The position numbers and the translations under genes are program-made. Shown here piece by piece: positions 1-64,000 of a stretch of 64,000 nt of DNA (the first letter of the stretch is position 1; each line of letters starts with the position of its first letter). The notes under the pieces are model-generated. The model was not told where the DNA came from. It saw only the letters and a program-made list of their open reading frames with translations, and did not search any database. The DNA is from Bifidobacterium breve (lineage in GTDB: Bacteria > Actinomycetota > Thermoleophilia > Solirubrobacterales > Solirubrobacteraceae): positions 62,001-126,000 of the forward strand of contig CAMDBT010000001.1 in the NCBI GenBank assembly GCA_945889475.1, written 5' to 3'.

Positions 1-33
1 TCGCCGCGGTGGCTACGACGATCCGCAAGTAAG

Positions 34-105
34 TACCCCCAAGCGGAATCGAACCGCTGCTACCAGGATGAAAACCTGGCGTGCTAACCGCTACACCATG
101 GGGGC
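34..105 (-). tRNA. tRNA-Glu (anticodon TTC)
   Basis: On the minus strand a 72-nt cloverleaf can be folded. The acceptor arm is GCCCCCA paired with TGGGGGT, followed by discriminator A. The anticodon stem is CCAGG/CCTGG around loop TTTTCAT, which places TTC at positions 34-36. The T-arm contains GGTTCGATTCC. CCA is not encoded. Confidence 0.96.
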
Positions 106-146
106 CGGTGCGAGGGCGAAGTGTAGAGGCGGTGGGCGCTTTGAGG

Positions 147-965
147 TCAGCCGAGGTTGAAGACGCGCTGCGAGTTGGCGCTGAGGAATAGCTCGCGAGT
201 CTCGTCGTCAAGCCCCAAGCTGTCGAGCGCCTCGAGCGCGGCCTGCGGCGTGACCATCGGGAAGTTTGATCCAAACAGCACCTTGTGGCGGCCGCTGCCG
301 GTCTTCATGTAGGCGACTAGCTCCTGCGGCAGGCGCGCGAGCGTCCAAGCCGACGTGTCGATGTAGACGTTGGCGTGTTTGCGCGCGACGGCGACCATCT
401 CCTCGGTCCACGGGTAGCCGGCGTGGCCGCAGACGATCACCAGCTCCGGGAAATCGATCGCGACCTGATCGATGTAGGGGATCGGGCGGCCCGGCTCGCT
501 CGGCATCAGCGGCCCAGCGTGGCCAACCTGCGTGCAGAATGGCACGCCGAGCTGGACGCACTCGGCGTAGAGCGGGTAGTAGCGACGGTCGGTTGGTGGC
601 GCGTCCCAAAGCCACGGCAGCATTCGCAGCCCCCTGAAGCCATCGTCGTTGACGCGGCGGCGCAGTTCGCGCACCGATTCCATTGGGCGATCCAGATCGG
701 CTGAGGCGAGGCCGACGAAGCGATCCGGATGCTCCGCGACCCAGCCGGCAACCTCGGCGTTGCTGATCATCTCGCCGTAACGGGGCGAGCTCCAAGCGGA
801 AAGCGTGGCCTTCGAAACCCCGGCCACGTCCATCGCCGCGATCGTCAGATCGATCGGAATCTCCTCCGTCGGCAGCTCTTCACCAAGCCAGCGCCGCAGC
901 GAGGCGAAGATCGGGCTGCCGACCATGCGCAGCGTCGGATGCTGCATCCATGCATCGATAATCAC
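147..965 (-). CDS. Amidohydrolase family 2 protein (TIM-barrel metal hydrolase)
   Basis: This 272-residue protein looks like an amidohydrolase of the ACMSD/decarboxylase-like family, soluble and cytoplasmic. It opens with IIDAWMQHP, the first-strand metal motif region. It continues with TQVGHAGP, then VIVCGHAGYPW, which carries a metal-ligand type histidine, and ends with KVLFGSNFPM. That last strand normally reads GSDxP, with the Asp being catalytic; here it is Asn, so the chemistry may differ from classical members. The GTG start is preferred because it begins the conserved N-terminus and has TACCGT 7 nt upstream. It lies between tRNA-Glu and a divergent small gene. The substrate cannot be read from the sequence. 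Confidence 0.88.
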   Translation of the reverse strand: MIIDAWMQHPTLRMVGSPIFASLRRWLGEELPTEEIPIDLTIAAMDVAGVSKATLSAWSSPRYGEMISNAEVAGWVAEHPDRFVGLASADLDRPMESVRELRRRVNDDGFRGLRMLPWLWDAPPTDRRYYPLYAECVQLGVPFCTQVGHAGPLMPSEPGRPIPYIDQVAIDFPELVIVCGHAGYPWTEEMVAVARKHANVYIDTSAWTLARLPQELVAYMKTGSGRHKVLFGSNFPMVTPQAALEALDSLGLDDETRELFLSANSQRVFNLG

Positions 966-978
966 CGACGGAACGGTA
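963..978 (-). promoter_or_regulatory. Leaderless-type promoter of the amidohydrolase
   Basis: TACCGT (973-978 on the minus strand) is followed by 7 nt and then the GTG start. There is no Shine-Dalgarno. It fits the TANNNT pattern repeated across this window. Confidence 0.4.
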
Positions 979-982
979 CTCG

Positions 983-1022
983 TTGCACCCTGTCAGCGCG
1001 ACTGGCAGAATCGTTGGCGATG
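983..1022 (+). promoter_or_regulatory. Candidate promoter of the small repeat protein
   Basis: TTGCAC (983-988) and CAGAAT (1006-1011) are separated by 17 nt. The -10 box ends 8 nt before the ATG at 1020 and no ribosome site is seen, suggesting a leaderless or nearly leaderless transcript. The -10 is less typical than the others. Confidence 0.3.
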
Positions 1023-1274
1023 TCATTCCTTGCCCGCCGCGCGAAGCAACCATCCTCGGCTCAGCTCAGTCGCGCGGCGCTCGGCGCAGGCAGTGTTGGC
1101 GCGCTCGCCGTCGGTGCTTTCGCGGTAGGTGCCTTGGCGATAGGAGCGCTGGCGATCGGCAGGCTCTCGGTCGGGCGCGGGCAGATCAAGCGGCTGCGAA
1201 TCGACGAGCTAGAGGTCGGCAGGCTGCGAGTTGAAGAGCTTGAAGTGCTGAGCGGCGAGCGACCGGCCGCTTGA
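1020..1274 (+). CDS. Small repeat protein with alternating Ala-Ile/Val-Gly motifs
   Basis: This 84-residue protein has a basic N-terminus (MSFLARRAK), then four or five tandem five-residue units of the kind GALAV/GAFAV/GALAI/GRLSV (about residues 23-55). After that come regular charged units (IKRLRIDELEVGRLRVEELEV). The regular five-residue period resembles pentapeptide-repeat solenoids, although the classical A(D/N)LxX code is not followed. Similar short proteins are recalled from other bacteria without an assigned role. The same frame is open upstream to 729, but that part is antisense to the amidohydrolase and is not supported. It ends just before tRNA-Lys. I see no signal peptide. Confidence 0.7.
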   Translation: MSFLARRAKQPSSAQLSRAALGAGSVGALAVGAFAVGALAIGALAIGRLSVGRGQIKRLRIDELEVGRLRVEELEVLSGERPAA

Positions 1275-1294
1275 GCGGGCTACAGTTGCCGCGC

Positions 1295-1368
1295 GCCGCC
1301 GTAGCTCAGTCCGGTAGAGCAGCGGGCTTTTAACCCGAAGCGCGCAGGTTCGAATCCTGCCGGCGGCA
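1295..1368 (+). tRNA. tRNA-Lys (anticodon TTT)
   Basis: The 74-nt cloverleaf has acceptor GCCGCCG/CGGCGGC, discriminator A and D-arm GCTC..GAGC. The anticodon loop CTTTTAA gives TTT, and the T-arm contains GGTTCGAATCC. One anticodon stem pair is a G-A mismatch. A Met/Phe-rich open frame antisense to it is an artefact of the tRNA. Confidence 0.96.
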
Positions 1369-1483
1369 TCGAGAAAGCCGATGAGCACGGGGGCGAATGC
1401 TTCGTACTAAGCCTGAGCCTGCGGGCTCTAAGACCCATGAGTCGCGGCGATTCGCCCCACTTCGCCCGTCGCTCGCGGCGCAA

Positions 1484-1522
1484 CTGGTAGCGAAGACGTA
1501 GCGGAAAGCCCTCCGCTACCAG
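1484..1522. repeat. Inverted repeat, left copy of a repeated GGTAGCG-type sequence
   Basis: CTGGTAGCG (1484-1492) pairs with CGCTACCAG (1514-1522), and inside it GTAGCGGA (1498-1505) pairs with TCCGCTAC (1512-1519), so two alternative hairpins exist. A related sequence lies at 3782-3822, and the two copies flank the NHL/PKD gene. It could also serve as a terminator for that gene, whose stop is at 1544. Otherwise 1369-1543 shows nothing recognisable. Confidence 0.45.
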
Positions 1523-1543
1523 ATCGCTACGCCCAAGAACCGT

Positions 1544-3253
1544 CTAGCGCAGACGCTTCCATTTAGACCAAGTCCCAGCAGCGCTCTGCACCCGGACGAA
1601 TTTGGGGGCTCGGGCCAGGGAGGCGGTCACGGTCTTGTTGAGCTTGGTGATTCCCTTTACCCAACGGCTGCGCAGCCGGACCTCAGCTGCCGCCTTCTTG
1701 CTAACCCCGAGCTGAACGACGCTTACCCCTGATTTCTTCTGTGAGGCACGGACTCGCACCTTGAACTTCTTGCTCTTGGCCGCCGCGCCCGCCGATGAGG
1801 CCTTGGAGGCAAGGGAGGCGGCGTCGAGTACCGGCGCGGTGGTGTCCAAGATGATGTCATCGGAGTAGTTCTGACCTCCTAGAGGTCCGCCATCAAAGCG
1901 CAGGTAGACAATTCGCGTCATGCGCTCTGCCGCTTGGGACCTCAGCGTCCATGGGATGGACTCAGAGAGGGCAAACGACCGGGTTCCCCCGGAGGACTTG
2001 AAGCCCCCATCGTTTGAAAGGGTTACCCCTGTTGCCCCTGCCGGCCAGACCGGGTTCACGCGGACCTTGGTGCTGTTGGTCGCGTAATCGCCGTCGTTGA
2101 TGGTCACCCCGACGGGGCCCGAGGGAACTACGGACTTGGTTGCTGTGCCAGTTGCCACGCCACCGCGGTTACTGGTGACCCTCACCCCGACAGTCTTTGA
2201 ACCAACCGAGTCGTACGTGACGGTTGCCGACGGAGAGATTCCGCTTACTTCATAGGTGCCGTTGTTGTCCAGGTCGAACTCGTAGCTGGAGATCGTCCCG
2301 AAGGGGACGCTCCCGTTGGCGTCGATCGTCACCGGCGAGCCCACCACGGGCTGCCCCGCGAACTGGGGGTTGACGTCAGGCTGGGTGAGCTCAAAGCGGT
2401 AGACGACGCTGCAGTTGATGGCGTAGACAAGGTTGTCGCCGTCGCCGGTCAGGGCTGAGACCTGACCGGGCTGCCGAGGCGAGCCTTCGAACGCACCGGC
2501 GGTGCTGAAGCGCTTCAGGGCACCAGTGGGCGGACTGTACCCCTGGTTGCCGGCATAGACGTGCCCGAAGCCATCGGCCCACAGCGCTCTAACCCGGTTG
2601 AACTGATCCTCAGCGCTACCCGGCGTCCCCCACTGCCGAACAAAGGTCCCCGCGCTCGTGAATTCCTGAACTCGATCGTTGGCGTCAACGACGAACGCGT
2701 TGCCGGAGGGATCGACGGCGATATCCGCTCGGCCCCCATAGAAATTGAACTGACCGGGACCGTCCCCGTAGGACCCCCAGGTTGTCAGCAGCGACCCGGA
2801 GGAGTCATACTTTCGAACTGAGTCGCTGCCAAGCGTGTACAGGTTTCCGGCAGCGTCAGAGGCGAGGTCGGAGCCGCCGAGGGGAAAGCTTCGGACCAAA
2901 GCGCCCGAAGAGCTGTACTCCCGGGCCCAGCCAGAAGTCTCAAACGCGATGACCCCGCCTCCCGGGGCGCTGGCAACGCCGGCGTATGAGGTTGCCGGAC
3001 CAATGCTGCCCAGGTTTGTGCCAGTCCCGGTGTAATGCAGAATGCGCAGCGTCTCGTAGTTGGGGATGTAAAGCGAGCCGTCCACTCGGTCGACTGCCGC
3101 GTAGCTCTGACAACCTCCCCCGTTAGAGTCGGCAATCCACGTACTGGTTCCTGCTCCGGCCTGGCTTGATCCAAGTAACGCGGGAATAAGGCCCAGCGCC
3201 AAGGCGTACAGCGCAATCCGCATGACGGGAAGAAGACTCACCGCTTTAGACAT
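1544..3253 (-). CDS. Secreted NHL-repeat beta-propeller protein with PKD-like domain
   Basis: This 569-residue protein is probably exported. A hydrophobic segment (MRIALYALALGLIPALLG, about residues 11-28) is followed by SSQAGAG, a plausible signal peptidase site. The middle third has propeller blades typical of NHL proteins (GxGPGQFNxxxDIAVDPSGNxFVVD, ADGFGHVYAGN). From about residue 290 a PKD/Ig-like domain follows (SYEFDLDNNGTYEVSG). The C-terminus is Lys/Arg rich. The ATG at 3253 was chosen because TACCAT lies 7 nt upstream. Its codons use more A/T than the neighbours, and it abuts a truncated gene, so recent acquisition is possible. Its role is unknown; extracellular binding or adhesion is only a guess. 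Confidence 0.8.
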   Translation of the reverse strand: MSKAVSLLPVMRIALYALALGLIPALLGSSQAGAGTSTWIADSNGGGCQSYAAVDRVDGSLYIPNYETLRILHYTGTGTNLGSIGPATSYAGVASAPGGGVIAFETSGWAREYSSSGALVRSFPLGGSDLASDAAGNLYTLGSDSVRKYDSSGSLLTTWGSYGDGPGQFNFYGGRADIAVDPSGNAFVVDANDRVQEFTSAGTFVRQWGTPGSAEDQFNRVRALWADGFGHVYAGNQGYSPPTGALKRFSTAGAFEGSPRQPGQVSALTGDGDNLVYAINCSVVYRFELTQPDVNPQFAGQPVVGSPVTIDANGSVPFGTISSYEFDLDNNGTYEVSGISPSATVTYDSVGSKTVGVRVTSNRGGVATGTATKSVVPSGPVGVTINDGDYATNSTKVRVNPVWPAGATGVTLSNDGGFKSSGGTRSFALSESIPWTLRSQAAERMTRIVYLRFDGGPLGGQNYSDDIILDTTAPVLDAASLASKASSAGAAAKSKKFKVRVRASQKKSGVSVVQLGVSKKAAAEVRLRSRWVKGITKLNKTVTASLARAPKFVRVQSAAGTWSKWKRLR

Positions 3254-3266
3254 GCAGGCGATGGTA
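3251..3266 (-). promoter_or_regulatory. Leaderless-type promoter of the NHL/PKD gene
   Basis: TACCAT (3261-3266, minus strand), 7-nt spacer, then ATG at 3253. This selects the start among several in-frame ATG codons. Confidence 0.4.
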
Positions 3267-3279
3267 CTCATAAGAAAAG

Positions 3280-3651
3280 CTAGATGAGCCATCCAAGGGT
3301 GCTATTACGGTTCTTACGCAGGCCCAACTCGCTCTTGATTTCGTGAGCGCTCATCACTCCACCCGAGGAAGCGAGGATGTCGACTACCGCAGCCTGCTGC
3401 TGACTGAGGCCCCGCTCGGATTCCTGGGCGGGGACGCCGGCGAAGTCGAAGTTCAGCTTCAAAAGGAGTAGCGCCGTTGCCGCCCGCGCCAGCTCCTCTG
3501 CTTCGAGCTGATGGCGGCGAGCTGCCCTAGCTTTGGCTTCAGCTGAAGCAAGGCTGTCGGCGGCTTCCTGCTCAGCGTCGAGCAGCGCAGCTACCGGAAT
3601 GAGCGGCAGGGTCTTGGCCACCGAAGCGGCCAGGGTGCTGGACTGCTCCAC
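3280..3651 (-). pseudogene. Truncated winged-helix DNA-binding protein
   Basis: The 123-residue frame begins with GTG. It has an Ala/Glu-rich helical region (residues 20-60, likely coiled coil), then the start of a winged-helix fold (QQQAAVVDILASSGG, SAHEIKSELGLRKN, STLGWLI). The protein stops in the middle of what should be the recognition helix, with no room for the wing. The stop lies only 14 nt before the promoter box of the NHL/PKD gene, so the gene looks cut at its 3' end by whatever brought that gene in. It could still be expressed as a shortened protein. The function is unknown. Confidence 0.5.
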
Positions 3652-3781
3652 CTAGGCCCGTGAGGCTCTCCCAGCCATGGCGGCAGTCGTATCATCTTGT
3701 CAGGTGATAAGACACATTGACAGGATTATTGGATGCGCCGTTGCCGCCTGCCCCAGCAGGGCTCGCGGGCGGAAGGCGGTA

Positions 3782-3822
3782 GCAATTTGGTAGCGGAACG
3801 CGGGTAGCGGCCGCCGCTATCG
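3782..3822. repeat. Right copy of the GGTAGCG-type repeat
   Basis: GCAATTTGGTAGCGGAA (3782-3798) resembles GCAACTGGTAGCGAAG at 1480-1495 in the same orientation. It is followed by TAGCGG-CCG-CCGCTA, another small inverted repeat. The pair brackets 2.3 kb. The rest of 3652-3931 is non-coding; a short TTGTCA...TTGACA-like stretch lies near 3700-3725. Confidence 0.4.
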
Positions 3823-3931
3823 GTCTTCTGACCTAACGGCGGCACTCTGGCGAAGCGATCAACGCGGTTTCGCAATAAGTCGAGCCGTGCGAGGCGGCGT
3901 TTTTCGGCCGATCCTCTGCCAAGCTTTCTAG

Positions 3932-5329
3932 ATGCGTTGGCAACTAGGAACGCTATTGGCAGTAATCGTCGGCCTGCTGATGGCTCCGGCCGCTGCTAGC
4001 GCGGCGACCCGCGAGCTGACGATCGCGCCATCGGGCTCGGACGCCGCCAGCGGCAGCCGCAGCGCGCCGCTGCGCACGCTCGGCGCCGCTTGGCGCAAGA
4101 TTCCGATCGGGAAGTCGGGCGCTTGGCTGCTGCGGCTGAAGGCCGGCAGCTACCGCGCCGGCGCGCCGGTCTACTGGGAGAAGCGCAGTGGGACGATCAC
4201 GATCGAGAGCGTTGATGGCCGCGACGCAGCGCGGCTTGCGGGGATGAATGTCTACCGCGTGAACGGGCTGACACTACGCGGGGTACGGCTCGACGATGGT
4301 GGCGACGTGTTCCACTGCGAGCGCTGCAAGCGCGTCCGATTGGACCACGTGACGCTGCGCGGCGACGGCGCCCACGAGACGATCAAGATCAACCAATCAA
4401 GCGACGTCACCGTTGCCGATTCCGACGTATCTGGCGCCGGCGACAACAACTTTGACGCCGTCGCGGTGCGGCGGATCAAGCTGCTGCGCAACCACTTCCA
4501 CGACGCCGGCGACTGGTGCGCCTATGCGAAGGGCGGCTCGACCGAAGTGATCGTGCGCGGCAACCTTTTCTCGGAGTGCGGAACCGGCGGCTTCACAGCC
4601 GGGCAGGGAACCGGCATGCAGTTCATGGCCTCGCCATTCACTCACTACGAGGCCAGTTCGGTACTGATTGAGGGGAACAGCGTCCGTGACACCGAGGGCG
4701 CCGCCTTCGGCGTCAACGGCGCAGCCAACGTACTTATTCGCGACAACATCGCCACCCGAGTCGGCAGCCGCTCACACCTACTCGAAGTCGGTTACGGCGG
4801 CCGCTCCTGCGACGGGCGCCGTGGCGACGCGGGGCGCGGCCGCTGCGCCAGCTACATCCGCGCCGGCGGCTGGGGCACGACGGTCGTTGATGACGGCGAC
4901 AACTTCATCCGCATTCCCAACCGCAATGTTCTGATCTACGACAACGTGATTTCCAACCCCGAAGACGGCGCCAGCCAGTGGCAGGTCTTCTCGGTTGCCG
5001 GCGCGCGCCCTGGCGCCCGTGGCGGCGTGCCGCGCGGAGCGCGTGCCGATGACGGGCTGAAAATCGTCGGAAACGCGATCTACGACGGCGGCGCCAGCCA
5101 CTCGCTCGGCCTAGGCGACGGCGACTGCCGCGTCGGCTCCAGCTGCTCTCCAGCGCGAGTGACCGCCGCCAACGAAATCAACGGCCGCAGGCCGATAATC
5201 ACGCAGCGCAGTGACGGTTGGCTCCAAGTGACCGGCTGGGCCGCATCGCTTCGGGCTCACACGCCACCGCCGCCATCGCTGAGCGGCCGCGTCCGGCCCG
5301 AGCCGCAGCTCTGGCGGCGCTGGCCGTAG
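3932..5329 (+). CDS. Secreted right-handed beta-helix protein (pectate-lyase-like fold)
   Basis: This 465-residue protein starts with a clear signal peptide (MRWQLGTLLAVIVGLLM, then ASAATRE, with cleavage near residue 25). Next comes a DUF1565-type opening (LTIAPSGSDAASGSRSAPLRTL), typical of parallel beta-helix proteins. Repeated coils of the form VLIxDNxxxxxG, VIVRGNLFSEC and VTVADSDVSGAGDNNFD run through residues 130-370. Several Cys pairs (CERC, CRVGSSC) suggest disulfides outside the cell. No catalytic residue set of a known polysaccharide lyase is obvious, so the activity is unassigned; a carbohydrate-active or surface role is likely. It converges on purH with a shared palindrome between them. 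Confidence 0.85.
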   Translation: MRWQLGTLLAVIVGLLMAPAAASAATRELTIAPSGSDAASGSRSAPLRTLGAAWRKIPIGKSGAWLLRLKAGSYRAGAPVYWEKRSGTITIESVDGRDAARLAGMNVYRVNGLTLRGVRLDDGGDVFHCERCKRVRLDHVTLRGDGAHETIKINQSSDVTVADSDVSGAGDNNFDAVAVRRIKLLRNHFHDAGDWCAYAKGGSTEVIVRGNLFSECGTGGFTAGQGTGMQFMASPFTHYEASSVLIEGNSVRDTEGAAFGVNGAANVLIRDNIATRVGSRSHLLEVGYGGRSCDGRRGDAGRGRCASYIRAGGWGTTVVDDGDNFIRIPNRNVLIYDNVISNPEDGASQWQVFSVAGARPGARGGVPRGARADDGLKIVGNAIYDGGASHSLGLGDGDCRVGSSCSPARVTAANEINGRRPIITQRSDGWLQVTGWAASLRAHTPPPPSLSGRVRPEPQLWRRWP

Positions 5330-5331
5330 AG

Positions 5332-5353
5332 CCGTCATTAGTACTAGTGACGG
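5332..5353. terminator. Bidirectional terminator-like palindrome between the beta-helix gene and purH
   Basis: CCGTCAT-TAGTACTA-GTGACGG is a 22-nt near-perfect palindrome with a single T/G mismatch pair. It sits in the 14-nt gap between convergent genes and includes the purH stop codon (5344-5346). No long U-tract follows. Confidence 0.5.
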
Positions 5354-6939
5354 AAGTGGCGCTGGCCGGTAAAGACCATTGCTGCGCCACGCTCATTGGC
5401 AGCGGCGATCACTTCATCGTCGCGGATCGAACCGCCAGGGGCAATCAGCGCTGAGACGCCGCCGTCGAGCGCGCCGACAACGCCGTCAGCGAAGGGGAAG
5501 AAGGCGTCGGAGGCCAGCACGATGCCGCTGCGGTCGGTGATCCACTCGCGGCCGAGCGCGATCTTGACCGAGTCAACGCGGTTCATCTGGCCGGCGCCGA
5601 TCCCGAGCGTCGCCTCGTCGCGGGCCACGACAATCGCGTTGGACTTCACGTGGCGGCAAACCTGCCAAGCGAAGAGCAGGTCGCGCCACTGCTCCTCGCT
5701 CGGCATCCGGTCGCTGACGACCTCCAGCTTCGAACGGTCGACACTGACGCTGTCGGGCTCTTGAACTAACAGCCCACCGGCGACCGCCCTCAGCTCCGGC
5801 CCGGGCGGCGCGGCGCCGTCGTCAGGCGAGCTGAGAATCCTCAACTTCTCTTTCGCTGAGAGGATTTCGAGCGCAGCAGAGTCGTACCCGGGCGCGATCA
5901 GAACCTCGACGAACTGTTCACCTAGGGCCGCCGCGGTCGCTTCGTCAACAACGCGGTTGAGCGCGATCACGCCACCGTAAGCGCTTACCGGATCGCCGGC
6001 GAAGGCCTTGCGATAAGCCTCCAGCAGATCGGCGCCTCGGGCCGCTCCGGAGGGATTGTTGTGCTTGACGATCACGCAGGCAGGCCGCTCAGCGCCAAGC
6101 TCGGCGAGCGTTGCGCGGGCGCCGTCGAGGTCGAGAATGTTGTTGAAGGTCAAGGCAGTGCCGCTGAGCTGCTCGGCCGAAGCGAGCACGCCCTGCTCAC
6201 CGGCGCCCGACTGCCGGTAGTAGGCGGCCCGCTGGTGCGGGTTCTCACCGTAGGGCAGCTCCAGATCACGCTCGAACGTCGCCGCTAGCGTCGCTGGCAT
6301 TCCGTCGCCGCGTGCCGCAAACCAGTTGCTGATCGCAGCGTCGTACCGTGCAACCAGCGCGAACGCTTCAGCCGCCAACCGCTCGCGCGTCTCCAGCGAG
6401 AGCAGCCGATCCGATCCTTCGAGCTCGTCGAGCAGTGGCCGATACTGCGCCGGGTTGGTGACGACCGCGGCGTAGGCCGCATTCTTGGCGGCGGCGCGGA
6501 CCATCGTCGGGCCGCCAATGTCGATCTGTTCGATCAGCTCTGCGTCGGTGAGTCCCTCACTGGCGACGCTCTGCTCGAACGGGTAGAGGTTGACGCAGAC
6601 CAGATCAACGAACTCGATCTGGTTCTCGCGGGCCTGCTGAAGATGCTCAGGATTGTCGCGCAGCGCGAGCAGCCCGGCGTAGAGGCGCGGGCTCAGCGTC
6701 TTGACGCGGCCGCCCATGATCTCCGCGAAGCCGGTGAGGTCATCGATCGATCGAACTTCGAGCCCGGCTTCAAGCAGCGCCGTCGCTGTGCCGCCGGTTG
6801 AGATCAGCTCGACGCCGAGCGCCGCCAACCGCTGGGCGAATTCGACGATCCCGTTCTTGTCCGAGACCGAGAGCAGCGCGCGGGCGACGGGCGCCGCGCC
6901 AGGGGCTCGAGGATCGAAATCTGAAGACTCAGCGGCGAT
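5344..6939 (-). CDS. purH: Bifunctional AICAR transformylase / IMP cyclohydrolase
   Basis: PurH makes the last two steps to IMP. The MGS-like cyclohydrolase domain (ISTGGTA, GGRVKTLSP) is followed by the transformylase domain (YGENPHQ, KHNNPSGAA). No ATG, GTG or TTG occurs in frame between the upstream stop (6949-6951) and residue 42 of the frame, yet the conserved N-terminus VARALLSVSDKNGIVEFA lies in that interval. I therefore place the start at ATC (6937-6939), giving 531 residues against about 529 in E. coli. TAGCCT lies exactly 6 nt upstream, the spacing seen at other leaderless starts here. A sequence error turning ATG into ATC is the alternative. A TTG start at 6828 would delete conserved residues. 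It is the last gene of the operon. Confidence 0.93.
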   Translation of the reverse strand: MAAESSDFDPRAPGAAPVARALLSVSDKNGIVEFAQRLAALGVELISTGGTATALLEAGLEVRSIDDLTGFAEIMGGRVKTLSPRLYAGLLALRDNPEHLQQARENQIEFVDLVCVNLYPFEQSVASEGLTDAELIEQIDIGGPTMVRAAAKNAAYAAVVTNPAQYRPLLDELEGSDRLLSLETRERLAAEAFALVARYDAAISNWFAARGDGMPATLAATFERDLELPYGENPHQRAAYYRQSGAGEQGVLASAEQLSGTALTFNNILDLDGARATLAELGAERPACVIVKHNNPSGAARGADLLEAYRKAFAGDPVSAYGGVIALNRVVDEATAAALGEQFVEVLIAPGYDSAALEILSAKEKLRILSSPDDGAAPPGPELRAVAGGLLVQEPDSVSVDRSKLEVVSDRMPSEEQWRDLLFAWQVCRHVKSNAIVVARDEATLGIGAGQMNRVDSVKIALGREWITDRSGIVLASDAFFPFADGVVGALDGGVSALIAPGGSIRDDEVIAAANERGAAMVFTGQRHFRH

Positions 6940-6951
6940 GGGGCGAGGCTA
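6937..6951 (-). promoter_or_regulatory. Leaderless-type promoter fixing a non-canonical purH start
   Basis: TAGCCT (6946-6951, minus strand), spacer CGCCCC, then ATC. The identical hexamer and spacing precede the GTG of lipA at 46513. Confidence 0.45.
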
Positions 6952-6958
6952 GCGCAGC

Positions 6959-7564
6959 TCAGGGCTCGATGATCAGCCGCTGAGGGTTTGCAGGGTCCCT
7001 GCTGACTGCGCCACGGATCATCAAACGGACGCCTTCAGGCAGCAGTTCGTGCTCAATCGCCTGCAGAATCTTGTGAACCTCGGTCGGGTCGCTGTAACCG
7101 GGCAGCTCAATCGCACGTTGCAGCAGGATCGGTCCAGTGTCGATCCTCTCGTCGACGAGGTGAACCGTCACGCCGAAGACCTTGACGCCGGACTCAACCG
7201 CCAGCTCAACGGCGCGCGTGCCCGGAAAGGCCGGCAGCAGCGAGGGATGAACGTTGATGATGCGGTCGCGGAAGCGGGCGATGAACGAGTCATCAAGGAG
7301 CGCCATGTAGCCGGCTAGCACGACCAGCTCAACCTCGTTCTGATCGAGCCAGTCGGCGATCGCGTTGTCGCGCGCGGAGCGGTCCGCGAACTGAGCGAGC
7401 TCAAAGCTGCGGGTAAGGATGTCTGCCCGGCGCGCGAGGCGGAGCCCCGGCGCCTCTTCGTGGTCTGAGGCTACGGCGACGATCTCGCCGTCGAAGCCGT
7501 GAACCTTCTCAATCAGCGCCTGCAGGTTGGTGCCACGGCCGGAAAGCAGCACAGCAATTCTCAT
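6959..7564 (-). CDS. purN: Phosphoribosylglycinamide formyltransferase
   Basis: PurN transfers a formyl group from 10-formyl-THF to GAR, step 3 of purine synthesis. The 201-residue protein has the N-terminal LLSGRGTNLQAL phosphate loop. The catalytic Asn104, His106 (INVHPSLLPAFPG) and Asp142 (DERIDTGPI) are all present. Its ATG overlaps the recQ stop as ATGA, implying translational coupling. purH follows after a 19-nt gap. Confidence 0.97.
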   Translation of the reverse strand: MRIAVLLSGRGTNLQALIEKVHGFDGEIVAVASDHEEAPGLRLARRADILTRSFELAQFADRSARDNAIADWLDQNEVELVVLAGYMALLDDSFIARFRDRIINVHPSLLPAFPGTRAVELAVESGVKVFGVTVHLVDERIDTGPILLQRAIELPGYSDPTEVHKILQAIEHELLPEGVRLMIRGAVSRDPANPQRLIIEP

Positions 7565-9384
7565 CGTCTTGCTCCTTGGCTGGCGGCGGAGTGAAGTTTG
7601 GGAAAGCGGCCGCCGCTGGAGACTATTTGGCCCGCGGCTAGTAGCGCGTCGACGCGGCCGAGCACATCATCGGCGTGGAGGTCACCGAAGGCTCCGTAGT
7701 GCTTGAGCTCGTCGTAGTGGTTCTCGGCGATCACCTTTGAGCGGCCACCGCGCAGCACCTGAACCGCTCGCGTGCGCCCAAGCTGAGGCTGAGCGCTGGC
7801 GACGAGATCGATGATCGCCTCGTCGAGCTGGCTTGAATCAACCATCGCCACGCGCGGCGCCAGCGAACGTCGCCGCGACGATGCGCCCTGCTTCGTTGCG
7901 CGAACCTCAACTGCGACGACGTCGGCGACCGACTCCGGGCTACAGACGTCGCAGCAGGGAACAATCAGCGGCGGGGCGGCGCGGTCGCGGTCGCCGAAGT
8001 GAGCGAGCACGGCCGCCCGGCGGCAGCTCGGCGTCTCGACGAAATGCCAGACCGAGCGATAGGAGGCCCAGCGAGCCTTGGTTGCCTGCTTCGCAGAAGA
8101 GCGACAGAGGCTCCGAGCGCGCCCGTCGTAGGCCCCGTCGATGCGGCCGATCTGCCGGTCGGCAGGAGCCGGCGAGGGGCTCAGCACGCCGGCCCGAGCG
8201 AGGTGGCCGATGATTGCGCGGACCTGATCGGGGTTGCTCCCAAGCGCGCCGACCTCAGCGTCGTAGCGGTCAGCGGATGAGCACGCAAAGATTCGCCCCG
8301 CAACTTGGTCGAGTTCGGCCTCGTCAACCTCGGAGCGCTGGATGAAGAAGACGTGGAGCCCCTTGTCCTTGTTCTGTGCGAGCAGCAGCGCGCGCGCCGG
8401 AGCGCCATCGCGACCGGCGCGGCCGGCCTCCTGGTACCAGGCCTCGATCGACTGCGGCACGCTGACGTGAACGACGGTCCGCACATCGGCCTTGTCAACG
8501 CCCATGCCAAAGGCGTTGGTCGCGACAACGACATCAACGCTGCCGTCCATGAAGCTGCGCTGAATCTCCGCGCGGTCCTCACGCTCAAGGCCGGCGTGAT
8601 AGGCGACGACCTTGATCCCCAGATCGCGCGCTAGGTTTGACGCAACCTCAGCCGTCTGCTTGCGGGTGCCGGCGTAGACGATTGCCGGGCGCGCCTGGGG
8701 CTGTGCAAGCGCGGCGGCTAGCTGGCCGCGAGCGTGGCTCGCCGACTTCGATTGCGCGACGGCGAAGGTCAAGTTCGGACGGTCGAAGCCGGTCGCAACG
8801 CTGACCGGATCGTTTAGCTCCAGCCGCTGTGCGATGTCGCGCGCAACCTGCGGCGTGGCGGTTGCGGTCGACGCAAAGATCGAATCGGCGCCTAGCCACC
8901 GAGCGGCGTCGCCGAGGCGGAAGTAGTCGGGACGAAAGTCGTGACCCCATTGCGAGACGCAGTGGGCCTCATCGACGACGAAGCAGCCGATCTCAACCTC
9001 CTTGAGCGCGTCGAGGAAGCCCGGAGAGGCGAACCGCTCGGGCGCCACATAAAGCAGCCGCAGCTCGCCACTGCGGGCGCGCTCCAATACTTCGCGGTTG
9101 GTCGCCGCGTCCTGCTGCGCGTTGATCAGCGCAACCTTGCCACCGACGCGACGCTGAAGCGACTCAACCTGATCGAGCATCAACGAGACCAGCGGCGAGA
9201 CGACGATCGAGAGGTCGTCGCGCAGCAGCGATGGCAGCTGGTAGCAGAGCGACTTGCCGGCGCCGGTCGGCATCACCAGCAGCACGTCGCGACCGGCCAG
9301 CGCGCCCTCAACGGCCTCCTCCTGGCCGGGGCGAAAGTGATCGAAACCGAAGATCTCGGTCAGCGCCGCATGCGGATCGGTCAT
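7561..9384 (-). CDS. recQ: ATP-dependent DNA helicase RecQ
   Basis: This 607-residue superfamily 2 helicase unwinds DNA 3' to 5' in recombination and repair. It shows FRPGQEEAV (motif 0), Walker A MPTGAGKS, the VDEAHCVSQWGHDFR Walker B/aromatic loop, and motif VI QEAGRAGRDG. Four Cys follow that fit the RecQ zinc site (LCRSS, TPSC, CCDVC). A winged-helix RQC domain ends the protein, and no HRDC domain follows. The ATG at 9384 starts MTDPHAAL, which matches RecQ N-termini; the longer frame upstream runs into purF. It sits between purF (8-nt gap) and purN (ATGA overlap), so it is cotranscribed with the purine genes. Confidence 0.95.
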   Translation of the reverse strand: MTDPHAALTEIFGFDHFRPGQEEAVEGALAGRDVLLVMPTGAGKSLCYQLPSLLRDDLSIVVSPLVSLMLDQVESLQRRVGGKVALINAQQDAATNREVLERARSGELRLLYVAPERFASPGFLDALKEVEIGCFVVDEAHCVSQWGHDFRPDYFRLGDAARWLGADSIFASTATATPQVARDIAQRLELNDPVSVATGFDRPNLTFAVAQSKSASHARGQLAAALAQPQARPAIVYAGTRKQTAEVASNLARDLGIKVVAYHAGLEREDRAEIQRSFMDGSVDVVVATNAFGMGVDKADVRTVVHVSVPQSIEAWYQEAGRAGRDGAPARALLLAQNKDKGLHVFFIQRSEVDEAELDQVAGRIFACSSADRYDAEVGALGSNPDQVRAIIGHLARAGVLSPSPAPADRQIGRIDGAYDGRARSLCRSSAKQATKARWASYRSVWHFVETPSCRRAAVLAHFGDRDRAAPPLIVPCCDVCSPESVADVVAVEVRATKQGASSRRRSLAPRVAMVDSSQLDEAIIDLVASAQPQLGRTRAVQVLRGGRSKVIAENHYDELKHYGAFGDLHADDVLGRVDALLAAGQIVSSGGRFPKLHSAASQGARR

Positions 9385-9392
9385 CGCAGCCG

Positions 9393-10856
9393 TCAAGCCG
9401 ATGTTGGCGCCATCGGGAGCTGTGACTCGAGCGCCAGCTTGGTGCCCTCCTCTGCCACCGGCAGCGGGTAGTTGCCGGAAAAGCATGCGTCGCAATGGTT
9501 CGATGGGGCGCCTTTGACGGCGCCGTAGACGCCTTCTAGCGAAACGTAAGCGAGCGAGTCGGCGCCGAGCATCGCGGCGATCTCGTCAACCGTCTTACCG
9601 TGGGCGATCATCTCTTCGCGCGTTGACATGTCGACGCCGTAGTAACACGGATTGCGGATCGGCGGCGCCGAGATCCGCAGATGAACTTCTAGCGCGCCGG
9701 CATCACGCAACATTTCGACGATCTGACGGGTCGTATTGCCGCGCACAATCGAATCGTCAACAACGACTAGCTTCCGACCGCCAACGATCTCCGGCAGCGG
9801 ATTGAACTTCAGCCGCAGGCCCTGCTTGCGTAGCTCCTGACCGGGCTGGATGAAGGTGCGAGCGACGTAGCGGTTCTTGACGAAACCATCGTCCTGCGGC
9901 AAGCCGCTCTCGCGCGCGTAGCCGCGCGCGGCGGCGTTGCCGGAGTCGGGGACGGCGATCACAAGATCGGCGCTGGGCGCTGGATGCTCGCGCGCAAGCG
10001 CCTCGCCCATTCGCCCGCGCGCGGCCTGCAGCACGGTGCCGTTCATCTTCGAGTCGGGTCGGGCAAAGTAGATGTACTCAAAGAGGCAGAACGCTTCACG
10101 CGCGCCTTCGACCAACATCTCCGTGCGCATCCCGTCGGCGCCGATCGAGACCATCTCGCCCGGAAGCACGTCGCGCATGTAGGTGGCACCGATGATGTCG
10201 AGCGCGCAGGATTCGCTAGCGACGCAGTAGCCGTCGTCGATTTGTCCGAGCACCAGCGGCCGCACACCGGCCGGATCACGGAAGGCGATGACGCGCTGAT
10301 TGGTCATCACAACGGTCGAGAACGCTCCCTGTAAGCGCGGCACGATCGCGCGGACCGACTCTTCGATCGTTGGGCTTGGATCATCGGCGATCAGCGCGGC
10401 GATTATCTCGGAGTCCGAGGTTGAAGTGAACTCCACGCCCTGCGCGCGCAGCTCGGCGTGAAGCTCGACGGCGTTTGTCAGGTTGCCGTTGTGAGCCAGC
10501 GCCAGCTCGCGGCCACTGCTGGTGGCGCTTCCGGTGCGGTGCACCGGCTGCGAGTTTTCCCAGCCGCTGGAGCCCGTCGTCGAGTATCGGACGTGTCCGA
10601 TCGCGAGGTCTCCGTCGAGCGCGCGCAGGTCGTGCTCCTTGAAGACTTGGCTGACGAGGCCGAGCGCGCGCTGCGTGATGATGAAGCCGCCATCGTCGGC
10701 GGCGGCGATTCCGGCCGACTCCTGGCCGCGATGCTGAAGCGCATAAAGCGCGAAATAGGTCAGCCGAGCGACCTCCTTGCCGGGGGCGTAGATACCGAAG
10801 ACGCCGCACTCATCGCGGGGTCCGTCGCGCTGATCGAAAGAGGGCTGCTCGGTCAT
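9393..10856 (-). CDS. purF: Amidophosphoribosyltransferase
   Basis: PurF commits PRPP to purine synthesis using glutamine. The 487-residue protein has a short propeptide ending in DGPRDE before Cys (CGVFGIY), the N-terminal nucleophile of the glutaminase domain. The PRPP loop is VVVDDSIVRGNTT. Cys residues at FCLFEYIYFARPDS, NPCYYGVD and CDACFSG match the four ligand positions of the Bacillus-type [4Fe-4S] enzymes, which need propeptide removal. The ATG at 10856 (MTEQPSFDQ) is chosen; an upstream GTG at 10904 is less likely. An 85-nt gap separates it from purL. Confidence 0.96.
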   Translation of the reverse strand: MTEQPSFDQRDGPRDECGVFGIYAPGKEVARLTYFALYALQHRGQESAGIAAADDGGFIITQRALGLVSQVFKEHDLRALDGDLAIGHVRYSTTGSSGWENSQPVHRTGSATSSGRELALAHNGNLTNAVELHAELRAQGVEFTSTSDSEIIAALIADDPSPTIEESVRAIVPRLQGAFSTVVMTNQRVIAFRDPAGVRPLVLGQIDDGYCVASESCALDIIGATYMRDVLPGEMVSIGADGMRTEMLVEGAREAFCLFEYIYFARPDSKMNGTVLQAARGRMGEALAREHPAPSADLVIAVPDSGNAAARGYARESGLPQDDGFVKNRYVARTFIQPGQELRKQGLRLKFNPLPEIVGGRKLVVVDDSIVRGNTTRQIVEMLRDAGALEVHLRISAPPIRNPCYYGVDMSTREEMIAHGKTVDEIAAMLGADSLAYVSLEGVYGAVKGAPSNHCDACFSGNYPLPVAEEGTKLALESQLPMAPTSA

Positions 10857-10941
10857 GAATCCCGTCCGGTCGCCGTGCTGGGCAGGCTCCCAAGAGAGTA
10901 CCACCGAGACCCAAAGGAGCGGACCGATTTCCCGCCTAGGA

Positions 10942-13134
10942 TCATTGAAAAACGGCCCCTAGTGCGCGGTGGCGCTGGCGTAGCTGATCGAGCCCGAGCT
11001 CAATCTTCTCTGAGCCGAGATCAATCTCCAGCCGCTCGCCGCCGACCTTGCCGATCACGGTCACCTTGGTCCGTTCGCCGAGCTGCGCGAGCGCCGTTGG
11101 ATGGCCGCAGCAGATGAAGCCGCCGGGCGCTTCGCCAAAGCAGGCCTCCCACGCGTCGCCGCCGGGGTCGATCTCGATCGCCGCGCCGATCGCGCCGGCC
11201 AGCGCGCATTCGACCAGCGCCGTCGCGACTCCTCCCTCTGCGATGTCGTGAGCGGAGTCGATCAGCCCGTCGCGGACGGCGCCGCGAACCGCAACTTGGG
11301 CGTCACGGACAGCTTCCAGATCAACCTCGGGCAGCTCGGTCGGCAACTGCTCGCCGCGCAGCTTCGAAAGCTCGCTCGCGGCCAGAGATGGTTGGAACGG
11401 GCCGACCAGCGCGATCGCCTCGCCCTCCTCGACGAAGCCGAGCCGACCGGCGCGCGTCGCATCGGGCAGGAGGCCAACCATGCCGATCACCGGCGTCGGG
11501 TAGATCGGCCCCGAGGCGCCTTCGTTGTAGAGCGAAACGTTGCCGCCGACGATCGGTGCTTCAAGCGCCGTGCAGGCCTCGGCGATCGCGCGCACCGCCT
11601 CGCTCAGCTGCCAGGCGACGTGCGGCTTCCCTGGGTTGCCGAAGTTGAGGTTGTTGGTCGTACCGAGCGGGTGAGCTCCGACGCAGGCCAGGTTCGATGC
11701 GCACTCAAGCACCACGCCGAGCGTGCCGCGGTACGGGTCGGCTGCGACGCGACGGCCGTTGCCGTCAATGCTCACGGCCAGCGCAGTGCCGTTGGGCAGC
11801 GCCAGCACGGCCGCATCGGCCTGCTCCGGGCGGCGCACCGTCCGCGACTGGACGATCGAATCGTACTGCTCAAAGAGCGGCCGCCGCGAAGCGACGTTCG
11901 GCGAGCCGACCAGCGCCAACAGCGCGGCAGCGAGGTCCTCCGATCCGTCCAACCGCGCCAGCGGCGGCGGGTAGAGCGGTTCGCTCGGCCGCTGCGGCGC
12001 GAGGTCATAGATCGGGCAGTCATCGACTAGCGCTTCGACCGGCATCTCGCCGACCAGTTCGCCGTTTGAGAAGATCCGCATCAGTCGCGTGTCGGTTACT
12101 TCACCGATCGCCGCCGAGCTGACCTCCCACTTGTCGCAGATCGCGCGCACCGCGTCTACGTCGCTGGGCTCGATCACGCAGAGCATCCGCTCCTGCGATT
12201 CGCTGACCATGATTTCGAACGGCTCCATGTCGGCTTCGCGCAGCGGCACCTTGCGCACCTCGAGATCGATCCCAACTTCGCCCTTTGAAGCCATCTCGCA
12301 GGCCGATGAGGTGAGACCGGCGGCGCCAAGATCCTGCAGCGAGACGATCAGGCCGAGTTCGAGCAGCTCCAGCGAGCACTCCATCAGCTTCTTCTCCTCG
12401 AACGGGTCGCCAACCTGAACCGTTGGCCGCTTGTCGTCGTCGGCCTCGCCGAGCTCGGCCGAAGCGAGCACCGAGGCGCCGCCGATTCCATCGCGGCCGG
12501 TCGAGGCGCCATAGATCAGCACGACATTGCCTACCCCGGCCGCGGCGCTGCGCATCAGCTGCTCGCGCGGGCCGAGCCCCAGCGCCCTCGCGTTGACGAG
12601 GCAGTTCTGCTCGTATGCGGCTTCGAAGTAGACCTCGCCGCCAACGGTTGGAACGCCAATCGAGTTGCCGTAGTGACCGATCCCGGCGACGGCGTGCTCG
12701 AGCAGGTAGCGCGAGCGCTCGCTCTGCTCAATCTCACCGAAGCGCAGTGAGTCGAGCACCGCGATCGGGCGCGCGCCGATCGCGAAGATGTCGCGCAGGA
12801 TTCCGCCAACGCCGGTCGCGGCTCCTTGAAACGGCTCAACCGCGCTGGGGTGGTTATGCGACTCAACCTTGAAGGCGCAGATCAAACCGTCGCCAACATC
12901 GACCGCGCCGGCGTTCTCGCCCGGTCCCATCACGACCGCCGGCCCTTCGGTCGGCAGCGTCGCCAGCAGCTTCTTTGAATGCTTGTAGGCGCAGTGCTCA
13001 CTCCAGAGCAGCGAGTACATCGCCAGCTCAACCTGGTTCGGCGGGCTGCCCTGCTTCTCGCAGACGAGCTGGTACTCGGCCTCGGTCAGGCCCAGCGCGA
13101 GCGCGTCCTTGAGCCCCGGCAGCTGCTCAGGCAT
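10942..13134 (-). CDS. purL: Phosphoribosylformylglycinamidine synthase subunit PurL
   Basis: This is the synthetase subunit of the three-part FGAM synthase. At 730 residues it is the small-PurL type that needs PurQ and PurS. The active-site stretch [20 protein letters not shown] and the ATP/FGAR sites ([22 protein letters not shown]) are present. The ATG at 13134 ([10 protein letters not shown]) overlaps the end of purQ by 8 nt. Two AIRS-like halves are visible. Confidence 0.97.
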
Positions 13135-13801
13135 ATGCGCCCTGGGTCGCAGAGCGCATCGATTCAAAGATCCGCAACCCGTCGGTCGATCCGGTCAGCG
13201 CATCAACGGCGTGCTCGGGGTGGGGCATCAGACCGAACACGTTGCCAGCCGCGTTGCGGACGCCTGCGATGTCGCGCAGCGAGCCGTTGAAGTTCTGCTC
13301 GGGGCGGTAGCGAACGACAACCTGGCCGCCCGCTTCGAGCTGGTCGAGCGTTGCCTCGTCGGCGTAGAAGCGGCCCGACCCGTGCTTGGCAGGAATACTC
13401 AGCAGCTCGCCGGGCGGACAGGCCGAAGTGAACTTCGTGTCGCCTTCGACCACCTCTAGCTCAACTTGGCGGAAAGTGAAGCGCCTGTTGGCGTTCGGCA
13501 GCAGTGCTCCGGGAAGCAGCCCAGCCTCACAGAGCACCTGAAAGCCGTTGCAGATTCCCAGCACGAGGCCACCGTCGCGAGCAAATTCGATCACCGATTC
13601 CATCACCGGCGAGAAACGGGCGATCGCTCCTGCGCGCAGGTAGTCGCCGTAAGAGAAGCCGCCGGGCACGATTACTGCGTCGACGTCCTGCAGGTCGCGG
13701 TCGCCGTGCCACAGCATCACCGTCTCGCCGACCATCTGCGCAGCAAGTTGCGCGTCAAGCTCGTCGCAGCTGCCTGGGAAGCGGAGGATCCCGGTCTTCA
13801 C
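13127..13801 (-). CDS. purQ: Phosphoribosylformylglycinamidine synthase, glutaminase subunit PurQ
   Basis: PurQ is a class I glutamine amidotransferase that supplies ammonia to PurL. The 224-residue protein has the nucleophile Cys84 in [10 protein letters not shown] and the His/Glu pair in [10 protein letters not shown]. It begins [14 protein letters not shown] and overlaps the purS stop as ATGA, so translation of the pair is coupled. Confidence 0.97.
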
Positions 13802-14037
13802 GCGGCGGGAGCGTCGTCGAGCAGTTCGATCTCAAAATCCTCGATCAGGGGGTTTGCCAGCAGCCGCGAGGAGATCGACTCGAGCTCGCTTGGATCGTCG
13901 ATCTCCAGTTCGATCAGGCGGCCGATCCGCACCTCACTTACGCCTTTGAAACCCAGCGCCGGCAGCGCACGCTCGACGGCGACACCCTGGGGGTCGAGGA
14001 TGCCCTGCTTTGGCCTAACGAGAACCCGCGCGCGCAT
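13798..14037 (-). CDS. purS: Phosphoribosylformylglycinamidine synthase subunit PurS
   Basis: This 79-residue subunit links PurQ to PurL in the ternary FGAM synthase. The characteristic opening RVLVRPKQGILDPQG, EVRIGRLIELEI and the end NPLIEDFEIELL are present. Its ATG overlaps the purC stop as TAATG, and its stop overlaps purQ as ATGA. An upstream GTG frame extension lies inside purC and is not supported. Confidence 0.96.
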   Translation of the reverse strand: MRARVLVRPKQGILDPQGVAVERALPALGFKGVSEVRIGRLIELEIDDPSELESISSRLLANPLIEDFEIELLDDAPAA

Positions 14038-14921
14038 TAGATCCTGCCCCCTGTCCGCTCCAGCCAAGCCGAAAGTGGCTCGCCGGTGATCAGCTGATAC
14101 GACTCGCCGTAACGCGCCGCGGTGCCCTCAACAACGTCTTCCGGCAGTGCTGGCGCTGGCGCGCTCTTGTCCCAGCCACTGGCGGTCGCCCAGTCGCGCG
14201 CGAACTGCTTGTCGAAGCTCGGCTGGCCGTGGCCAACCTCGTAGCCCTCGAGCGGCCAGTAACGCGAGGAGTCGGGCGTCAGCACTTCGTCACCAACGGT
14301 TAGTTGGCCGTCGGAATCGAGCCCGAACTCGAACTTCGTGTCGGCCAAGATCACCCCGCGCTGACGGGCGTAGTCGGCGGCGAAACGGTAGAGCTCGATC
14401 GCCGCGTCGCGGACGCGCTCGGTCAGCGAACGGTCACCGACCAGCTCCGCGGCCTGCTCAAAGCTGATCGCCTCATCATGGCCAACCTCAGCCTTCGTCG
14501 AGGGCGTGAAGAGCGGCTCCGGCAGCTGCTGGGACTCTTCGAGCCCTTCCGGCAGCTCGATCCCTGAGACGCTCCCGCTGCGCTGATAGTCGCTCCAGCC
14601 GGAGCCGGTGATGTAGCCCCGCACGACGCACTCGATTGGCAGCATCTCAAGCCGCCTTGCGATCATCGCGCGACCGCGAACCTCGTCCGGGACGCCATCG
14701 GTGACGGAGATCAGATGGTTGGGAACTATTGCGCCGGTGCGCTCAAACCAGAACTCCGAAAGGCCTGTAAGGACGGCGCCCTTGCCGGGAATCGGCGTCG
14801 GGTGAATCACGTCGTAGGTCGAGATGCGGTCCGACGCGACGATCAACAGATCGTCGTCGAGCTGATAGACCTCGCGAACCTTTCCGCTCGAGAGCAAAGG
14901 CAAATCTAAGGGCGCCGACAT
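14037..14921 (-). CDS. purC: SAICAR synthetase
   Basis: PurC joins CAIR and aspartate with ATP. The 294-residue protein has SGKVREVY at the N-terminus (nucleotide loop), the signature LPIECVVRGYITGSGW, and VILADTKFEFG. The length matches the eukaryote-like long PurC rather than the 237-residue E. coli form. The ATG at 14921 (MSAPLDLP) is chosen, with TACCAT 7 nt upstream, so purC may have its own leaderless promoter in the 78-nt gap after purB. Confidence 0.96.
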   Translation of the reverse strand: MSAPLDLPLLSSGKVREVYQLDDDLLIVASDRISTYDVIHPTPIPGKGAVLTGLSEFWFERTGAIVPNHLISVTDGVPDEVRGRAMIARRLEMLPIECVVRGYITGSGWSDYQRSGSVSGIELPEGLEESQQLPEPLFTPSTKAEVGHDEAISFEQAAELVGDRSLTERVRDAAIELYRFAADYARQRGVILADTKFEFGLDSDGQLTVGDEVLTPDSSRYWPLEGYEVGHGQPSFDKQFARDWATASGWDKSAPAPALPEDVVEGTAARYGESYQLITGEPLSAWLERTGGRI

Positions 14922-14934
14922 GGGCCTGATGGTA
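14919..14934 (-). promoter_or_regulatory. Possible internal leaderless promoter before purC
   Basis: TACCAT (14929-14934, minus strand), 7 nt, then ATG at 14921. No Shine-Dalgarno is visible, and the gap to purB is the longest in this half of the operon. Confidence 0.35.
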
Positions 14935-14999
14935 TTGGGCGAGCAGGCGGATAGGCCCAACGAAATACGCTATTTGCGGGCTCTTGCGAAGATCGTCAA

Positions 15000-16277
15000 T
15001 CAGCCGACGACGAGGTCGAGGCGGGCAACGATTGCCTCGGCGTGCGCAGTGTAGACCGACGCGTCGAAAACCTGATCGAGGTCGATCTCAAGGCCGCGCG
15101 CCTCGAGCAATTCGCGCAGCTGCGTCTGCTCGTCCCAAGCTCGCTGGGCGTCCTCTTGAACGATGCGGTAGGCGTCGTCGCGGCTCATGCCGCTAGCGAC
15201 AAGGGCCAGCAGGACGCGCTGCGAAAAGAGCGCGCCGCAGGTGATCTCCAGATTGGCGAGCATCCGTTTCGGATCGACGACCAGCCCTTCGACCAGCCGG
15301 ATTGCAAGGTGCTGCATGTAATCGAGCAGAATCGTCGAGTCGGGCAGAATAATCCGCTCCGCGCCGGAGTGACTGATGTCGCGCTCATGCCAGAGCGCCA
15401 CATTCTCCGTTGCAGCCTGAGCGTTCCCACGCAGCACGCGCGCCAGGCCGGTGATCCGTTCGCTGGTAATCGGATTGCGCTTATGCGGCATCGCGCTGGA
15501 GCCCTTCTGTGCGCCGGCGCGGAACGGCTCCTGAACCTCACGCACCTCGGTCCGCTGGAGGTGACGGATCTCCGTTGCCAGACGCTCAAGGCCGGCGCCA
15601 GCCAGCGCGATCGCCTGCAGCAGTTCGGCCAATCGGTCGCGCGCGACGACCTGCGTTGAGATCGTCTCGGCTTCGAGGCCGAGCCGCTCCAGGACGCGCT
15701 GCTCGAAGGCCGGATCGGTTGCCGAATAGGTGCCAACCGCGCCGCTCAGTGCGCCGACGGCGGCCTGGTCGAAAGCGCGGCGCAAACGGTCGCGGTTGCG
15801 CGCCGCTTCGGCCGCGAAGCCGGCGATCTTTACGCCAAAGGTCGTTGGTTCGGCATGGACGCCGTGCGTGCGACCGACGCAGAGCGTGCCTACGTGGGCG
15901 CGCGCGAGCGTGGCGAGCGCCTGCGTCAGCCGCTCCGCACCGTCGAGCACGATCACGCCTACATCGCGCAGCTGCAGCGCGAGCGCGGTGTCGAGCACGT
16001 CGCTTGAAGTGAGGCCATAGTGGATCCAACGGCCAGCCGGCTGGCCGGCGCTGGCGGCGAGCACGTCAACGAAGGCCGCCACGTCGTGGTCGAGCAGCTG
16101 CTCGCGCTCGGCGACCTGCTCGGCGGTTGCCGTAGCGCCGCGAATCGCCTTGAGCTCGGCCTCGGTCGGGCCGTCGAGCTCTTCGCAGGCGGCTACCTCG
16201 ACGCGACGCCAATACTCAAAGCGGGCCCCGTCAGTCCACAGCGAGCCGATCTCGTCGCGCGTATAACGATCGATCAT
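15000..16277 (-). CDS. purB: Adenylosuccinate lyase
   Basis: PurB cleaves SAICAR and adenylosuccinate, releasing fumarate. The 425-residue protein of the fumarase/aspartase superfamily has the signature GSSAMPHKRNP, where the Ser is the catalytic base on a mobile loop. It also has THGVHAEPTTFG with catalytic His, and HYGLTSSDVLDTA. Its ATG overlaps the purE stop as ATGA. Confidence 0.97.
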   Translation of the reverse strand: MIDRYTRDEIGSLWTDGARFEYWRRVEVAACEELDGPTEAELKAIRGATATAEQVAEREQLLDHDVAAFVDVLAASAGQPAGRWIHYGLTSSDVLDTALALQLRDVGVIVLDGAERLTQALATLARAHVGTLCVGRTHGVHAEPTTFGVKIAGFAAEAARNRDRLRRAFDQAAVGALSGAVGTYSATDPAFEQRVLERLGLEAETISTQVVARDRLAELLQAIALAGAGLERLATEIRHLQRTEVREVQEPFRAGAQKGSSAMPHKRNPITSERITGLARVLRGNAQAATENVALWHERDISHSGAERIILPDSTILLDYMQHLAIRLVEGLVVDPKRMLANLEITCGALFSQRVLLALVASGMSRDDAYRIVQEDAQRAWDEQTQLRELLEARGLEIDLDQVFDASVYTAHAEAIVARLDLVVG

Positions 16278-16738
16278 GCGCGCAGAATTCGCAGCGCTAG
16301 ATGGCCGGCGTTCTTGGCGTTATCGAGGCCGACAGCAGCGACCGGCACTCCGGGCGGCATCTGAACTACCGAAAGCAGGGCGTCGAGCCCGCCAGCGGCG
16401 CTGAGGCTGCTCGAGAGCGGAACCCCGATCACCGGAAGGTCTGTGTGTGCGGCGGCGACGCCTGGCAGCGCGGCCGACAGGCCGGCGCCGGCGATGATCA
16501 CCTTCATCCCGCGCGTGCGTGCGTTGGCGCAGTACTCGGAGACGGTCTCAGGGTCGCGGTGGGCGGACATCACGCGGATCTCAAATGAGACGCCGGCCTC
16601 TGCGAGGACGGTCCCGGCCTGCTCCATCACTTCCATGTCGGACTTCGAGCCCATGATGATTCCGACGGTCGGCGAATCGACCTCTAGATCGGCAAATGCA
16701 GCTTCGGCCTCTGCGATTCCTTGGGGCTGGTCGGTCAC
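16274..16738 (-). CDS. purE: N5-CAIR mutase / AIR carboxylase PurE, variant loop
   Basis: PurE makes CAIR, step 6. The 154-residue protein has GIIMGSKSDMEVM and VMSAHRDPETV, the substrate loop. The second loop reads AGAGLSAALPGVAA, where class I enzymes such as E. coli have GAGGAAHLPG, so the His of that loop is missing. Metazoan and Treponema class II enzymes carry AGRSN in this place, so this one is intermediate. No purK is in the operon, which would fit direct carboxylation, but this is an inference. The start is GTG, abutting the purD stop with no gap. Confidence 0.94.
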   Translation of the reverse strand: MTDQPQGIAEAEAAFADLEVDSPTVGIIMGSKSDMEVMEQAGTVLAEAGVSFEIRVMSAHRDPETVSEYCANARTRGMKVIIAGAGLSAALPGVAAAHTDLPVIGVPLSSSLSAAGGLDALLSVVQMPPGVPVAAVGLDNAKNAGHLALRILRA

Positions 16739-17998
16739 TTAGGTTGACTCCTCGGCTCGTAGTGCGATGTCGCTGCGCGCCTGTTTTCCGTCGAATTCGA
16801 TCTCCTCCACTCCAGCATAGGCGGCCGCGCGCGCTGCAGCGGGCGTTTCACCGAGCGCCGTGACGTTGAGAACACGGCCTCCAGCGGTCACGAGCGCGCC
16901 CTCCACGGCGGCAACGCCGGCGCATGTCAGCTCCAGCGGATCGGTGATTCTCTCAAGGCCGCTAATCGCGTCGCCGAGCCGCGGTGAGTCCGGATAACCG
17001 GCGCTGGCGAGTACAACGGTCACCGCCCAGCGGGGATCCCAGTCCAGCTCACGGCCGGCCAAGCCACCTGACTTGGTCGCGGCCAGCAGCAGCTCCGCCA
17101 GATCACTTCGCAGTCGCGGCAGCACGGCCTGCGTCTCCGGATCACCGAAGCGTGCGTTGTACTCCAAGACCTTGGGTCCCTCGACCGTCATCATCAGGCC
17201 TGCGTAGAGGACGCCATGGAACGGTGTGCCGGCGGCGGCGAAGTAGTCAACGATCGGCTGGTGGACGAGCGCTGACAGCTCGGCGACGCGGGCTGCGTCG
17301 ACTCCCGGAACAGGACAGTAGGAACCCATCCCGCCGGTGTTCGGGCCAAGATCGCCGTCGAAGATTCGCTTGTAATCCTGTGCCGGGGCCATCGGTACCG
17401 CGCGCTCGCCGTCGCAGAGCGCCAGCAGCGAGAGCTCCTCGCCTTCAAGGAACTCTTCGACGACTACTTGGCCGTCGCCGAAGCGACGCTCAACGAGAAA
17501 CTCTTCGAGCGCCGCGCGCGCTTCGGCCTCGTCGGCAGCGATCACGACACCCTTGCCGGCGGCGAGGCCGTCAAACTTGATCACCGCCGGGTAGCCGCGC
17601 ACTGCGGCGATCGCCTGCTCGACGCTGAGCGCCGTCGTCCAGCCGCCGGTTGGCACGCCGGCGGCCTCCATCACCTCTTTCGCGTAAGCCTTCGACCCTT
17701 CGAGCCTCGCGGCGGCAGCGACCGGGCCGAATGCCGCAATCCCAGCCGCGCGCAGTGCGTCAACGAGTCCGCCGACGAGCGGCGCCTCGGGGCCGACGAC
17801 GACAAGCTCGACGTTCCGCTCAGCGGCAAGCTGGACGATCTGGTCGACCGCGTCGGCGGCAACCGGCAGGCACTCGGCATCAGCGACAATCCCCGCGTTA
17901 CCGGGGGCGCAGAGAAGCTCAGTCACAAGCGGCGAGCGCGCCAGCGCGCGGATGATCGCGTGCTCCCTGCCGCCGCTACCAACTACGAGGACCTTCAC
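16739..17998 (-). CDS. purD: Phosphoribosylamine-glycine ligase
   Basis: PurD is the ATP-grasp enzyme of step 2. The 419-residue protein begins VKVLVVGSGGREHAI from a GTG codon, which lies one base after the preceding stop. It has GPEAPLVGG, IKFDGLAAGKGV, the diagnostic ligand loop NTGGMGSYCPVP and EYNARFGDPETQ. A longer frame upstream is antisense-free but lies inside the GYD gene and is not supported. The GTG start and tight spacing indicate coupling to the GYD gene. Confidence 0.96.
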   Translation of the reverse strand: MKVLVVGSGGREHAIIRALARSPLVTELLCAPGNAGIVADAECLPVAADAVDQIVQLAAERNVELVVVGPEAPLVGGLVDALRAAGIAAFGPVAAAARLEGSKAYAKEVMEAAGVPTGGWTTALSVEQAIAAVRGYPAVIKFDGLAAGKGVVIAADEAEARAALEEFLVERRFGDGQVVVEEFLEGEELSLLALCDGERAVPMAPAQDYKRIFDGDLGPNTGGMGSYCPVPGVDAARVAELSALVHQPIVDYFAAAGTPFHGVLYAGLMMTVEGPKVLEYNARFGDPETQAVLPRLRSDLAELLLAATKSGGLAGRELDWDPRWAVTVVLASAGYPDSPRLGDAISGLERITDPLELTCAGVAAVEGALVTAGGRVLNVTALGETPAAARAAAYAGVEEIEFDGKQARSDIALRAEEST

Positions 17999-17999
17999 G

Positions 18000-18281
18000 T
18001 CAGAGCGCGTCGATGAACTCTTCGACCGGGAAGGCGACGAGCGTTTCGTAGAGGGCGGTCCCGCGCGAACCGAGTTCCAGCGAGATCCGCGCCATCGTGA
18101 TGTCATCGGGGGCTTCAACGACGTTGACGAAGTCGTAGCGACCGAGCGTCGACCACTGCGCCACTACGGTCGCGCCGAGCTGATGGATCTCGGTGTTTAC
18201 CTCTCTGATCCGTGTCGGATTGTTCTTGACCGTCGCGACCCCTTCGGGGGTCAGTTTCGAAAGCATGATGTAGGTCGGCAT
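18000..18281 (-). CDS. GYD-domain protein leading the purine operon
   Basis: This 93-residue ferredoxin-fold protein of the GYD family takes its name from GRYDFVNVVEAPDD, here GRYD. It starts MPTYIMLSKLTPEG and ends FPVEEFIDAL, typical of the family; the protein is full length. No enzymatic function is established for the family. It is the first gene of the purine cluster, one base before purD. A strong Shine-Dalgarno, GGAGG, lies 4 nt before its ATG, directly next to a hairpin. A dimeric sensing or regulatory role is possible but unproven. Confidence 0.88.
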   Translation of the reverse strand: MPTYIMLSKLTPEGVATVKNNPTRIREVNTEIHQLGATVVAQWSTLGRYDFVNVVEAPDDITMARISLELGSRGTALYETLVAFPVEEFIDAL

Positions 18282-18288
18282 GGCGCCT

Positions 18289-18307
18289 CCGTCGTCGTGT
18301 ACGACGG
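18289..18307 (-). terminator. Hairpin between clpB and the GYD/purine operon
   Basis: CCGTCGT (18289-18295) and ACGACGG (18301-18307) form a 7-bp stem with a 5-nt loop in the 36 nt between clpB and the GYD gene. It touches the GGAGG ribosome site. No U-tract is seen, so it may be a weak terminator, or a structure affecting translation. Confidence 0.4.
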
Positions 18308-18317
18308 TTCTACTCGA

Positions 18318-20885
<2,568 letters not shown>

Positions 20886-20887
20886 AC

Positions 20888-20914
20888 AGATCTAAGTCTA
20901 GCAGACTTAGATCT
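20888..20914 (-). promoter_or_regulatory. HAIR-like HspR operator overlapping the clpB promoter
   Basis: AGATCTAAGTCT (20888-20899) and AGACTTAGATCT (20903-20914) are perfect 12-bp arms around a 3-nt centre. In it, CTAAGT-N7-ACTTAG has the arm-and-spacer geometry of the actinobacterial HAIR element (CTTGAGT-N7-ACTCAAG). On the minus strand TTGCAA and TAGACT, 16 nt apart, form a possible promoter whose spacer and -10 lie in the palindrome, so a bound repressor would block RNA polymerase. Confidence 0.7.
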
Positions 20915-20936
20915 TTTTGCAACCGGATTGCGCCGT

Positions 20937-21386
20937 TTAGGCCCTGCGGCGGCCGCGGAAGTCTGCCGCTCGAACGACGTCGGTCGATCTGCGCTCGACC
21001 GGCACCAGTTCGCCGCGCAAGGTTCGCCGCGCGGTCTCCAGCTCAGCCTCCATCTCGGCGCGGACTTCGCTGCTCTGCTGCTCGAGCTCCTCAAGCCGCC
21101 GGCGCGTAGCCTCTAACTGTTCCTCTAGCGCCAGCACTCGCTCGACGCCGGCTAGGTTTAGACCTAGCTCGGTCGTCATCTCCTGAATCCGACGCAGACG
21201 GTCAACATCGGTCTGCGAGTAGAGCCGCGTCCCCTTCGGCGAGCGCTGAGGGGAGATCAGCCCGCGGTGCTCATACATGCGCAACGTTTGGGGGTGCATC
21301 TCAGCCAGTTCAGCGGCGACCGAGATCATAAAAACGCCGCGACCGGAGTCGACCGTGATCCGCGTTGTGGTTCTGCGCGTCGCCAT
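20937..21386 (-). CDS. hspR: Heat-shock repressor HspR (MerR family)
   Basis: HspR represses dnaK and clpB operons by binding HAIR elements, with DnaK as co-repressor in Streptomyces. The 149-residue protein has the MerR-type helix-turn-helix (FMISVAAELAEMHPQTLRMYEHRGLI, residues about 19-45). It continues with SPKGTRLYSQTDVDRLRRIQ, then a coiled coil (residues 75-125), and ends in basic residues. The ATG at 21386 overlaps the dnaJ stop as TGATG; a GTG one codon earlier is equally possible. A 48-nt gap with the inverted repeat separates it from clpB. Confidence 0.94.
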   Translation of the reverse strand: MATRRTTTRITVDSGRGVFMISVAAELAEMHPQTLRMYEHRGLISPQRSPKGTRLYSQTDVDRLRRIQEMTTELGLNLAGVERVLALEEQLEATRRRLEELEQQSSEVRAEMEAELETARRTLRGELVPVERRSTDVVRAADFRGRRRA

Positions 21387-22483
21387 CACTTGTCCGAGCT
21401 GCCGCCGAATAGTCTGGCTCTTGGATCGCCACCGTTCATCGTCTCCGACAGCTTCGCGACCAGCTCGGACTGCTCGTCGGTCAGCTCCGAGGGCACCTCG
21501 ACGACGAAGCGGTAGTGGATGTCGCCGCGCGTCTCCTTCTTGCCTGCGCCGAGCCGCGGCGGCCCCTCACCGCGCAGCCTCTGGACGCTGCCGCTGCGCG
21601 TGCCGGGTGGAACGCGCAACGTCTTGCGACCATCGAGCGTCGGCACCTCAACCTCGGCGCCGAGCAGCTGCTCGGGCACGGTCAGCGCCACTTCGACCTC
21701 CACGTTGTCGCCCTTGCGGCGGAAGATCAACGACGGCGCGACGCGTGTGATCACGTAGAGGTCGCCGTCCGGGCCGCCGTGACCACCGGGCTCGCCGCGG
21801 CCGGCGATCCGCACCCGCGAGCCTTCCTTGACGCCGGCCGGAATGTTGACCTTCAGCCGCTTCGTCTTCTCCACTTGGCCGCTACCGCCGCAGGTGCGGC
21901 AGGGATCTTCGATGATCGCACCGCTTCCTTGACAGCGCGCACACGGCTGGGAGATCGAGAACAGCCCCTGCCCCTGCGAGTCGATGCCGCGCCCTTGGCA
22001 GCTTGAGCAGACCTTCGGCGAGGTGCCTTCAGCAGCGCCGGTGCCGTGGCAGCTGCCGCAGGCACCAGGGATCGAGAGCGTGACCGGAACCTGAATCCCT
22101 GCCAGAGACTGGTCGAAGCTGAGGCGCACCTCAGTTTCAAGATCGCGGCCGCGCGTCGGGCGCGGGCGGCCAGCGCGGCCACGCGGCTCGTCGCCACCGA
22201 AGAAGCTGGAAAAGATGTCGCCAAAGGTTGAGGGGTCAAAGGGAACTCCGCCGGGGCCGCCGCCACTGAACATGCCGCCGCTGTCGTATTGCTTGCGCTT
22301 CTCGGGGTCGCCGAGGATGTCGTAGGCGGCCGACACCTGCTTGAAGCGCTCCTCGGCTGCCTCGTTACCGGGGTTCTGGTCCGGGTGGTTCTCGCGCGCG
22401 AGCTTGCGATAGGCCTTCTTGATCTCAGGGGCCGACGTCTTCTTGTCGACGCCAAGAACCTTGTAGAGGTCGGGCTGAGCCAT
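21386..22483 (-). CDS. dnaJ: Chaperone DnaJ (type I Hsp40)
   Basis: DnaJ delivers substrates to DnaK and stimulates its ATPase. The 365-residue protein has a J-domain with the HPD motif (ENHPDQNPG), a Gly/Phe region (SGGMFSGGGPGG), and four zinc motifs of the CxxCxGxG type (CGSCHGTG, CSSCQGRG, CARCQGSG, CRTCGGSG). A C-terminal substrate domain follows. The ATG at 22483 (MAQPDLYKVLGV) is chosen over an upstream frame extension that lies in grpE. Actinobacteria often have two dnaJ paralogues; this is the one in the dnaK operon. Confidence 0.96.
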   Translation of the reverse strand: MAQPDLYKVLGVDKKTSAPEIKKAYRKLARENHPDQNPGNEAAEERFKQVSAAYDILGDPEKRKQYDSGGMFSGGGPGGVPFDPSTFGDIFSSFFGGDEPRGRAGRPRPTRGRDLETEVRLSFDQSLAGIQVPVTLSIPGACGSCHGTGAAEGTSPKVCSSCQGRGIDSQGQGLFSISQPCARCQGSGAIIEDPCRTCGGSGQVEKTKRLKVNIPAGVKEGSRVRIAGRGEPGGHGGPDGDLYVITRVAPSLIFRRKGDNVEVEVALTVPEQLLGAEVEVPTLDGRKTLRVPPGTRSGSVQRLRGEGPPRLGAGKKETRGDIHYRFVVEVPSELTDEQSELVAKLSETMNGGDPRARLFGGSSDK

Positions 22484-22493
22484 CGCTACTCGC

Positions 22494-23089
22494 CTAAGCG
22501 GCGACGACGACCTTCGCCGCGCGCAGAACCTCGTCGCCAATCATGTATCCCTGTTCGTAGATCTCGATCACCGTGCCCGCCTGCTGCCCTTCGGCTGGCT
22601 GCTGTGCAACGGCCTCGTGCTGGTGCGGACTGAACGCTTCGCCAACCGCCGCGTCACGGACGATGCCAACCCGCGCTAAGGCCGCAAGCAACTCCTGCTG
22701 AACCCGCTGAAGTCCACCGACCAGTTCAGGGCTTGAGCTCTCCGGGTGAGCCTCGGCGGCATTGATCGCGCGGTCGAGGTTGTCGAGCGTCGGCAAGAGC
22801 TCGCGCGCAAGCTTTGCGATCCCACGCTGCTCAGCCTGAGCAGCGTCGCGGCTCGTCCGCTTGCGAAAGTTGTCGAGCTCGGCGACCGAGCGCAGCCACT
22901 GATCCTTGTAATCGGGCTCAACCGGCTCCGCGTCAACAGCGGGCTCTTGGCCGGTGACGGCGTCTCCTTCGATCACCTCCGCCGGGGCGTCGGCTTCGAT
23001 CACCTCCGCCTGGGCGTCGGCTTCGGCCTGCGCGAGCTCAGCCTCGGGCGGCGCCTGCTCGGGCACCGTCGGGTCCGATCCACTCTGCA

Positions 23090-23090
<1 letters not shown>
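22494..23090 (-). CDS. grpE: Nucleotide exchange factor GrpE
   Basis: GrpE releases ADP from DnaK. The 198-residue protein has a long acidic N-terminal tail with an imperfect repeat (AEVIEADAPAEVIEGDA). The coiled coil with DQWLRSVAELDNFRKRT follows, and then the C-terminal beta domain (IVRDAAVGEAFSPHQHEAV, YEQGYMIGDEVLRAAKV). The ATG overlaps the dnaK stop as TAATG. Confidence 0.96.
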
Positions 23091-24991
<1,901 letters not shown>

Positions 24992-25044
24992 GTTCTTATC
25001 CTGCTCCTTGTTCTAATGCGGCCCAGTCGGCCGACGTTTACTGG

Positions 25045-25063
25045 CTAAGCACCCAAAGTTTAG
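25045..25063 (-). promoter_or_regulatory. Second HAIR-like operator upstream of dnaK
   Basis: The 19-nt element CTAA-N11-TTAG has the same outer bases and spacing as the core of the clpB palindrome, though its inner arms are less symmetric. It lies about 55-70 nt before the dnaK ATG, downstream of a possible -10 TAAGAT at 25080-25085 on the minus strand. A roadblock type of HspR repression would fit. Confidence 0.45.
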
Positions 25064-25125
25064 GGCAGCCAGCCACAAAATCTTAGTGGTAGTGTAGCAG
25101 ATCTTTGGAGGCTTCGAAGCGCCGC

Positions 25126-25815
25126 TCAGATCCCCCTTGAAGGGCACATTCTGGCCAGTTCGCAGCCGCCGCAGTCGGGATTGCGCGCGTGGCAGCTGCG
25201 GCGCCCATGACGGAGCAGATTCAGGTGGAATTCAAGCGCCGCGCCGGCTGGCGTGATCCGCGCCAGTTCGTCGTGAAGCTCGTCGAACGGGGCCCCGGGG
25301 CGCAGCAGGCCAAGCCGCTTCGCGACGCGCGAAACGTGCGTATCGACAGGCACGTCGGGCAGCCCGAAAGAGAAGCAGAGCACGCAGGCCGCCGTCTTGC
25401 GGCCGACACCAGGCAAGGCGCAGAGATAGGCCTGCGACTCAGCTAGCGGCGCCTCACGCATCCATTCCAGATCGAGCGGGTCACCGATCGCCTCGAGGAT
25501 GTCGTGGATCCGCTGCGATTTGACCTTCGAAATGCCGCCAGGGCGGATCGCCTGCTCGATCTGCTCGACCGGCGCTGCGCGAACCTGCTCCCAGCTGGCG
25601 AAGCGGCTGCGCAGGCGCAGGAAGGCGACGTCGCGGTTGCGGTCGTTGGTCGACTGTGAGAGCACGGTCAGGATCAGCTCGCCGAGCGGATCGCCGTGCG
25701 GCTCAATCAGCGCTGCGCCGTAAAGCTCGCGCAACCGCTGGCGGATCGCCGCCACGCGCCGCGCCGTTGGCGGCTTCCAGTCCTTGCGCGCAACGGTTGG
25801 AATGCGAGCCGCCAT
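25126..25815 (-). CDS. nth: Endonuclease III-type DNA glycosylase/AP lyase
   Basis: Nth removes oxidised pyrimidines and nicks abasic sites. The 229-residue protein has the helix-hairpin-helix LPGVGRKTAACVL, with the catalytic Lys, and the catalytic Asp in VPVDTHVSRVAKRLGL. A C-terminal [4Fe-4S] site C-x6-C-x2-C-x5-C (CHARNPDCGGCELARMC) is present. The ATG at 25815 (MAARIPTVARKDW) has TACCGT 7 nt upstream. It is divergent from the hydrolase gene with only 27 nt between the start codons. Confidence 0.95.
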   Translation of the reverse strand: MAARIPTVARKDWKPPTARRVAAIRQRLRELYGAALIEPHGDPLGELILTVLSQSTNDRNRDVAFLRLRSRFASWEQVRAAPVEQIEQAIRPGGISKVKSQRIHDILEAIGDPLDLEWMREAPLAESQAYLCALPGVGRKTAACVLCFSFGLPDVPVDTHVSRVAKRLGLLRPGAPFDELHDELARITPAGAALEFHLNLLRHGRRSCHARNPDCGGCELARMCPSRGI

Positions 25816-25832
25816 CGCCCTGACGGTATCGT
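25813..25832. promoter_or_regulatory. Overlapping divergent -10 boxes of nth and the hydrolase gene
   Basis: On the minus strand TACCGT (25823-25828) is 7 nt before the nth ATG. On the plus strand TATCGT (25827-25832) precedes the hydrolase start by 10 nt to ATG or 4 nt to an in-frame GTG. The two boxes share two base pairs, so the promoters may exclude each other. Confidence 0.3.
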
Positions 25833-25842
25833 GCGAGTGGCG

Positions 25843-26673
25843 ATGGCGGCGCTCAGCGAACAGACCGAAATGATTGACGGGGAGCCGATCTTCTGGCGTA
25901 GCGGCGCGAGTCCGGCAACGCCGCCGCTCTACATCCATGGAGTCCCCAGCAATAGCGACGACTGGACCGAGTTCTTGAAGCTAACGGGAGGCTTCGCGCC
26001 CGACCTGCCCGGCTTCGGCCGCAGCTCCAAGCGCGGCGACCGTAGTTACACCGTTGAAGGCTTCGACCGCTTCATCGAATCGTTCTGCCAGCGCCACGAG
26101 CTCGAGCAGGTGCAGCTACTGGTTCACGACTGGGGCGCCGTTGGCCTGAGCTGGGCGCAGCGCTTTCCGCAGAAGGTTGAGCGGCTCGTGATCATCAACG
26201 CCGTGCCGCTGCTGCCTGGCTACCACTGGCACCGCATTGCACGCGCTTGGCGCACGCGTGGACTCGGTGAGCTGCTGATGGGCTCCAGCAGCCGTTTCGT
26301 CTTCAAGCAGCTCTCTCGCGAGGCGAACTTCACGCCCGGTCCGCTGCCAGAGCACTTCATCAGCTCGGTCGATGATCACTTCGATCAAGGAACCCAGCGC
26401 TCAATTCTCGAGCTCTACCGCACCAGCCCCGAAACGAAACTCGCAGCGCTCGGCGCAAATCTTGGCGCAATCGAATGCCCCGCACTGATCATCTGGGGGG
26501 ACCATGACCGTTACATCCCTAGCCACTTCGCCGATGATTACGCCGCCGCGCTTGGCGGGCCAAGCAAGGTGATTCATCTGCCCGACGCCGGCCACTGGCC
26601 TTGGTTCGACCGGCCCGACGTGCTCGGAGAGGTGGCCGACTTCTTCAACGGGCAGCAACAATTCGCTACGTAG
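25843..26673 (+). CDS. Alpha/beta hydrolase with Asp nucleophile (haloalkane dehalogenase/epoxide hydrolase type)
   Basis: The 276-residue protein has the oxyanion motif HGVP (32-35) and the nucleophile elbow LLVHDWGAVGL, with Asp96 in place of Ser. The acid region is WGDHDRYIP (around Asp220-222) and the catalytic His251 is in DAGHWPWF. An Asp nucleophile in HDWGA is the mark of haloalkane dehalogenases and epoxide hydrolases, which form a covalent alkyl-enzyme. The two halide-binding Trp of dehalogenases would be Trp97 plus one in the cap, which I cannot fix. The ATG at 25843 is chosen; GTG at 25837 is possible. The substrate is unknown. Confidence 0.87.
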   Translation: MAALSEQTEMIDGEPIFWRSGASPATPPLYIHGVPSNSDDWTEFLKLTGGFAPDLPGFGRSSKRGDRSYTVEGFDRFIESFCQRHELEQVQLLVHDWGAVGLSWAQRFPQKVERLVIINAVPLLPGYHWHRIARAWRTRGLGELLMGSSSRFVFKQLSREANFTPGPLPEHFISSVDDHFDQGTQRSILELYRTSPETKLAALGANLGAIECPALIIWGDHDRYIPSHFADDYAAALGGPSKVIHLPDAGHWPWFDRPDVLGEVADFFNGQQQFAT

Positions 26674-26690
26674 AAGGAGCCTCGCGCGGG

Positions 26691-26705
26691 TATGATTGGG
26701 CTATG
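26691..26705 (+). promoter_or_regulatory. Leaderless-type promoter of the polytopic membrane protein
   Basis: TATGAT (26691-26696), one base from the TATAAT consensus, is followed by 6 nt and the ATG at 26703. Confidence 0.5.
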
Positions 26706-28304
26706 AGTACGGCGTTCGCCCGCGAGCGCGCCGCGGCGCCGATCTGGATTTTGGCGGCGGCGCTCGCAGCCCTTTGGCTGCTGCTCGCCCCACCGACACC
26801 AGACCTCGCCGCGCAGGTTTTCAGAGCGGCGCTCTTCCGCAGCGAAGGCTTCGCGGTCTGGGACTCAGCTTGGTACGGCGGTCACAACCTGCCCGGCTAT
26901 AGCCTGCTCTTCCCGCCGCTGGCGGCGCTGCTAGGGCCGAGACTGCTCGGCGCGCTCGCCGTCACCGCCTCAGCGGTTCTGTTTGAGCGGCTGATGAGTC
27001 GTCACTTCCCCCAGCGGGCGGCGCGCTGGGCGACAGTCTGGTTCGCGTTCGCCGCCGTCGGCGACCTGATGATCGGGCGGGTTACCTTCGCGCTCGGCGT
27101 GACTTTTGGTCTTGCCTGCCTACTGGCGCTGGACCGCAAGCGGACGGCGCTGGCGATCCTCGCCGCGATCGCCTGCGCAGCCGCCAGCCCGGTTGCTGGC
27201 GCCTTCACCGTGCTTGCCGCTGTTGCGCTTGCGATTGCTCAGCGCTCGCGCGCTGCTGCGGGCGCCGCGGCGGTCAGCGCGATCACGGTGCTCGTGATGG
27301 CGCTGGGCTTTCCTGAAGGGGGAGTTCAGCCGTACCCGCTGCGCAGCACGATTATCCCTGTCGCGGCGACGATCGCAATCGCGCTGCTAGCTGGCCCGCA
27401 GCGCCGCGCGCTGCAGATCGGCGCCTGGCTCTACGCGCCGACCTGCATCCTCGCCTCGCTGATCCCATCGCCTCTAGGAGAGAACGTCGCGCGCCTCGGC
27501 GTCCTCTGCGCCGGCCCGCTACTGATAGCGCTGATCTTGAGCCGACCGGCGCCGATCAAACACCTGCGGATTGTCGTCATGATCGCTGCCGCAGTCGCCG
27601 GCTGGCAGCTGCTCGGGCCGCTGCGTGAAACGGCGAAGGGCGCTGTCGATCCATCTACGGCAGCGGCTTACCACCGGCCGCTGATCGAGTTCTTCAAGAC
27701 CCGTGGCAGCGAGCCGTTCCGGGTTGAGGTTCCGTTCACGCGCGCCCACTGGGAAGCCGCCCACCTCGCCCCGGCGATCACACTCGCGCGCGGCTGGTCA
27801 ACACAGCTCGACACCAAGTACGGCGCACTCTTCTATCGCCACGACAAGCCCTTCAGCGCCGTCGAATACCGCCGCTGGTTGGACCGCAACGCGGTTCGTT
27901 ACGTTGCCGTCGCTGACGCCGCGCCGGACCCAAGCAGTCGTCGCGAACTGGAAGTCATCGCGTCCCAGCCGAGCTGGCTCACGCCGCTCTGGAGCAGCGC
28001 CCACTGGAAGGTCTACGAAGTGACCGACCACCAGCCGCTACTTACCGGGCCCGGCGAGCTGATAGCACTCGGCCGCGACAGCTTCACGATTCAGGCCCAC
28101 CGCGCCGCGCCTATGATCGTGCGCGTGCGTTGGACAAGTTTCTTCACCGTTACGAAGGGGTCGGCCTGCCTCGCCCGAGTCAAGGACGGCTGGACCGAGG
28201 TAACGCCGGTTCGGCCGGGGCCGATCATGATCGCCGCGCGCTTTGACGTCGAGCGGATGACCGAACAGAAGTCGATCTGCTCATCGGCCGGCGACAACCG
28301 ATGA
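26703..28304 (+). CDS. Polytopic membrane protein, possibly GT-C-like
   Basis: I do not recognise a named family for this 533-residue protein. It has about 9-10 hydrophobic segments in residues 13-330, starting IWILAAALAALWLLLA. The first extracytoplasmic loop contains WDSAWYGGHNLPGYS, acidic/aromatic in the way of GT-C glycosyltransferases. A soluble C-terminal part (residues 340-533) follows with no clear motif. Its stop overlaps the next gene, a CDP-alcohol phosphatidyltransferase, as ATGA, so the two are cotranslated. A role in lipid or polyprenol-linked sugar metabolism is an inference from this context only. Confidence 0.8.
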   Translation: MSTAFARERAAAPIWILAAALAALWLLLAPPTPDLAAQVFRAALFRSEGFAVWDSAWYGGHNLPGYSLLFPPLAALLGPRLLGALAVTASAVLFERLMSRHFPQRAARWATVWFAFAAVGDLMIGRVTFALGVTFGLACLLALDRKRTALAILAAIACAAASPVAGAFTVLAAVALAIAQRSRAAAGAAAVSAITVLVMALGFPEGGVQPYPLRSTIIPVAATIAIALLAGPQRRALQIGAWLYAPTCILASLIPSPLGENVARLGVLCAGPLLIALILSRPAPIKHLRIVVMIAAAVAGWQLLGPLRETAKGAVDPSTAAAYHRPLIEFFKTRGSEPFRVEVPFTRAHWEAAHLAPAITLARGWSTQLDTKYGALFYRHDKPFSAVEYRRWLDRNAVRYVAVADAAPDPSSRRELEVIASQPSWLTPLWSSAHWKVYEVTDHQPLLTGPGELIALGRDSFTIQAHRAAPMIVRVRWTSFFTVTKGSACLARVKDGWTEVTPVRPGPIMIAARFDVERMTEQKSICSSAGDNR

Positions 28305-28924
28305 GTAGCCGCGTTCCCGGCGAGCGGCGCGAAGCGATGCGCGACGCGCTGATCGAATCGCGACTGACGCCCAACGCGATCTCGCTGACCGGCTTGGCAC
28401 TCTGCCTCGTTGCGGCAGGGCTGATCTTCGCCGACATGGTCGTGCTCGGTGGCGTCGCCTACATCATTGGTTCGATCTGCGACACGCTCGACGGTCGCTA
28501 CTCAAGGATGTCGGACAAAGGCTCGCCCTTCGGCGCCTTCCTCGATTCGACGCTGGACCGCGTTGAGGAGGGGGTCGTGCTGGCAGCAGTGGCCTACAAC
28601 TTCGCCGAGCAGGGCAACGGCGTCGAAGCGGCGATCTGCGCCGTCGCGATCCTCGCTTCGGTGATGGTCAGCTACGCCCGTGCCCGCGCCGAAGCGCTCG
28701 GCGTCGACTGCAAGGTTGGGATCGGCAGCCGCGCGACGCGCGTCGTAATCCTCTCAGTCGGCCTAGTCTTCGCCAACGGATTGGGGCTCGGCGACTTCTC
28801 GCTGCTTGCCCCGGCCGTAATCCTGCTTGCTGCGATCGGCATCATCACCACGCTTCAGCGCATCTTTCACGTCCGCGGCAAGCTGCTCGCCGCGGAACGG
28901 CAAAACGAGCAGCGAAGCCAATAG
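28301..28924 (+). CDS. CDP-alcohol phosphatidyltransferase, phosphatidylinositol-phosphate-synthase-like
   Basis: This 207-residue membrane enzyme joins a CDP-lipid to an alcohol phosphate. The family motif is complete: Asp61-x2-Asp64-Gly65, Arg69, Gly78-x3-Asp82-x3-Asp86, with Ser68 where Ala is usual. The stretch SPFGAFLDSTLDR is very like actinobacterial phosphatidylinositol-phosphate synthases, which use inositol-1-phosphate. About six membrane helices are visible. INO1, which makes inositol-1-phosphate, lies 1.6 kb downstream on the same strand, supporting this reading. Phosphatidylglycerophosphate synthase is the main alternative. Confidence 0.86.
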   Translation: MSSRVPGERREAMRDALIESRLTPNAISLTGLALCLVAAGLIFADMVVLGGVAYIIGSICDTLDGRYSRMSDKGSPFGAFLDSTLDRVEEGVVLAAVAYNFAEQGNGVEAAICAVAILASVMVSYARARAEALGVDCKVGIGSRATRVVILSVGLVFANGLGLGDFSLLAPAVILLAAIGIITTLQRIFHVRGKLLAAERQNEQRSQ

Positions 28925-28938
28925 CGCGGTAGCGGCCG

Positions 28939-30354
28939 ATGACGGCGGATCAGCGACGAATCGTAGTCGCCGTCTGCCTGATCTATTTCCTGTCGCTGAT
29001 GATGATCGGCGGACTTACCTTCCTAGTCCCGCCGATGGCCGAGAACCTGAAGCTCGCCGACGACACCGTCGAAAACCTACTCGCCGTCCCCAGCGTCGCC
29101 GCGCTGGTGGCTGTGTTCTCTGCCGGGCAGCTCGGCGAACGATTCGGCCCTCGCCGCGCGATCGCCATCGCCGGGCTGTGCTGCACGATCGGCGCGAGCG
29201 TGATGATTTTCGCGACCGGGTCGGTGGCTGCGCAGCTCGGGCTCAGCATCTACGCGGCGGCCGGCATCACAATCCAGATCGTCGGGATCAGTCTCCTCCA
29301 AACGACCACCGTCACGGGCCCGGCGCAGGTCTCAGCGTTCACGACCTTCGGCACGGTCGCACCGCTCGCCTTTGTAATCATTCCCGTTGCAACAGCGGGA
29401 TTGCTGGACGTTGCCGACTGGCGTCTGGTCCCGCTCTTCTGGGCCATTGCAGGCATCCTGATCATCGTCGTCGCGCTCCGCTGGCTCGATCGCGGCTCGG
29501 GATCCCCGTCCACTGGCGAGTGGGTAACGCCGCTGCTGGCCGGGCTGTCGCTCGCGGCGGCGGCACGGGCAATCGCGGAGGTCGACAACCTGTCGCTAGA
29601 CCGCAATTGGGTCCTCATTGCGTGTCTCGTCAGCGCGTTAGCCGCAACCGCCTGCGCGGTCGCCACACGCCGGGTCCGCCGCGCGAGCTTCTCGACCTCG
29701 GCAATCCGGGGGCGCATGATGCAGTCGATGCTGCTCTGCGTGGCGCTCGTGAGCTGCGTCCAACTGCTCAACCTCGTCTGTATCGTAATGGAGTTCCTTT
29801 ACGGACTCTCCGCCGAGGAGGTAGCACTGGCCACGGTTCCGGCCCAGCTAGCGGCAGCAGTCGGGGCAAAGGTCCTCGCAACAAAAGCGATCAACCGCTG
29901 GGGCGGATTTCGGGCTGGCCGCAACCTGCTGCTAGCGATCGCCGTAACAATGCTGCCGCTGCTGGCGCTGACACAAAACAGCCCAGCTTGGATCCTCGTC
30001 GTAGTCACGATGCTCTTCAGCTTCACCACGATGGGCGCGCTGACCGCCTTCAACGCCGAGGTCATGCGTCGGTCACCTAGCGGGGGCACGGAGGCAGCTT
30101 CCTCCTTCCGCAGCGCGGCAAGCTCGATCGGCGGCGCGCTCGGAGTCGGCATCTTCGGCGCGATCATGTTGTCCGGCACTCGAGTCGATGTGGGAAGCGC
30201 AGCTGTCACCGCGGGCGCGCGCGCGGAAATGGTGGCTGGACTGCGGCTGGCCGGGTTGATCGCGTGCTCCGTCGCGATCGCAGGATCGATCATGCTTACG
30301 TTGGTCGAACGGCGCTCCCCTGCTGACGGCCAGCCAATCGCGCCGGCCGCGTAG
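28939..30354 (+). CDS. MFS transporter, 14-helix drug/proton antiporter-like
   Basis: The 471-residue carrier has 13-14 hydrophobic helices. The loop 2-3 motif is GQLGERFGPRRAIAIAG (motif A type), and TTTVTGPAQ and FGTVAPLAF lie in the first half. Overall it resembles the DHA2 exporters, though the typical antiporter motif C is not clear. It follows the CDP-alcohol gene by 14 nt on the same strand, with a weak ribosome site. The substrate is unknown; export of a lipid-linked or toxic compound is possible. Confidence 0.87.
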   Translation: MTADQRRIVVAVCLIYFLSLMMIGGLTFLVPPMAENLKLADDTVENLLAVPSVAALVAVFSAGQLGERFGPRRAIAIAGLCCTIGASVMIFATGSVAAQLGLSIYAAAGITIQIVGISLLQTTTVTGPAQVSAFTTFGTVAPLAFVIIPVATAGLLDVADWRLVPLFWAIAGILIIVVALRWLDRGSGSPSTGEWVTPLLAGLSLAAAARAIAEVDNLSLDRNWVLIACLVSALAATACAVATRRVRRASFSTSAIRGRMMQSMLLCVALVSCVQLLNLVCIVMEFLYGLSAEEVALATVPAQLAAAVGAKVLATKAINRWGGFRAGRNLLLAIAVTMLPLLALTQNSPAWILVVVTMLFSFTTMGALTAFNAEVMRRSPSGGTEAASSFRSAASSIGGALGVGIFGAIMLSGTRVDVGSAAVTAGARAEMVAGLRLAGLIACSVAIAGSIMLTLVERRSPADGQPIAPAA

Positions 30355-30498
30355 GGGTGAAAACGCGGTTCGGTCGCAAAGTGGCAGCCCAAAGCGGCCT
30401 GCGACGGCTGAAACGGGTAACCCGAAGGGCAAATAGACCTGTAACGGTAAGATTCCTGCGGGGTTACTCCCCAAGTCAGACCAACGAAAAGGATTCAC
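30355..30498 (+). promoter_or_regulatory. ino1 leader with structured RNA potential
   Basis: These 144 nt hold GTCGCA (30373-30378) pairing with TGCGAC (30400-30405), CAGCC with GGCTG across the same interval, then CGGG-TAA-CCCG and GGGG-TTACT-CCCC hairpins. A TAAGAT box is near 30450-30455 and a good ribosome site (AAAAGGA) lies before the GTG. Fragments such as CGCAAAG and GGGTAACCCGAAGGGCAAA recall riboswitch cores, but no known class matches in full. Confidence 0.35.
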
Positions 30499-31704
30499 GT
30501 GAGCCCCAGCCCGTCAAGTTCAGCTTCAAAGAACGGCCCCTCAGCCAATGGCCGAGCGCGCTACCAGCAGGACAAGGTCCGCGTAGCGATCGTCGGCGTC
30601 GGCAACTGCGCAAGCGCCTTCGTCCAGGGAGTTGAGCACTACCGCAAGGCCGACCCAAACAAAGAGGTCCCCGGCCTGATGCACACCGACCTCGGTGGCT
30701 ACCACGTCAGCGACATCGAATTCACCTGCGCCTTCGACATCAACCGCACCAAGGTCGGCAAGGATCTTGGCAAGGCGATCTGGGCCGACCCGAACAACAC
30801 GATGAAGTTCGCCAAGGTGCCATCCAAGATCGGTGCCCCGGTCTACCGCGGAATGACGCTAGACGGCATCGGCAAGTACGCGAAAGAGAAGGTCAAAAAG
30901 GCTCCAGGTGAGACCGCCGAGATCGCGACGATTCTGCGCGAGACGCGCACCGACGTCGTTGTCTCCTACCTTCCGGTCGGCTCCGAAGACGCTACGCGCT
31001 GGTATGTCGAGCAGGTGCTCGAGGCTGGCTGCGGATTCGTCAACTGCATTCCCGTCTTCATCGCCAGCTCCGACTACTGGGGCCGCAAGTTCAAGAAGGC
31101 CGGCCTGCCGATCATCGGCGACGACATCAAGAGCCAGGTCGGCGCGACAATCATCCACCGCACGTTGGCGCGTCTCTTCCATGAGCGCGGCGTCAAGATG
31201 GTGCGCACCTCGCAGCTCAACGTTGGCGGGAACATGGACTTCTACAACATGCTCGAACGCGAGCGCCTGGAGTCGAAGAAGATCTCCAAGACGCAGGCAG
31301 TTACCTCGATCATGGGCCACGAACTACCGGCCGACGACGTTTACATCGGGCCTTCCGATTACGTGCCGTGGCTGACCGACCGCAAGTGGGCTCACATCCG
31401 CCTTGAAGGCCAAGCCTTCGGCGACGTGCCGCTGAACGTTGAGATGAAGCTCGAGGTTTGGGACTCGCCCAACTCGGCCGGGATCGTGATCGATGCCGTG
31501 CGGCTCTGCAAGCTGGCGATGAATAACGGCGTCAGCGGCCAGCTCGACGGCCCCAGCTCGTACCTGATGAAGTCGCCGAAGAACCAACGCCCTGATGATC
31601 AGGCGCGGCTAGACACCGAAAGTTTCATCGCCAAGTACCGGCGCAAGGCCGCCACGAAGCCGAAGCCCAGAGCCAAGGCCAAGCGCGCTGCCTCCAAGCG
31701 CTGA
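30499..31704 (+). CDS. ino1: Inositol-3-phosphate synthase (prokaryotic INO1)
   Basis: The enzyme converts glucose 6-phosphate to myo-inositol phosphate with NAD, first step to phosphatidylinositol and mycothiol. The 401-residue protein has the dinucleotide loop [44 protein letters not shown], and [14 protein letters not shown]. The last holds the lysine-rich active-site region together with [14 protein letters not shown]. An N-terminal Ser-rich tail and a basic C-terminal tail (residues 385-401) are extra. The start is GTG with AAAAGGA 7 nt upstream. It leads an operon of three with the next two genes. Confidence 0.96.
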
Positions 31705-31708
31705 GCAG

Positions 31709-33601
31709 GTGGACCAGAAGCTTTCGATCGCGCAGGTATCACCGTTTGCTTGGGAACTCCCAAGCGAGGTCAATGAGTTTGTCGAGAAGGTGAGCAATGA
31801 GCTCGCCGCCCGCGGCCACCGTGTCGCGATCATCGCTCCCTCAACCTCGGCCGCCAAGGTCCGTGATGGGCGGCGGCTCTGCCGCGGCAGCAATGGCGGG
31901 CTGCTGGCCGACGCTGGCGACGCTCCGCTGCTGCTAGCGGTGGGCCAGTCAATTGAGGGCGCGCCCGGTCGGCGCAGGCTGGCGCTCCCGAGCGACACGA
32001 CGCGCACGCTCGGGGCGCTCTTTGAGCAGAGCGACCTCGACATCTGCCATCTCCACGAACCGTTTGCACCGTCGATCAGCGGCGCCGCTCTGCGGGCCTC
32101 AAATTCGCTCAACGTCGGCTCGTTCCACGCTCCCGCCGAACGCCTCGTCGCGACTCAGGTGACGCGCAGACTGGTGCGAACGCTGTTCGGCCGACTCGAC
32201 GCCCGCACCGCCAGCTACGCGACGACGGCAGCGATGATGGAGCGCCACTTCCCAGCCGAGTACGAACTGCTCTCGCCCGGCGCGCCGTCACTAGAGAGCA
32301 AACGCCAGCCGCGCGGCCCGCAGACGCCACTGCGGATCGTCTTCATCGATGAAGAGGAGCGTTCGGCGCTGCGTCTGCTACTGCGCTCGCTGCGGTTGAT
32401 CCGGAGCGATCGACCGTGGGAGCTGATCGTCAGCAGCAGCACTGGACGCTCATCGACGCCACTGCGCGCTGAGATCGCGGCCTGCGTCAGCTACGTGAGT
32501 CCACGCGAGACGCCAACCGACGAGCTGCTGGCGAGCGCTGACATCGTTGTCGCCGCTTCCTCGGGGACGCTGCCGCAGCCAGGGCTGCTGGCGCGCGCCG
32601 GAGCAGCCGGAGCGGCGCCAGTCGCATCGCGCCTAGCGGTCTACGAAGAGGTGATCGGCGACGGTGACAGAGGCCTGCTGTTCGCGCCGCGCGAGCTAAC
32701 CACGCTAGCGGCGCAGCTCTCACGCCTGCTAGACGACGATCGGCTGCGAGAGCGGCTCAGCGGCGCTACGAAACCGCGCAGCTGGGAGCTAGTAGCCGAT
32801 GAAGTGGAAGCAATCTATTCAGTGATTGCCGCTCGCCGCAAGCCACTCGTCGGAAATGCTGCGCTTGCGGGCAAGCTTGCCGGCCGCCCGCTTATCGACG
32901 TTGACCTGCACATGCACACCGACCACAGCCACGACTGCGCGACACCGGTTGAGTCGCTGCTTGAGACCGCCCGCGACCGCGGCCTCGGCGCGATTGCCGT
33001 CACTGAACACAACGAGATCTCCGGCGCAGTTGCGGCGGCCGCGATCTGCGAGCAGTACGGAGTCAAGGTGATCCTCGGCGAGGAGGTCAAGACCGCCAGC
33101 CAAGGCGAAGTGATCGGCCTCTTCATCACTGAGAAGATCGAGCGCGGCATGACGCTCGCCGAGACCGTCGCTGAGATCAAACGGCAGGGCGGCCTCGTCT
33201 ACGTGCCCCACCCATTCGACCGCATGCACGCGATCCCCGACTACGAGCACCTGCTACCGATCATCGACCAGATCGACCTGATCGAGATTTACAACCCGCG
33301 CGTCGCGCTCGACACATTCAACGAGGAGGCGGCGCGCTTTGCTGCCAAGTACCGGATCCCAGCCGCCGCCGGTTCAGACGCCCATGTGACGCAAGGCCTC
33401 GGCACGGCGCGCGTGCGGATGCGCGATTTCGACGGGCCGGAAGAGTTTCTTCAGTCTCTGCGCGACGCCGAGATCCACTCGACGCCAACGAATTATGTAT
33501 ACGTCCAGGCGCTGAAGTTCATCCAGACCAAGGCGACACCTGAGAGCGCCCGCCGCGCCTCGCGAAAACGTAAAGCGCGAAGGGCGCCGCGCAAGCGCTG
33601 A
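31709..33601 (+). CDS. Fusion of a degenerate GT4-like glycosyltransferase domain and a PHP phosphoesterase domain
   Basis: This 630-residue protein starts like a GT4 enzyme (SIAQVSPFAWELPSEVNEFVEKVSNELAARGHRVAIIAP). Its second Rossmann half ends SRLAVYEEVIGDGDRGLLFAP. However, the E-x7-E donor-site motif is not seen: the region reads GTLPQPGLLARAGAAGAAP. From residue 394 an intact PHP domain follows, with metal motifs DVDLHMHTDHSHDC, VTEHNEIS, EEVK, YVPHPFD and AAGSDAH, then a basic tail. The start is GTG, 4 nt after ino1. The PHP part should hydrolyse a phosphate ester, and coupling to ino1 suggests an inositol-phosphate-related substrate, which is an inference. Confidence 0.88.
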   Translation: MDQKLSIAQVSPFAWELPSEVNEFVEKVSNELAARGHRVAIIAPSTSAAKVRDGRRLCRGSNGGLLADAGDAPLLLAVGQSIEGAPGRRRLALPSDTTRTLGALFEQSDLDICHLHEPFAPSISGAALRASNSLNVGSFHAPAERLVATQVTRRLVRTLFGRLDARTASYATTAAMMERHFPAEYELLSPGAPSLESKRQPRGPQTPLRIVFIDEEERSALRLLLRSLRLIRSDRPWELIVSSSTGRSSTPLRAEIAACVSYVSPRETPTDELLASADIVVAASSGTLPQPGLLARAGAAGAAPVASRLAVYEEVIGDGDRGLLFAPRELTTLAAQLSRLLDDDRLRERLSGATKPRSWELVADEVEAIYSVIAARRKPLVGNAALAGKLAGRPLIDVDLHMHTDHSHDCATPVESLLETARDRGLGAIAVTEHNEISGAVAAAAICEQYGVKVILGEEVKTASQGEVIGLFITEKIERGMTLAETVAEIKRQGGLVYVPHPFDRMHAIPDYEHLLPIIDQIDLIEIYNPRVALDTFNEEAARFAAKYRIPAAAGSDAHVTQGLGTARVRMRDFDGPEEFLQSLRDAEIHSTPTNYVYVQALKFIQTKATPESARRASRKRKARRAPRKR

Positions 33602-34254
33602 TGCAGGCGAAGGGAGAACCGCGGCGACCGTCGAAACTAAACGAGCCGATGCCTGCAACCGAAGACGAGATCCGCGAGAAGTACCTCGAGCGAGCGATCC
33701 GTGAGATCAACTCCTTGTCACGCGACGTCCAAGGCTGCAGCCACTGCCCACGCGGCAACCTGATGCCAGTCCTTGGTTCCGGCCACCCACAGGCCGACAT
33801 CATGCTCGTCAAGTACACGCCGACGGTCTCGGAGATCGAGGAGGGCGTGGCCTTCTACGGCCGCTCGGGCAATGCGATGCGCAAGTCACTGAGCCGTCTC
33901 AACATCGACCCGCTGGCGGTCTACGGAACGCTGTTCGTGAAGTGCCCTGTGGGAGACCCAGCGCTGGCCGACCCGGCCTGCCTGGCGCGCGTTGCCGAGG
34001 AGATCGCGATCGTCCAGCCACGGATGATCGTCGTGATGGGCGAACAGACGTTGGTCGCGCTCAACGAGTTGGAGCTGCCGCTGGCGCAGCAGGTCGAATC
34101 GAAGCCGGGCGAGATTCAGCCGTTGACCGAAGCCTGCGACGTGCTCGTCACTGCCAACATCGACGACTCGCTCGACGCTGAAGATTCCAAGCGTGAGTTC
34201 TGGGCCGCCTTCCGCTCGCTCGGCGAGTGGTGGGACGACCTTCCTCCCTACTAG
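33601..34254 (+). CDS. UDG-fold protein related to Fe-S uracil-DNA glycosylases, active-site motifs altered
   Basis: The 217-residue protein has a Cys pair (GCSHCPRG) and a later pair (KCPVGDPALADPAC) placed as in family 4 uracil-DNA glycosylases, which bind a [4Fe-4S] cluster. MLVKYTPTVSEIEEGVAFYGRSGNAM takes the place of motif 1 (normally GEAPG.E), so the usual catalytic acidic residue is not in place. The HPS/HPA-like motif 2 reads TANIDDSLD. It may be a catalytically different or non-catalytic member. The ATG overlaps the previous stop (TGATG); a start at 33649 is also possible. Confidence 0.78.
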   Translation: MQAKGEPRRPSKLNEPMPATEDEIREKYLERAIREINSLSRDVQGCSHCPRGNLMPVLGSGHPQADIMLVKYTPTVSEIEEGVAFYGRSGNAMRKSLSRLNIDPLAVYGTLFVKCPVGDPALADPACLARVAEEIAIVQPRMIVVMGEQTLVALNELELPLAQQVESKPGEIQPLTEACDVLVTANIDDSLDAEDSKREFWAAFRSLGEWWDDLPPY

Positions 34255-34260
34255 GAATCG

Positions 34261-34623
34261 CTACCGAGACGGGCCGGTGGACGGAAAACGCTCGCCGCCC
34301 GGCACGAGCCAGAACTCATCGATCCGCTCGATCAACCCTTCTTGCAGTTCGTAAAAGCCAGCGCAGACGAGCGTCGTGTCGGAGCGCTCAACTTGAGCGT
34401 GAACGGCGATGTCGAGCCCACGGCCGGTGATCACGCGCAGGATCACCGTCTTGTTGTCCGGGTTGTGGACGAAGTGCAGCATCGAGAGGTACTCCTCGCG
34501 GCTTGGCTCACGCCCCTGGTGGGGGAGCGAGATCCGCACGCCGGGCCGTATCAACGCGGCCACGGCATCCCACTCGCCGACCTGACGCGCGCGCCAGAAC
34601 CGTTCGATCGCGTTGAGGCTCAT
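34261..34623 (-). CDS. SnoaL/NTF2-like protein
   Basis: This 120-residue protein has the NTF2-like cone fold pattern: an N-terminal helix AIERFWRARQVGEWDAVAALI, then GVRISLPHQGREPSREEYL. Beta strands ending RIDEFWLVPGG follow. These small domains act as cyclases, isomerases or ligand binders, and no specific substrate can be named. Its ATG overlaps the end of the oxidoreductase gene upstream (ATGA), so they share an mRNA. It converges with the UDG-like gene with a 6-nt gap. Confidence 0.8.
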   Translation of the reverse strand: MSLNAIERFWRARQVGEWDAVAALIRPGVRISLPHQGREPSREEYLSMLHFVHNPDNKTVILRVITGRGLDIAVHAQVERSDTTLVCAGFYELQEGLIERIDEFWLVPGGERFPSTGPSR

Positions 34624-35567
34624 TGCTCGTTCACCAAGACAATCTTGCCAAGTTTGCCGCCCGAGGCAAATGCCTGATACGCGGCGACCGCCTCGTCGAG
34701 TGGAAAGGTCTTCTCGATCGGCACCGTCAGCGTGCCGTCCTCGAAGCCGGCGAGGACGTTCTTCTCGAGCGCGCGCGCCGTCGCAGCCTTCTGCTCGAGC
34801 GGACGGGCGCGCAGCGTCGAGCCACAGATGCTGATGCGGCTGCCCATCAGCGACAGCAGGTTCAGCTCGCTGCGGAAACCGGCCGAGACACCGATCACGA
34901 CAACCCGCGCTTGGCTTGCTAGCGCCGTGAAGTTGGCGTCGAGGTTGGGCGCGCCAACCAGCTCCAGCAGAACGTCATAAGGGCCTAGCGCCTCGCTCTC
35001 CTCGGGGGTACAGACCCGATCTGCACCGAGCGCGGCGAGCTCCGTGGCGCGGCTTTGATCGCGGACCGATGCTGTCACGTGGGCGCCGGCCGCGGCGGCG
35101 AGCTGAATCGCGGCGGTGCCAACGCCACCGGCGGCGCCGCTGATCAGGACGCGCTCACCTAGCTGCAGGTCGGCCTGCGTGAAGAGCGCGTCGTGAGCGG
35201 TCGTAAAGGTCTCCGGCAGGCCGCCTGCCTGCGGCCAGTCGAGCGCCACGGGAACCGGCATCAGCTGGCGTTCGTGAACGACGCAGAGCTGAGCCTGAGC
35301 GCCGCCGCCGACGATTGCCATCACACGATCATTGACATCGAAGCGCTCAGCTCCGGGGCCGCGGGCGACGACCTCACCGGCTAGCTCAAGGCCGGGGATG
35401 TCAAGCGGGGAACCGGGCGGTGGCGGGTAGGCGCCACGGAGCTGAAGTTGATCGGCGCCGTTGAGGCCGGCTGCGCGGACCTGCACGAGCACCTCACCGG
35501 CGCCGGGCAGCGGGTCGGGGTGCTCGGCAATCACCAGCTCCTTCCCCTCAATTGTTACGGCGAGCAT
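34620..35567 (-). CDS. NAD(P)H:quinone oxidoreductase, zinc-free MDR family
   Basis: The 315-residue medium-chain reductase is of the PIG3/quinone oxidoreductase type. It has a GroES-like domain (RAAGLNGADQLQLRGAYPPPPG) and a nucleotide domain with SGAAGGVGTAAIQLA and ALGADRVCTPEE. Zinc ligands of alcohol dehydrogenases are absent. It ends in FASGGKLGKIVLV, typical of the family. TAGACT lies 6 nt before the ATG, a leaderless promoter. It is coupled to the SnoaL-like gene. Confidence 0.9.
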   Translation of the reverse strand: MLAVTIEGKELVIAEHPDPLPGAGEVLVQVRAAGLNGADQLQLRGAYPPPPGSPLDIPGLELAGEVVARGPGAERFDVNDRVMAIVGGGAQAQLCVVHERQLMPVPVALDWPQAGGLPETFTTAHDALFTQADLQLGERVLISGAAGGVGTAAIQLAAAAGAHVTASVRDQSRATELAALGADRVCTPEESEALGPYDVLLELVGAPNLDANFTALASQARVVVIGVSAGFRSELNLLSLMGSRISICGSTLRARPLEQKAATARALEKNVLAGFEDGTLTVPIEKTFPLDEAVAAYQAFASGGKLGKIVLVNEQ

Positions 35568-35579
35568 CGCGTCAGTCTA
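35565..35579 (-). promoter_or_regulatory. Leaderless-type promoter of the quinone oxidoreductase
   Basis: TAGACT (35574-35579, minus strand), spacer of 6 nt, then ATG at 35567. Confidence 0.45.
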
Positions 35580-35581
35580 AG

Positions 35582-36769
35582 TCAGGAATCGCCGCGTGGG
35601 CGGGCGGCTTCAATCTCGTCGTGGAGTCCTTGTGGGTCGTGCGAATGGGGCTGAAGCGGAATCAAGGCGTCATCGTCGCCGCCTGGCTTGCTGTGGAGCG
35701 CGTGGCGCGCCTCCTCGAGCGACATTCCGCTCGCTCGCAACAGGTCGTTGGCGATCATCCGCATCTGGCCGACGACGATGCTGACGGCGAGGTTGCGTGT
35801 GTGGTCGAGCGCGGCCGTGGCGGCGGTCGCCGCGCGCAACGCAGCGACGCGGGCACTCTCGCGCTCCTTCTTGTCGGTCACCGATGCGGCGACGTGATCG
35901 GCAGCATCGGCGAGATCACGCAATCCGGCCAAGACAGTCGGTGGGACCGTGTTGCCCTGCCGCAGCGCGGCCGACGCGCCGCGCGCGAGTGAAACCACAC
36001 TGACCTGAACCCGCGTCACCTGCTCAACCGCGTAGGCGTAGCGGTCAACCGTCCCAAGCTGGCCCCGGCGGGCAACCGCGAGCCGTGAGGTCTCGTCGCT
36101 GACGGCGGCGGCGGCGCGCAGCGGTTCAACGCCGTGCTCGAGCTCACGGGCGGCGTCAACGGCGCTGTCGGCCTGCGTCGAGCTGCCGCTCTCCAGCGCA
36201 TCCGCGATCCTGCGCAGCGCAATCGAGATCTGCTCCAGCGCCGGTTGGAGCGCCTCTTTCGCCAGCCGCGACGGGTTGAGCGGGAAGAGCACGAGTGTGA
36301 AGACCAACGCAACGCCAGCGCCGATCAGAATGTCAATCAGGCGCGAGTAACCATGCGGGTCTGCGGGGATCGCGAGAATTGCGACCAGCACTCCGCTGGC
36401 CGCCGCTTGGTTGACGGCCAGCTGGTCGCCGCCGGCAAAGACAACGACGCACATCACGATAAAAATCACTAGGCCGAGCTGCCAGGCACCGACGCCGGTG
36501 TAACGAACCATTAGATCGGCGACGGTAATCCCGAGCGCCACCCCGAACGCCAGCTGGAGCGCTCGCTTGACCGTGCGGCCTACGGTGACGCCGATCACCA
36601 GCACCGACGAAATCGGCGCGAAGAACGGCTGTGGATGGCCGACGACGTAGCGAGCGAAGAGGTACGAGACCATCGCCGCCAGCGCCACCATCGCTAGCCG
36701 CGGCGCGACGGCGCGAAGGTGATCGAAGCGCTGGCGCAGCGTAATCCTCTCGATCGCCAGCTCAAACAT
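35582..36769 (-). CDS. FUSC-family membrane protein (aromatic-acid-exporter-like)
   Basis: The 395-residue protein has six membrane helices in residues 22-165. RLAMVALAAMVSYLFARYVVG is the first, GVTVGRTVKRALQLAFGVALG follows, and VALVFTLVLFPLNPSRLAKEAL closes the block. This is the layout of FUSC/ArAE half-modules. The rest is a cytoplasmic helical domain of about 200 residues. Family members export aromatic acids or sit in the envelope, but the substrate is unknown. It is upstream of the oxidoreductase on the same strand, with a 14-nt gap that contains that gene's own -10 box. Confidence 0.85.
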   Translation of the reverse strand: MFELAIERITLRQRFDHLRAVAPRLAMVALAAMVSYLFARYVVGHPQPFFAPISSVLVIGVTVGRTVKRALQLAFGVALGITVADLMVRYTGVGAWQLGLVIFIVMCVVVFAGGDQLAVNQAAASGVLVAILAIPADPHGYSRLIDILIGAGVALVFTLVLFPLNPSRLAKEALQPALEQISIALRRIADALESGSSTQADSAVDAARELEHGVEPLRAAAAVSDETSRLAVARRGQLGTVDRYAYAVEQVTRVQVSVVSLARGASAALRQGNTVPPTVLAGLRDLADAADHVAASVTDKKERESARVAALRAATAATAALDHTRNLAVSIVVGQMRMIANDLLRASGMSLEEARHALHSKPGGDDDALIPLQPHSHDPQGLHDEIEAARPRGDS

Positions 36770-36827
36770 CGGCTCTAACCCTGACCTTCGCTGCGGATGC
36801 TTGCAAGCCGCGCACTACGCTCGGCGC

Positions 36828-38216
36828 TCAAGCGCGCTCGAATAACGCGACCGATTCGATGTGCGGCGTCTGCGGAAACATGTCGACTGGGCGCACGCGA
36901 ACCAACTTGTAGCCAGCCTCGACTAGTTGCGCCGCGTTGGGCGCCAGCGTGGTCGGGTTGCAGGAGACGTAAACGATCCGCTTCGCGCCGGCCGCGGCGA
37001 CGCGGGCGACCACCTTCGCCGAGAGGCCGGAGCGCGGTGGGTCGAGCACGATCAGGTCGGGGCGGCCAAGCTCGTCAACGTCCTCCTTCAGCACGACGCG
37101 GACATTGCCAGCGACGAAGCGAGCGTTCGTAATCTCGTTACTGCGCGCGTTACGGCGCGCATCCTCAACCGCCGCTTCAACGATCTCGACACCGATCACT
37201 TCGCCGGCTCGCGGCGCCAGCGTCAGGCCGATCGAGCCGATCCCGCAGCAAAGGTCGTAGACGCGCTCCCAGCCTTTTAGGTCGGCGTACTGGCCGACGG
37301 TGGCGTAGAGCTCCTCAGCCATCTCGGTGTTGGTCTGGAAGAAGGCTTCGCTCCCGAGCGAGAATCGCAGCCCCGAGCATTCCTCTTCGATCGTTGAAAC
37401 ACCGTCGAGCAGGATCTCGGTGCCGCCCTGGGTCGTCTCGCCACTGCTTGGGGCGATCGTCCGGATCACGCTGACGGCGCCGGCCTCGATCATCGCGTCG
37501 GCGAAACGGCGCTGATCAAAGTCGCCGGGCGAGGTGACGATGCGGGCCTGAATCTGGCCGGTGCGACGGCCCTCGCGGACAACGAGATTGCGCAGCAGTC
37601 CTTGATGGGTGCGGCGGTCGTAGGCCTTTAGCCCGCTCGCTTGGCAGCGTGCAAGCGCCGCTTCGCGAATCCGATTGCTGGCCTCGGAGGCGAGCAGGCA
37701 ATCGTCCATCGGCAAGATCCGCGACCACGAACCGGGGGCGTGAAAACCGCAGCAGAGCGTGCCGTCCTCCTCGACACCGAATGAAAACTCAAGCTTGTTT
37801 CGGTAGCGCCACTGTTCGACCGCTGGGATGATCGGCTCGAGCTCGAAGCCATCGAGCTTGCCGATCCGCCTCAGCGCGTCATCAACCTGCTCGCTCTTGA
37901 CCTCCAGCTGACGCTCGTAGCGCAGCACCTGCCACGGAGCGCCGGGGTGGTCGGCGAGCGGCTCGATCCGGTCCGGGCCGGGCTCAAGCATCTCCAGCGG
38001 CCGCGCCTCGGCGAAGGCGCGCTTGCGCTTGGTGACCTGCACCCTGACAAGGTCACCTGGCACGGTGTCGCGCACGAAGATCACATAGCTGCGGTCGGCC
38101 ACCGGCACCCGCGCGATCCCCTTGCCGCCGTTGGCGAGCGTCTCGATCCTCAGCTCGAGCTCGTCGCCGCGATCTATCCGCGACCGTTCACCTGCGGCTG
38201 TCTGCTGCTCGGTCAT
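36828..38216 (-). CDS. rlmD: 23S rRNA (uracil-C5)-methyltransferase, RlmD/RumA family
   Basis: The enzyme methylates U in 23S rRNA with SAM. The 462-residue protein has an N-terminal TRAM domain (LELRIETLANGGKGIARV, VPGDLVRVQV), the SAM loop DLCCGIGSIGLTLA, LDPPRSG, and the nucleophile Cys in YVSCNPTTL. The Fe-S cluster Cys found in E. coli RlmD (CxxC with two others) are replaced: the region reads LADHPGAPWQVLRYERQL. The exact U position (747 or 1939) cannot be told. argF lies 27 nt downstream on the same strand. Confidence 0.92.
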   Translation of the reverse strand: MTEQQTAAGERSRIDRGDELELRIETLANGGKGIARVPVADRSYVIFVRDTVPGDLVRVQVTKRKRAFAEARPLEMLEPGPDRIEPLADHPGAPWQVLRYERQLEVKSEQVDDALRRIGKLDGFELEPIIPAVEQWRYRNKLEFSFGVEEDGTLCCGFHAPGSWSRILPMDDCLLASEASNRIREAALARCQASGLKAYDRRTHQGLLRNLVVREGRRTGQIQARIVTSPGDFDQRRFADAMIEAGAVSVIRTIAPSSGETTQGGTEILLDGVSTIEEECSGLRFSLGSEAFFQTNTEMAEELYATVGQYADLKGWERVYDLCCGIGSIGLTLAPRAGEVIGVEIVEAAVEDARRNARSNEITNARFVAGNVRVVLKEDVDELGRPDLIVLDPPRSGLSAKVVARVAAAGAKRIVYVSCNPTTLAPNAAQLVEAGYKLVRVRPVDMFPQTPHIESVALFERA

Positions 38217-38243
38217 TGAGCTGAGGATCGCAGCTTCGCGGTG

Positions 38244-39128
38244 TTAGTCGGCGGCCAGCAGCCACTCGAGCAGCGCCTTCTGCGCGTGGCGCCGGTTTTC
38301 GGCCTGATCCCAGATCCGCTGACGCTTGCCGTAGAGCAGCTCAGCGGTGATCTCCTCGCCGGGATGTGCCGGCAGGCAGTGGAGCGCGATCGCGCCGTCC
38401 GCGGCGAGCGCGAGCAGCTCATCATCGAGCCGGTACGGTGCCAGCGCGGCGCGGCGCTCGTCGGCCGTCTGCTCGTCGCCCATTGAAACCCAGACGTCGG
38501 TGTAGAGCGCGTCGGCGCCGGTCGCAGCGGCCTGCGGGTCGTTGCTGCGCTCGCCGCCGCAGCCGGGCTCAAGCTCATAGCCCTCCGGCGAGGCGACGAT
38601 CAGACCCAGACCGACGGTCGCGCCGAGCAGTGCCAACGAACGGGCGACATTGTTTCCGTCGCCAACGTAGGCAACGCGAAGCTCGTCCAGCGGCCGCTCG
38701 GGGAAGGCTTCCTGAAGCGTCATCAGGTCGGCCAGTACCTGCGAAGGGTGGTGGAGCTCGGTCAGCATGTTGAAGACCGGGATCGAACCTTCGGCGGCGA
38801 GCTCTTCGATCAGCGCGTCGTGGCCTGTCCGCACGCCGACGGCGCCAACTTGGCCAGAGAGCACGCGGGCAGTGTCGGCGATCGACTCGCCGCGCGAGAG
38901 CTGCATCTCGCCGGGCCGCAGTACTACGGCGTGGCCGCCTAGCTCGCTAACACCAACTTCGTAGGAGAGCCGCGTCCGCGTGCTGGGCTTCTCAAAGATC
39001 AAGGCGACGCTCTTGCCAGCCAGCGCATCAGACGAGTAAGGCGCGGCCTTTAGCTGATGGGCGCGCGCCAGCAACGCGAGCAGCTGCTCGCGGTCAAGCT
39101 CCTGACCGGTGAGAAAGTGGCGTGGCAA
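38244..39128 (-). CDS. argF: Ornithine carbamoyltransferase
   Basis: ArgF makes citrulline from ornithine and carbamoyl phosphate. The 294-residue protein has the carbamoyl-phosphate loop EKPSTRTRLSYEVG, LHHPSQVLADLMT and the ornithine motif HCLPAHPGEEI. The start is TTG (39126-39128), supported by TATCGT 7 nt upstream and by the conserved opening PRHFLTGQELDREQL. No other arginine gene is nearby. The second motif has Ser where HPTQ is common. Confidence 0.95.
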   Translation of the reverse strand: MPRHFLTGQELDREQLLALLARAHQLKAAPYSSDALAGKSVALIFEKPSTRTRLSYEVGVSELGGHAVVLRPGEMQLSRGESIADTARVLSGQVGAVGVRTGHDALIEELAAEGSIPVFNMLTELHHPSQVLADLMTLQEAFPERPLDELRVAYVGDGNNVARSLALLGATVGLGLIVASPEGYELEPGCGGERSNDPQAAATGADALYTDVWVSMGDEQTADERRAALAPYRLDDELLALAADGAIALHCLPAHPGEEITAELLYGKRQRIWDQAENRRHAQKALLEWLLAAD

Positions 39129-39141
39129 GCGCCGGACGATA
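39126..39141 (-). promoter_or_regulatory. Leaderless-type promoter of argF
   Basis: TATCGT (39136-39141, minus strand), 7 nt, then the TTG start. It helps fix the unusual start codon. Confidence 0.4.
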
Positions 39142-39203
39142 AGCCCGTGGCGGCCTTTTAGGCGCGCTATTTGTTGCAGCGGGGCGCAGACTTGGCGCCC
39201 GCG

Positions 39204-39701
39204 TCAGCGACGCTCGTCAAGCTCTTCGCCGCCTCCGCGGCGGATCCCGAAGCCGCGCACAGCGAGGATCGCTCGCTCCCCCAGCGAGCCGCGCTTCGGC
39301 AACACGCCGAGTTGGACGGTCGCGTCGTAGGCATCAAAGAAGGCGCGCACGCGCCAGAGCTTCTCGCGCGGCGGATCGAGCTCGCAGTAGAGAACGACGT
39401 GCACGGTAATCATCTTGTTCGTCGCCGGGATTCCCGCTAGCGCGGCGCGATGAACACCGCTGACGAGCACCGGCACGGCGACATAGCGACCGTCGCTGAG
39501 CCGCTCACCGGCGCTTTCGACCCTCGCGTCGGGAAAGGCCTTCCATAGCTGGGCTGCGCGATCGGCTAGCGCGTCCGGCCCGTAGAGCGGCTCGGTGCCG
39601 CTCGGATCGGTCCAGTGCAGATCGGGCGCGCAGACCTCACGGAAGGCGGCGCGGCGACGCTCGGTCCAAGCCTGCTGAAATGCGTCAAGAAGCTCGTCCA
39701 T
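39204..39701 (-). CDS. SnoaL-like polyketide cyclase/ester cyclase family protein
   Basis: The 165-residue protein fits the ester-cyclase SnoaL layout: an opening helix LLDAFQQAWTERRRAAFREV, then APDLHWTDPSGTEPLYGPDAL, KAFPDARV and a C-terminal strand RVRAFFDAYD. Basic residues at the C-terminus extend beyond the fold. The catalytic role of such proteins varies, and I cannot name a substrate. TAGGCT lies 8 nt before the ATG. It is upstream of argF on the same strand with a 75-nt gap. Confidence 0.82.
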   Translation of the reverse strand: MDELLDAFQQAWTERRRAAFREVCAPDLHWTDPSGTEPLYGPDALADRAAQLWKAFPDARVESAGERLSDGRYVAVPVLVSGVHRAALAGIPATNKMITVHVVLYCELDPPREKLWRVRAFFDAYDATVQLGVLPKRGSLGERAILAVRGFGIRRGGGEELDERR

Positions 39702-39715
39702 CGCGCTTCAGCCTA
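39699..39715 (-). promoter_or_regulatory. Leaderless-type promoter of the SnoaL-like gene
   Basis: TAGGCT (39710-39715, minus strand), 8 nt, then ATG at 39701. The same hexamer precedes lipB and the gene at 54827. Confidence 0.35.
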
Positions 39716-39763
39716 GAGCGGCTGCGGCCAGTCTGCGGCGTAGGCCTGCCAGACTGATGGCCG

Positions 39764-40255
39764 ATGGGACGCCGCAGCCGCAAACAAAGCCTGGCCGAGG
39801 CGAGCGCGCAGTCGGCGCCGAAGAAGCGCCCCAGCGGCGCCGAGCGGGACGAGATCGCGCGCGCTGAGCTAAAGCCGCTGGCGCCCGGCGAGCGGCCGCT
39901 GGCGGTCCAGCTCGCATCCGGCCTAGCCGCCTTACTGGCGCTCGCCAACGTCGCCTTCTACTTCGGCGGCGTTGAGGTTCAAGGCCAGAAGCCAGCGCTA
40001 CTCGGCGTGCTGGCTTTCGCCGCCGTGATGGCGCTGGCAGCCTGGGGAATGTGGAACTTGCGCTACTGGGCGCTGCTCGGCTTCCAAGCGCTGCTGGCGA
40101 TGACGCTGGTGATCTCCGGACTCTCGCTGATGGTCGCCGGCAACCTGTTGGCAGTCGTTCTTTGCGTCGCGATTCTGCTCGGCGGCGGCTGGCTCTTCTG
40201 GAAGCTGATCCGAGTGCTGGGCCGAGTCAAGGTTCCAGCGCTGCGCGGCGACTGA
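39764..40255 (+). CDS. Small integral membrane protein, four helices
   Basis: This 163-residue protein has a basic cytoplasmic N-terminus (RRSRKQSL, KKRPSGAERDE) and four hydrophobic segments: about 46-66, 76-95, 100-120 and 121-145. It ends RVLGRVKVPALRGD. I recognise no family motif; the layout suggests a structural or accessory membrane protein. It lies between a divergent SnoaL-like gene and lpdA, 42 nt before lpdA. No Shine-Dalgarno is evident at the ATG. Confidence 0.78.
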   Translation: MGRRSRKQSLAEASAQSAPKKRPSGAERDEIARAELKPLAPGERPLAVQLASGLAALLALANVAFYFGGVEVQGQKPALLGVLAFAAVMALAAWGMWNLRYWALLGFQALLAMTLVISGLSLMVAGNLLAVVLCVAILLGGGWLFWKLIRVLGRVKVPALRGD

Positions 40256-40285
40256 CGCGCACCGCCCACGACGGCGCCTCTCTCA

Positions 40286-40300
40286 TACACTCGCCAGATG
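40286..40300 (+). promoter_or_regulatory. Leaderless-type promoter of lpdA and the dehydrogenase operon
   Basis: TACACT (40286-40291), 6 nt, then ATG at 40298. This suggests the operon starts at lpdA. Confidence 0.45.
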
Positions 40301-41671
40301 GCACAGGAAAGCTTCGACTGCATCATCATCGGCTCGGGGCCGGGGGGATACGTCGCAGCGATCCGCGCCGCGCAGCTCGGTCTTAGCGTCGCCGTCGTCG
40401 AGCAGGACAAGGTCGGCGGCCGCTGCCTCAACTACGCCTGCATTCCAGCGAAGGCGGTGCTGCGCTCGGCCGACATCTTGGATGAGGTCCGCGAGGCAAG
40501 CGAGTTTGGAATCACTGTCGGCGAGCCAACGGTTGACTTCGGCGCAGTCGGTGAGCGCCGCGAGAAGGTGATCGGCACGCTCGTCGGCGGCGTCGAAATG
40601 CTGCTGAAGAAGAACAAGGTTGAGCTGATCGCCGGAACCGCCACGCTGACCGGCGCGATCAGCGTAAGCGTCGGCGGCCGCGAGCTGGAAGCGTCGAAGG
40701 GGATCATCCTCGCAACCGGCTCCGTTGCTCAAGCGATCCCTGGCGCGAGCTTCGGCGCAACCGTCATCGACACCGCCGACGCTTGGGCTCTCGAGGCCTT
40801 GCCAAAGAAGCTTGCCGTCGTCGGTGCCGGCCCGTCGGGCTGCGAGATCGCCAGCGCTTACGCCCGCTTCGGCGTCGAGGTAGATCTCTTCGAAGCACTC
40901 GATCGCGTGCTGCCGGGCGAGGACAAAGACATCTCTCGGCTCGTCGAGCGGAGCTTCACGGAGCAGGGGATCAGCGTTCACACGTCAACGTTGATCGGCG
41001 ACATCGAGCCCGGTAAGAGATCCGTCAGCTACAGCTACGGCGACGAGACTGGCGAGGCCGACTGGCTCGTGATCGCCGCTGGCCGTGGCGCCGATGTTGA
41101 GAGCCTTGGGCTTGGCGCCGCTGGGCTGGAGCTCGATCAGCACGGCCTGATCGCTGTTGACGGGCAGCTACGCACCAGCGTCCCAGGCCTCTACGCGATC
41201 GGCGACCTCGTTCACGGCCCCGCGCTGGCACACAAGGCAAGCGAAGAAGGAATAATCGCCGCCGAGACGATCGCCGGCGAGAACCCGGCGCCGCTCGATT
41301 ACATCGACATCCCGCGCGCGACATTCTGCGCGCCGAACGTCGCCAGCTTTGGCCTCACCGAAGAGCAGGCCAAAGAGCAAGGCTTCGACGTGACAATCGG
41401 CAAGGTCCCCTACGGCGCCGTCGGTGCAGGCACGCTCTACGGCGACCGCGGCGGGCTGGTCAAAATTGTCGGCGACAAGAAGTACGGCGAACTGCTCGGC
41501 GGCCACATCGTCGGCGCGAAGGCAACAGAGCTGATTCAGGAACTTGTAAACGCGAAGCTGCTTGAGGGTGGTTACCCGGAGGTGGCGCGCTTCGTTCACG
41601 GCCACCCGACGATGAGCGAAGCAGTGCTGGAGGCGGCCCGCGCCGCCGACGGCTGGCTGATTCACGGCTAG
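40298..41671 (+). CDS. lpdA: Dihydrolipoyl dehydrogenase (E3)
   Basis: E3 re-oxidises dihydrolipoyl groups with NAD. The 457-residue flavoprotein has IIGSGPGGYVAAIRAAQLG (FAD site), the redox-active disulfide GGRCLNYACIPAKA, VVGAGPSGCEIASAYARFG (NAD site), and YAIGDLVHGPALAHKAS. The C-terminal HGHPTMSEAV holds the His-Glu pair. The sequence around the disulfide is less usual than GGTCLNxGCIPSK. It heads an operon with the E1 and E2 genes. Confidence 0.95.
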   Translation: MAQESFDCIIIGSGPGGYVAAIRAAQLGLSVAVVEQDKVGGRCLNYACIPAKAVLRSADILDEVREASEFGITVGEPTVDFGAVGERREKVIGTLVGGVEMLLKKNKVELIAGTATLTGAISVSVGGRELEASKGIILATGSVAQAIPGASFGATVIDTADAWALEALPKKLAVVGAGPSGCEIASAYARFGVEVDLFEALDRVLPGEDKDISRLVERSFTEQGISVHTSTLIGDIEPGKRSVSYSYGDETGEADWLVIAAGRGADVESLGLGAAGLELDQHGLIAVDGQLRTSVPGLYAIGDLVHGPALAHKASEEGIIAAETIAGENPAPLDYIDIPRATFCAPNVASFGLTEEQAKEQGFDVTIGKVPYGAVGAGTLYGDRGGLVKIVGDKKYGELLGGHIVGAKATELIQELVNAKLLEGGYPEVARFVHGHPTMSEAVLEAARAADGWLIHG

Positions 41672-41677
41672 GCGCAG

Positions 41678-42256
41678 ATGGGGCAGCAGCCGGCCTTCTA
41701 CTTCGATCTAGCCAGCCCTGAGTGTTATCTCTCGGCAGAACGGATCATGCTGCTGGCGATCGCAGCGGAGTGGGTTCCAATCCGCGGCTCGCAGCTACCG
41801 GCGCTGAGCGACGCAGCGACGCAGCGCGAGCTGACCGAACGTCTGGCCGACGAGCGCTCGCTGCAGCAGCCGCGCTGGCCTTCGCCGTTCCCGTTTGATT
41901 CTGAGCAGGCGATGCTCGCCGCGACCTACGCAAAGCAGATCGGCCGTACCGTGCCGTTCGCACTTGCCGGCTTTCGACAGGCCTATGCCGGCGGCCGTGC
42001 GCTCGATGATCCCGACAACATCGTGATCGCCGGATCGGCCTGCGAGATGCACCCCGCTGCGCTACTGAAAGGCTGCCAGCTGCGCTCCGTCCGCGAAGGC
42101 CTCGATCAGGCGACGACACTGGCTCTGGAGCGTGGCGTGCGCGACGTGCCAGCGGTCTGGGTAGCTGGCGAGGGCGGCCAGCCCGACCAGCTCTTCCACG
42201 GCGACGACCGACTCGAAGCCGCAGCGGCAGCACTGAGCGCACAGGTGCCTACCTAA
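41678..42256 (+). CDS. DsbA-family protein, 2-hydroxychromene-2-carboxylate-isomerase-like
   Basis: The 192-residue protein begins FYFDLASPECYLSAERI, the opening strand of the DsbA/HCCA isomerase fold where glutathione enzymes have SPYS. The helical insert (residues 55-135) and the thioredoxin end VRDVPAVWVAGEGG with cis-Pro after Val are visible. There is no CxxC redox motif, so it is not a disulfide oxidase. It lies between lpdA (6-nt gap) and a small gene that it overlaps (TAATG). A thiol-related accessory role near the lipoyl enzymes is only a guess. Confidence 0.83.
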   Translation: MGQQPAFYFDLASPECYLSAERIMLLAIAAEWVPIRGSQLPALSDAATQRELTERLADERSLQQPRWPSPFPFDSEQAMLAATYAKQIGRTVPFALAGFRQAYAGGRALDDPDNIVIAGSACEMHPAALLKGCQLRSVREGLDQATTLALERGVRDVPAVWVAGEGGQPDQLFHGDDRLEAAAAALSAQVPT

Positions 42257-42507
42257 TGACGGCCTTTCGCGACTACGATGTCGTCGTCACGCGCACCGGC
42301 ATCACGCCCGGGAGGCTGGCGGCTGCAGACCGATTCGACCACATCGAAGTGGTCTCGATCGACGAGCTCGAAGTGGTTCTTTTCTGGGACGTTCCGGCCC
42401 GCGCGACCGGCCGCATGGAAGCCTCGCTACGAGAGGATCTGCAGCGGCTCGAGGGCGACGAGTTCATCGCCCGCTGGAGCGCCGTCGAGAGCGAAGATGA
42501 CTATTAG
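42256..42507 (+). CDS. Small uncharacterised protein in the 2-oxoacid dehydrogenase operon
   Basis: The 83-residue acidic protein is not recognised. Its ATG overlaps the previous stop (TAATG) and pdhA starts 11 nt after it, so it is translated within the operon. The predicted pattern is beta-alpha-beta (YDVVVTRTG, HIEVVSIDELEVVLFWDVP), then a long helix (GRMEASLREDLQRLEGDEFIARW) and an acidic end. There is no signal or membrane segment. Its codon use matches its neighbours. It could be a small binding partner of the complex, which is an inference from position. Confidence 0.75.
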   Translation: MTAFRDYDVVVTRTGITPGRLAAADRFDHIEVVSIDELEVVLFWDVPARATGRMEASLREDLQRLEGDEFIARWSAVESEDDY

Positions 42508-42518
42508 GGTGGTGAAAG

Positions 42519-43565
42519 ATGGCTGACCACCGACTGCCAGAAAATGAGATCGCGCTCGATTGGCTGACGTCGATGACGCTGATCCGCCGTTTCGAAGAGC
42601 GCGCCGGCGAGCAGTACGCGCGTGGGAAGGTTGGCGGATTCCTCCACCTTGCGATTGGCGAGGAGGCGACGATCGTCGGCGCCGTTGCAGCGCTGCGGCC
42701 AACCGACTACATGATCGCCACCTATCGCTCGCACGGCCAAGCGCTGGCGCGCGGCAGCGAACCTGGCCGCGTGATGGCCGAGCTCTTCGGCCGCGTCGAC
42801 GGGCTCTGCCGCGGCCGCGGCGGCTCAATGCACATGTTCGATCGTGAACGGCGCTTCATGGGCGGCTTTGGGATTGTCGGCGGCAACCTGCCGCTGGCGG
42901 CAGGCTTCGGGCTTACCAGCGACTATCTCGGCAGCGACGACGCGACGCTCTGCCAGTTCGGCGACGGGGCCACCAACCAGGGCACCTTCGGCGAGTCCCT
43001 CAACCTTGCTGCGCTCTGGCGTCTGCCTGTCGTTTTCATGGTCACCAACAACCAGTTTGGGATGGGGACCTCGCTCGAGCGCCATTCAGCCCAGACCGAC
43101 CTTCAGCGTAAAGGGGAAGGCTTCGGCGTCCCCGGCATGGAGTGTGACGGCATGGATGTGATCGACACCTGGGCCGTCACCAAGGAGGCGCTGAGGATCG
43201 CTCGCGAGGAACGCCAGCCGGTGCTGGTCGAGGCGATCAACTACCGCTTCCGCGGGCACTCGATTGCTGACCCTGAGGATTACCGCACCGAGGAAGAGGT
43301 GCTGGCTTGGAGCAAACGCGACCCGCTCGTAACCTTCGGCGACAGGCTCGTCGCCGAGGGCGTCTTGAGCGACGAGCAGCGCCAAGCAATCGACCTTGAA
43401 GCAACCGAAACCGTCGACGCGGCGGTCGCCTTCGCGGAGGCCTCGCCGGAGCCGCAGCCAAGCTCGCTTTACGACGACGTCTACGTGCTCAGCGATCAGG
43501 TTCGCGGCTGGTACTCGGCAGATCACCGCGGCGCCGAACTGCGCAAGGGCGAGGAGCTCTCCTGA
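42519..43565 (+). CDS. pdhA: 2-oxoacid (probably pyruvate) dehydrogenase E1 alpha subunit
   Basis: The thiamine-diphosphate enzyme decarboxylates the oxoacid. The 348-residue protein has YRSHGQALARG, GRGGSMHMFD, the TPP motif CQFGDGATNQGTFGESLN ending in VTNNQFGMGT, and a phosphorylation-loop-like YRFRGHSIADPEDYR. The last is typical of alpha subunits. Acetoin dehydrogenase E1 is a close alternative, but the presence of a full E1-E2-E3 set with lipoyl synthesis genes fits a central pyruvate or branched-chain complex. It overlaps pdhB (TGATG). Confidence 0.92.
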   Translation: MADHRLPENEIALDWLTSMTLIRRFEERAGEQYARGKVGGFLHLAIGEEATIVGAVAALRPTDYMIATYRSHGQALARGSEPGRVMAELFGRVDGLCRGRGGSMHMFDRERRFMGGFGIVGGNLPLAAGFGLTSDYLGSDDATLCQFGDGATNQGTFGESLNLAALWRLPVVFMVTNNQFGMGTSLERHSAQTDLQRKGEGFGVPGMECDGMDVIDTWAVTKEALRIAREERQPVLVEAINYRFRGHSIADPEDYRTEEEVLAWSKRDPLVTFGDRLVAEGVLSDEQRQAIDLEATETVDAAVAFAEASPEPQPSSLYDDVYVLSDQVRGWYSADHRGAELRKGEELS

Positions 43566-44569
43566 TGGCCGAGATGCGCTACCGCGAGGCTTTGAACGAA
43601 GCGCTCGCCGAAGAGCTCGAGCGCGATCCGAACGTCTACCTGATGGGGCAGGACATCGGCGTCTTCGGTGGCGCCTTCAAGGTGACCGCGGGGCTGATGG
43701 AACGCTTCGGCGAAGGGCGGATCCGCGACACGCCGATCTCGGAGAACACGATCGTCGGTATCGGCGTCGGCTCGGCTATGACAGGCCTGCGGCCGGTAGT
43801 CGAACTAATGACGATCAACTTCTCGCTTCTCGCGCTCGACCAGATCATCAACCACGCCGCCCACATGCGCTACATGTTCGGCGGCCAAGTCAGCGTGCCG
43901 ATCGTCGTGAGGATGCCGCAAGGCGCCGGCCATCAGCTGGGGCCGACCCACTCGCACAGCTTTGAGGCGCTCTACCTCCACGTGCCGGGGCTGCTGGTTG
44001 CCGTACCGAGCACCGCGGCCGACGCCAAAGGTCTTCTCAAAACGGCGATCCGCGACGATAATCCAGTGATCTTCATCGAACATGAATCGCTTTACAGTCA
44101 GCGTGGCGAGGTTCCTGATGATCCCGACTTCACGATTCCATTTGGCCTCGCAGCGATCCGCCGCGAAGGCACCGACGTGACGATTATCGGCATCTCGCGA
44201 ATGGCGCAGACGGCCGAACGCGCAGCCGAGCAGCTGGCGGCAGAGCATGGCATCGAGGCCGAGGTGATCGACCCGCGGACGCTGCGCCCGCTAGACCTCG
44301 ATGCGATTCTTGAATCGGTCGCCAAGACCAACCGCTGCGTGATTGTCGAAGAGGGCTGGCCGCACGGCGGCGTCGGCGCCAACCTCGCCGCGCTGATCGG
44401 CGAGCAAGGCTTCGACGACCTCGACGCGCCGGTCGGGCGCGTCACCGGAGTTGACGCGCCGATGCCTTACGCGAGGACCCTTGAGCAGATCGCATTCCCT
44501 CACGAGCAGCAGGTGATCGAAGCGACGCTGGCACTGTTCGGTGATCGCAGGAGGGCGTCACGTGGCTGA
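43565..44569 (+). CDS. pdhB: 2-oxoacid dehydrogenase E1 beta subunit
   Basis: The 334-residue beta subunit completes the E1 active site. It shows the family opening RYREALNEALAEELERDPNVYLMGQDIGVFGGAF, then DTPISENTIVGIGVGSAMTGLRPV, and THSHSFEALYLHVPGL. At the C-terminus DLRTLRPLDL-type VIDPRTLRPLD is present. The E1 beta stop overlaps the E2 start by 8 nt. All parts are in frame and of normal length. Confidence 0.94.
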   Translation: MAEMRYREALNEALAEELERDPNVYLMGQDIGVFGGAFKVTAGLMERFGEGRIRDTPISENTIVGIGVGSAMTGLRPVVELMTINFSLLALDQIINHAAHMRYMFGGQVSVPIVVRMPQGAGHQLGPTHSHSFEALYLHVPGLLVAVPSTAADAKGLLKTAIRDDNPVIFIEHESLYSQRGEVPDDPDFTIPFGLAAIRREGTDVTIIGISRMAQTAERAAEQLAAEHGIEAEVIDPRTLRPLDLDAILESVAKTNRCVIVEEGWPHGGVGANLAALIGEQGFDDLDAPVGRVTGVDAPMPYARTLEQIAFPHEQQVIEATLALFGDRRRASRG

Positions 44570-45779
44570 GATCGTGATGCCGCGACTCTCAGACTCAATG
44601 GAGGAAGGGACGATCGTGCGCTGGCTAAAACGCGACGGCGACGAGGTCGCGCGCGGCGAGGATCTGGTCGAGATCGAGACCGACAAGGCGACGATGACCT
44701 ACGAATCAGATACTGCGGGAACGCTGCAGATCACGGCCCAAGAGGGCGCGACGCTGCCGGTCGGGGAGAAGATCGCGATGATCGGCGACGGCGACGGTCA
44801 GCCGCTGGCCGACGCGGCGCCCGCCGCGCCAGTCGCGGAGCTTGAGGCACCAGAACCTGCCACAAGCGCAGATGCGCGCCCAGCGGCCACAGAGCCCGCC
44901 GTAGGCGAGCGTGTCAAGGCTTCACCGGTTGCGCGGCGGATCGCCGGTGAGATCGGCCTCGACCTGCACTCCGTCAGCGGCAGCGGCCCCGGCGGGCGGA
45001 TCGTCAAAGCCGACGTCGAGGATGCCAGCGCCGCTGCGCCAGCGAGCGCATCAGCCAGCTCAGCGCGCGGCGATGAGGCAAGCGGCCGCGGCACGATCAC
45101 GACTACCGAGCCGACCCGCACGCAGGCGCTGATCGCCCGACGAATGGCCCAGTCTCGCGCCACCGTTCCTTCCTTCACGCTGCAGATCAGCGTCGACATG
45201 ACGACCGCGACGACGCTGCGCGACGAGCTAAAAGGCAGTGCCAGCGAAGGCCAAGCGGTGCCGACGATCAACGACATGGTCGTCAAGGCGAGCGCGCTGG
45301 CGCTGCGCGAGCAGCCGCAGGCCAACGGCGCCTGGCGCGACGGTCACTTCGAGCACTACTCGCGAGTGAACATCGGCGTCGCTGTAGCCGGGCCGGGAAC
45401 GCTCGTAGTGCCGACGGTCTTCGACGCCGACGCCAAGACGCTGGCCGAAATCTCGGCCGAGACCGGCGCGCTTGCCGAGCGCGTCCGCAGCGGCACGATC
45501 ACGCCGCCGCAGACGAGCGGCGGCACCTTCACCGTAAGCAACCTCGGAATGTTTGGCGTCCGCAGCTTCGACGCCGTGATCAATACGCCGCAGGCGGCGA
45601 TTCTCGCCGTCGGCGCAGTAGAGCAGCGGCCTGCCGTCCACGAAGGCGAGATTGAGCCGCGGATGCTGATGGAGCTGACGCTCGCCTGCGACCACCGCAT
45701 TCTCTACGGAGCCGACGGAGCCAAGCTGCTCTCGCGGATCAAAGCGCTGCTCGAAGCACCGCTCTCGCTCGCCAGCTGA
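44562..45779 (+). CDS. pdhC: 2-oxoacid dehydrogenase E2 (dihydrolipoyl acyltransferase)
   Basis: This 405-residue E2 carries one lipoyl domain (residues 1-80; lipoylated Lys in EIETDKATMTYES) and an Ala/Pro/Glu linker. A peripheral subunit-binding domain (KASPVARRIAGEIG, GSGPGGRIVKADVE) follows, and then the acyltransferase core ending DHRILYGADGAKLL with catalytic His and Asp. The GTG at 44562 is chosen because of AGGAGGG 8 nt upstream and the classic opening VAEIVMPRLSDSMEEG. The oxoacid specificity cannot be read from it. Confidence 0.95.
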   Translation: MAEIVMPRLSDSMEEGTIVRWLKRDGDEVARGEDLVEIETDKATMTYESDTAGTLQITAQEGATLPVGEKIAMIGDGDGQPLADAAPAAPVAELEAPEPATSADARPAATEPAVGERVKASPVARRIAGEIGLDLHSVSGSGPGGRIVKADVEDASAAAPASASASSARGDEASGRGTITTTEPTRTQALIARRMAQSRATVPSFTLQISVDMTTATTLRDELKGSASEGQAVPTINDMVVKASALALREQPQANGAWRDGHFEHYSRVNIGVAVAGPGTLVVPTVFDADAKTLAEISAETGALAERVRSGTITPPQTSGGTFTVSNLGMFGVRSFDAVINTPQAAILAVGAVEQRPAVHEGEIEPRMLMELTLACDHRILYGADGAKLLSRIKALLEAPLSLAS

Positions 45780-45782
45780 GGC

Positions 45783-45800
45783 TAGGCTGAAGCGGCAATG
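45783..45800 (+). promoter_or_regulatory. Possible leaderless promoter of lipB
   Basis: TAGGCT (45783-45788), 9 nt, then ATG at 45798, just after the E2 stop. It could allow lipB-lipA expression apart from the complex genes. Confidence 0.3.
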
Positions 45801-46508
45801 ACCGATCGCGCCGGGGAATGCTCGGTTGTACAGCTCGGACAGACTGAATACCGCGAGGCCAACGAACTGCAGGAGCGGGTTCGCGACGCGCGCGAAGCCG
45901 GGCGAATCGGCGACACGCTGCTGCTGCTCGAACACAGCCCCGTTTACACGCGCGGGCGCCGCAGCAGCCCCGATGAGCTTCGCCAAGAGCCAGCTTGGTA
46001 CGCCGAGCGCGGGATCGAGATCGTTGACGTGGATCGCGGCGGGCGGATCACCTACCACGCGCCGGGCCAGCTGGTCGGCTACCCGATCGTCAAGACGGCC
46101 GACGTCGTCGCCCACGTCCGTTCGCTGGAGCGGGTAATCATCGCCGCGCTGGCATCGGTCGGCGTGGAGGCAAGAGCCCGCGCCGACGAGGGCTCCGATT
46201 TCACCGGCGTCTGGGTCGAGCAGCGAAAGATCGCTTCGATCGGCGTGCACCTGCGCCGCTCAATCACGACCCACGGCTTCGCGATCAACCTCGACATGGA
46301 TCTCGAGCCGTGGCAGTGGATCGTTCCCTGCGGCCTACAGGCCGAGATCACCTCGGTTGCCGCTGAAACCGGCTCCGCGGTCGACGCCGACGTTTTCGCA
46401 GCCGAGCTGATTGGCCTCTGGGCCGCTGAGATCGGAGCCACTGCCGAAGCGATCAGTGGCGAGCGGCTGATCGAGCTCATCGCGCCGACCGACGCCCCGC
46501 TAGCCTGA
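45798..46508 (+). CDS. lipB: Octanoyl-[acyl carrier protein]:protein octanoyltransferase
   Basis: LipB moves octanoyl from ACP to the lipoyl domain Lys. The 236-residue protein has RGGRITYHAPGQLVGYPI, the catalytic Lys in RKIASIGVHLRR and catalytic Cys in IVPCGLQAEITS. Position directly after E2 and before lipA groups substrate, transferase and synthase. The start follows E2 by 18 nt. Confidence 0.95.
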   Translation: MTDRAGECSVVQLGQTEYREANELQERVRDAREAGRIGDTLLLLEHSPVYTRGRRSSPDELRQEPAWYAERGIEIVDVDRGGRITYHAPGQLVGYPIVKTADVVAHVRSLERVIIAALASVGVEARARADEGSDFTGVWVEQRKIASIGVHLRRSITTHGFAINLDMDLEPWQWIVPCGLQAEITSVAAETGSAVDADVFAAELIGLWAAEIGATAEAISGERLIELIAPTDAPLA

Positions 46509-46515
46509 CACTGTG
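46501..46515 (+). promoter_or_regulatory. Leaderless-type promoter of lipA
   Basis: TAGCCT (46501-46506), spacer GACACT, then GTG at 46513. It overlaps the lipB 3' end, so lipA may be read both from the operon and separately. Confidence 0.4.
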
Positions 46516-47508
46516 GCCGAAGAGCCGACGATCCGCGCGCACCAAACTCGCGCTCGTTCCAACCCCGGCGGGATGGACGTGAGCGCAGTCCTTGGCGCCA
46601 ACGTCCAACCGATCCGCGCCCGCAAGCCGCCTTGGTTCAAGGTGCCACCGCCAGGCGGCGAGCGCTACCGCCAGCTGTCGGCGATGATCAAGGAAGAGAA
46701 CCTCCACACCGTCTGCCAGGAAGCTGCCTGCCCGAACGTTGGCGAATGTTGGGAGCGCGGCACGGCGACCTTCATGATTCTCGGCGACACCTGCACCCGG
46801 CGCTGCGGCTTCTGCAATGTGCAGACAGGCAAACCGACTTGGAACGACCCGCTCGAACCGCGCCGCGTCGCGCGCTTGATCGCCAAAATGGGCCTGCGCC
46901 ACGCTGTGATCACCAGCGTCGACCGCGACGACCTGCCCGACTACGGGTCCGGAATCTGGGCGGCGACGATCCGCCAGTGCCGCGCGCAGGCGCCGGACTG
47001 CAAGGTTGAGGTGCTGACGCCGGACTTCCGCGGCGAGGAGATGCCGCTGGCAAGGGTTCTCGCCGAGCAGCCCGACGTCTTCAATCACAACGTTGAGGTC
47101 GTTCCGCGGCTCTACTCTGTGGCGCGCCGCGGTTCACGCTGGCAGCGCTCGCTGCGCGTGCTGCGCAACGCCCGCGCGATCGGCGGCGATCGGCTCGTTA
47201 CGAAGTCAGGTCTGATGGTTGGGCTTGGCGAGACGCGCGGCGAGATCGTCGAGGCCTTCGTTGATCTACGCGCGGCCGGCGTACAGGTGTTGACCGTCGG
47301 CCAGTACCTGCGCCCGACCGAAAACCATCTCCCGGTTGTCCGCTACTGGCACCCAGACGAGTTCAAAGCGCTCGAACGGGCTGCCTACGAGCTTGGCTTC
47401 GAGCACATAGCCGCCGGCCCGCTGGTCCGCTCCAGCTACCACGCCGATGAGCACGTCCCCCAGCAGCGACCCGGCGTTGGCCCGCTCAGCGCCGCCGTCG
47501 GCGCCTGA
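46513..47508 (+). CDS. lipA: Lipoyl synthase
   Basis: LipA inserts two sulfurs into octanoyl groups as a radical SAM enzyme. The 331-residue protein has the auxiliary cluster Cys (CQEAACPNVGECW), the radical SAM triad CTRRCGFCNV and C-terminal RSSYHADEH with the RSSY serine ligand. The start is GTG with TAGCCT 6 nt before. N-terminal residues to about 35 are a tail before the catalytic core. Confidence 0.96.
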   Translation: MAEEPTIRAHQTRARSNPGGMDVSAVLGANVQPIRARKPPWFKVPPPGGERYRQLSAMIKEENLHTVCQEAACPNVGECWERGTATFMILGDTCTRRCGFCNVQTGKPTWNDPLEPRRVARLIAKMGLRHAVITSVDRDDLPDYGSGIWAATIRQCRAQAPDCKVEVLTPDFRGEEMPLARVLAEQPDVFNHNVEVVPRLYSVARRGSRWQRSLRVLRNARAIGGDRLVTKSGLMVGLGETRGEIVEAFVDLRAAGVQVLTVGQYLRPTENHLPVVRYWHPDEFKALERAAYELGFEHIAAGPLVRSSYHADEHVPQQRPGVGPLSAAVGA

Positions 47509-47526
47509 TCCGAGGAACGGCGAACG

Positions 47527-47706
47527 ATGCGTGGCGCGCTGCTTGTAATCGCCTTCCTCTTCCTCCTCGCTTTCTTCGCAATCACGCTGGTGGCGATCTC
47601 AAGCGAGGGACTCAACGTGCTCTCAGTCCTCTCAATCGTGATCATCGCGCTGATGGCAATCGGGATCTTCGGTGCGCTCGTCAGTGGGGCTGATCGCGAC
47701 GAATGA
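47527..47706 (+). CDS. 59-residue two-helix membrane protein
   Basis: This short frame begins MRGALLVIAFLFLLAFFAI and has a second hydrophobic stretch LSVLSIVIIALMAIGIFGALV, ending GADRDE. Two membrane spans with a short loop (SSEGLN) between them are likely. GAGGAAC lies 9-10 nt before the ATG as a ribosome site. It sits 18 nt after lipA on the same strand. The function is unknown; the hydrophobicity pattern and ribosome site argue for a real gene. Confidence 0.65.
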   Translation: MRGALLVIAFLFLLAFFAITLVAISSEGLNVLSVLSIVIIALMAIGIFGALVSGADRDE

Positions 47707-47714
47707 GCGCTTCG

Positions 47715-47766
47715 TATTATCCTTCGGAGCAGAAGTTGACCGATCAGTCAGTCGAAGGAGCAGTCA
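47715..47766 (+). promoter_or_regulatory. Promoter and TetR-type operator before the acyl-CoA dehydrogenase pair
   Basis: TATTAT (47715-47720) is a good -10. Downstream, TGACCGATCAGTCA (47737-47750) is an imperfect 14-nt palindrome with one mismatched pair, of the kind bound by TetR/AcrR repressors in actinobacteria. AAGGAG lies 6 nt before the GTG at 47767. No regulator gene is within the window. Confidence 0.5.
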
Positions 47767-48990
47767 GTGGATCTCAATGACACACCAGAGCAGGCCGAAT
47801 ACCGCCAAGAGGTACGTGCTTGGCTAGATGCAAACAAGGCAGACGCCCCGATTCTTCAAGGCGCCGGCGCCCTCACCGACCCCGACGAGATCCTCGTCGC
47901 CCACCGCGCTTGGCAAGGCAAGCTGGCCGAAGGCGGCCTCGCCGGAGCAACCTGGCCGAAGGAGTACGGCGGCCAAGGGATCGGCGCGGTCGAATCGGTG
48001 GTGATCAGCCAAGAGATGCAGCAGGCCGGTGTTCCCGGCATCCTCGACGTGATCGGCGTCGGCATGCTCGGCCCAACGATCATCGCCCACGGCAGCGAAG
48101 AGCAGAAGCAGCGCTATCTCGGGCCGATGCTCCATGGCGACGAGATCTGGTGCCAGATGTTCTCCGAGCCAGCGGCCGGCTCCGACCTTGCCGCCGTGCA
48201 GACACGCGCCAAGCTCAACGACGACGGCACTTGGACGCTGAACGGGCAGAAGGTCTGGACGACGAACGCCCAGTTCGCCTCCTACGGGCTGCTGCTGGCC
48301 CGCACCAACGCCGACATCCCGAAGCACAAGGGAATGACGATGTTCATCGTGCCGATGGACGCCAAGGGCGTGACGGTTCGCGGCCTGCGGCAGATCTCCG
48401 GCGAAGCCGAATTCAACGAGGTCTTCTTCGATGACGTTGTGATCGACGCCGATTCGGTTGTCGGCGGCGAAGAGAACGGCTGGGGCGTTGGCCTCACGAC
48501 GCTGATGTTCGAGCGCCTCACGATCGGCCTTGGCTCATCGTCATTTGGCTACCGCGCAACCCGCTTTGCCGCGGCGATCGCGGCCGATCCGGTTGCAGCC
48601 GACGACCCCGATGTGCGTCACAACTTCGGCGAGCTTGCGGCTGAGCTGGAGGCGATCCGTTGGACCGGCTACCGCTCGATCAGCGCGCTTCAGGAGGGTC
48701 AGATTCCAGGCCCAGAGTTTGGCCTTGCGAAGGTAACGACTGTCAACTGCGCCGTCCGCGCTGGCGACCTTATCGCCGACATCGTTGGGCCCGAGGCGCT
48801 CGACGAGGAGAGCGAATGGGCTTACATGATCTCATTCCTCCCGGGCCTCAAGTCGGCCGGCGGTACCGAAGAGATCCTCCGCAACATGATCGGCGAACGC
48901 GTCCTTGGACTGCCGCCGGAGCCACGGCTTGACAAAGGCATCCCATTCAGCGAACTGCGTGCCAAGGAGAAGGAAGGGGCGTCGGCATGA
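47767..48990 (+). CDS. Acyl-CoA dehydrogenase, subunit 1 of a pair
   Basis: This 407-residue FAD enzyme has the N-terminal helical domain (LNDTPEQAEYRQEVRAWL) and the mid-domain CQMFSEPAAGSDLAAVQT (FAD/substrate loop, WTTNAQFA). The C-terminal domain ends GTEEILRNMIGERVLGLP. The usual Glu before the GT motif is not at that place (SAGGTEEI), so the base may be elsewhere or in the partner. The start is GTG with a strong Shine-Dalgarno. The stop overlaps the second gene (ATGA). Together they recall the two-subunit FadE enzymes of actinobacterial lipid or steroid catabolism. Confidence 0.9.
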   Translation: MDLNDTPEQAEYRQEVRAWLDANKADAPILQGAGALTDPDEILVAHRAWQGKLAEGGLAGATWPKEYGGQGIGAVESVVISQEMQQAGVPGILDVIGVGMLGPTIIAHGSEEQKQRYLGPMLHGDEIWCQMFSEPAAGSDLAAVQTRAKLNDDGTWTLNGQKVWTTNAQFASYGLLLARTNADIPKHKGMTMFIVPMDAKGVTVRGLRQISGEAEFNEVFFDDVVIDADSVVGGEENGWGVGLTTLMFERLTIGLGSSSFGYRATRFAAAIAADPVAADDPDVRHNFGELAAELEAIRWTGYRSISALQEGQIPGPEFGLAKVTTVNCAVRAGDLIADIVGPEALDEESEWAYMISFLPGLKSAGGTEEILRNMIGERVLGLPPEPRLDKGIPFSELRAKEKEGASA

Positions 48991-50132
48991 ACCTCAGGCT
49001 TTCAGACGAGCAGCAGTTCCTGCGCGAAGCGGCGGCCGGCGCATTGTCGCGCGTGAAAACCTTCGAAGCGGCCCGCGAGGCGATCGAGGACCGTTCAGCG
49101 CTGCCGGATCTGTGGCCGATGGCCACCGAGGCAGGATGGCTTGGGCTGATGGTCGGCGAAGAGCAGGGCGGCGCCGGGCTTGGCCCATACGACGCGATGC
49201 TCGTCGCCCAGGAGGCGGGCAAGGTGCTGGCCGGTGTGCCGCTGCTCGGCGCGCTGCCGGCAGCGAAGCTGCTTGAGTTGGCCGGCAGCGACAAGACCGA
49301 AGCGGTCGCCACCGGCGAGCTGAAGGCCGTATGGCTGCCGGTCTGCCCACCTAGCTCGGTCGAGCCGCGCTGGACTGTCCAGCCGATCGAAGGGATGGGC
49401 CGCCCGGACGCTCCGGCGGCAACCGTTGACGGTGACACTGTCAGCTTCAAGGGCACCGTTGCTTGGGCACCGGATGCTGGCGAGGCGGATCTACTCGTGG
49501 TGGTCGGTATCGACGCCAATGGCGAGCCCGTGGCAGCCACGGTCGATGCCGACGCGGACGGCGTCACGATTGAGAGCGGCTGGCGTTACGACGCGACCCG
49601 CCGCCTCGCGACGGTCACGCTCGACGGCGCCACCGGCACCAAGCTCAACCTAGAACCGATCCGGATGGCGCGCGCGTGGTACCTCGTTCAGTCGCTGATT
49701 GCGGCTGAGTCGGTCGGCACGATGGAGACCGCGCTTGAGGTCTGCCTGGATTACGCCAAGCAGCGCTACACCTTCGGCCGCGCAATCGGTTCATACCAGG
49801 CGATCAAGCATGGAATCGTTGAGATTCTGCGTCGGCTTGAGAACTCCAAGTCGCTCTGCATCTACGCTGGCTTCGCTTTCACCGACAAGCTCGACGAAAT
49901 CCCTTACGCAGCCAGCTGCGCACGTTCAGTCGCTGGCGCCGGGCTCGATTTCACTGCCCGCCAGCAGATCGCCGTTCACGGCGGTATCGGCGCAACTTGG
50001 GAGCATGACGCTCCGCTGACGTTCCGCCGCGCGCAGCTCAACCGCCGCCTCGTTGGTGGCCATGGCATGTGCACAGACCGCGTCGCCGACGAGCTGCTGA
50101 ACGGCCGTGGCCCGGTTGTTAGCGTCGGCTAA
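48987..50132 (+). CDS. Acyl-CoA dehydrogenase, subunit 2 of a pair
   Basis: The 381-residue partner has an acyl-CoA dehydrogenase fold but a more divergent middle part (WAPDAGEADLLVVVGIDANGE). The C-terminal helices are clear: FGRAIGSYQAIKHGIVEI, QQIAVHGGIGATWEHDAPLTFRRAQLN. The GIGATWEH pattern is typical of the non-identical subunits in heterotetrameric enzymes. ATG overlaps the previous stop, so equal synthesis is expected. The substrate is unknown; steroid or branched acyl-CoA is a guess based on family type. Confidence 0.88.
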   Translation: MNLRLSDEQQFLREAAAGALSRVKTFEAAREAIEDRSALPDLWPMATEAGWLGLMVGEEQGGAGLGPYDAMLVAQEAGKVLAGVPLLGALPAAKLLELAGSDKTEAVATGELKAVWLPVCPPSSVEPRWTVQPIEGMGRPDAPAATVDGDTVSFKGTVAWAPDAGEADLLVVVGIDANGEPVAATVDADADGVTIESGWRYDATRRLATVTLDGATGTKLNLEPIRMARAWYLVQSLIAAESVGTMETALEVCLDYAKQRYTFGRAIGSYQAIKHGIVEILRRLENSKSLCIYAGFAFTDKLDEIPYAASCARSVAGAGLDFTARQQIAVHGGIGATWEHDAPLTFRRAQLNRRLVGGHGMCTDRVADELLNGRGPVVSVG

Positions 50133-50162
50133 GGCAGCAATCGTAAACAGATCGTGCGCCGG

Positions 50163-50177
50163 TAGGGTCAGCTGATG
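50163..50177 (+). promoter_or_regulatory. Leaderless-type promoter of the alkylsulfatase-like gene
   Basis: TAGGGT (50163-50168), 6 nt, then ATG at 50175. Confidence 0.4.
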
Positions 50178-52070
50178 GCTGACGGTAGCGACCCATCGGA
50201 CGCGACGCGCCAGCGCCACGCTGAGGCGCTGGCCTCGCTGCCCGCCGACGACGGCAGCGACGCAGCCAACGCGGCCCGCGGGCTGGTTGCAACCGCTCCC
50301 AGCGACCTGCAGATAGTCAACGACCGCGGCCGCGTGATCTGGAGCCTCGCTGAGTACGGCTTCCTCGGCGAATCGGCCGAGGCTCCCGCGAGCGTCCACC
50401 CGGCGCTCTGGCGGCTCGCGCGGCTGAACATGAACGTCGGCCTCTTCGAGGTCGCCGACGGCGTCTATCAGGTGCGCGGTTACGACATCTCGAATATGAC
50501 GCTGATTGAAGGCCAGAGCGGTGTGATCGTCGTCGACCCGCTCGTCTCGCCGCAGTGTGCGGCCGCGGCGCTGGCGCTCTACCGGCAGGCGCGCGGCGAG
50601 CGAAAGGTCAGCGCGGTGCTGCACACGCACAGTCACGTAGACCACTTCGGCGGCATTCGCGGCGTTGTCGGTGACGCTGACGAGCTGCCAGTGTGGGCGC
50701 CGCAAGGCTTCACCGACGCGGCCGTCAGCGAGAACGTGATCGCCGGCTCGGTGATGGTGCGCCGCGCCGCTTACATGTACGGCTCGAACCTTGAGCGCGG
50801 TCCTCGCGGCCAAGTTGACGTTGGGATCGGTAAGGCCGTCTCTACCGGCAGCCCATCGCTGATCGCCGTCACCGATGAGGTCACCGAGACCGGCCAGCAG
50901 GAGACGATCGACGGCGTCCTGTTCGAATTTCAGATCGTGCCCGAGACAGAGGCGCCGGCCGAGCTGAACTTCTTCCTGCCGGAGCGCGGCGCGCTCTGCA
51001 TCGTTGAGACGGCGAGCCACGTGATGCACAACATCCTCACGATCCGCGGCGCGCAGGTGCGCGACGCGCTCTGGTGGTCGCAATGCCTGAATCAATCGAT
51101 CGAGCTCTTCGGAGACCGTGCCGACGTGCTTTTCGCTGGCCACCACTGGCCAACTTGGGGCCGCGCAGAGATCGCGCAGTTCCTCAGTCAGCAGCGCGAC
51201 CTTTATCGCTTGCTCCATGACCAGACGATCCGCCTCGCCGGCGAAGGTTTGACCGGCGAGGAGATCGCTCAGCGGATCGAACTGCCGCAGAGCCTCGCCG
51301 CGCTCTGGCACACGCGCGGCGCCTACGGCTCGCTGCGTCATAACGCGCGCGGCATCTACCAGCGCTACTTCGGCGTCTACGACGGCAACCCGGTCAACCT
51401 TGACCCGCTAGCTCCCAGCGACGCCGGCAGCCGATACGTCGAGGCGATCGGGGGCGCCGAGCGTGCGCTTGAGATCGCCGCCCAAGCGCTGGCCGATGGC
51501 GATGAGCGCTGGGCGGTGACGCTGGCCGGAAACGTCGTCTTCGCTGAGCCTGAAAATGCCGCAGCGCGCGAGCTACAGGCAGCTGGCTTCGAGCAACTCG
51601 GCTACCAGAGCGAGAACGCAACTTGGCGCAACGCCTATCTGACCGGCGCCAGCGAGCTGCGAAGCGGCGTAAGCAGCGACAGGCTGCGGGCGCAGGCGCC
51701 TGACATCGTCCGCGCGCTACCCACCGGCCAATTATTTGACGCGATGGCAACGCGGATCAACGCCGAGCGGGCGTCGCTGAACGACATGATCCTGGCCTGG
51801 AACTTCACAGACATCGACGAACAGTGGACGCTGCGAGTTACCAGCGGAGCGCTCAGCACAGTCGCCGGCAGGCTCGACGAGCAGGCCCAGGCAACTGTCA
51901 CAACGACGCGCGCCACGCTGAACTCGCTGATCCTGCAGGAGATCGACGCGATCGAAGCGTTCAGTTCGGGAGCGATCAGCGTTGACGGTGACCCGATGGC
52001 GCTGGCTGGATTTCTTGGGTTACTCGATGATCCGCCGCACGACTTCCCAATCGTCACGCCACGCGGCTAG
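50175..52070 (+). CDS. Linear primary-alkylsulfatase-like metallo-beta-lactamase-fold protein
   Basis: The 631-residue protein has the layout of SdsA/BDS1 enzymes. The metallo-beta-lactamase domain carries LHTHSHVDHFGG (about residues 150-160), AGHHWPTWGRAEIAQFL and ETASHVMHNIL metal sites. An alkylsulfatase dimerisation domain (VNLDPLAPSDAGSRYVEAIGG) follows, and then an SCP2-like domain (residues 520-631). No signal peptide is seen, unlike many secreted homologues. It would hydrolyse sulfate esters of fatty alcohols; other anionic substrates are possible. It converges on the next gene, overlapping by 4 nt. Confidence 0.87.
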   Translation: MADGSDPSDATRQRHAEALASLPADDGSDAANAARGLVATAPSDLQIVNDRGRVIWSLAEYGFLGESAEAPASVHPALWRLARLNMNVGLFEVADGVYQVRGYDISNMTLIEGQSGVIVVDPLVSPQCAAAALALYRQARGERKVSAVLHTHSHVDHFGGIRGVVGDADELPVWAPQGFTDAAVSENVIAGSVMVRRAAYMYGSNLERGPRGQVDVGIGKAVSTGSPSLIAVTDEVTETGQQETIDGVLFEFQIVPETEAPAELNFFLPERGALCIVETASHVMHNILTIRGAQVRDALWWSQCLNQSIELFGDRADVLFAGHHWPTWGRAEIAQFLSQQRDLYRLLHDQTIRLAGEGLTGEEIAQRIELPQSLAALWHTRGAYGSLRHNARGIYQRYFGVYDGNPVNLDPLAPSDAGSRYVEAIGGAERALEIAAQALADGDERWAVTLAGNVVFAEPENAAARELQAAGFEQLGYQSENATWRNAYLTGASELRSGVSSDRLRAQAPDIVRALPTGQLFDAMATRINAERASLNDMILAWNFTDIDEQWTLRVTSGALSTVAGRLDEQAQATVTTTRATLNSLILQEIDAIEAFSSGAISVDGDPMALAGFLGLLDDPPHDFPIVTPRG

Positions 52071-52630
52071 TCGGCAGCGGTGCCGCCGACGTCGGCGCCG
52101 GAAGGAGCCTCCGCGCCACCGCTGCGTTTGCTGCGCGCGGGCGAGAAGGCCTGCACCTTCCAGTTACCGCCAATCTGTACCAGCGTCATCTGCCCGATCC
52201 CCAGCAGCTGAGCGGTGGCAGTGTCGCCGCTGATCTTGACGTCTTTGACCTTCAGTTGCGAGAGGTTCGGCAGCTCGGTCAGCGTGATGCCCGCCTTCGA
52301 CGCACAGGCCTGCGCCGCCGCGGCGCCGCTAGCTGGGGCACTTGTGTTCAGTTGTAGCCCGCAAAGCGTCGTCGCGTCGCCCTCCTCGGCGGCCTGCACG
52401 TAGCCCATCACCGTCGCCTCAACCTTGGCGCCACTTGCCGGCTGAGCGGCGCCGGTTGAAGTCGCCGGAAGAGTTGCCGTCGCCGTGGTGGTCGCAGCGG
52501 TTGGCGCCGGGAATTGCTCGCTGACGCTGAGCGTGTCGGAGCCTCCGCCGCTGCTGGAGACCAGCGCGGCGGCCGCGACTGCAGCGCCGATGATCACTAC
52601 AACGACGATCAGAAGTGTTGTCCGACTCAC
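52067..52630 (-). CDS. Membrane-anchored exported protein of unknown function
   Basis: The 187-residue protein has a single N-terminal membrane helix (TTLLIVVVVIIGAAVAAAALV). A Ser/Gly/Thr/Ala-rich linker (residues 25-65) follows, then a small folded domain (VEATVMGYVQAAEEGDATTLCGL to MTLVQIGGNWKVQAF). That domain resembles the DUF4878/NTF2-like lumen domains of actinobacterial envelope proteins. It has Cys at two places that could pair. The start is GTG with TAGCAT 7 nt upstream. The role is unknown. Confidence 0.75.
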   Translation of the reverse strand: MSRTTLLIVVVVIIGAAVAAAALVSSSGGGSDTLSVSEQFPAPTAATTTATATLPATSTGAAQPASGAKVEATVMGYVQAAEEGDATTLCGLQLNTSAPASGAAAAQACASKAGITLTELPNLSQLKVKDVKISGDTATAQLLGIGQMTLVQIGGNWKVQAFSPARSKRSGGAEAPSGADVGGTAAD

Positions 52631-52643
52631 CTTCCGGATGCTA
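52628..52643 (-). promoter_or_regulatory. Leaderless-type promoter of the anchored protein
   Basis: TAGCAT (52638-52643, minus strand), 7 nt, then the GTG start. Confidence 0.4.
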
Positions 52644-52701
52644 AAGCGTCAAGCGGAGAGTGAATTCCGCAGCCCGCAGCCTGCCCGACGCCCAGCGCGG
52701 A

Positions 52702-54516
52702 TCAACCACCTCGCCAGAAGAAAGCGTTCGGCTGGATGCTGGTCAGTGCCGTGTTGGCACGGATCACGCGCGACAAGGTCGTGCGGCTGACGTAATCACG
52801 CAGTGGCCCGCGCAGCGCGTGCTCGTAATACAGACGGTCGCCGTCGCGGAGCCGCGTGAACTGATTGACGATGATCCTCGTGAACAGCGGCCCGAGCGAT
52901 CCGCGCGCCGTATGGTCCGAAGCAAGCCCGCCGGCCCAGAGGTCAATATTGGAAACTGAACCGTAGGCGGCCTCGAGCGCCGCGGCGGTCGCCGGGTTCG
53001 AGCTGATCTGCGCGAAGCTCGTCACACGACGCAAACCGTACGCTGCTCGAACCTTGTTGTAGTCGGCCAATCCGTGATCGCGGCCGCGCTGAATGTTCAG
53101 CGCCGCCAAGTCGAACCCACCTGAGCCGGGCGGGCCGAAGAGGAAGTTACGAACGTCATCGACGAGCTGGAGGTCAACCTCCTGCGTGTTGCCGCTAGCG
53201 GCCGACTTCAGGAACGGATCGATGTCGCCCTGATGATCCGGAAGCGTCGTGTCAAAAACGGTGGGGTTGAAGAAAGCGTTGCGCAGCGGGATCGGACCCT
53301 GCGGCGTGTCGCTGCCGTCGTTGTTGAGCCGGCCGATCTCGCCGTCGAGCATGCTGTGACCGAAGCGGAAAGCAGCGGTCGAGAACTCGTTCGAGACCCC
53401 CGGGTTCACGTTCGGCCGGTATCCGCGGTAGCGAGGCATCGCTCCGCGGCCAAGCAGCGCCGGAAGGAACTCGTTGTAGGTGATCGCCTGAAGTTCGCCG
53501 ATCACGACCTGGCGGGCCTGTTGGTAGATCTGCTCGTCGCTACGCGACGGATGCTTTGCCGCGATCGCGCTCGCAAGGCGGTTGTGTTCGCGCACGAACA
53601 GCGTGTGGATCGCGGTCAGCTCGACGTTCTCGTTCGACCGCACGTCGCCGCCGAGGAAGAGCTTCGAGTCGGGAACGAGGTGGGCGTCGTTGGCATTCGG
53701 CAGTCCCTCGGTGTTGAACGGCATCATGTTGCCAGCGCTGGTCCTCAGCTTGCCGCCGCTAAAGCTGCGCAGCGCTGCCGCACGGGTGGCGTCCGAGCCA
53801 TATACCTGCGAACCGTCGATGAACGCCGTCAGCGTGTTCGTCTGCTGGCGCGGGTTGGTGCTGCCGCTCGCCGGATTGAAGTTCGAACGTCTGAAAGGCA
53901 TCTGCTTGGTTCCAGTGCCAGCCGGATCAAAAAACGGGTCGCCGCTCGGCACGGCGATTGGCATCGACTCTGTACCGGCGGTCGAAAGGCCGATGTCGTG
54001 GTCGAGGAACTGACCGAAGACATAGAGGAAGTCGGACATCTGGCGGTTGTTCTCCGGCGCATCTTCGGCCTGCGTGCTGAGCGCGTTCGATAGCGAGCGA
54101 GCGTTAGGCCGTGAAGGGCCGGCCGCGGCCGAGCGGCCGTCCGCGTAGGCGGAGGCGGCATAGCGCAGCAGGTTGACGTTGGTCGCACCCCAGCCTGGGT
54201 TGCGGAGGTTGTTGCCAACGCCGGTAATCGAGTAGAGCGCGGCCGCGGGCTGCTGGCGCGGGGGCTGTTGGTGCTGAGGCTGCTGACGCGGGGGCTGCTG
54301 ACGTTGCGGCTGCTGGCGCGCAGGCTGCTGACGTTGCGGCTGCTGGCGCGCAGGCGGCTGACGTTGCGGCTGCTGACGCGCAGGCGCGTTACGACTGGGC
54401 GGCTGCGAAGAGTTGCTGCCGTTGGGCGCTAGCGGCCTCGCAAATGAGCTCGCTGGAAGCGCTAGGGCTGCCAGCGCGGTGAGCGTGAATGAAAAAGTCC
54501 TAATCATGCGGTCCAT
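52702..54516 (-). CDS. Secreted animal-type haem peroxidase with a Gln/Pro-repeat linker
   Basis: The 604-residue protein has a signal peptide (RTFSFTLTALAALALPASSFA). A ten-residue Gln/Pro/Arg repeat follows (residues 46-90), and then the peroxidase-cyclooxygenase fold. The distal His173 lies in FLDHDIGL, with FIDGSQVYGS, SNENVELTAIHTLFVREHN (Arg/Glu pair), and the proximal His in FRFGHSMLDG. The domain is that of peroxinectin/myeloperoxidase. It probably acts outside the cell, oxidising halides or phenols with H2O2. AAGGAG lies 8 nt before the ATG at 54516, which is therefore preferred to a second ATG 9 nt further in. No catalase or reductase partner is near. Confidence 0.92.
   Translation of the reverse strand: MDRMIRTFSFTLTALAALALPASSFARPLAPNGSNSSQPPSRNAPARQQPQRQPPARQQPQRQQPARQQPQRQQPPRQQPQHQQPPRQQPAAALYSITGVGNNLRNPGWGATNVNLLRYAASAYADGRSAAAGPSRPNARSLSNALSTQAEDAPENNRQMSDFLYVFGQFLDHDIGLSTAGTESMPIAVPSGDPFFDPAGTGTKQMPFRRSNFNPASGSTNPRQQTNTLTAFIDGSQVYGSDATRAAALRSFSGGKLRTSAGNMMPFNTEGLPNANDAHLVPDSKLFLGGDVRSNENVELTAIHTLFVREHNRLASAIAAKHPSRSDEQIYQQARQVVIGELQAITYNEFLPALLGRGAMPRYRGYRPNVNPGVSNEFSTAAFRFGHSMLDGEIGRLNNDGSDTPQGPIPLRNAFFNPTVFDTTLPDHQGDIDPFLKSAASGNTQEVDLQLVDDVRNFLFGPPGSGGFDLAALNIQRGRDHGLADYNKVRAAYGLRRVTSFAQISSNPATAAALEAAYGSVSNIDLWAGGLASDHTARGSLGPLFTRIIVNQFTRLRDGDRLYYEHALRGPLRDYVSRTTLSRVIRANTALTSIQPNAFFWRGG
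54247..54381 (-). repeat. 30-nt tandem repeat coding the Gln/Pro linker
   Basis: About four and a half copies of a 30-nt unit code the ten-residue period ARQQPQRQQP, with small variations (QPP, PRQ, QHQ). It separates the signal peptide from the catalytic domain, so length changes between strains are likely. Confidence 0.85.
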
Positions 54517-54572
54517 CGCAATGACTCCTTGGGTTGAGCTGGTTGATCCCGATCTAACCCTTCGCAGTTGCG

Positions 54573-54592
54573 AGAGTCGCTCGCTCGACTCT
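54573..54592. repeat. Inverted repeat in the peroxidase leader
   Basis: AGAGTCG (54573-54579) and CGACTCT (54586-54592) enclose a 6-nt loop, about 60 nt before the peroxidase ATG. It could be an operator or an mRNA hairpin. No regulator is recognised. The rest of 54517-54682 shows no gene. Confidence 0.35.
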
Positions 54593-54682
54593 GAGAGCCG
54601 CCAGCTCAGTCCGTGTAGGGGCTTGATCGGTTAGAAACTGAGACCGACCAAGCGCGAGAATGTGACGCTCCAAATGCGGGAA

Positions 54683-54755
54683 TGGAGCTAGCCGGACTCG
54701 AACCGGCGGCCTCCTGGGTGCGATCCAGGCGCTCTCCCAACTGAGCTATAGCCCC
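54683..54755 (-). tRNA. tRNA-Ala (anticodon CGC)
   Basis: A 73-nt cloverleaf lies on the minus strand. Acceptor GGGGCTA/TAGCTCC contains the G3-U70 wobble that identifies tRNA-Ala. The anticodon loop is ATCGCAC, giving CGC, and the T-arm contains GGTTCGAGTCC. CCA is not encoded. Confidence 0.95.
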
Positions 54756-54814
54756 GCAAATGCGAGTGTAGCCGGGCGTGAGCTCCACAAGCTGCCGCTT
54801 CGCTCGCTCTCCGC

Positions 54815-54829
54815 TAGGCTTGCCTGATG
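54815..54829 (+). promoter_or_regulatory. Leaderless-type promoter of the acidic protein
   Basis: TAGGCT (54815-54820), 6 nt, then ATG at 54827. Confidence 0.4.
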
Positions 54830-55327
54830 GGAATGCTTGATCAGGCGATCCGTGAGCATTTGGATCTCAAGCGCCGCGCGGGCGCTGACCCGACGGAGAT
54901 TGCGCAGCTCGAGACCGAAGCGCTGGGAGCTGGCAAGGATGACGCAGTCGAAGCTTCCGCTGAGGTCGAGGAGATCGCCACTGAAGAGCCGGCCGGGAGC
55001 CAGCCAGCGGAGCTCGAGCCGGAGCTGGTTGTCGCTCCGGAAACGACCGTTGAGGAGCTCGTTGAGCCAGAGATTGAGGAGAGCCAGCCGACCGAACAGT
55101 TCACGTCGCCGGAGGTCGAAGCCGAGCCGATCGCCGAGCCGGAGCCAATCGCCGAGCCGGAGCTGTTCGAATCTGCAGCCGCCCCCGAAACTGCTCCACA
55201 AGGCGCCGACCCCGGCTCTGAAGAGGCCCGCGACGAACTCGAAGCGACACCCGATTTCCTCGAGGAGACGCCGGAACACGACCGTCTGTGGTTCGAACGC
55301 AAGCCGCCGCGCGACTTCGACTTCTAA
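54827..55327 (+). CDS. Acidic low-complexity protein between two tRNA-Ala genes
   Basis: The 166-residue protein has a conserved-looking N-terminus (MGMLDQAIREHLDLKRRAGAD, helical). A long Glu/Pro/Ala middle follows (residues 30-130), including the repeat EPIAEPEPIAEPE. The conserved end reads DFLEETPEHDRLWFERKPPRDFDF. Similar N- and C-terminal blocks are recalled from actinobacterial proteins of unknown role. The middle part is predicted disordered. No signal or membrane segment is present. It may be a scaffold, but this is not supported by any motif. Confidence 0.8.
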   Translation: MGMLDQAIREHLDLKRRAGADPTEIAQLETEALGAGKDDAVEASAEVEEIATEEPAGSQPAELEPELVVAPETTVEELVEPEIEESQPTEQFTSPEVEAEPIAEPEPIAEPELFESAAAPETAPQGADPGSEEARDELEATPDFLEETPEHDRLWFERKPPRDFDF

Positions 55328-55481
55328 GCCCCTCTCTAGGGCACGCAGTTTCTCGTCATCGCCCGCTGTGAACCGCAACGCCTGAGCGGCGCTCCACGCA
55401 GCGTTGATCAGGATCAAGTCGACTCGCGGCGAAGCGCCCTTGGCCCCGGCCAGCGCCAAGGGCTCTAAACTTCAAGACCGA

Positions 55482-55554
55482 GGGGCCATAGCTCAGCTGG
55501 GAGAGCGCCGCCTTTGCAAGGCGGAGGTCGTCGGTTCGATCCCGACTGGCTCCA
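55482..55554 (+). tRNA. tRNA-Ala (anticodon TGC)
   Basis: A 73-nt cloverleaf: acceptor GGGGCCA/TGGCTCC with the G3-U70 pair, anticodon stem CCGCC/GGCGG around TTTGCAA, giving TGC, and T-arm GGTTCGATCCC. A Ser/Arg-rich frame antisense to it is an artefact. Confidence 0.96.
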
Positions 55555-55623
55555 TCGCCGCACCCGCCGGGCGAGAGCGGCGTGCGGGCGGGCGGAAGCG
55601 GCGTACCGCCGGTCGGCTTGGAG

Positions 55624-55639
55624 TAGAATCTCAACGATG
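55624..55639 (+). promoter_or_regulatory. Leaderless-type promoter of the DUF3089 gene
   Basis: TAGAAT (55624-55629), 7 nt, then ATG at 55637. The expected transcription start would fall on the A of ATG. Confidence 0.5.
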
Positions 55640-56728
55640 CGCACACGTCTGCTGACTATCTTCCTGCCCGCAGCGCTCGTCGCCGGAGCCTTCGCAGCTA
55701 CAGCTGCGAGCGCAAACGGCGTGACGCCAACCGTCTGGCTCTGCAAGCCAGGATTGGCATCCAACCCGTGCACCAGTTCGGCCAAGACAACGCTGATCAA
55801 ACCGAACGGCGCCCAAGTCACCGAGCCGTCGCGAGCCCGAGCGAAGCAGCCGATTGACTGCTTCTACGTCTACCCGACGGTAAGCCAGCAGATGACGGCA
55901 AACTCGAACCTCCAGATCACCTCGGCCGAGACCGGCGTCGCGATGGCTCAAGCTTCGCGTTTCAACGCTAAGTGCCGCGTCTTTGCCCCGATGTACCGGC
56001 AGCTAACGCTGGCGGCGCTCTTCGGCCAGGCGGCTGGCACGCCCGACCGAGACCTCGCATACAACGACGTCAAGTCAGCCTGGGCCGAATACTTGGCGAA
56101 GTACAACAAGGGCCGCGGCGTGGTGCTGATCGGTCACTCGCAAGGCAGCTTCACGCTCACCAAGCTGATCGCGGAGCAGATCGACCAGAGGACTTCGGTC
56201 CGGCGCAAGATCGTCTCCGCACTATTGATCGGCGGCGGCGTCGTCGTTCCGAAGGGCAAGGACGTCGGCGGCAGCTTCAAGAAGATTGCGGCCTGTCGCA
56301 AGACCAACCAAGTCGGCTGCGTTGTCGGCTACAACACCTTCTCGCAGCAGCCTCCGGCCGACAGCCGGTTCGGGCGCACCTTGGAGCCAGGCAAGGAGAT
56401 CCTCTGCGCCAACCCGGCGGCGCTGAAGCGAGGGGCGACCGGCAAGGCCAAGGTCCTAATCCCTACTTCGCAGCTGGGCTTCGGCGGCACGCCGCTGGCG
56501 CCGACTCCATGGGTTGCAATGAATGATCTCTACAAGACCAAGTGCGTCAGCGGCGGCGGTGCCAGTTGGCTGCAGGCCAACGACATCGCCAGCGCGAGCG
56601 ACCAGCGGCCTCGCTTCGGTGCGCCGCTCGGTGCTACCTGGGGGCTGCACATCGTCGATGTGAACATCGTTCTCGGGAACCTCGTTGAGCTAGTAGACAG
56701 CCAGTCGGCAGCCTGGCGCAAGCGCTAG
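55637..56728 (+). CDS. Secreted DUF3089-family alpha/beta hydrolase
   Basis: The 363-residue protein has a signal peptide (MRTRLLTIFLPAALVAGAFAATAASA). It then shows the DUF3089 core: IDCFYVYPTVSQQ, NAKCRVFAPMYRQLTLAAL, AWAEYLAKYNKGRGVVLIGHSQGSF with nucleophile Ser in GHSQG. Near the end is GLHIVDVNIVLGNL. Several Cys suggest disulfides. The family is found mainly in actinobacteria and proteobacteria, and the substrates are not known. It starts from a leaderless promoter; a longer frame from inside tRNA-Ala is not supported. Confidence 0.9.
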   Translation: MRTRLLTIFLPAALVAGAFAATAASANGVTPTVWLCKPGLASNPCTSSAKTTLIKPNGAQVTEPSRARAKQPIDCFYVYPTVSQQMTANSNLQITSAETGVAMAQASRFNAKCRVFAPMYRQLTLAALFGQAAGTPDRDLAYNDVKSAWAEYLAKYNKGRGVVLIGHSQGSFTLTKLIAEQIDQRTSVRRKIVSALLIGGGVVVPKGKDVGGSFKKIAACRKTNQVGCVVGYNTFSQQPPADSRFGRTLEPGKEILCANPAALKRGATGKAKVLIPTSQLGFGGTPLAPTPWVAMNDLYKTKCVSGGGASWLQANDIASASDQRPRFGAPLGATWGLHIVDVNIVLGNLVELVDSQSAAWRKR

Positions 56729-56770
56729 GCGGGGCGGACCCGAAGCTGCCCGCCAGGCGGCTCAGCTCGC

Positions 56771-56788
56771 TATCATTACCGCACTGTG
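56771..56788 (+). promoter_or_regulatory. Candidate promoter of the LolA-like/ABC operon
   Basis: TATCAT (56771-56776), 9 nt, then the GTG start at 56786. No ribosome site is evident. Confidence 0.35.
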
Positions 56789-57988
56789 TTGGCCTTCATT
56801 CGCAACGCATCAAGCAAGACCCTGCTCGCTTTGAGCTCATCGTTAGTGGCGCTCGTGGCGGTCGGCGTGGTAGTCGCGTCGGGCTCGGGCGCGAATAGCG
56901 GAACACCGCCCGCGAAGCCGCTCGCGGAAGCGATCGCAGATTCCTTGGCCGGTCCACAGATCGCGGGCATTAGCGCGCGAATCGAGTTCACCAACAGGCT
57001 GCTCCCTTCGACCGGCTTTGGCGGCCAGGATCCGCTGATGGCTGGCGGTAGCGGCCGCCTCTGGGCGTCGAACAAGTCCGCCGTGCGGATCGAACTTCAG
57101 TCTGAAGCGGGCGGCGGCGATGTCGAGATCGTTGCCCGCGGCAACAAGCTGTGGCTCTACCACGCGGCTTCGAACACCGTCTACAAGACGACGATGGCGC
57201 CCGACAAGAGCGGCAACGGCGCGAAGACGCCGCCGACCGTTGCGGCGGTCAAGCGGGTCCTTCGCCAGCTCGGCAGCGACGCGACCATCTCCGGCGCGCT
57301 GGGGGACAACGTTGCTGGCCGGCCGGCTTACAGCACACGGATTGCGCCGAAGGCTAAGGGCGGGCTCGTCGGCGGCGCCGACGTGACTTGGGACGCCGCC
57401 AACGGAGCGCCGCTGCGCGTAGCAGTTTTCGCCCGCGGCCAGAACGATCCAGTGATCGCGATTGAGGCGACGGAGGTTAGCTTCGGCCCAGTAGACCCCT
57501 CGGTCTTCGCGATCAGGCCGCCGGCGGGCGCCAAGGTTGAAGAGCTCAGCGCGGCGTCGAACGGCGGCAAGCCTAAGAAGGGCAAGAAGCCTGCCCGCCC
57601 GGTCACCGGCCTGCGGGCAGCAAAGGCGGCGGCGCCGTTCAACGTGTCAGCCCCGGCCACGCTTGGCCAGCGCAAGCGCAGCGCCGTGACGGCCGTCGGC
57701 CGCGGCGCCAAGACCAAAGTTATTGTTCGCTACGGCAAAGGCCTCGGCGCCATCACGGTGATCGAGAGCGTCGCCTCCAAGACTCACGCGGCGCCCACAT
57801 CGGCGCGCTCAAAGAACAGCGAGCACGACGCGATTCAGATTCCTACAGCGAAAATCGGTTCCGCTCAGGCGATCGCCCTCGGCACCCCACTCGGATCGAT
57901 TGTCAGCTTCACGCGCGGTCGTGTGCACTACGTCGTGATCGGCTCGGTCACTCAGCAGGACGCTCTCGCCGCGGCCCGCGGGCTCTAG
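56786..57988 (+). CDS. Exported LolA/RseB-like protein
   Basis: The 400-residue protein has an N-terminal membrane segment (ALSSSLVALVAVGVVVASGSG). A LolA-like beta half-barrel follows: IEFTNRLLP, GSGRLWASNKSAVRIELQSEAGGGDVEIVARGNKLWLYHAASNTVYK, NVAGRPAY. A Lys-rich stretch and a second domain with VTAVGRGAKTKVIVRYGKGL come next. Actinobacteria lack the outer membrane Lol pathway, so LolA-like proteins there probably handle lipids or lipoproteins in the envelope. It starts at GTG; the ABC ATPase begins 5 nt after it, which points to a joint lipid-related export role. Confidence 0.83.
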   Translation: MLAFIRNASSKTLLALSSSLVALVAVGVVVASGSGANSGTPPAKPLAEAIADSLAGPQIAGISARIEFTNRLLPSTGFGGQDPLMAGGSGRLWASNKSAVRIELQSEAGGGDVEIVARGNKLWLYHAASNTVYKTTMAPDKSGNGAKTPPTVAAVKRVLRQLGSDATISGALGDNVAGRPAYSTRIAPKAKGGLVGGADVTWDAANGAPLRVAVFARGQNDPVIAIEATEVSFGPVDPSVFAIRPPAGAKVEELSAASNGGKPKKGKKPARPVTGLRAAKAAAPFNVSAPATLGQRKRSAVTAVGRGAKTKVIVRYGKGLGAITVIESVASKTHAAPTSARSKNSEHDAIQIPTAKIGSAQAIALGTPLGSIVSFTRGRVHYVVIGSVTQQDALAAARGL

Positions 57989-57993
57989 ACACC

Positions 57994-58971
57994 GTGAGCG
58001 AACAGGCGCCGGTCGCGCTCCGCGGCTTGACCAAGAAGTACGGTCGGATCACCGCCGTTGACGACGTCTCGCTAACCGTCAACGAAGGCGATGTCTACGG
58101 CTACCTCGGCCCCAACGGGGCGGGCAAAACCACCTCGCTGCGGATGATGCTGGGGCTGATCACGCCGACCGCCGGCGAGGCGCGCGTCTTTGGCAAGGAT
58201 CCGCAGCGCTCTGTTGAGGCGCTCGCCGAGGTGGCAGGTTTCGTCGAAGCGCCGCGCTTCTACCCCTACCTCGACGGAATCACCAACCTGCGCCTCGTCG
58301 CCGCGCTGGACGGCAACAGCGCCGAAACGCGGATCGCCGAGGCGCTCGATCTGGTTGAGCTAAGCGACCGCGCTGGTGACAAGGTCGGCGGCTACTCGCA
58401 CGGGATGCGCCAACGGCTGGGGATTGCGGGGGCACTCATTCGCAGCCCGAAGCTGCTGCTACTCGACGAGCCAACAACCGGGCTAGACCCCGGCGGAATG
58501 CGCGACATGCGCGCGCTGATCGGCAGGCTCTCGGCCGAGGGAATGACGGTGATGCTCTCCAGCCACCTGCTGGCCGAAGTCGAAGAGCTCTGTAACCGCG
58601 TAGCAATCGTTCGCAGTGGCCGAATCGTCTACGAAGGCGAGCTCGATGAGATGCGCGCCGCCGCAGGACTGACGATTCGCCTGCGCACCAGCGACGATGA
58701 GGTAGCGCTGCGCGTGCTCGCGGGTCGGCGCGGAATCAGCGACGTGGTCCGCCATGGGACGGCGCCGATCCAATTCCGCGCCGCCGACGAGACGGCGATC
58801 GGCGAGCTATCGCGCGCGCTGGCCGACTCCGGCGCATTGATCCTCGAACTAGCCCCAAGCGCGGCAACCTTGGAGGATCTTTTCTTCGAACTGACCGAGG
58901 GCGAAGGCGGCGCAGCCGCCGAAGCGAAGCGGCTCGATGAGCTCTCCGACCCAATCAGAGGCCCGCAGTGA
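57994..58971 (+). CDS. ABC transporter ATP-binding protein (ABC-2 type)
   Basis: The 325-residue ATPase drives an ABC-2 exporter. It has Walker A LGPNGAGKTTS, the Q-loop, signature GGYSHGMRQRLGIA (YSHGM in place of LSGGQ, usual for this drug/lipid subfamily), Walker B LLLLDEPTTGLDPGG and switch His. A C-terminal domain of about 100 residues follows. The start is GTG, 5 nt after the LolA-like gene. GTGA overlap couples it to the permease. Confidence 0.93.
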   Translation: MSEQAPVALRGLTKKYGRITAVDDVSLTVNEGDVYGYLGPNGAGKTTSLRMMLGLITPTAGEARVFGKDPQRSVEALAEVAGFVEAPRFYPYLDGITNLRLVAALDGNSAETRIAEALDLVELSDRAGDKVGGYSHGMRQRLGIAGALIRSPKLLLLDEPTTGLDPGGMRDMRALIGRLSAEGMTVMLSSHLLAEVEELCNRVAIVRSGRIVYEGELDEMRAAAGLTIRLRTSDDEVALRVLAGRRGISDVVRHGTAPIQFRAADETAIGELSRALADSGALILELAPSAATLEDLFFELTEGEGGAAAEAKRLDELSDPIRGPQ

Positions 58972-59789
58972 GCCGCCCGGGGACAATGACCGTCTACCGC
59001 TGGGAGCTGCGCAAGCTGCGCGCCCAGAAGCGAACCTACTTAGGGCTCGGCGCCGCAGTACTGGTGCCGGTGGCAATCGCGGCCGCGGTCGCGGCTAGGC
59101 CTGGAGGACCAACCGAAGTGCCGTTTGGCTCCTACGTAGACGACACCGGCCTTGCCTTCCCGCTGGTCACGCTGCTCTTTGGCTCAATCTGGTTCTACCC
59201 GCTGATCGCAGCGCTCGTGTCCGGCGACATTGTCGCCAACGAGGACAACAACGGAACGCTGAAGACAATCCTGACCCGCTCCGTTGAACGGAGCCAAGTC
59301 TTCTTCGGCAAGGTGCTCGCAGCCTTCAGCTACTCGATCCTCGCGGTTGCGCTCAGCGCTGCGGTGGCAACGGTCTCCGGAATCCTTGTCTCCGGTTTCA
59401 ATCCGATTCCAACCCTCTCGGGCAGCATCGTCACGGCCGAGCACGGGCTGGCGCTAGTGGCCGCCAGCCTCGGTGTCTATCTGTTGCCGATCCTCGCGAT
59501 CTCCAGCATCGCACTGCTGCTCTCGACCGTCTTTCGCAACAGCGCTGCGGCCGTCGTCGGCACGCTGATGTTCTCGATACTGCTGCAGCTGGTTGTGATT
59601 ATCCCCGGCCTCGACGGCCTCCAGCCTTACCTACTCAGCAGCCAATTCGACTCCTGGCAGGGGCTGCTGCGCACGCCCGCCGACTGGCAGCCGATCATCC
59701 GCGCCGCGTGGGTTTCCGCAGCCTACGCAGTCCCATCGCTGGCAGTCGCCTTGACCGTCTTCCTTCGCCGCGACGTCGCCGGCGGTTAG
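58968..59789 (+). CDS. ABC-2 type permease
   Basis: The 273-residue membrane partner has an N-terminal amphipathic stretch (YRWELRKLRAQKRTY) and six hydrophobic helices, from YLGLGAAVLVPVAIAAAVA to AAYAVPSLAVALTVFL. The typical cytosolic motif NEDNNGTLKTILTRSVERSQVFFGKVL follows helix 2. Start is GTG overlapping the ATPase stop. The substrate is unknown. Confidence 0.9.
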   Translation: MSRPGTMTVYRWELRKLRAQKRTYLGLGAAVLVPVAIAAAVAARPGGPTEVPFGSYVDDTGLAFPLVTLLFGSIWFYPLIAALVSGDIVANEDNNGTLKTILTRSVERSQVFFGKVLAAFSYSILAVALSAAVATVSGILVSGFNPIPTLSGSIVTAEHGLALVAASLGVYLLPILAISSIALLLSTVFRNSAAAVVGTLMFSILLQLVVIIPGLDGLQPYLLSSQFDSWQGLLRTPADWQPIIRAAWVSAAYAVPSLAVALTVFLRRDVAGG

Positions 59790-59831
59790 AACCGATCAGC
59801 CAATCAGTTCCTCGACGCGTTCGGCCGCCGC

Positions 59832-59849
59832 CGCTGCCGAGCGGCAGCG
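59832..59849. terminator. Terminator-like hairpin between the permease and the glutaredoxin-like gene
   Basis: CGCTGCCG (59832-59839) and CGGCAGCG (59842-59849) form an 8-bp palindrome between convergent genes. No U-tract is clear. It could serve both directions. Confidence 0.45.
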
Positions 59850-59855
59850 CTTAGC

Positions 59856-60139
59856 TCAGGACGCAGCAGCAGGGTTCTGCTTAGCCCACTCGATGATCTT
59901 CGCCGACTCGTCGAAGCCGGTGCCATCATCGAACTCGATCGCTGGAACCCAGGTGCGGCCGGTAAGAGCCTTCACTTGGCGGCGCTTGGGCTGCAGCGAG
60001 AGCGGCAGCCCGCCGTATCCATAAACCTTCACGACCTCAGGGTCGTAGCCGGCCTCAAGCAGCGCTTGGTGCGCTTCGCCGCAGGAATGCTTGTGGCCAA
60101 GCACCTTCCGCGTCCAGGCGCCGTAACAGACGTAGAGCT

Positions 60140-60143
<4 letters not shown>
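59856..60143 (-). CDS. Glutaredoxin/GST N-terminal-domain protein
   Basis: The 95-residue thioredoxin-fold protein begins [10 protein letters not shown]. It has [26 protein letters not shown], then [26 protein letters not shown], with the cis-Pro motif VPAIEF that binds a thiol. The first Cys lies at residue 6 and a second one in HSCGEA; the CxxC order of glutaredoxin is not present. It could be a GST-like N-domain alone. The ATG overlaps the tkt stop (ATGA), so it is downstream of and coupled to transketolase. Confidence 0.8.
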
Positions 60144-62134
<1,991 letters not shown>

Positions 62135-62193
62135 AGCCGTGGAGTATCCACTAGCGCGCGAACCGATGTGCTGCGAGTCTGTGAAGCGTCCGC

Positions 62194-63090
62194 TCAGTCC
62201 GACTGTTCGGACTTGGCCTTCTGCTTCTCGTCGTCACCGCTGCCGATCGCTGGCGCCGAGCGGGCGGCGCGAAGCTCGTAGTCCTTGCGAACGGTGTGAT
62301 CGGCGGTCGAGAGCACCTTGTCGGCTTTCAGCGCGCGGCCGAGAGCCTCTCGAGGGCCACGGCCAATCGCCGACATCACCTGGTTGAGTGGGCCGACCGA
62401 CCGTGGCACAAAGACGTCGAAGCGAGGCTGCTTCAGTGCCGAGAGAATCTCATCTGCCACGTCCTGCGGCAACGCCTGCTTGACGGCGCGGGTTTCGGCA
62501 AGGCCTCCACCGAGCTCGGTCTGAACCGCGACCGGCATCACGCAGGAGACCTCAACGCCGGTGCCGCGCAGCTCGGCGCGGATCGCCTCGCTGAGGCCAA
62601 CGACGTAGTGCTTCGTGCCGCAGTAGGTGGCGCCGTGGGCGTAGCCAGCCTTGCCGGCCGCCGAGGCGATGTTGACAACGTGCCCGTGGCCGCGAGCGAT
62701 CATCGACGGGATCGTCAGACGGCAGCCGTAGTCAACGCCGTAGATGTTGATGTCGATCATCCGCTTCGTCGTCGCCATATCCTCGTCGAGGTATGGGCCA
62801 AGCTGCATGATCCCTGCGTTGTTGATGATCACGTCGATCGGGCCAAGCTGCTCCTGAACGGAGGCGACGAAGGCGGCGAATGAATCGAAATCGGTGACGT
62901 CGAGCTGAAGGGCGATCGTTCCAGCGCCGATCTCCGCCGCTGTCTGGTCCGCTAGCGGACCGTCGAGGTCGCCGATCGCGACCTTCATCCCGGCGCGCGA
63001 GAGCGTCTGCGCGGTGCTCTTGCCGATCCCCCGGGCACCGCCGGTAATCGCGACTATTTGACCTACGAGATTGCGTTCTTGCTTAGCCAT
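62194..63090 (-). CDS. Short-chain dehydrogenase/reductase
   Basis: The 298-residue SDR has [13 protein letters not shown] (NAD(P) loop), [16 protein letters not shown], and the catalytic YCGTK (Tyr-x3-Lys, here in [10 protein letters not shown]). A C-terminal extension of about 55 residues is charged (ending [10 protein letters not shown]). Catalytic Ser, Tyr and Lys are all in place. A GGAGGAG ribosome site lies before the ATG, so translation is led by Shine-Dalgarno. The substrate is unknown. Confidence 0.92.
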
Positions 63091-63152
63091 CTGCTGCTCC
63101 TCCGTACGCGCTTAGCCAGTACGTAGAAGCTACCGCAAGCACGCAGCAAACG

Positions 63153-63755
63153 TCATTGATCCTCGCCGCCACTGGGCCAAGCCGGACCGTCCTCGCGGTA
63201 AAGGTCGTCGCCGCCGAAGACGGTCCTCAATGTGCGCCGCAGGATCTGCCGGTCGAGCTTCCACGAGCGGTTCTCGATGTACCAGAGGTCTAGCTCAATT
63301 CGCTGATCCCACGGCAGCCCGGCGCGACCGTTGACCTGCGCCCAGCCGGTGATGCCGGGGCGAATGCTGAGCCGGCCGCGTTGGCGCGGCGTGTACTGCT
63401 CGACCTGCGAAGCTACCGTTGGCCTTGGCCCGATGATCGCCATCTCCCCACGCAGCACGTTGATCAGGTTCGGGAGTTCATCGATCGAGCTGCGGCGCAG
63501 CAGCGCGCCCAGCCGAGTAATGCGCTCGTCATTCTCGGCAACTGCGAGGCCAGCGCCGAGATGCTCAGCGCCGCTGACCATCGTTCGAAGCTTGATCACT
63601 TCGAACTCCTGGCCGCCGAGGCCGGTGCGGCGCTGGCGATAGATTGGTGACCCGCGCGACTCAAGCGCCACGGCGATCAGCGCCAAGAGAAGCAGCGGCG
63701 AACAAACCACGAGCACCACGGTGGCAACTAGGAGATCAAAGAGGCGGCGCAGCAT
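63153..63755 (-). CDS. Sugar transferase (polyprenyl-phosphate hexose-1-phosphate transferase)
   Basis: The 200-residue protein belongs to the WbaP/CpsE-like C-terminal family that starts exopolysaccharide or glycan synthesis. It has a membrane segment (LFDLLVATVVLVVCSPLLLLALIAVALESRG, reentrant), then RTGLGGQEFEVIKLRTM, SIDELPNLINVLRGEMAIIGPRP with the catalytic Asp-Glu pair, and RPGITGWAQVNGR. The ATG overlaps the upstream stop as TGATG. The upstream frame belongs to a glycosyltransferase, so this is the end of a polysaccharide cluster. Confidence 0.93.
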   Translation of the reverse strand: MLRRLFDLLVATVVLVVCSPLLLLALIAVALESRGSPIYRQRRTGLGGQEFEVIKLRTMVSGAEHLGAGLAVAENDERITRLGALLRRSSIDELPNLINVLRGEMAIIGPRPTVASQVEQYTPRQRGRLSIRPGITGWAQVNGRAGLPWDQRIELDLWYIENRSWKLDRQILRRTLRTVFGGDDLYREDGPAWPSGGEDQ

Positions 63756-64000
63756 CAGCGCGTTCCCTCCGGCGGCGCCCACCCGGCCGGCGTGCCGTGG
63801 CGCACGTAATCCCATAGCCCGGCGCCGATCGATGCCGTCGTCAATAGGTAGTAGCGAGCGATCAGCAGCGGTTTGAACGCAACCACGGCGCCAAGCAGCG
63901 CGGCTAGCACCAGCAGCAGCTGCAAGGCAAGCGTTACTAGGTAGACGGTTCCCTGCCCAATCAGGATCAAGTTTGAAACGAATGCAAGTAGATGGAGCTT
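63755..64000 (-). CDS. C-terminal part of a family 2 glycosyltransferase (runs off the window)
   Basis: The frame is open to the right edge of the window, so the start is beyond it. The visible 81 residues hold two membrane helices (VYLVTLALQLLLVLAALLGAVVAF, then YYLLTTASIGAGLWDYVRHG) and the end GTPAGWAPPEGTR, which is typical of the C-terminal tail of GT2 polysaccharide glycosyltransferases. The catalytic domain is outside. A TTG at 63970 is not the likely start. It is coupled to the sugar transferase. Confidence 0.7.
   Translation of the reverse strand, partial: KLHLLAFVSNLILIGQGTVYLVTLALQLLLVLAALLGAVVAFKPLLIARYYLLTTASIGAGLWDYVRHGTPAGWAPPEGTR

What the first reader, a model, noticed from the sequence alone, without database searches (positions are those of the whole stretch)
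20888..20914. Perfect 12-bp palindrome over the clpB promoter, a variant HAIR element
The geometry (arms, N7 spacer) equals the HspR operator, but the arm sequence is CTAAGT rather than CTTGAGT, and the symmetry reaches far out to AGATCT. It covers the -10 and lies 2 nt from the start codon. hspR is 50 nt upstream, so HspR would also bind next to its own 3' end.
Basis: partly seen in the sequence, partly recalled or inferred. Interest (0 to 1): 0.5.

Follow-up and report, generated by a model that had tools for sequence, protein, structure and literature searches.

The report
Order-wide variant HspR heat-shock operator
The perfect palindrome in front of the chaperone gene clpB is very probably the DNA site where the heat-shock repressor HspR sits, spelled in a way that this little-studied order of bacteria shares and that differs from the textbook site.

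Summary
Confirmed: 20888-20914 is a perfect 12-bp inverted repeat with a 3-nt centre, 2 nt before clpB. Relatives (Solirubrobacterales) share RATCT-N11-ACTNAGATYT: the geometry of HAIR (7-mer, N7, 7-mer) but half-site ACTNAGA instead of ACTCAAG. In the loci of named records the site precedes dnaK in 40 of 48 and clpB in 31 of 47; shuffles 0 of 480 and 0 of 470; classical HAIR within 2 mismatches 0 of 48 and 0 of 47. It precedes lon in 17 of 30 family loci, and it stays with clpB where clpB lies kilobases from hspR. dnaK, clpB and lon are the three established Streptomyces HspR targets (PMC2687793, passages). The real dnaK operator is 25078-25103. Across the phylum two half-site classes go with HspR residues 56 and 41, but shared ancestry is not excluded. 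Binding was not tested. Best reading: HspR operator repressing a probably leaderless clpB promoter.

The parts
20888..20914 (.). clpB operator: perfect 12-bp inverted repeat, variant HspR site GATCTAAGTCTGCTAGACTTAGATCT
20895..20900 (-). possible -10 of clpB, TAGACT, inside the operator (weak, below the scan threshold)
   Evidence: read; scan negative
20917..20922 (-). possible -35 of clpB, TTGCAA, 16 nt before the -10
   Evidence: read; TTGCAA or TTGTAA in most of the aligned close relatives
18318..20885 (-). clpB
   Evidence: TIGR03346 over cut-off
20937..21389 (-). hspR, repressor gene
   Evidence: NF047375 118.9 bits, cut-off 105
21386..22483 (-). dnaJ
   Evidence: NF008035 over cut-off
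22494..23090 (-). grpE
   Evidence: GrpE models, best match below its cut-off (108 of 152 bits)
23090..24991 (-). dnaK
   Evidence: NF001413 over cut-off
25078..25103 (-). dnaK operator GATCTGCTACACTACCACTAAGATTT, right half intact, left half degenerate
   Evidence: 0 mismatches to the order pattern, (G000:C1:87078-87103); aligned
25091..25096 (-). possible -10 of dnaK, TACACT, inside the operator
   Evidence: read; same place TAYAMT-like in relatives

Best explanation
The palindrome is the HspR operator of clpB. A dimer of HspR, made from the gene just upstream, contacts the half-sites TCTNAGT and ACTNAGA across an N7 centre. It covers the -10 of a promoter that would start transcription within about 2 nt of the ATG (probably a leaderless mRNA), and so holds clpB off in unstressed cells. 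The same repressor holds dnaK-grpE-dnaJ-hspR through a less symmetric copy whose left half contains the -10, and lon through a third copy. Shown: the sequence, its conservation in the order, its company with dnaK, clpB and lon, the lack of classical HAIR. Inferred: binding by HspR, repression, leaderless start. Taken over from Streptomyces: DnaK as corepressor and release on heat shock.
For: Order pattern RATCT-N11-ACTNAGATYT with up to 1 mismatch: 15 of 15 genomes hit, reversed control 0 in all 15. Named-record loci: dnaK 40 of 48, clpB 31 of 47, shuffles 0 of 480 and 0 of 470. Order genomes, looser pattern: dnaK 43 of 45, clpB 20 of 31, shuffles 39 of 1520. Site stays with clpB at 2 to 13 kb from hspR in L179, L180, L181, L203, L205. 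lon: 17 of 30, shuffles 0 of 600. hspR next door, over the HspR cut-off. Same three targets as S. coelicolor HspR (PMC2687793). HAIR geometry kept (PMC6102357).
Against: No binding or expression data. 16 of 47 and 11 of 31 clpB upstreams, and 13 of 30 lon upstreams, lack the site. 6 of 14 positions differ from classical HAIR. Of 16 hit loci whose flanks I read, 2 had no heat-shock gene that I could recognise, and other hits were not examined. One lon upstream (L324) looks HAIR-like instead, 2 mismatches.
Confidence: 0.9

Rival explanations
1. The palindrome works in RNA: in transcripts that run on from hspR it folds into a hairpin beside the clpB start codon and acts as a thermometer or a terminator.
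For: The strand folds into a 12-pair hairpin, z -2.55, 3 of 200 shuffles fold as well; 2 nt from the ATG.
Against: In relatives the site sits 0 to 75 nt before clpB and 18 to 101 nt before dnaK while its inner geometry is fixed. The dnaK copies are not hairpins (4-7 of 9 pairs). No terminator call and no Rfam match.
Confidence: 0.04
2. Another repressor, such as HrcA, binds here instead of HspR.
For: The arms differ from the HAIR of Streptomyces.
Against: The one CIRCE-like site within 3 mismatches in the genome stands before a groES-like ORF, not here (the reversed control also gave 1 hit). The variant follows dnaK, clpB and lon, the HspR set, and shares HAIR geometry.
Confidence: 0.04
3. Chance palindrome without function.
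For: 2 of 30 shuffled windows hold a perfect 12-bp inverted repeat.
Against: Core identical in 6 of 9 genus relatives with clpB upstream held, and near-identical in the other 3; order-wide recurrence against 0 in shuffles.
Confidence: 0.01

Closest known systems
HAIR, the HspR operator of Streptomyces (CTTGAGT-N7-ACTCAAG)
   Same: Two 7-mers over N7; before dnaK, clpB and lon; inner ACT...AGT core; hspR in the dnaK operon.
   Different: Outer half-site bases: ACTNAGA here against ACTCAAG; 6 of 14 positions differ at the clpB site; one site per promoter evident here, three copies reported at S. coelicolor dnaK (PMC6102357, passage).
HAIR of Bifidobacterium breve (AAAsTTGAGysw-N6-CTCAAsTTTT)
   Same: Symmetry reaching into outer A/T bases; dnaK and clpB targets (PMC9004370, passages).
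   Different: Inner arms of the Streptomyces type.
HAIR-like sites of Campylobacter jejuni and Helicobacter pylori HspR
   Same: Imperfect 21-bp repeats bound by HspR, one arm often poorer, as at dnaK here (PMC7464140, PMC6102357, passages).
   Different: Extended footprints of 70-80 bp there; most conserved bases CTT in the outer arm, not TCT.

Membership tests
HspR repressor (NF047375), for the neighbouring protein | score over the curated cut-off | tested here: met
   118.9 bits against 105
HAIR operator | two 7-bp arms over N7 | tested here: met
HAIR operator | arm sequence CTTGAGT / ACTCAAG | tested here: not met
   6 of 14 positions differ; no classical HAIR within 1 mismatch in this genome
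HAIR operator | stands before dnaK, clpB and lon | tested here: met
HAIR operator | bound by HspR | not testable with these tools
   needs gel shift or footprint
CIRCE (HrcA operator) | TTAGCACTC-N9-GAGTGCTAA | tested here: not met
   the only hit within 3 mismatches is on contig C21 before groES
RNA thermometer | hairpin at a fixed place over the ribosome site | tested here: not met
   distance to clpB varies 0-75 nt in relatives; no Rfam match
Intrinsic terminator | GC-rich stem followed by a T run | tested here: not met
   none called; 4 T follow the stem on the + strand only

The most novel reading that the evidence does not exclude
HspR of Actinomycetota comes in two DNA-reading classes: one reads ACTCAAG (Streptomyces type; Arg at residues 56 and 41 in window numbering), the other ACTNAGA (Leu or Met at 56, mostly not Arg at 41) and is spread over several deep lineages. 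In both, the dnaK operator often lends one half-site to a promoter hexamer (-35 TTGACA or the -10), while clpB tends to carry the symmetric copy, giving the two genes different repression strength.
Probability: 0.5. Interest if true: 0.5.

Novelty: new variant of a known kind. Interest (0 to 1): 0.36.

Why it matters
It gives a usable operator consensus for the heat-shock regulon of Solirubrobacterales, where a search with the classical HAIR finds none before dnaK or clpB in the loci examined. It also makes a testable proposal about which HspR residues read the outer half-site bases, and shows a core stress regulon keeping its gene list while its operator spelling shifts.

Tried and rejected
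CTAA-N11-TTAG as the consensus: it occurs exactly twice in the 1.65-Mb, 82% complete genome, before clpB and before dnaK (reversed control 15), which looked striking. The dnaK copy is absent from 7 of 7 genus relatives examined, so I dropped it.

Loose scans were noise: a merged HAIR pattern gave 44 hits in the window against 45 expected; the 2-mismatch own-genome scan gave 14 against 12 in the reversed control. Phylum-wide pattern counts are not usable as they stand: the variant hits 85 of 149 genomes, many AT-rich with control hits too, and classical HAIR within 1 mismatch hits 28 of 149 while the reversed control also hits dozens of genomes. I therefore used dnaK upstreams instead.

HspR specificity code as proven: counts are strong, but residue 56 changes only twice on the DnaK+DnaJ tree and the half-site six times; independent pairs 2 same, 0 opposite, 3 without difference, p 0.5. 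The order is oversampled (45 of 121 upstreams), and 18 of 121 were left unclassified and out of the counts. My first classifier misassigned a few sites by ties (for example L057, L077); one search replaces it.

Terminator, Rfam element, RNA thermometer.

Full report
What is there. The window lies in a Solirubrobacterales genome: the closest named records are Solirubrobacterales MAGs, with Conexibacter, Paraconexibacter, Solirubrobacter and Patulibacter further out. The - strand carries dnaK, grpE, dnaJ, hspR, clpB in that order. The 51 nt between hspR and clpB hold AGATCTAAGTCT-AGC-AGACTTAGATCT at 20888-20914. It is the only perfect inverted repeat with non-overlapping arms of 12 or more and a gap up to 10 in the window; 2 of 30 dinucleotide shuffles contain one.

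What it is. I fetched the hspR region of the 56 relatives that had an HspR match (of 60) and added the window. Aligned upstream regions show one shared motif. At dnaK it reads GATCTGCYATAMT-nnn-ACTNAGATTT, with a -10-like hexamer inside the left half. At clpB it is a fuller palindrome, AATCTNAGT-N7-ACTNAGATT. Of 9 genus relatives whose clpB upstream was held, 6 have a core identical to the window's and 3 differ at one to several bases. The geometry, two 7-mers over N7, is that of HAIR, CTTGAGT-N7-ACTCAAG (passages of PMC6102357 and PMC7464140). The half-site differs in its outer bases: ACTNAGA for ACTCAAG; 6 of 14 positions differ.

How specific it is. RATCT-N11-ACTNAGATYT with up to one mismatch hits 15 of 15 Solirubrobacterales genomes tried, 2 to 8 strand hits each (a palindrome counts twice), and the reversed control never. 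In this genome it finds the clpB site on both strands, the dnaK site (25078-25103) and one site before lon on contig C15. Loci of named records (80, of which 48 gave a dnaK and 47 a clpB upstream; a few lie outside the order): dnaK 40 of 48, clpB 31 of 47; shuffles 0 of 480 and 0 of 470; classical HAIR within 2 mismatches 0 of 48 and 0 of 47. Order genomes with a looser pattern: dnaK 43 of 45, clpB 20 of 31, shuffles 39 of 1520. The two sets share some genomes. Misses are real: 16 of 47 and 11 of 31 clpB upstreams lack the site.

Company it keeps. I read the flanks of 16 hit loci: 10 stand before an ORF that begins like this clpB, 2 before lon, 1 upstream of a groEL-like ORF, 1 at the start of an msrB-like ORF, 2 without a gene I could place; gene names here are by eye except lon. 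Where clpB lies 2 to 13 kb from hspR (L179, L180, L181, L203, L205) the site is with clpB. In the family, 33 of 41 genomes gave a lon match; of the 30 held as loci, 17 carry the site within 1 mismatch of one of two forms, 0 of 600 shuffles, and 1 is HAIR-like within 2 mismatches. In S. coelicolor dnaK, clpB and lon are the established in vivo HspR targets (rRNA and tRNA sites were added there), and HrcA controls groES/EL1 (PMC2687793, abstract and passages). In this genome the one CIRCE-like site within 3 mismatches stands before a groES-like ORF; the reversed control also gave one hit, so its place is the argument. The regulon is thus the core Streptomyces one with a different operator spelling.

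How it most likely works. TTGCAA (20922-20917), 16 nt, TAGACT (20900-20895) is the best promoter reading, 8 of 12 matches and below the scan threshold. It puts the start within about 2 nt of the ATG, and I see no Shine-Dalgarno sequence just before it in the aligned genus sequences, so a leaderless mRNA is likely (inference). An HspR dimer on 20888-20914 would cover the -10 and the start point. That DnaK is a corepressor is known for S. coelicolor (title only, in the reference list seen) and is assumed here. In 12 genomes with both sites found, the clpB site is more symmetric than the dnaK site in 10, equal in 1, less in 1, which may set different affinities.

Wider view. Of 149 phylum genomes sampled, 131 have HspR over the cut-off. 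I fetched 80 of these, up to three per family by my choice; 76 gave a dnaK start, and classical HAIR within 1 mismatch stands before dnaK in 11 of 76. With the 45 of the order, 121 upstreams were classed: 67 ACTNAGA, 36 ACTCAAG, 18 unclear. Many in both classes have CTTGACA before the right half-site, so that the left half doubles as a -35 hexamer; outside Solirubrobacterales this is also seen in named Thermoleophilia, Gaiellales and Coriobacteriia records (L168, L176, L177). HspR residue 56 is L or M in 63 of 67 of the first class and R in 35 of 36 of the second; residue 41 is R in 9 of 67 and 36 of 36. That 56 lies in the wing and 41 at the end of the recognition region is my recall of MerR-family structure; the alignment to GlnR is. 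On the tree the association rests on two changes of residue 56 and is not significant (p 0.5).

Novelty. HspR, HAIR and the dnaK-clpB-lon regulon are well known. Searches: HspR with Thermoleophilia and heat shock, 0 papers; HspR with class and genus names, 890 papers hold two or more terms, none of the 20 listed holds HspR; HspR specificity and comparative regulons, 15 of 247 and 15 of 4,059 listed; HspR with half-site letters, 20 of 199 listed, by titles unrelated. None of the listings pointed to this operator; the library holds open papers only. A correlation study of MerR-family proteins and sites treats metal regulators and does not mention HspR (PMC5045206, passages).

Noticed in passing
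25045-25063: A second CTAA-N11-TTAG stands in the dnaK leader, one of only two in the genome, but it is absent from 7 of 7 genus relatives examined, so it is probably chance.
   Followed up: yes
L007, 1501-1521 (G000:C15:34858): Variant HspR site with 1 mismatch to the order pattern about 20-30 nt before lon in this genome.
   Followed up: yes
L296, 1501-1527 (G000:C21:27467): CIRCE-like TTGGCACTC-N9-GAGTGCCAA before a groES-like ORF, so HrcA probably controls groE in this genome.
   Followed up: partly
L195, near 1501-1526 (G041:C1:137572): In an order relative the variant site stands 487 nt upstream of a groEL-like ORF and is followed at once by TTGACA; groE may have joined the HspR set there.
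   Followed up: no
L204, near 1501-1526 (G028:C1:1062919): Nearly perfect palindrome of the variant overlapping the ATG of an msrB-like ORF.
   Followed up: no
L002, 1501-1521 (G000:C4:51749): Symmetric relative TCAAAGT-N7-ACTTTGA in this genome near a nuclease-like ORF; no tRNA there.
   Followed up: partly
L101 and L139: Public MAG records titled Bifidobacterium breve hold hspR 81-91% identical to this Solirubrobacterales one, so the titles look wrong.
   Followed up: no
L324, 94 nt before its lon match: A lon upstream in this family with CTTGAGC-N7-ACTCAAA, close to classical HAIR, hinting that HspR here may tolerate both spellings.
   Followed up: no
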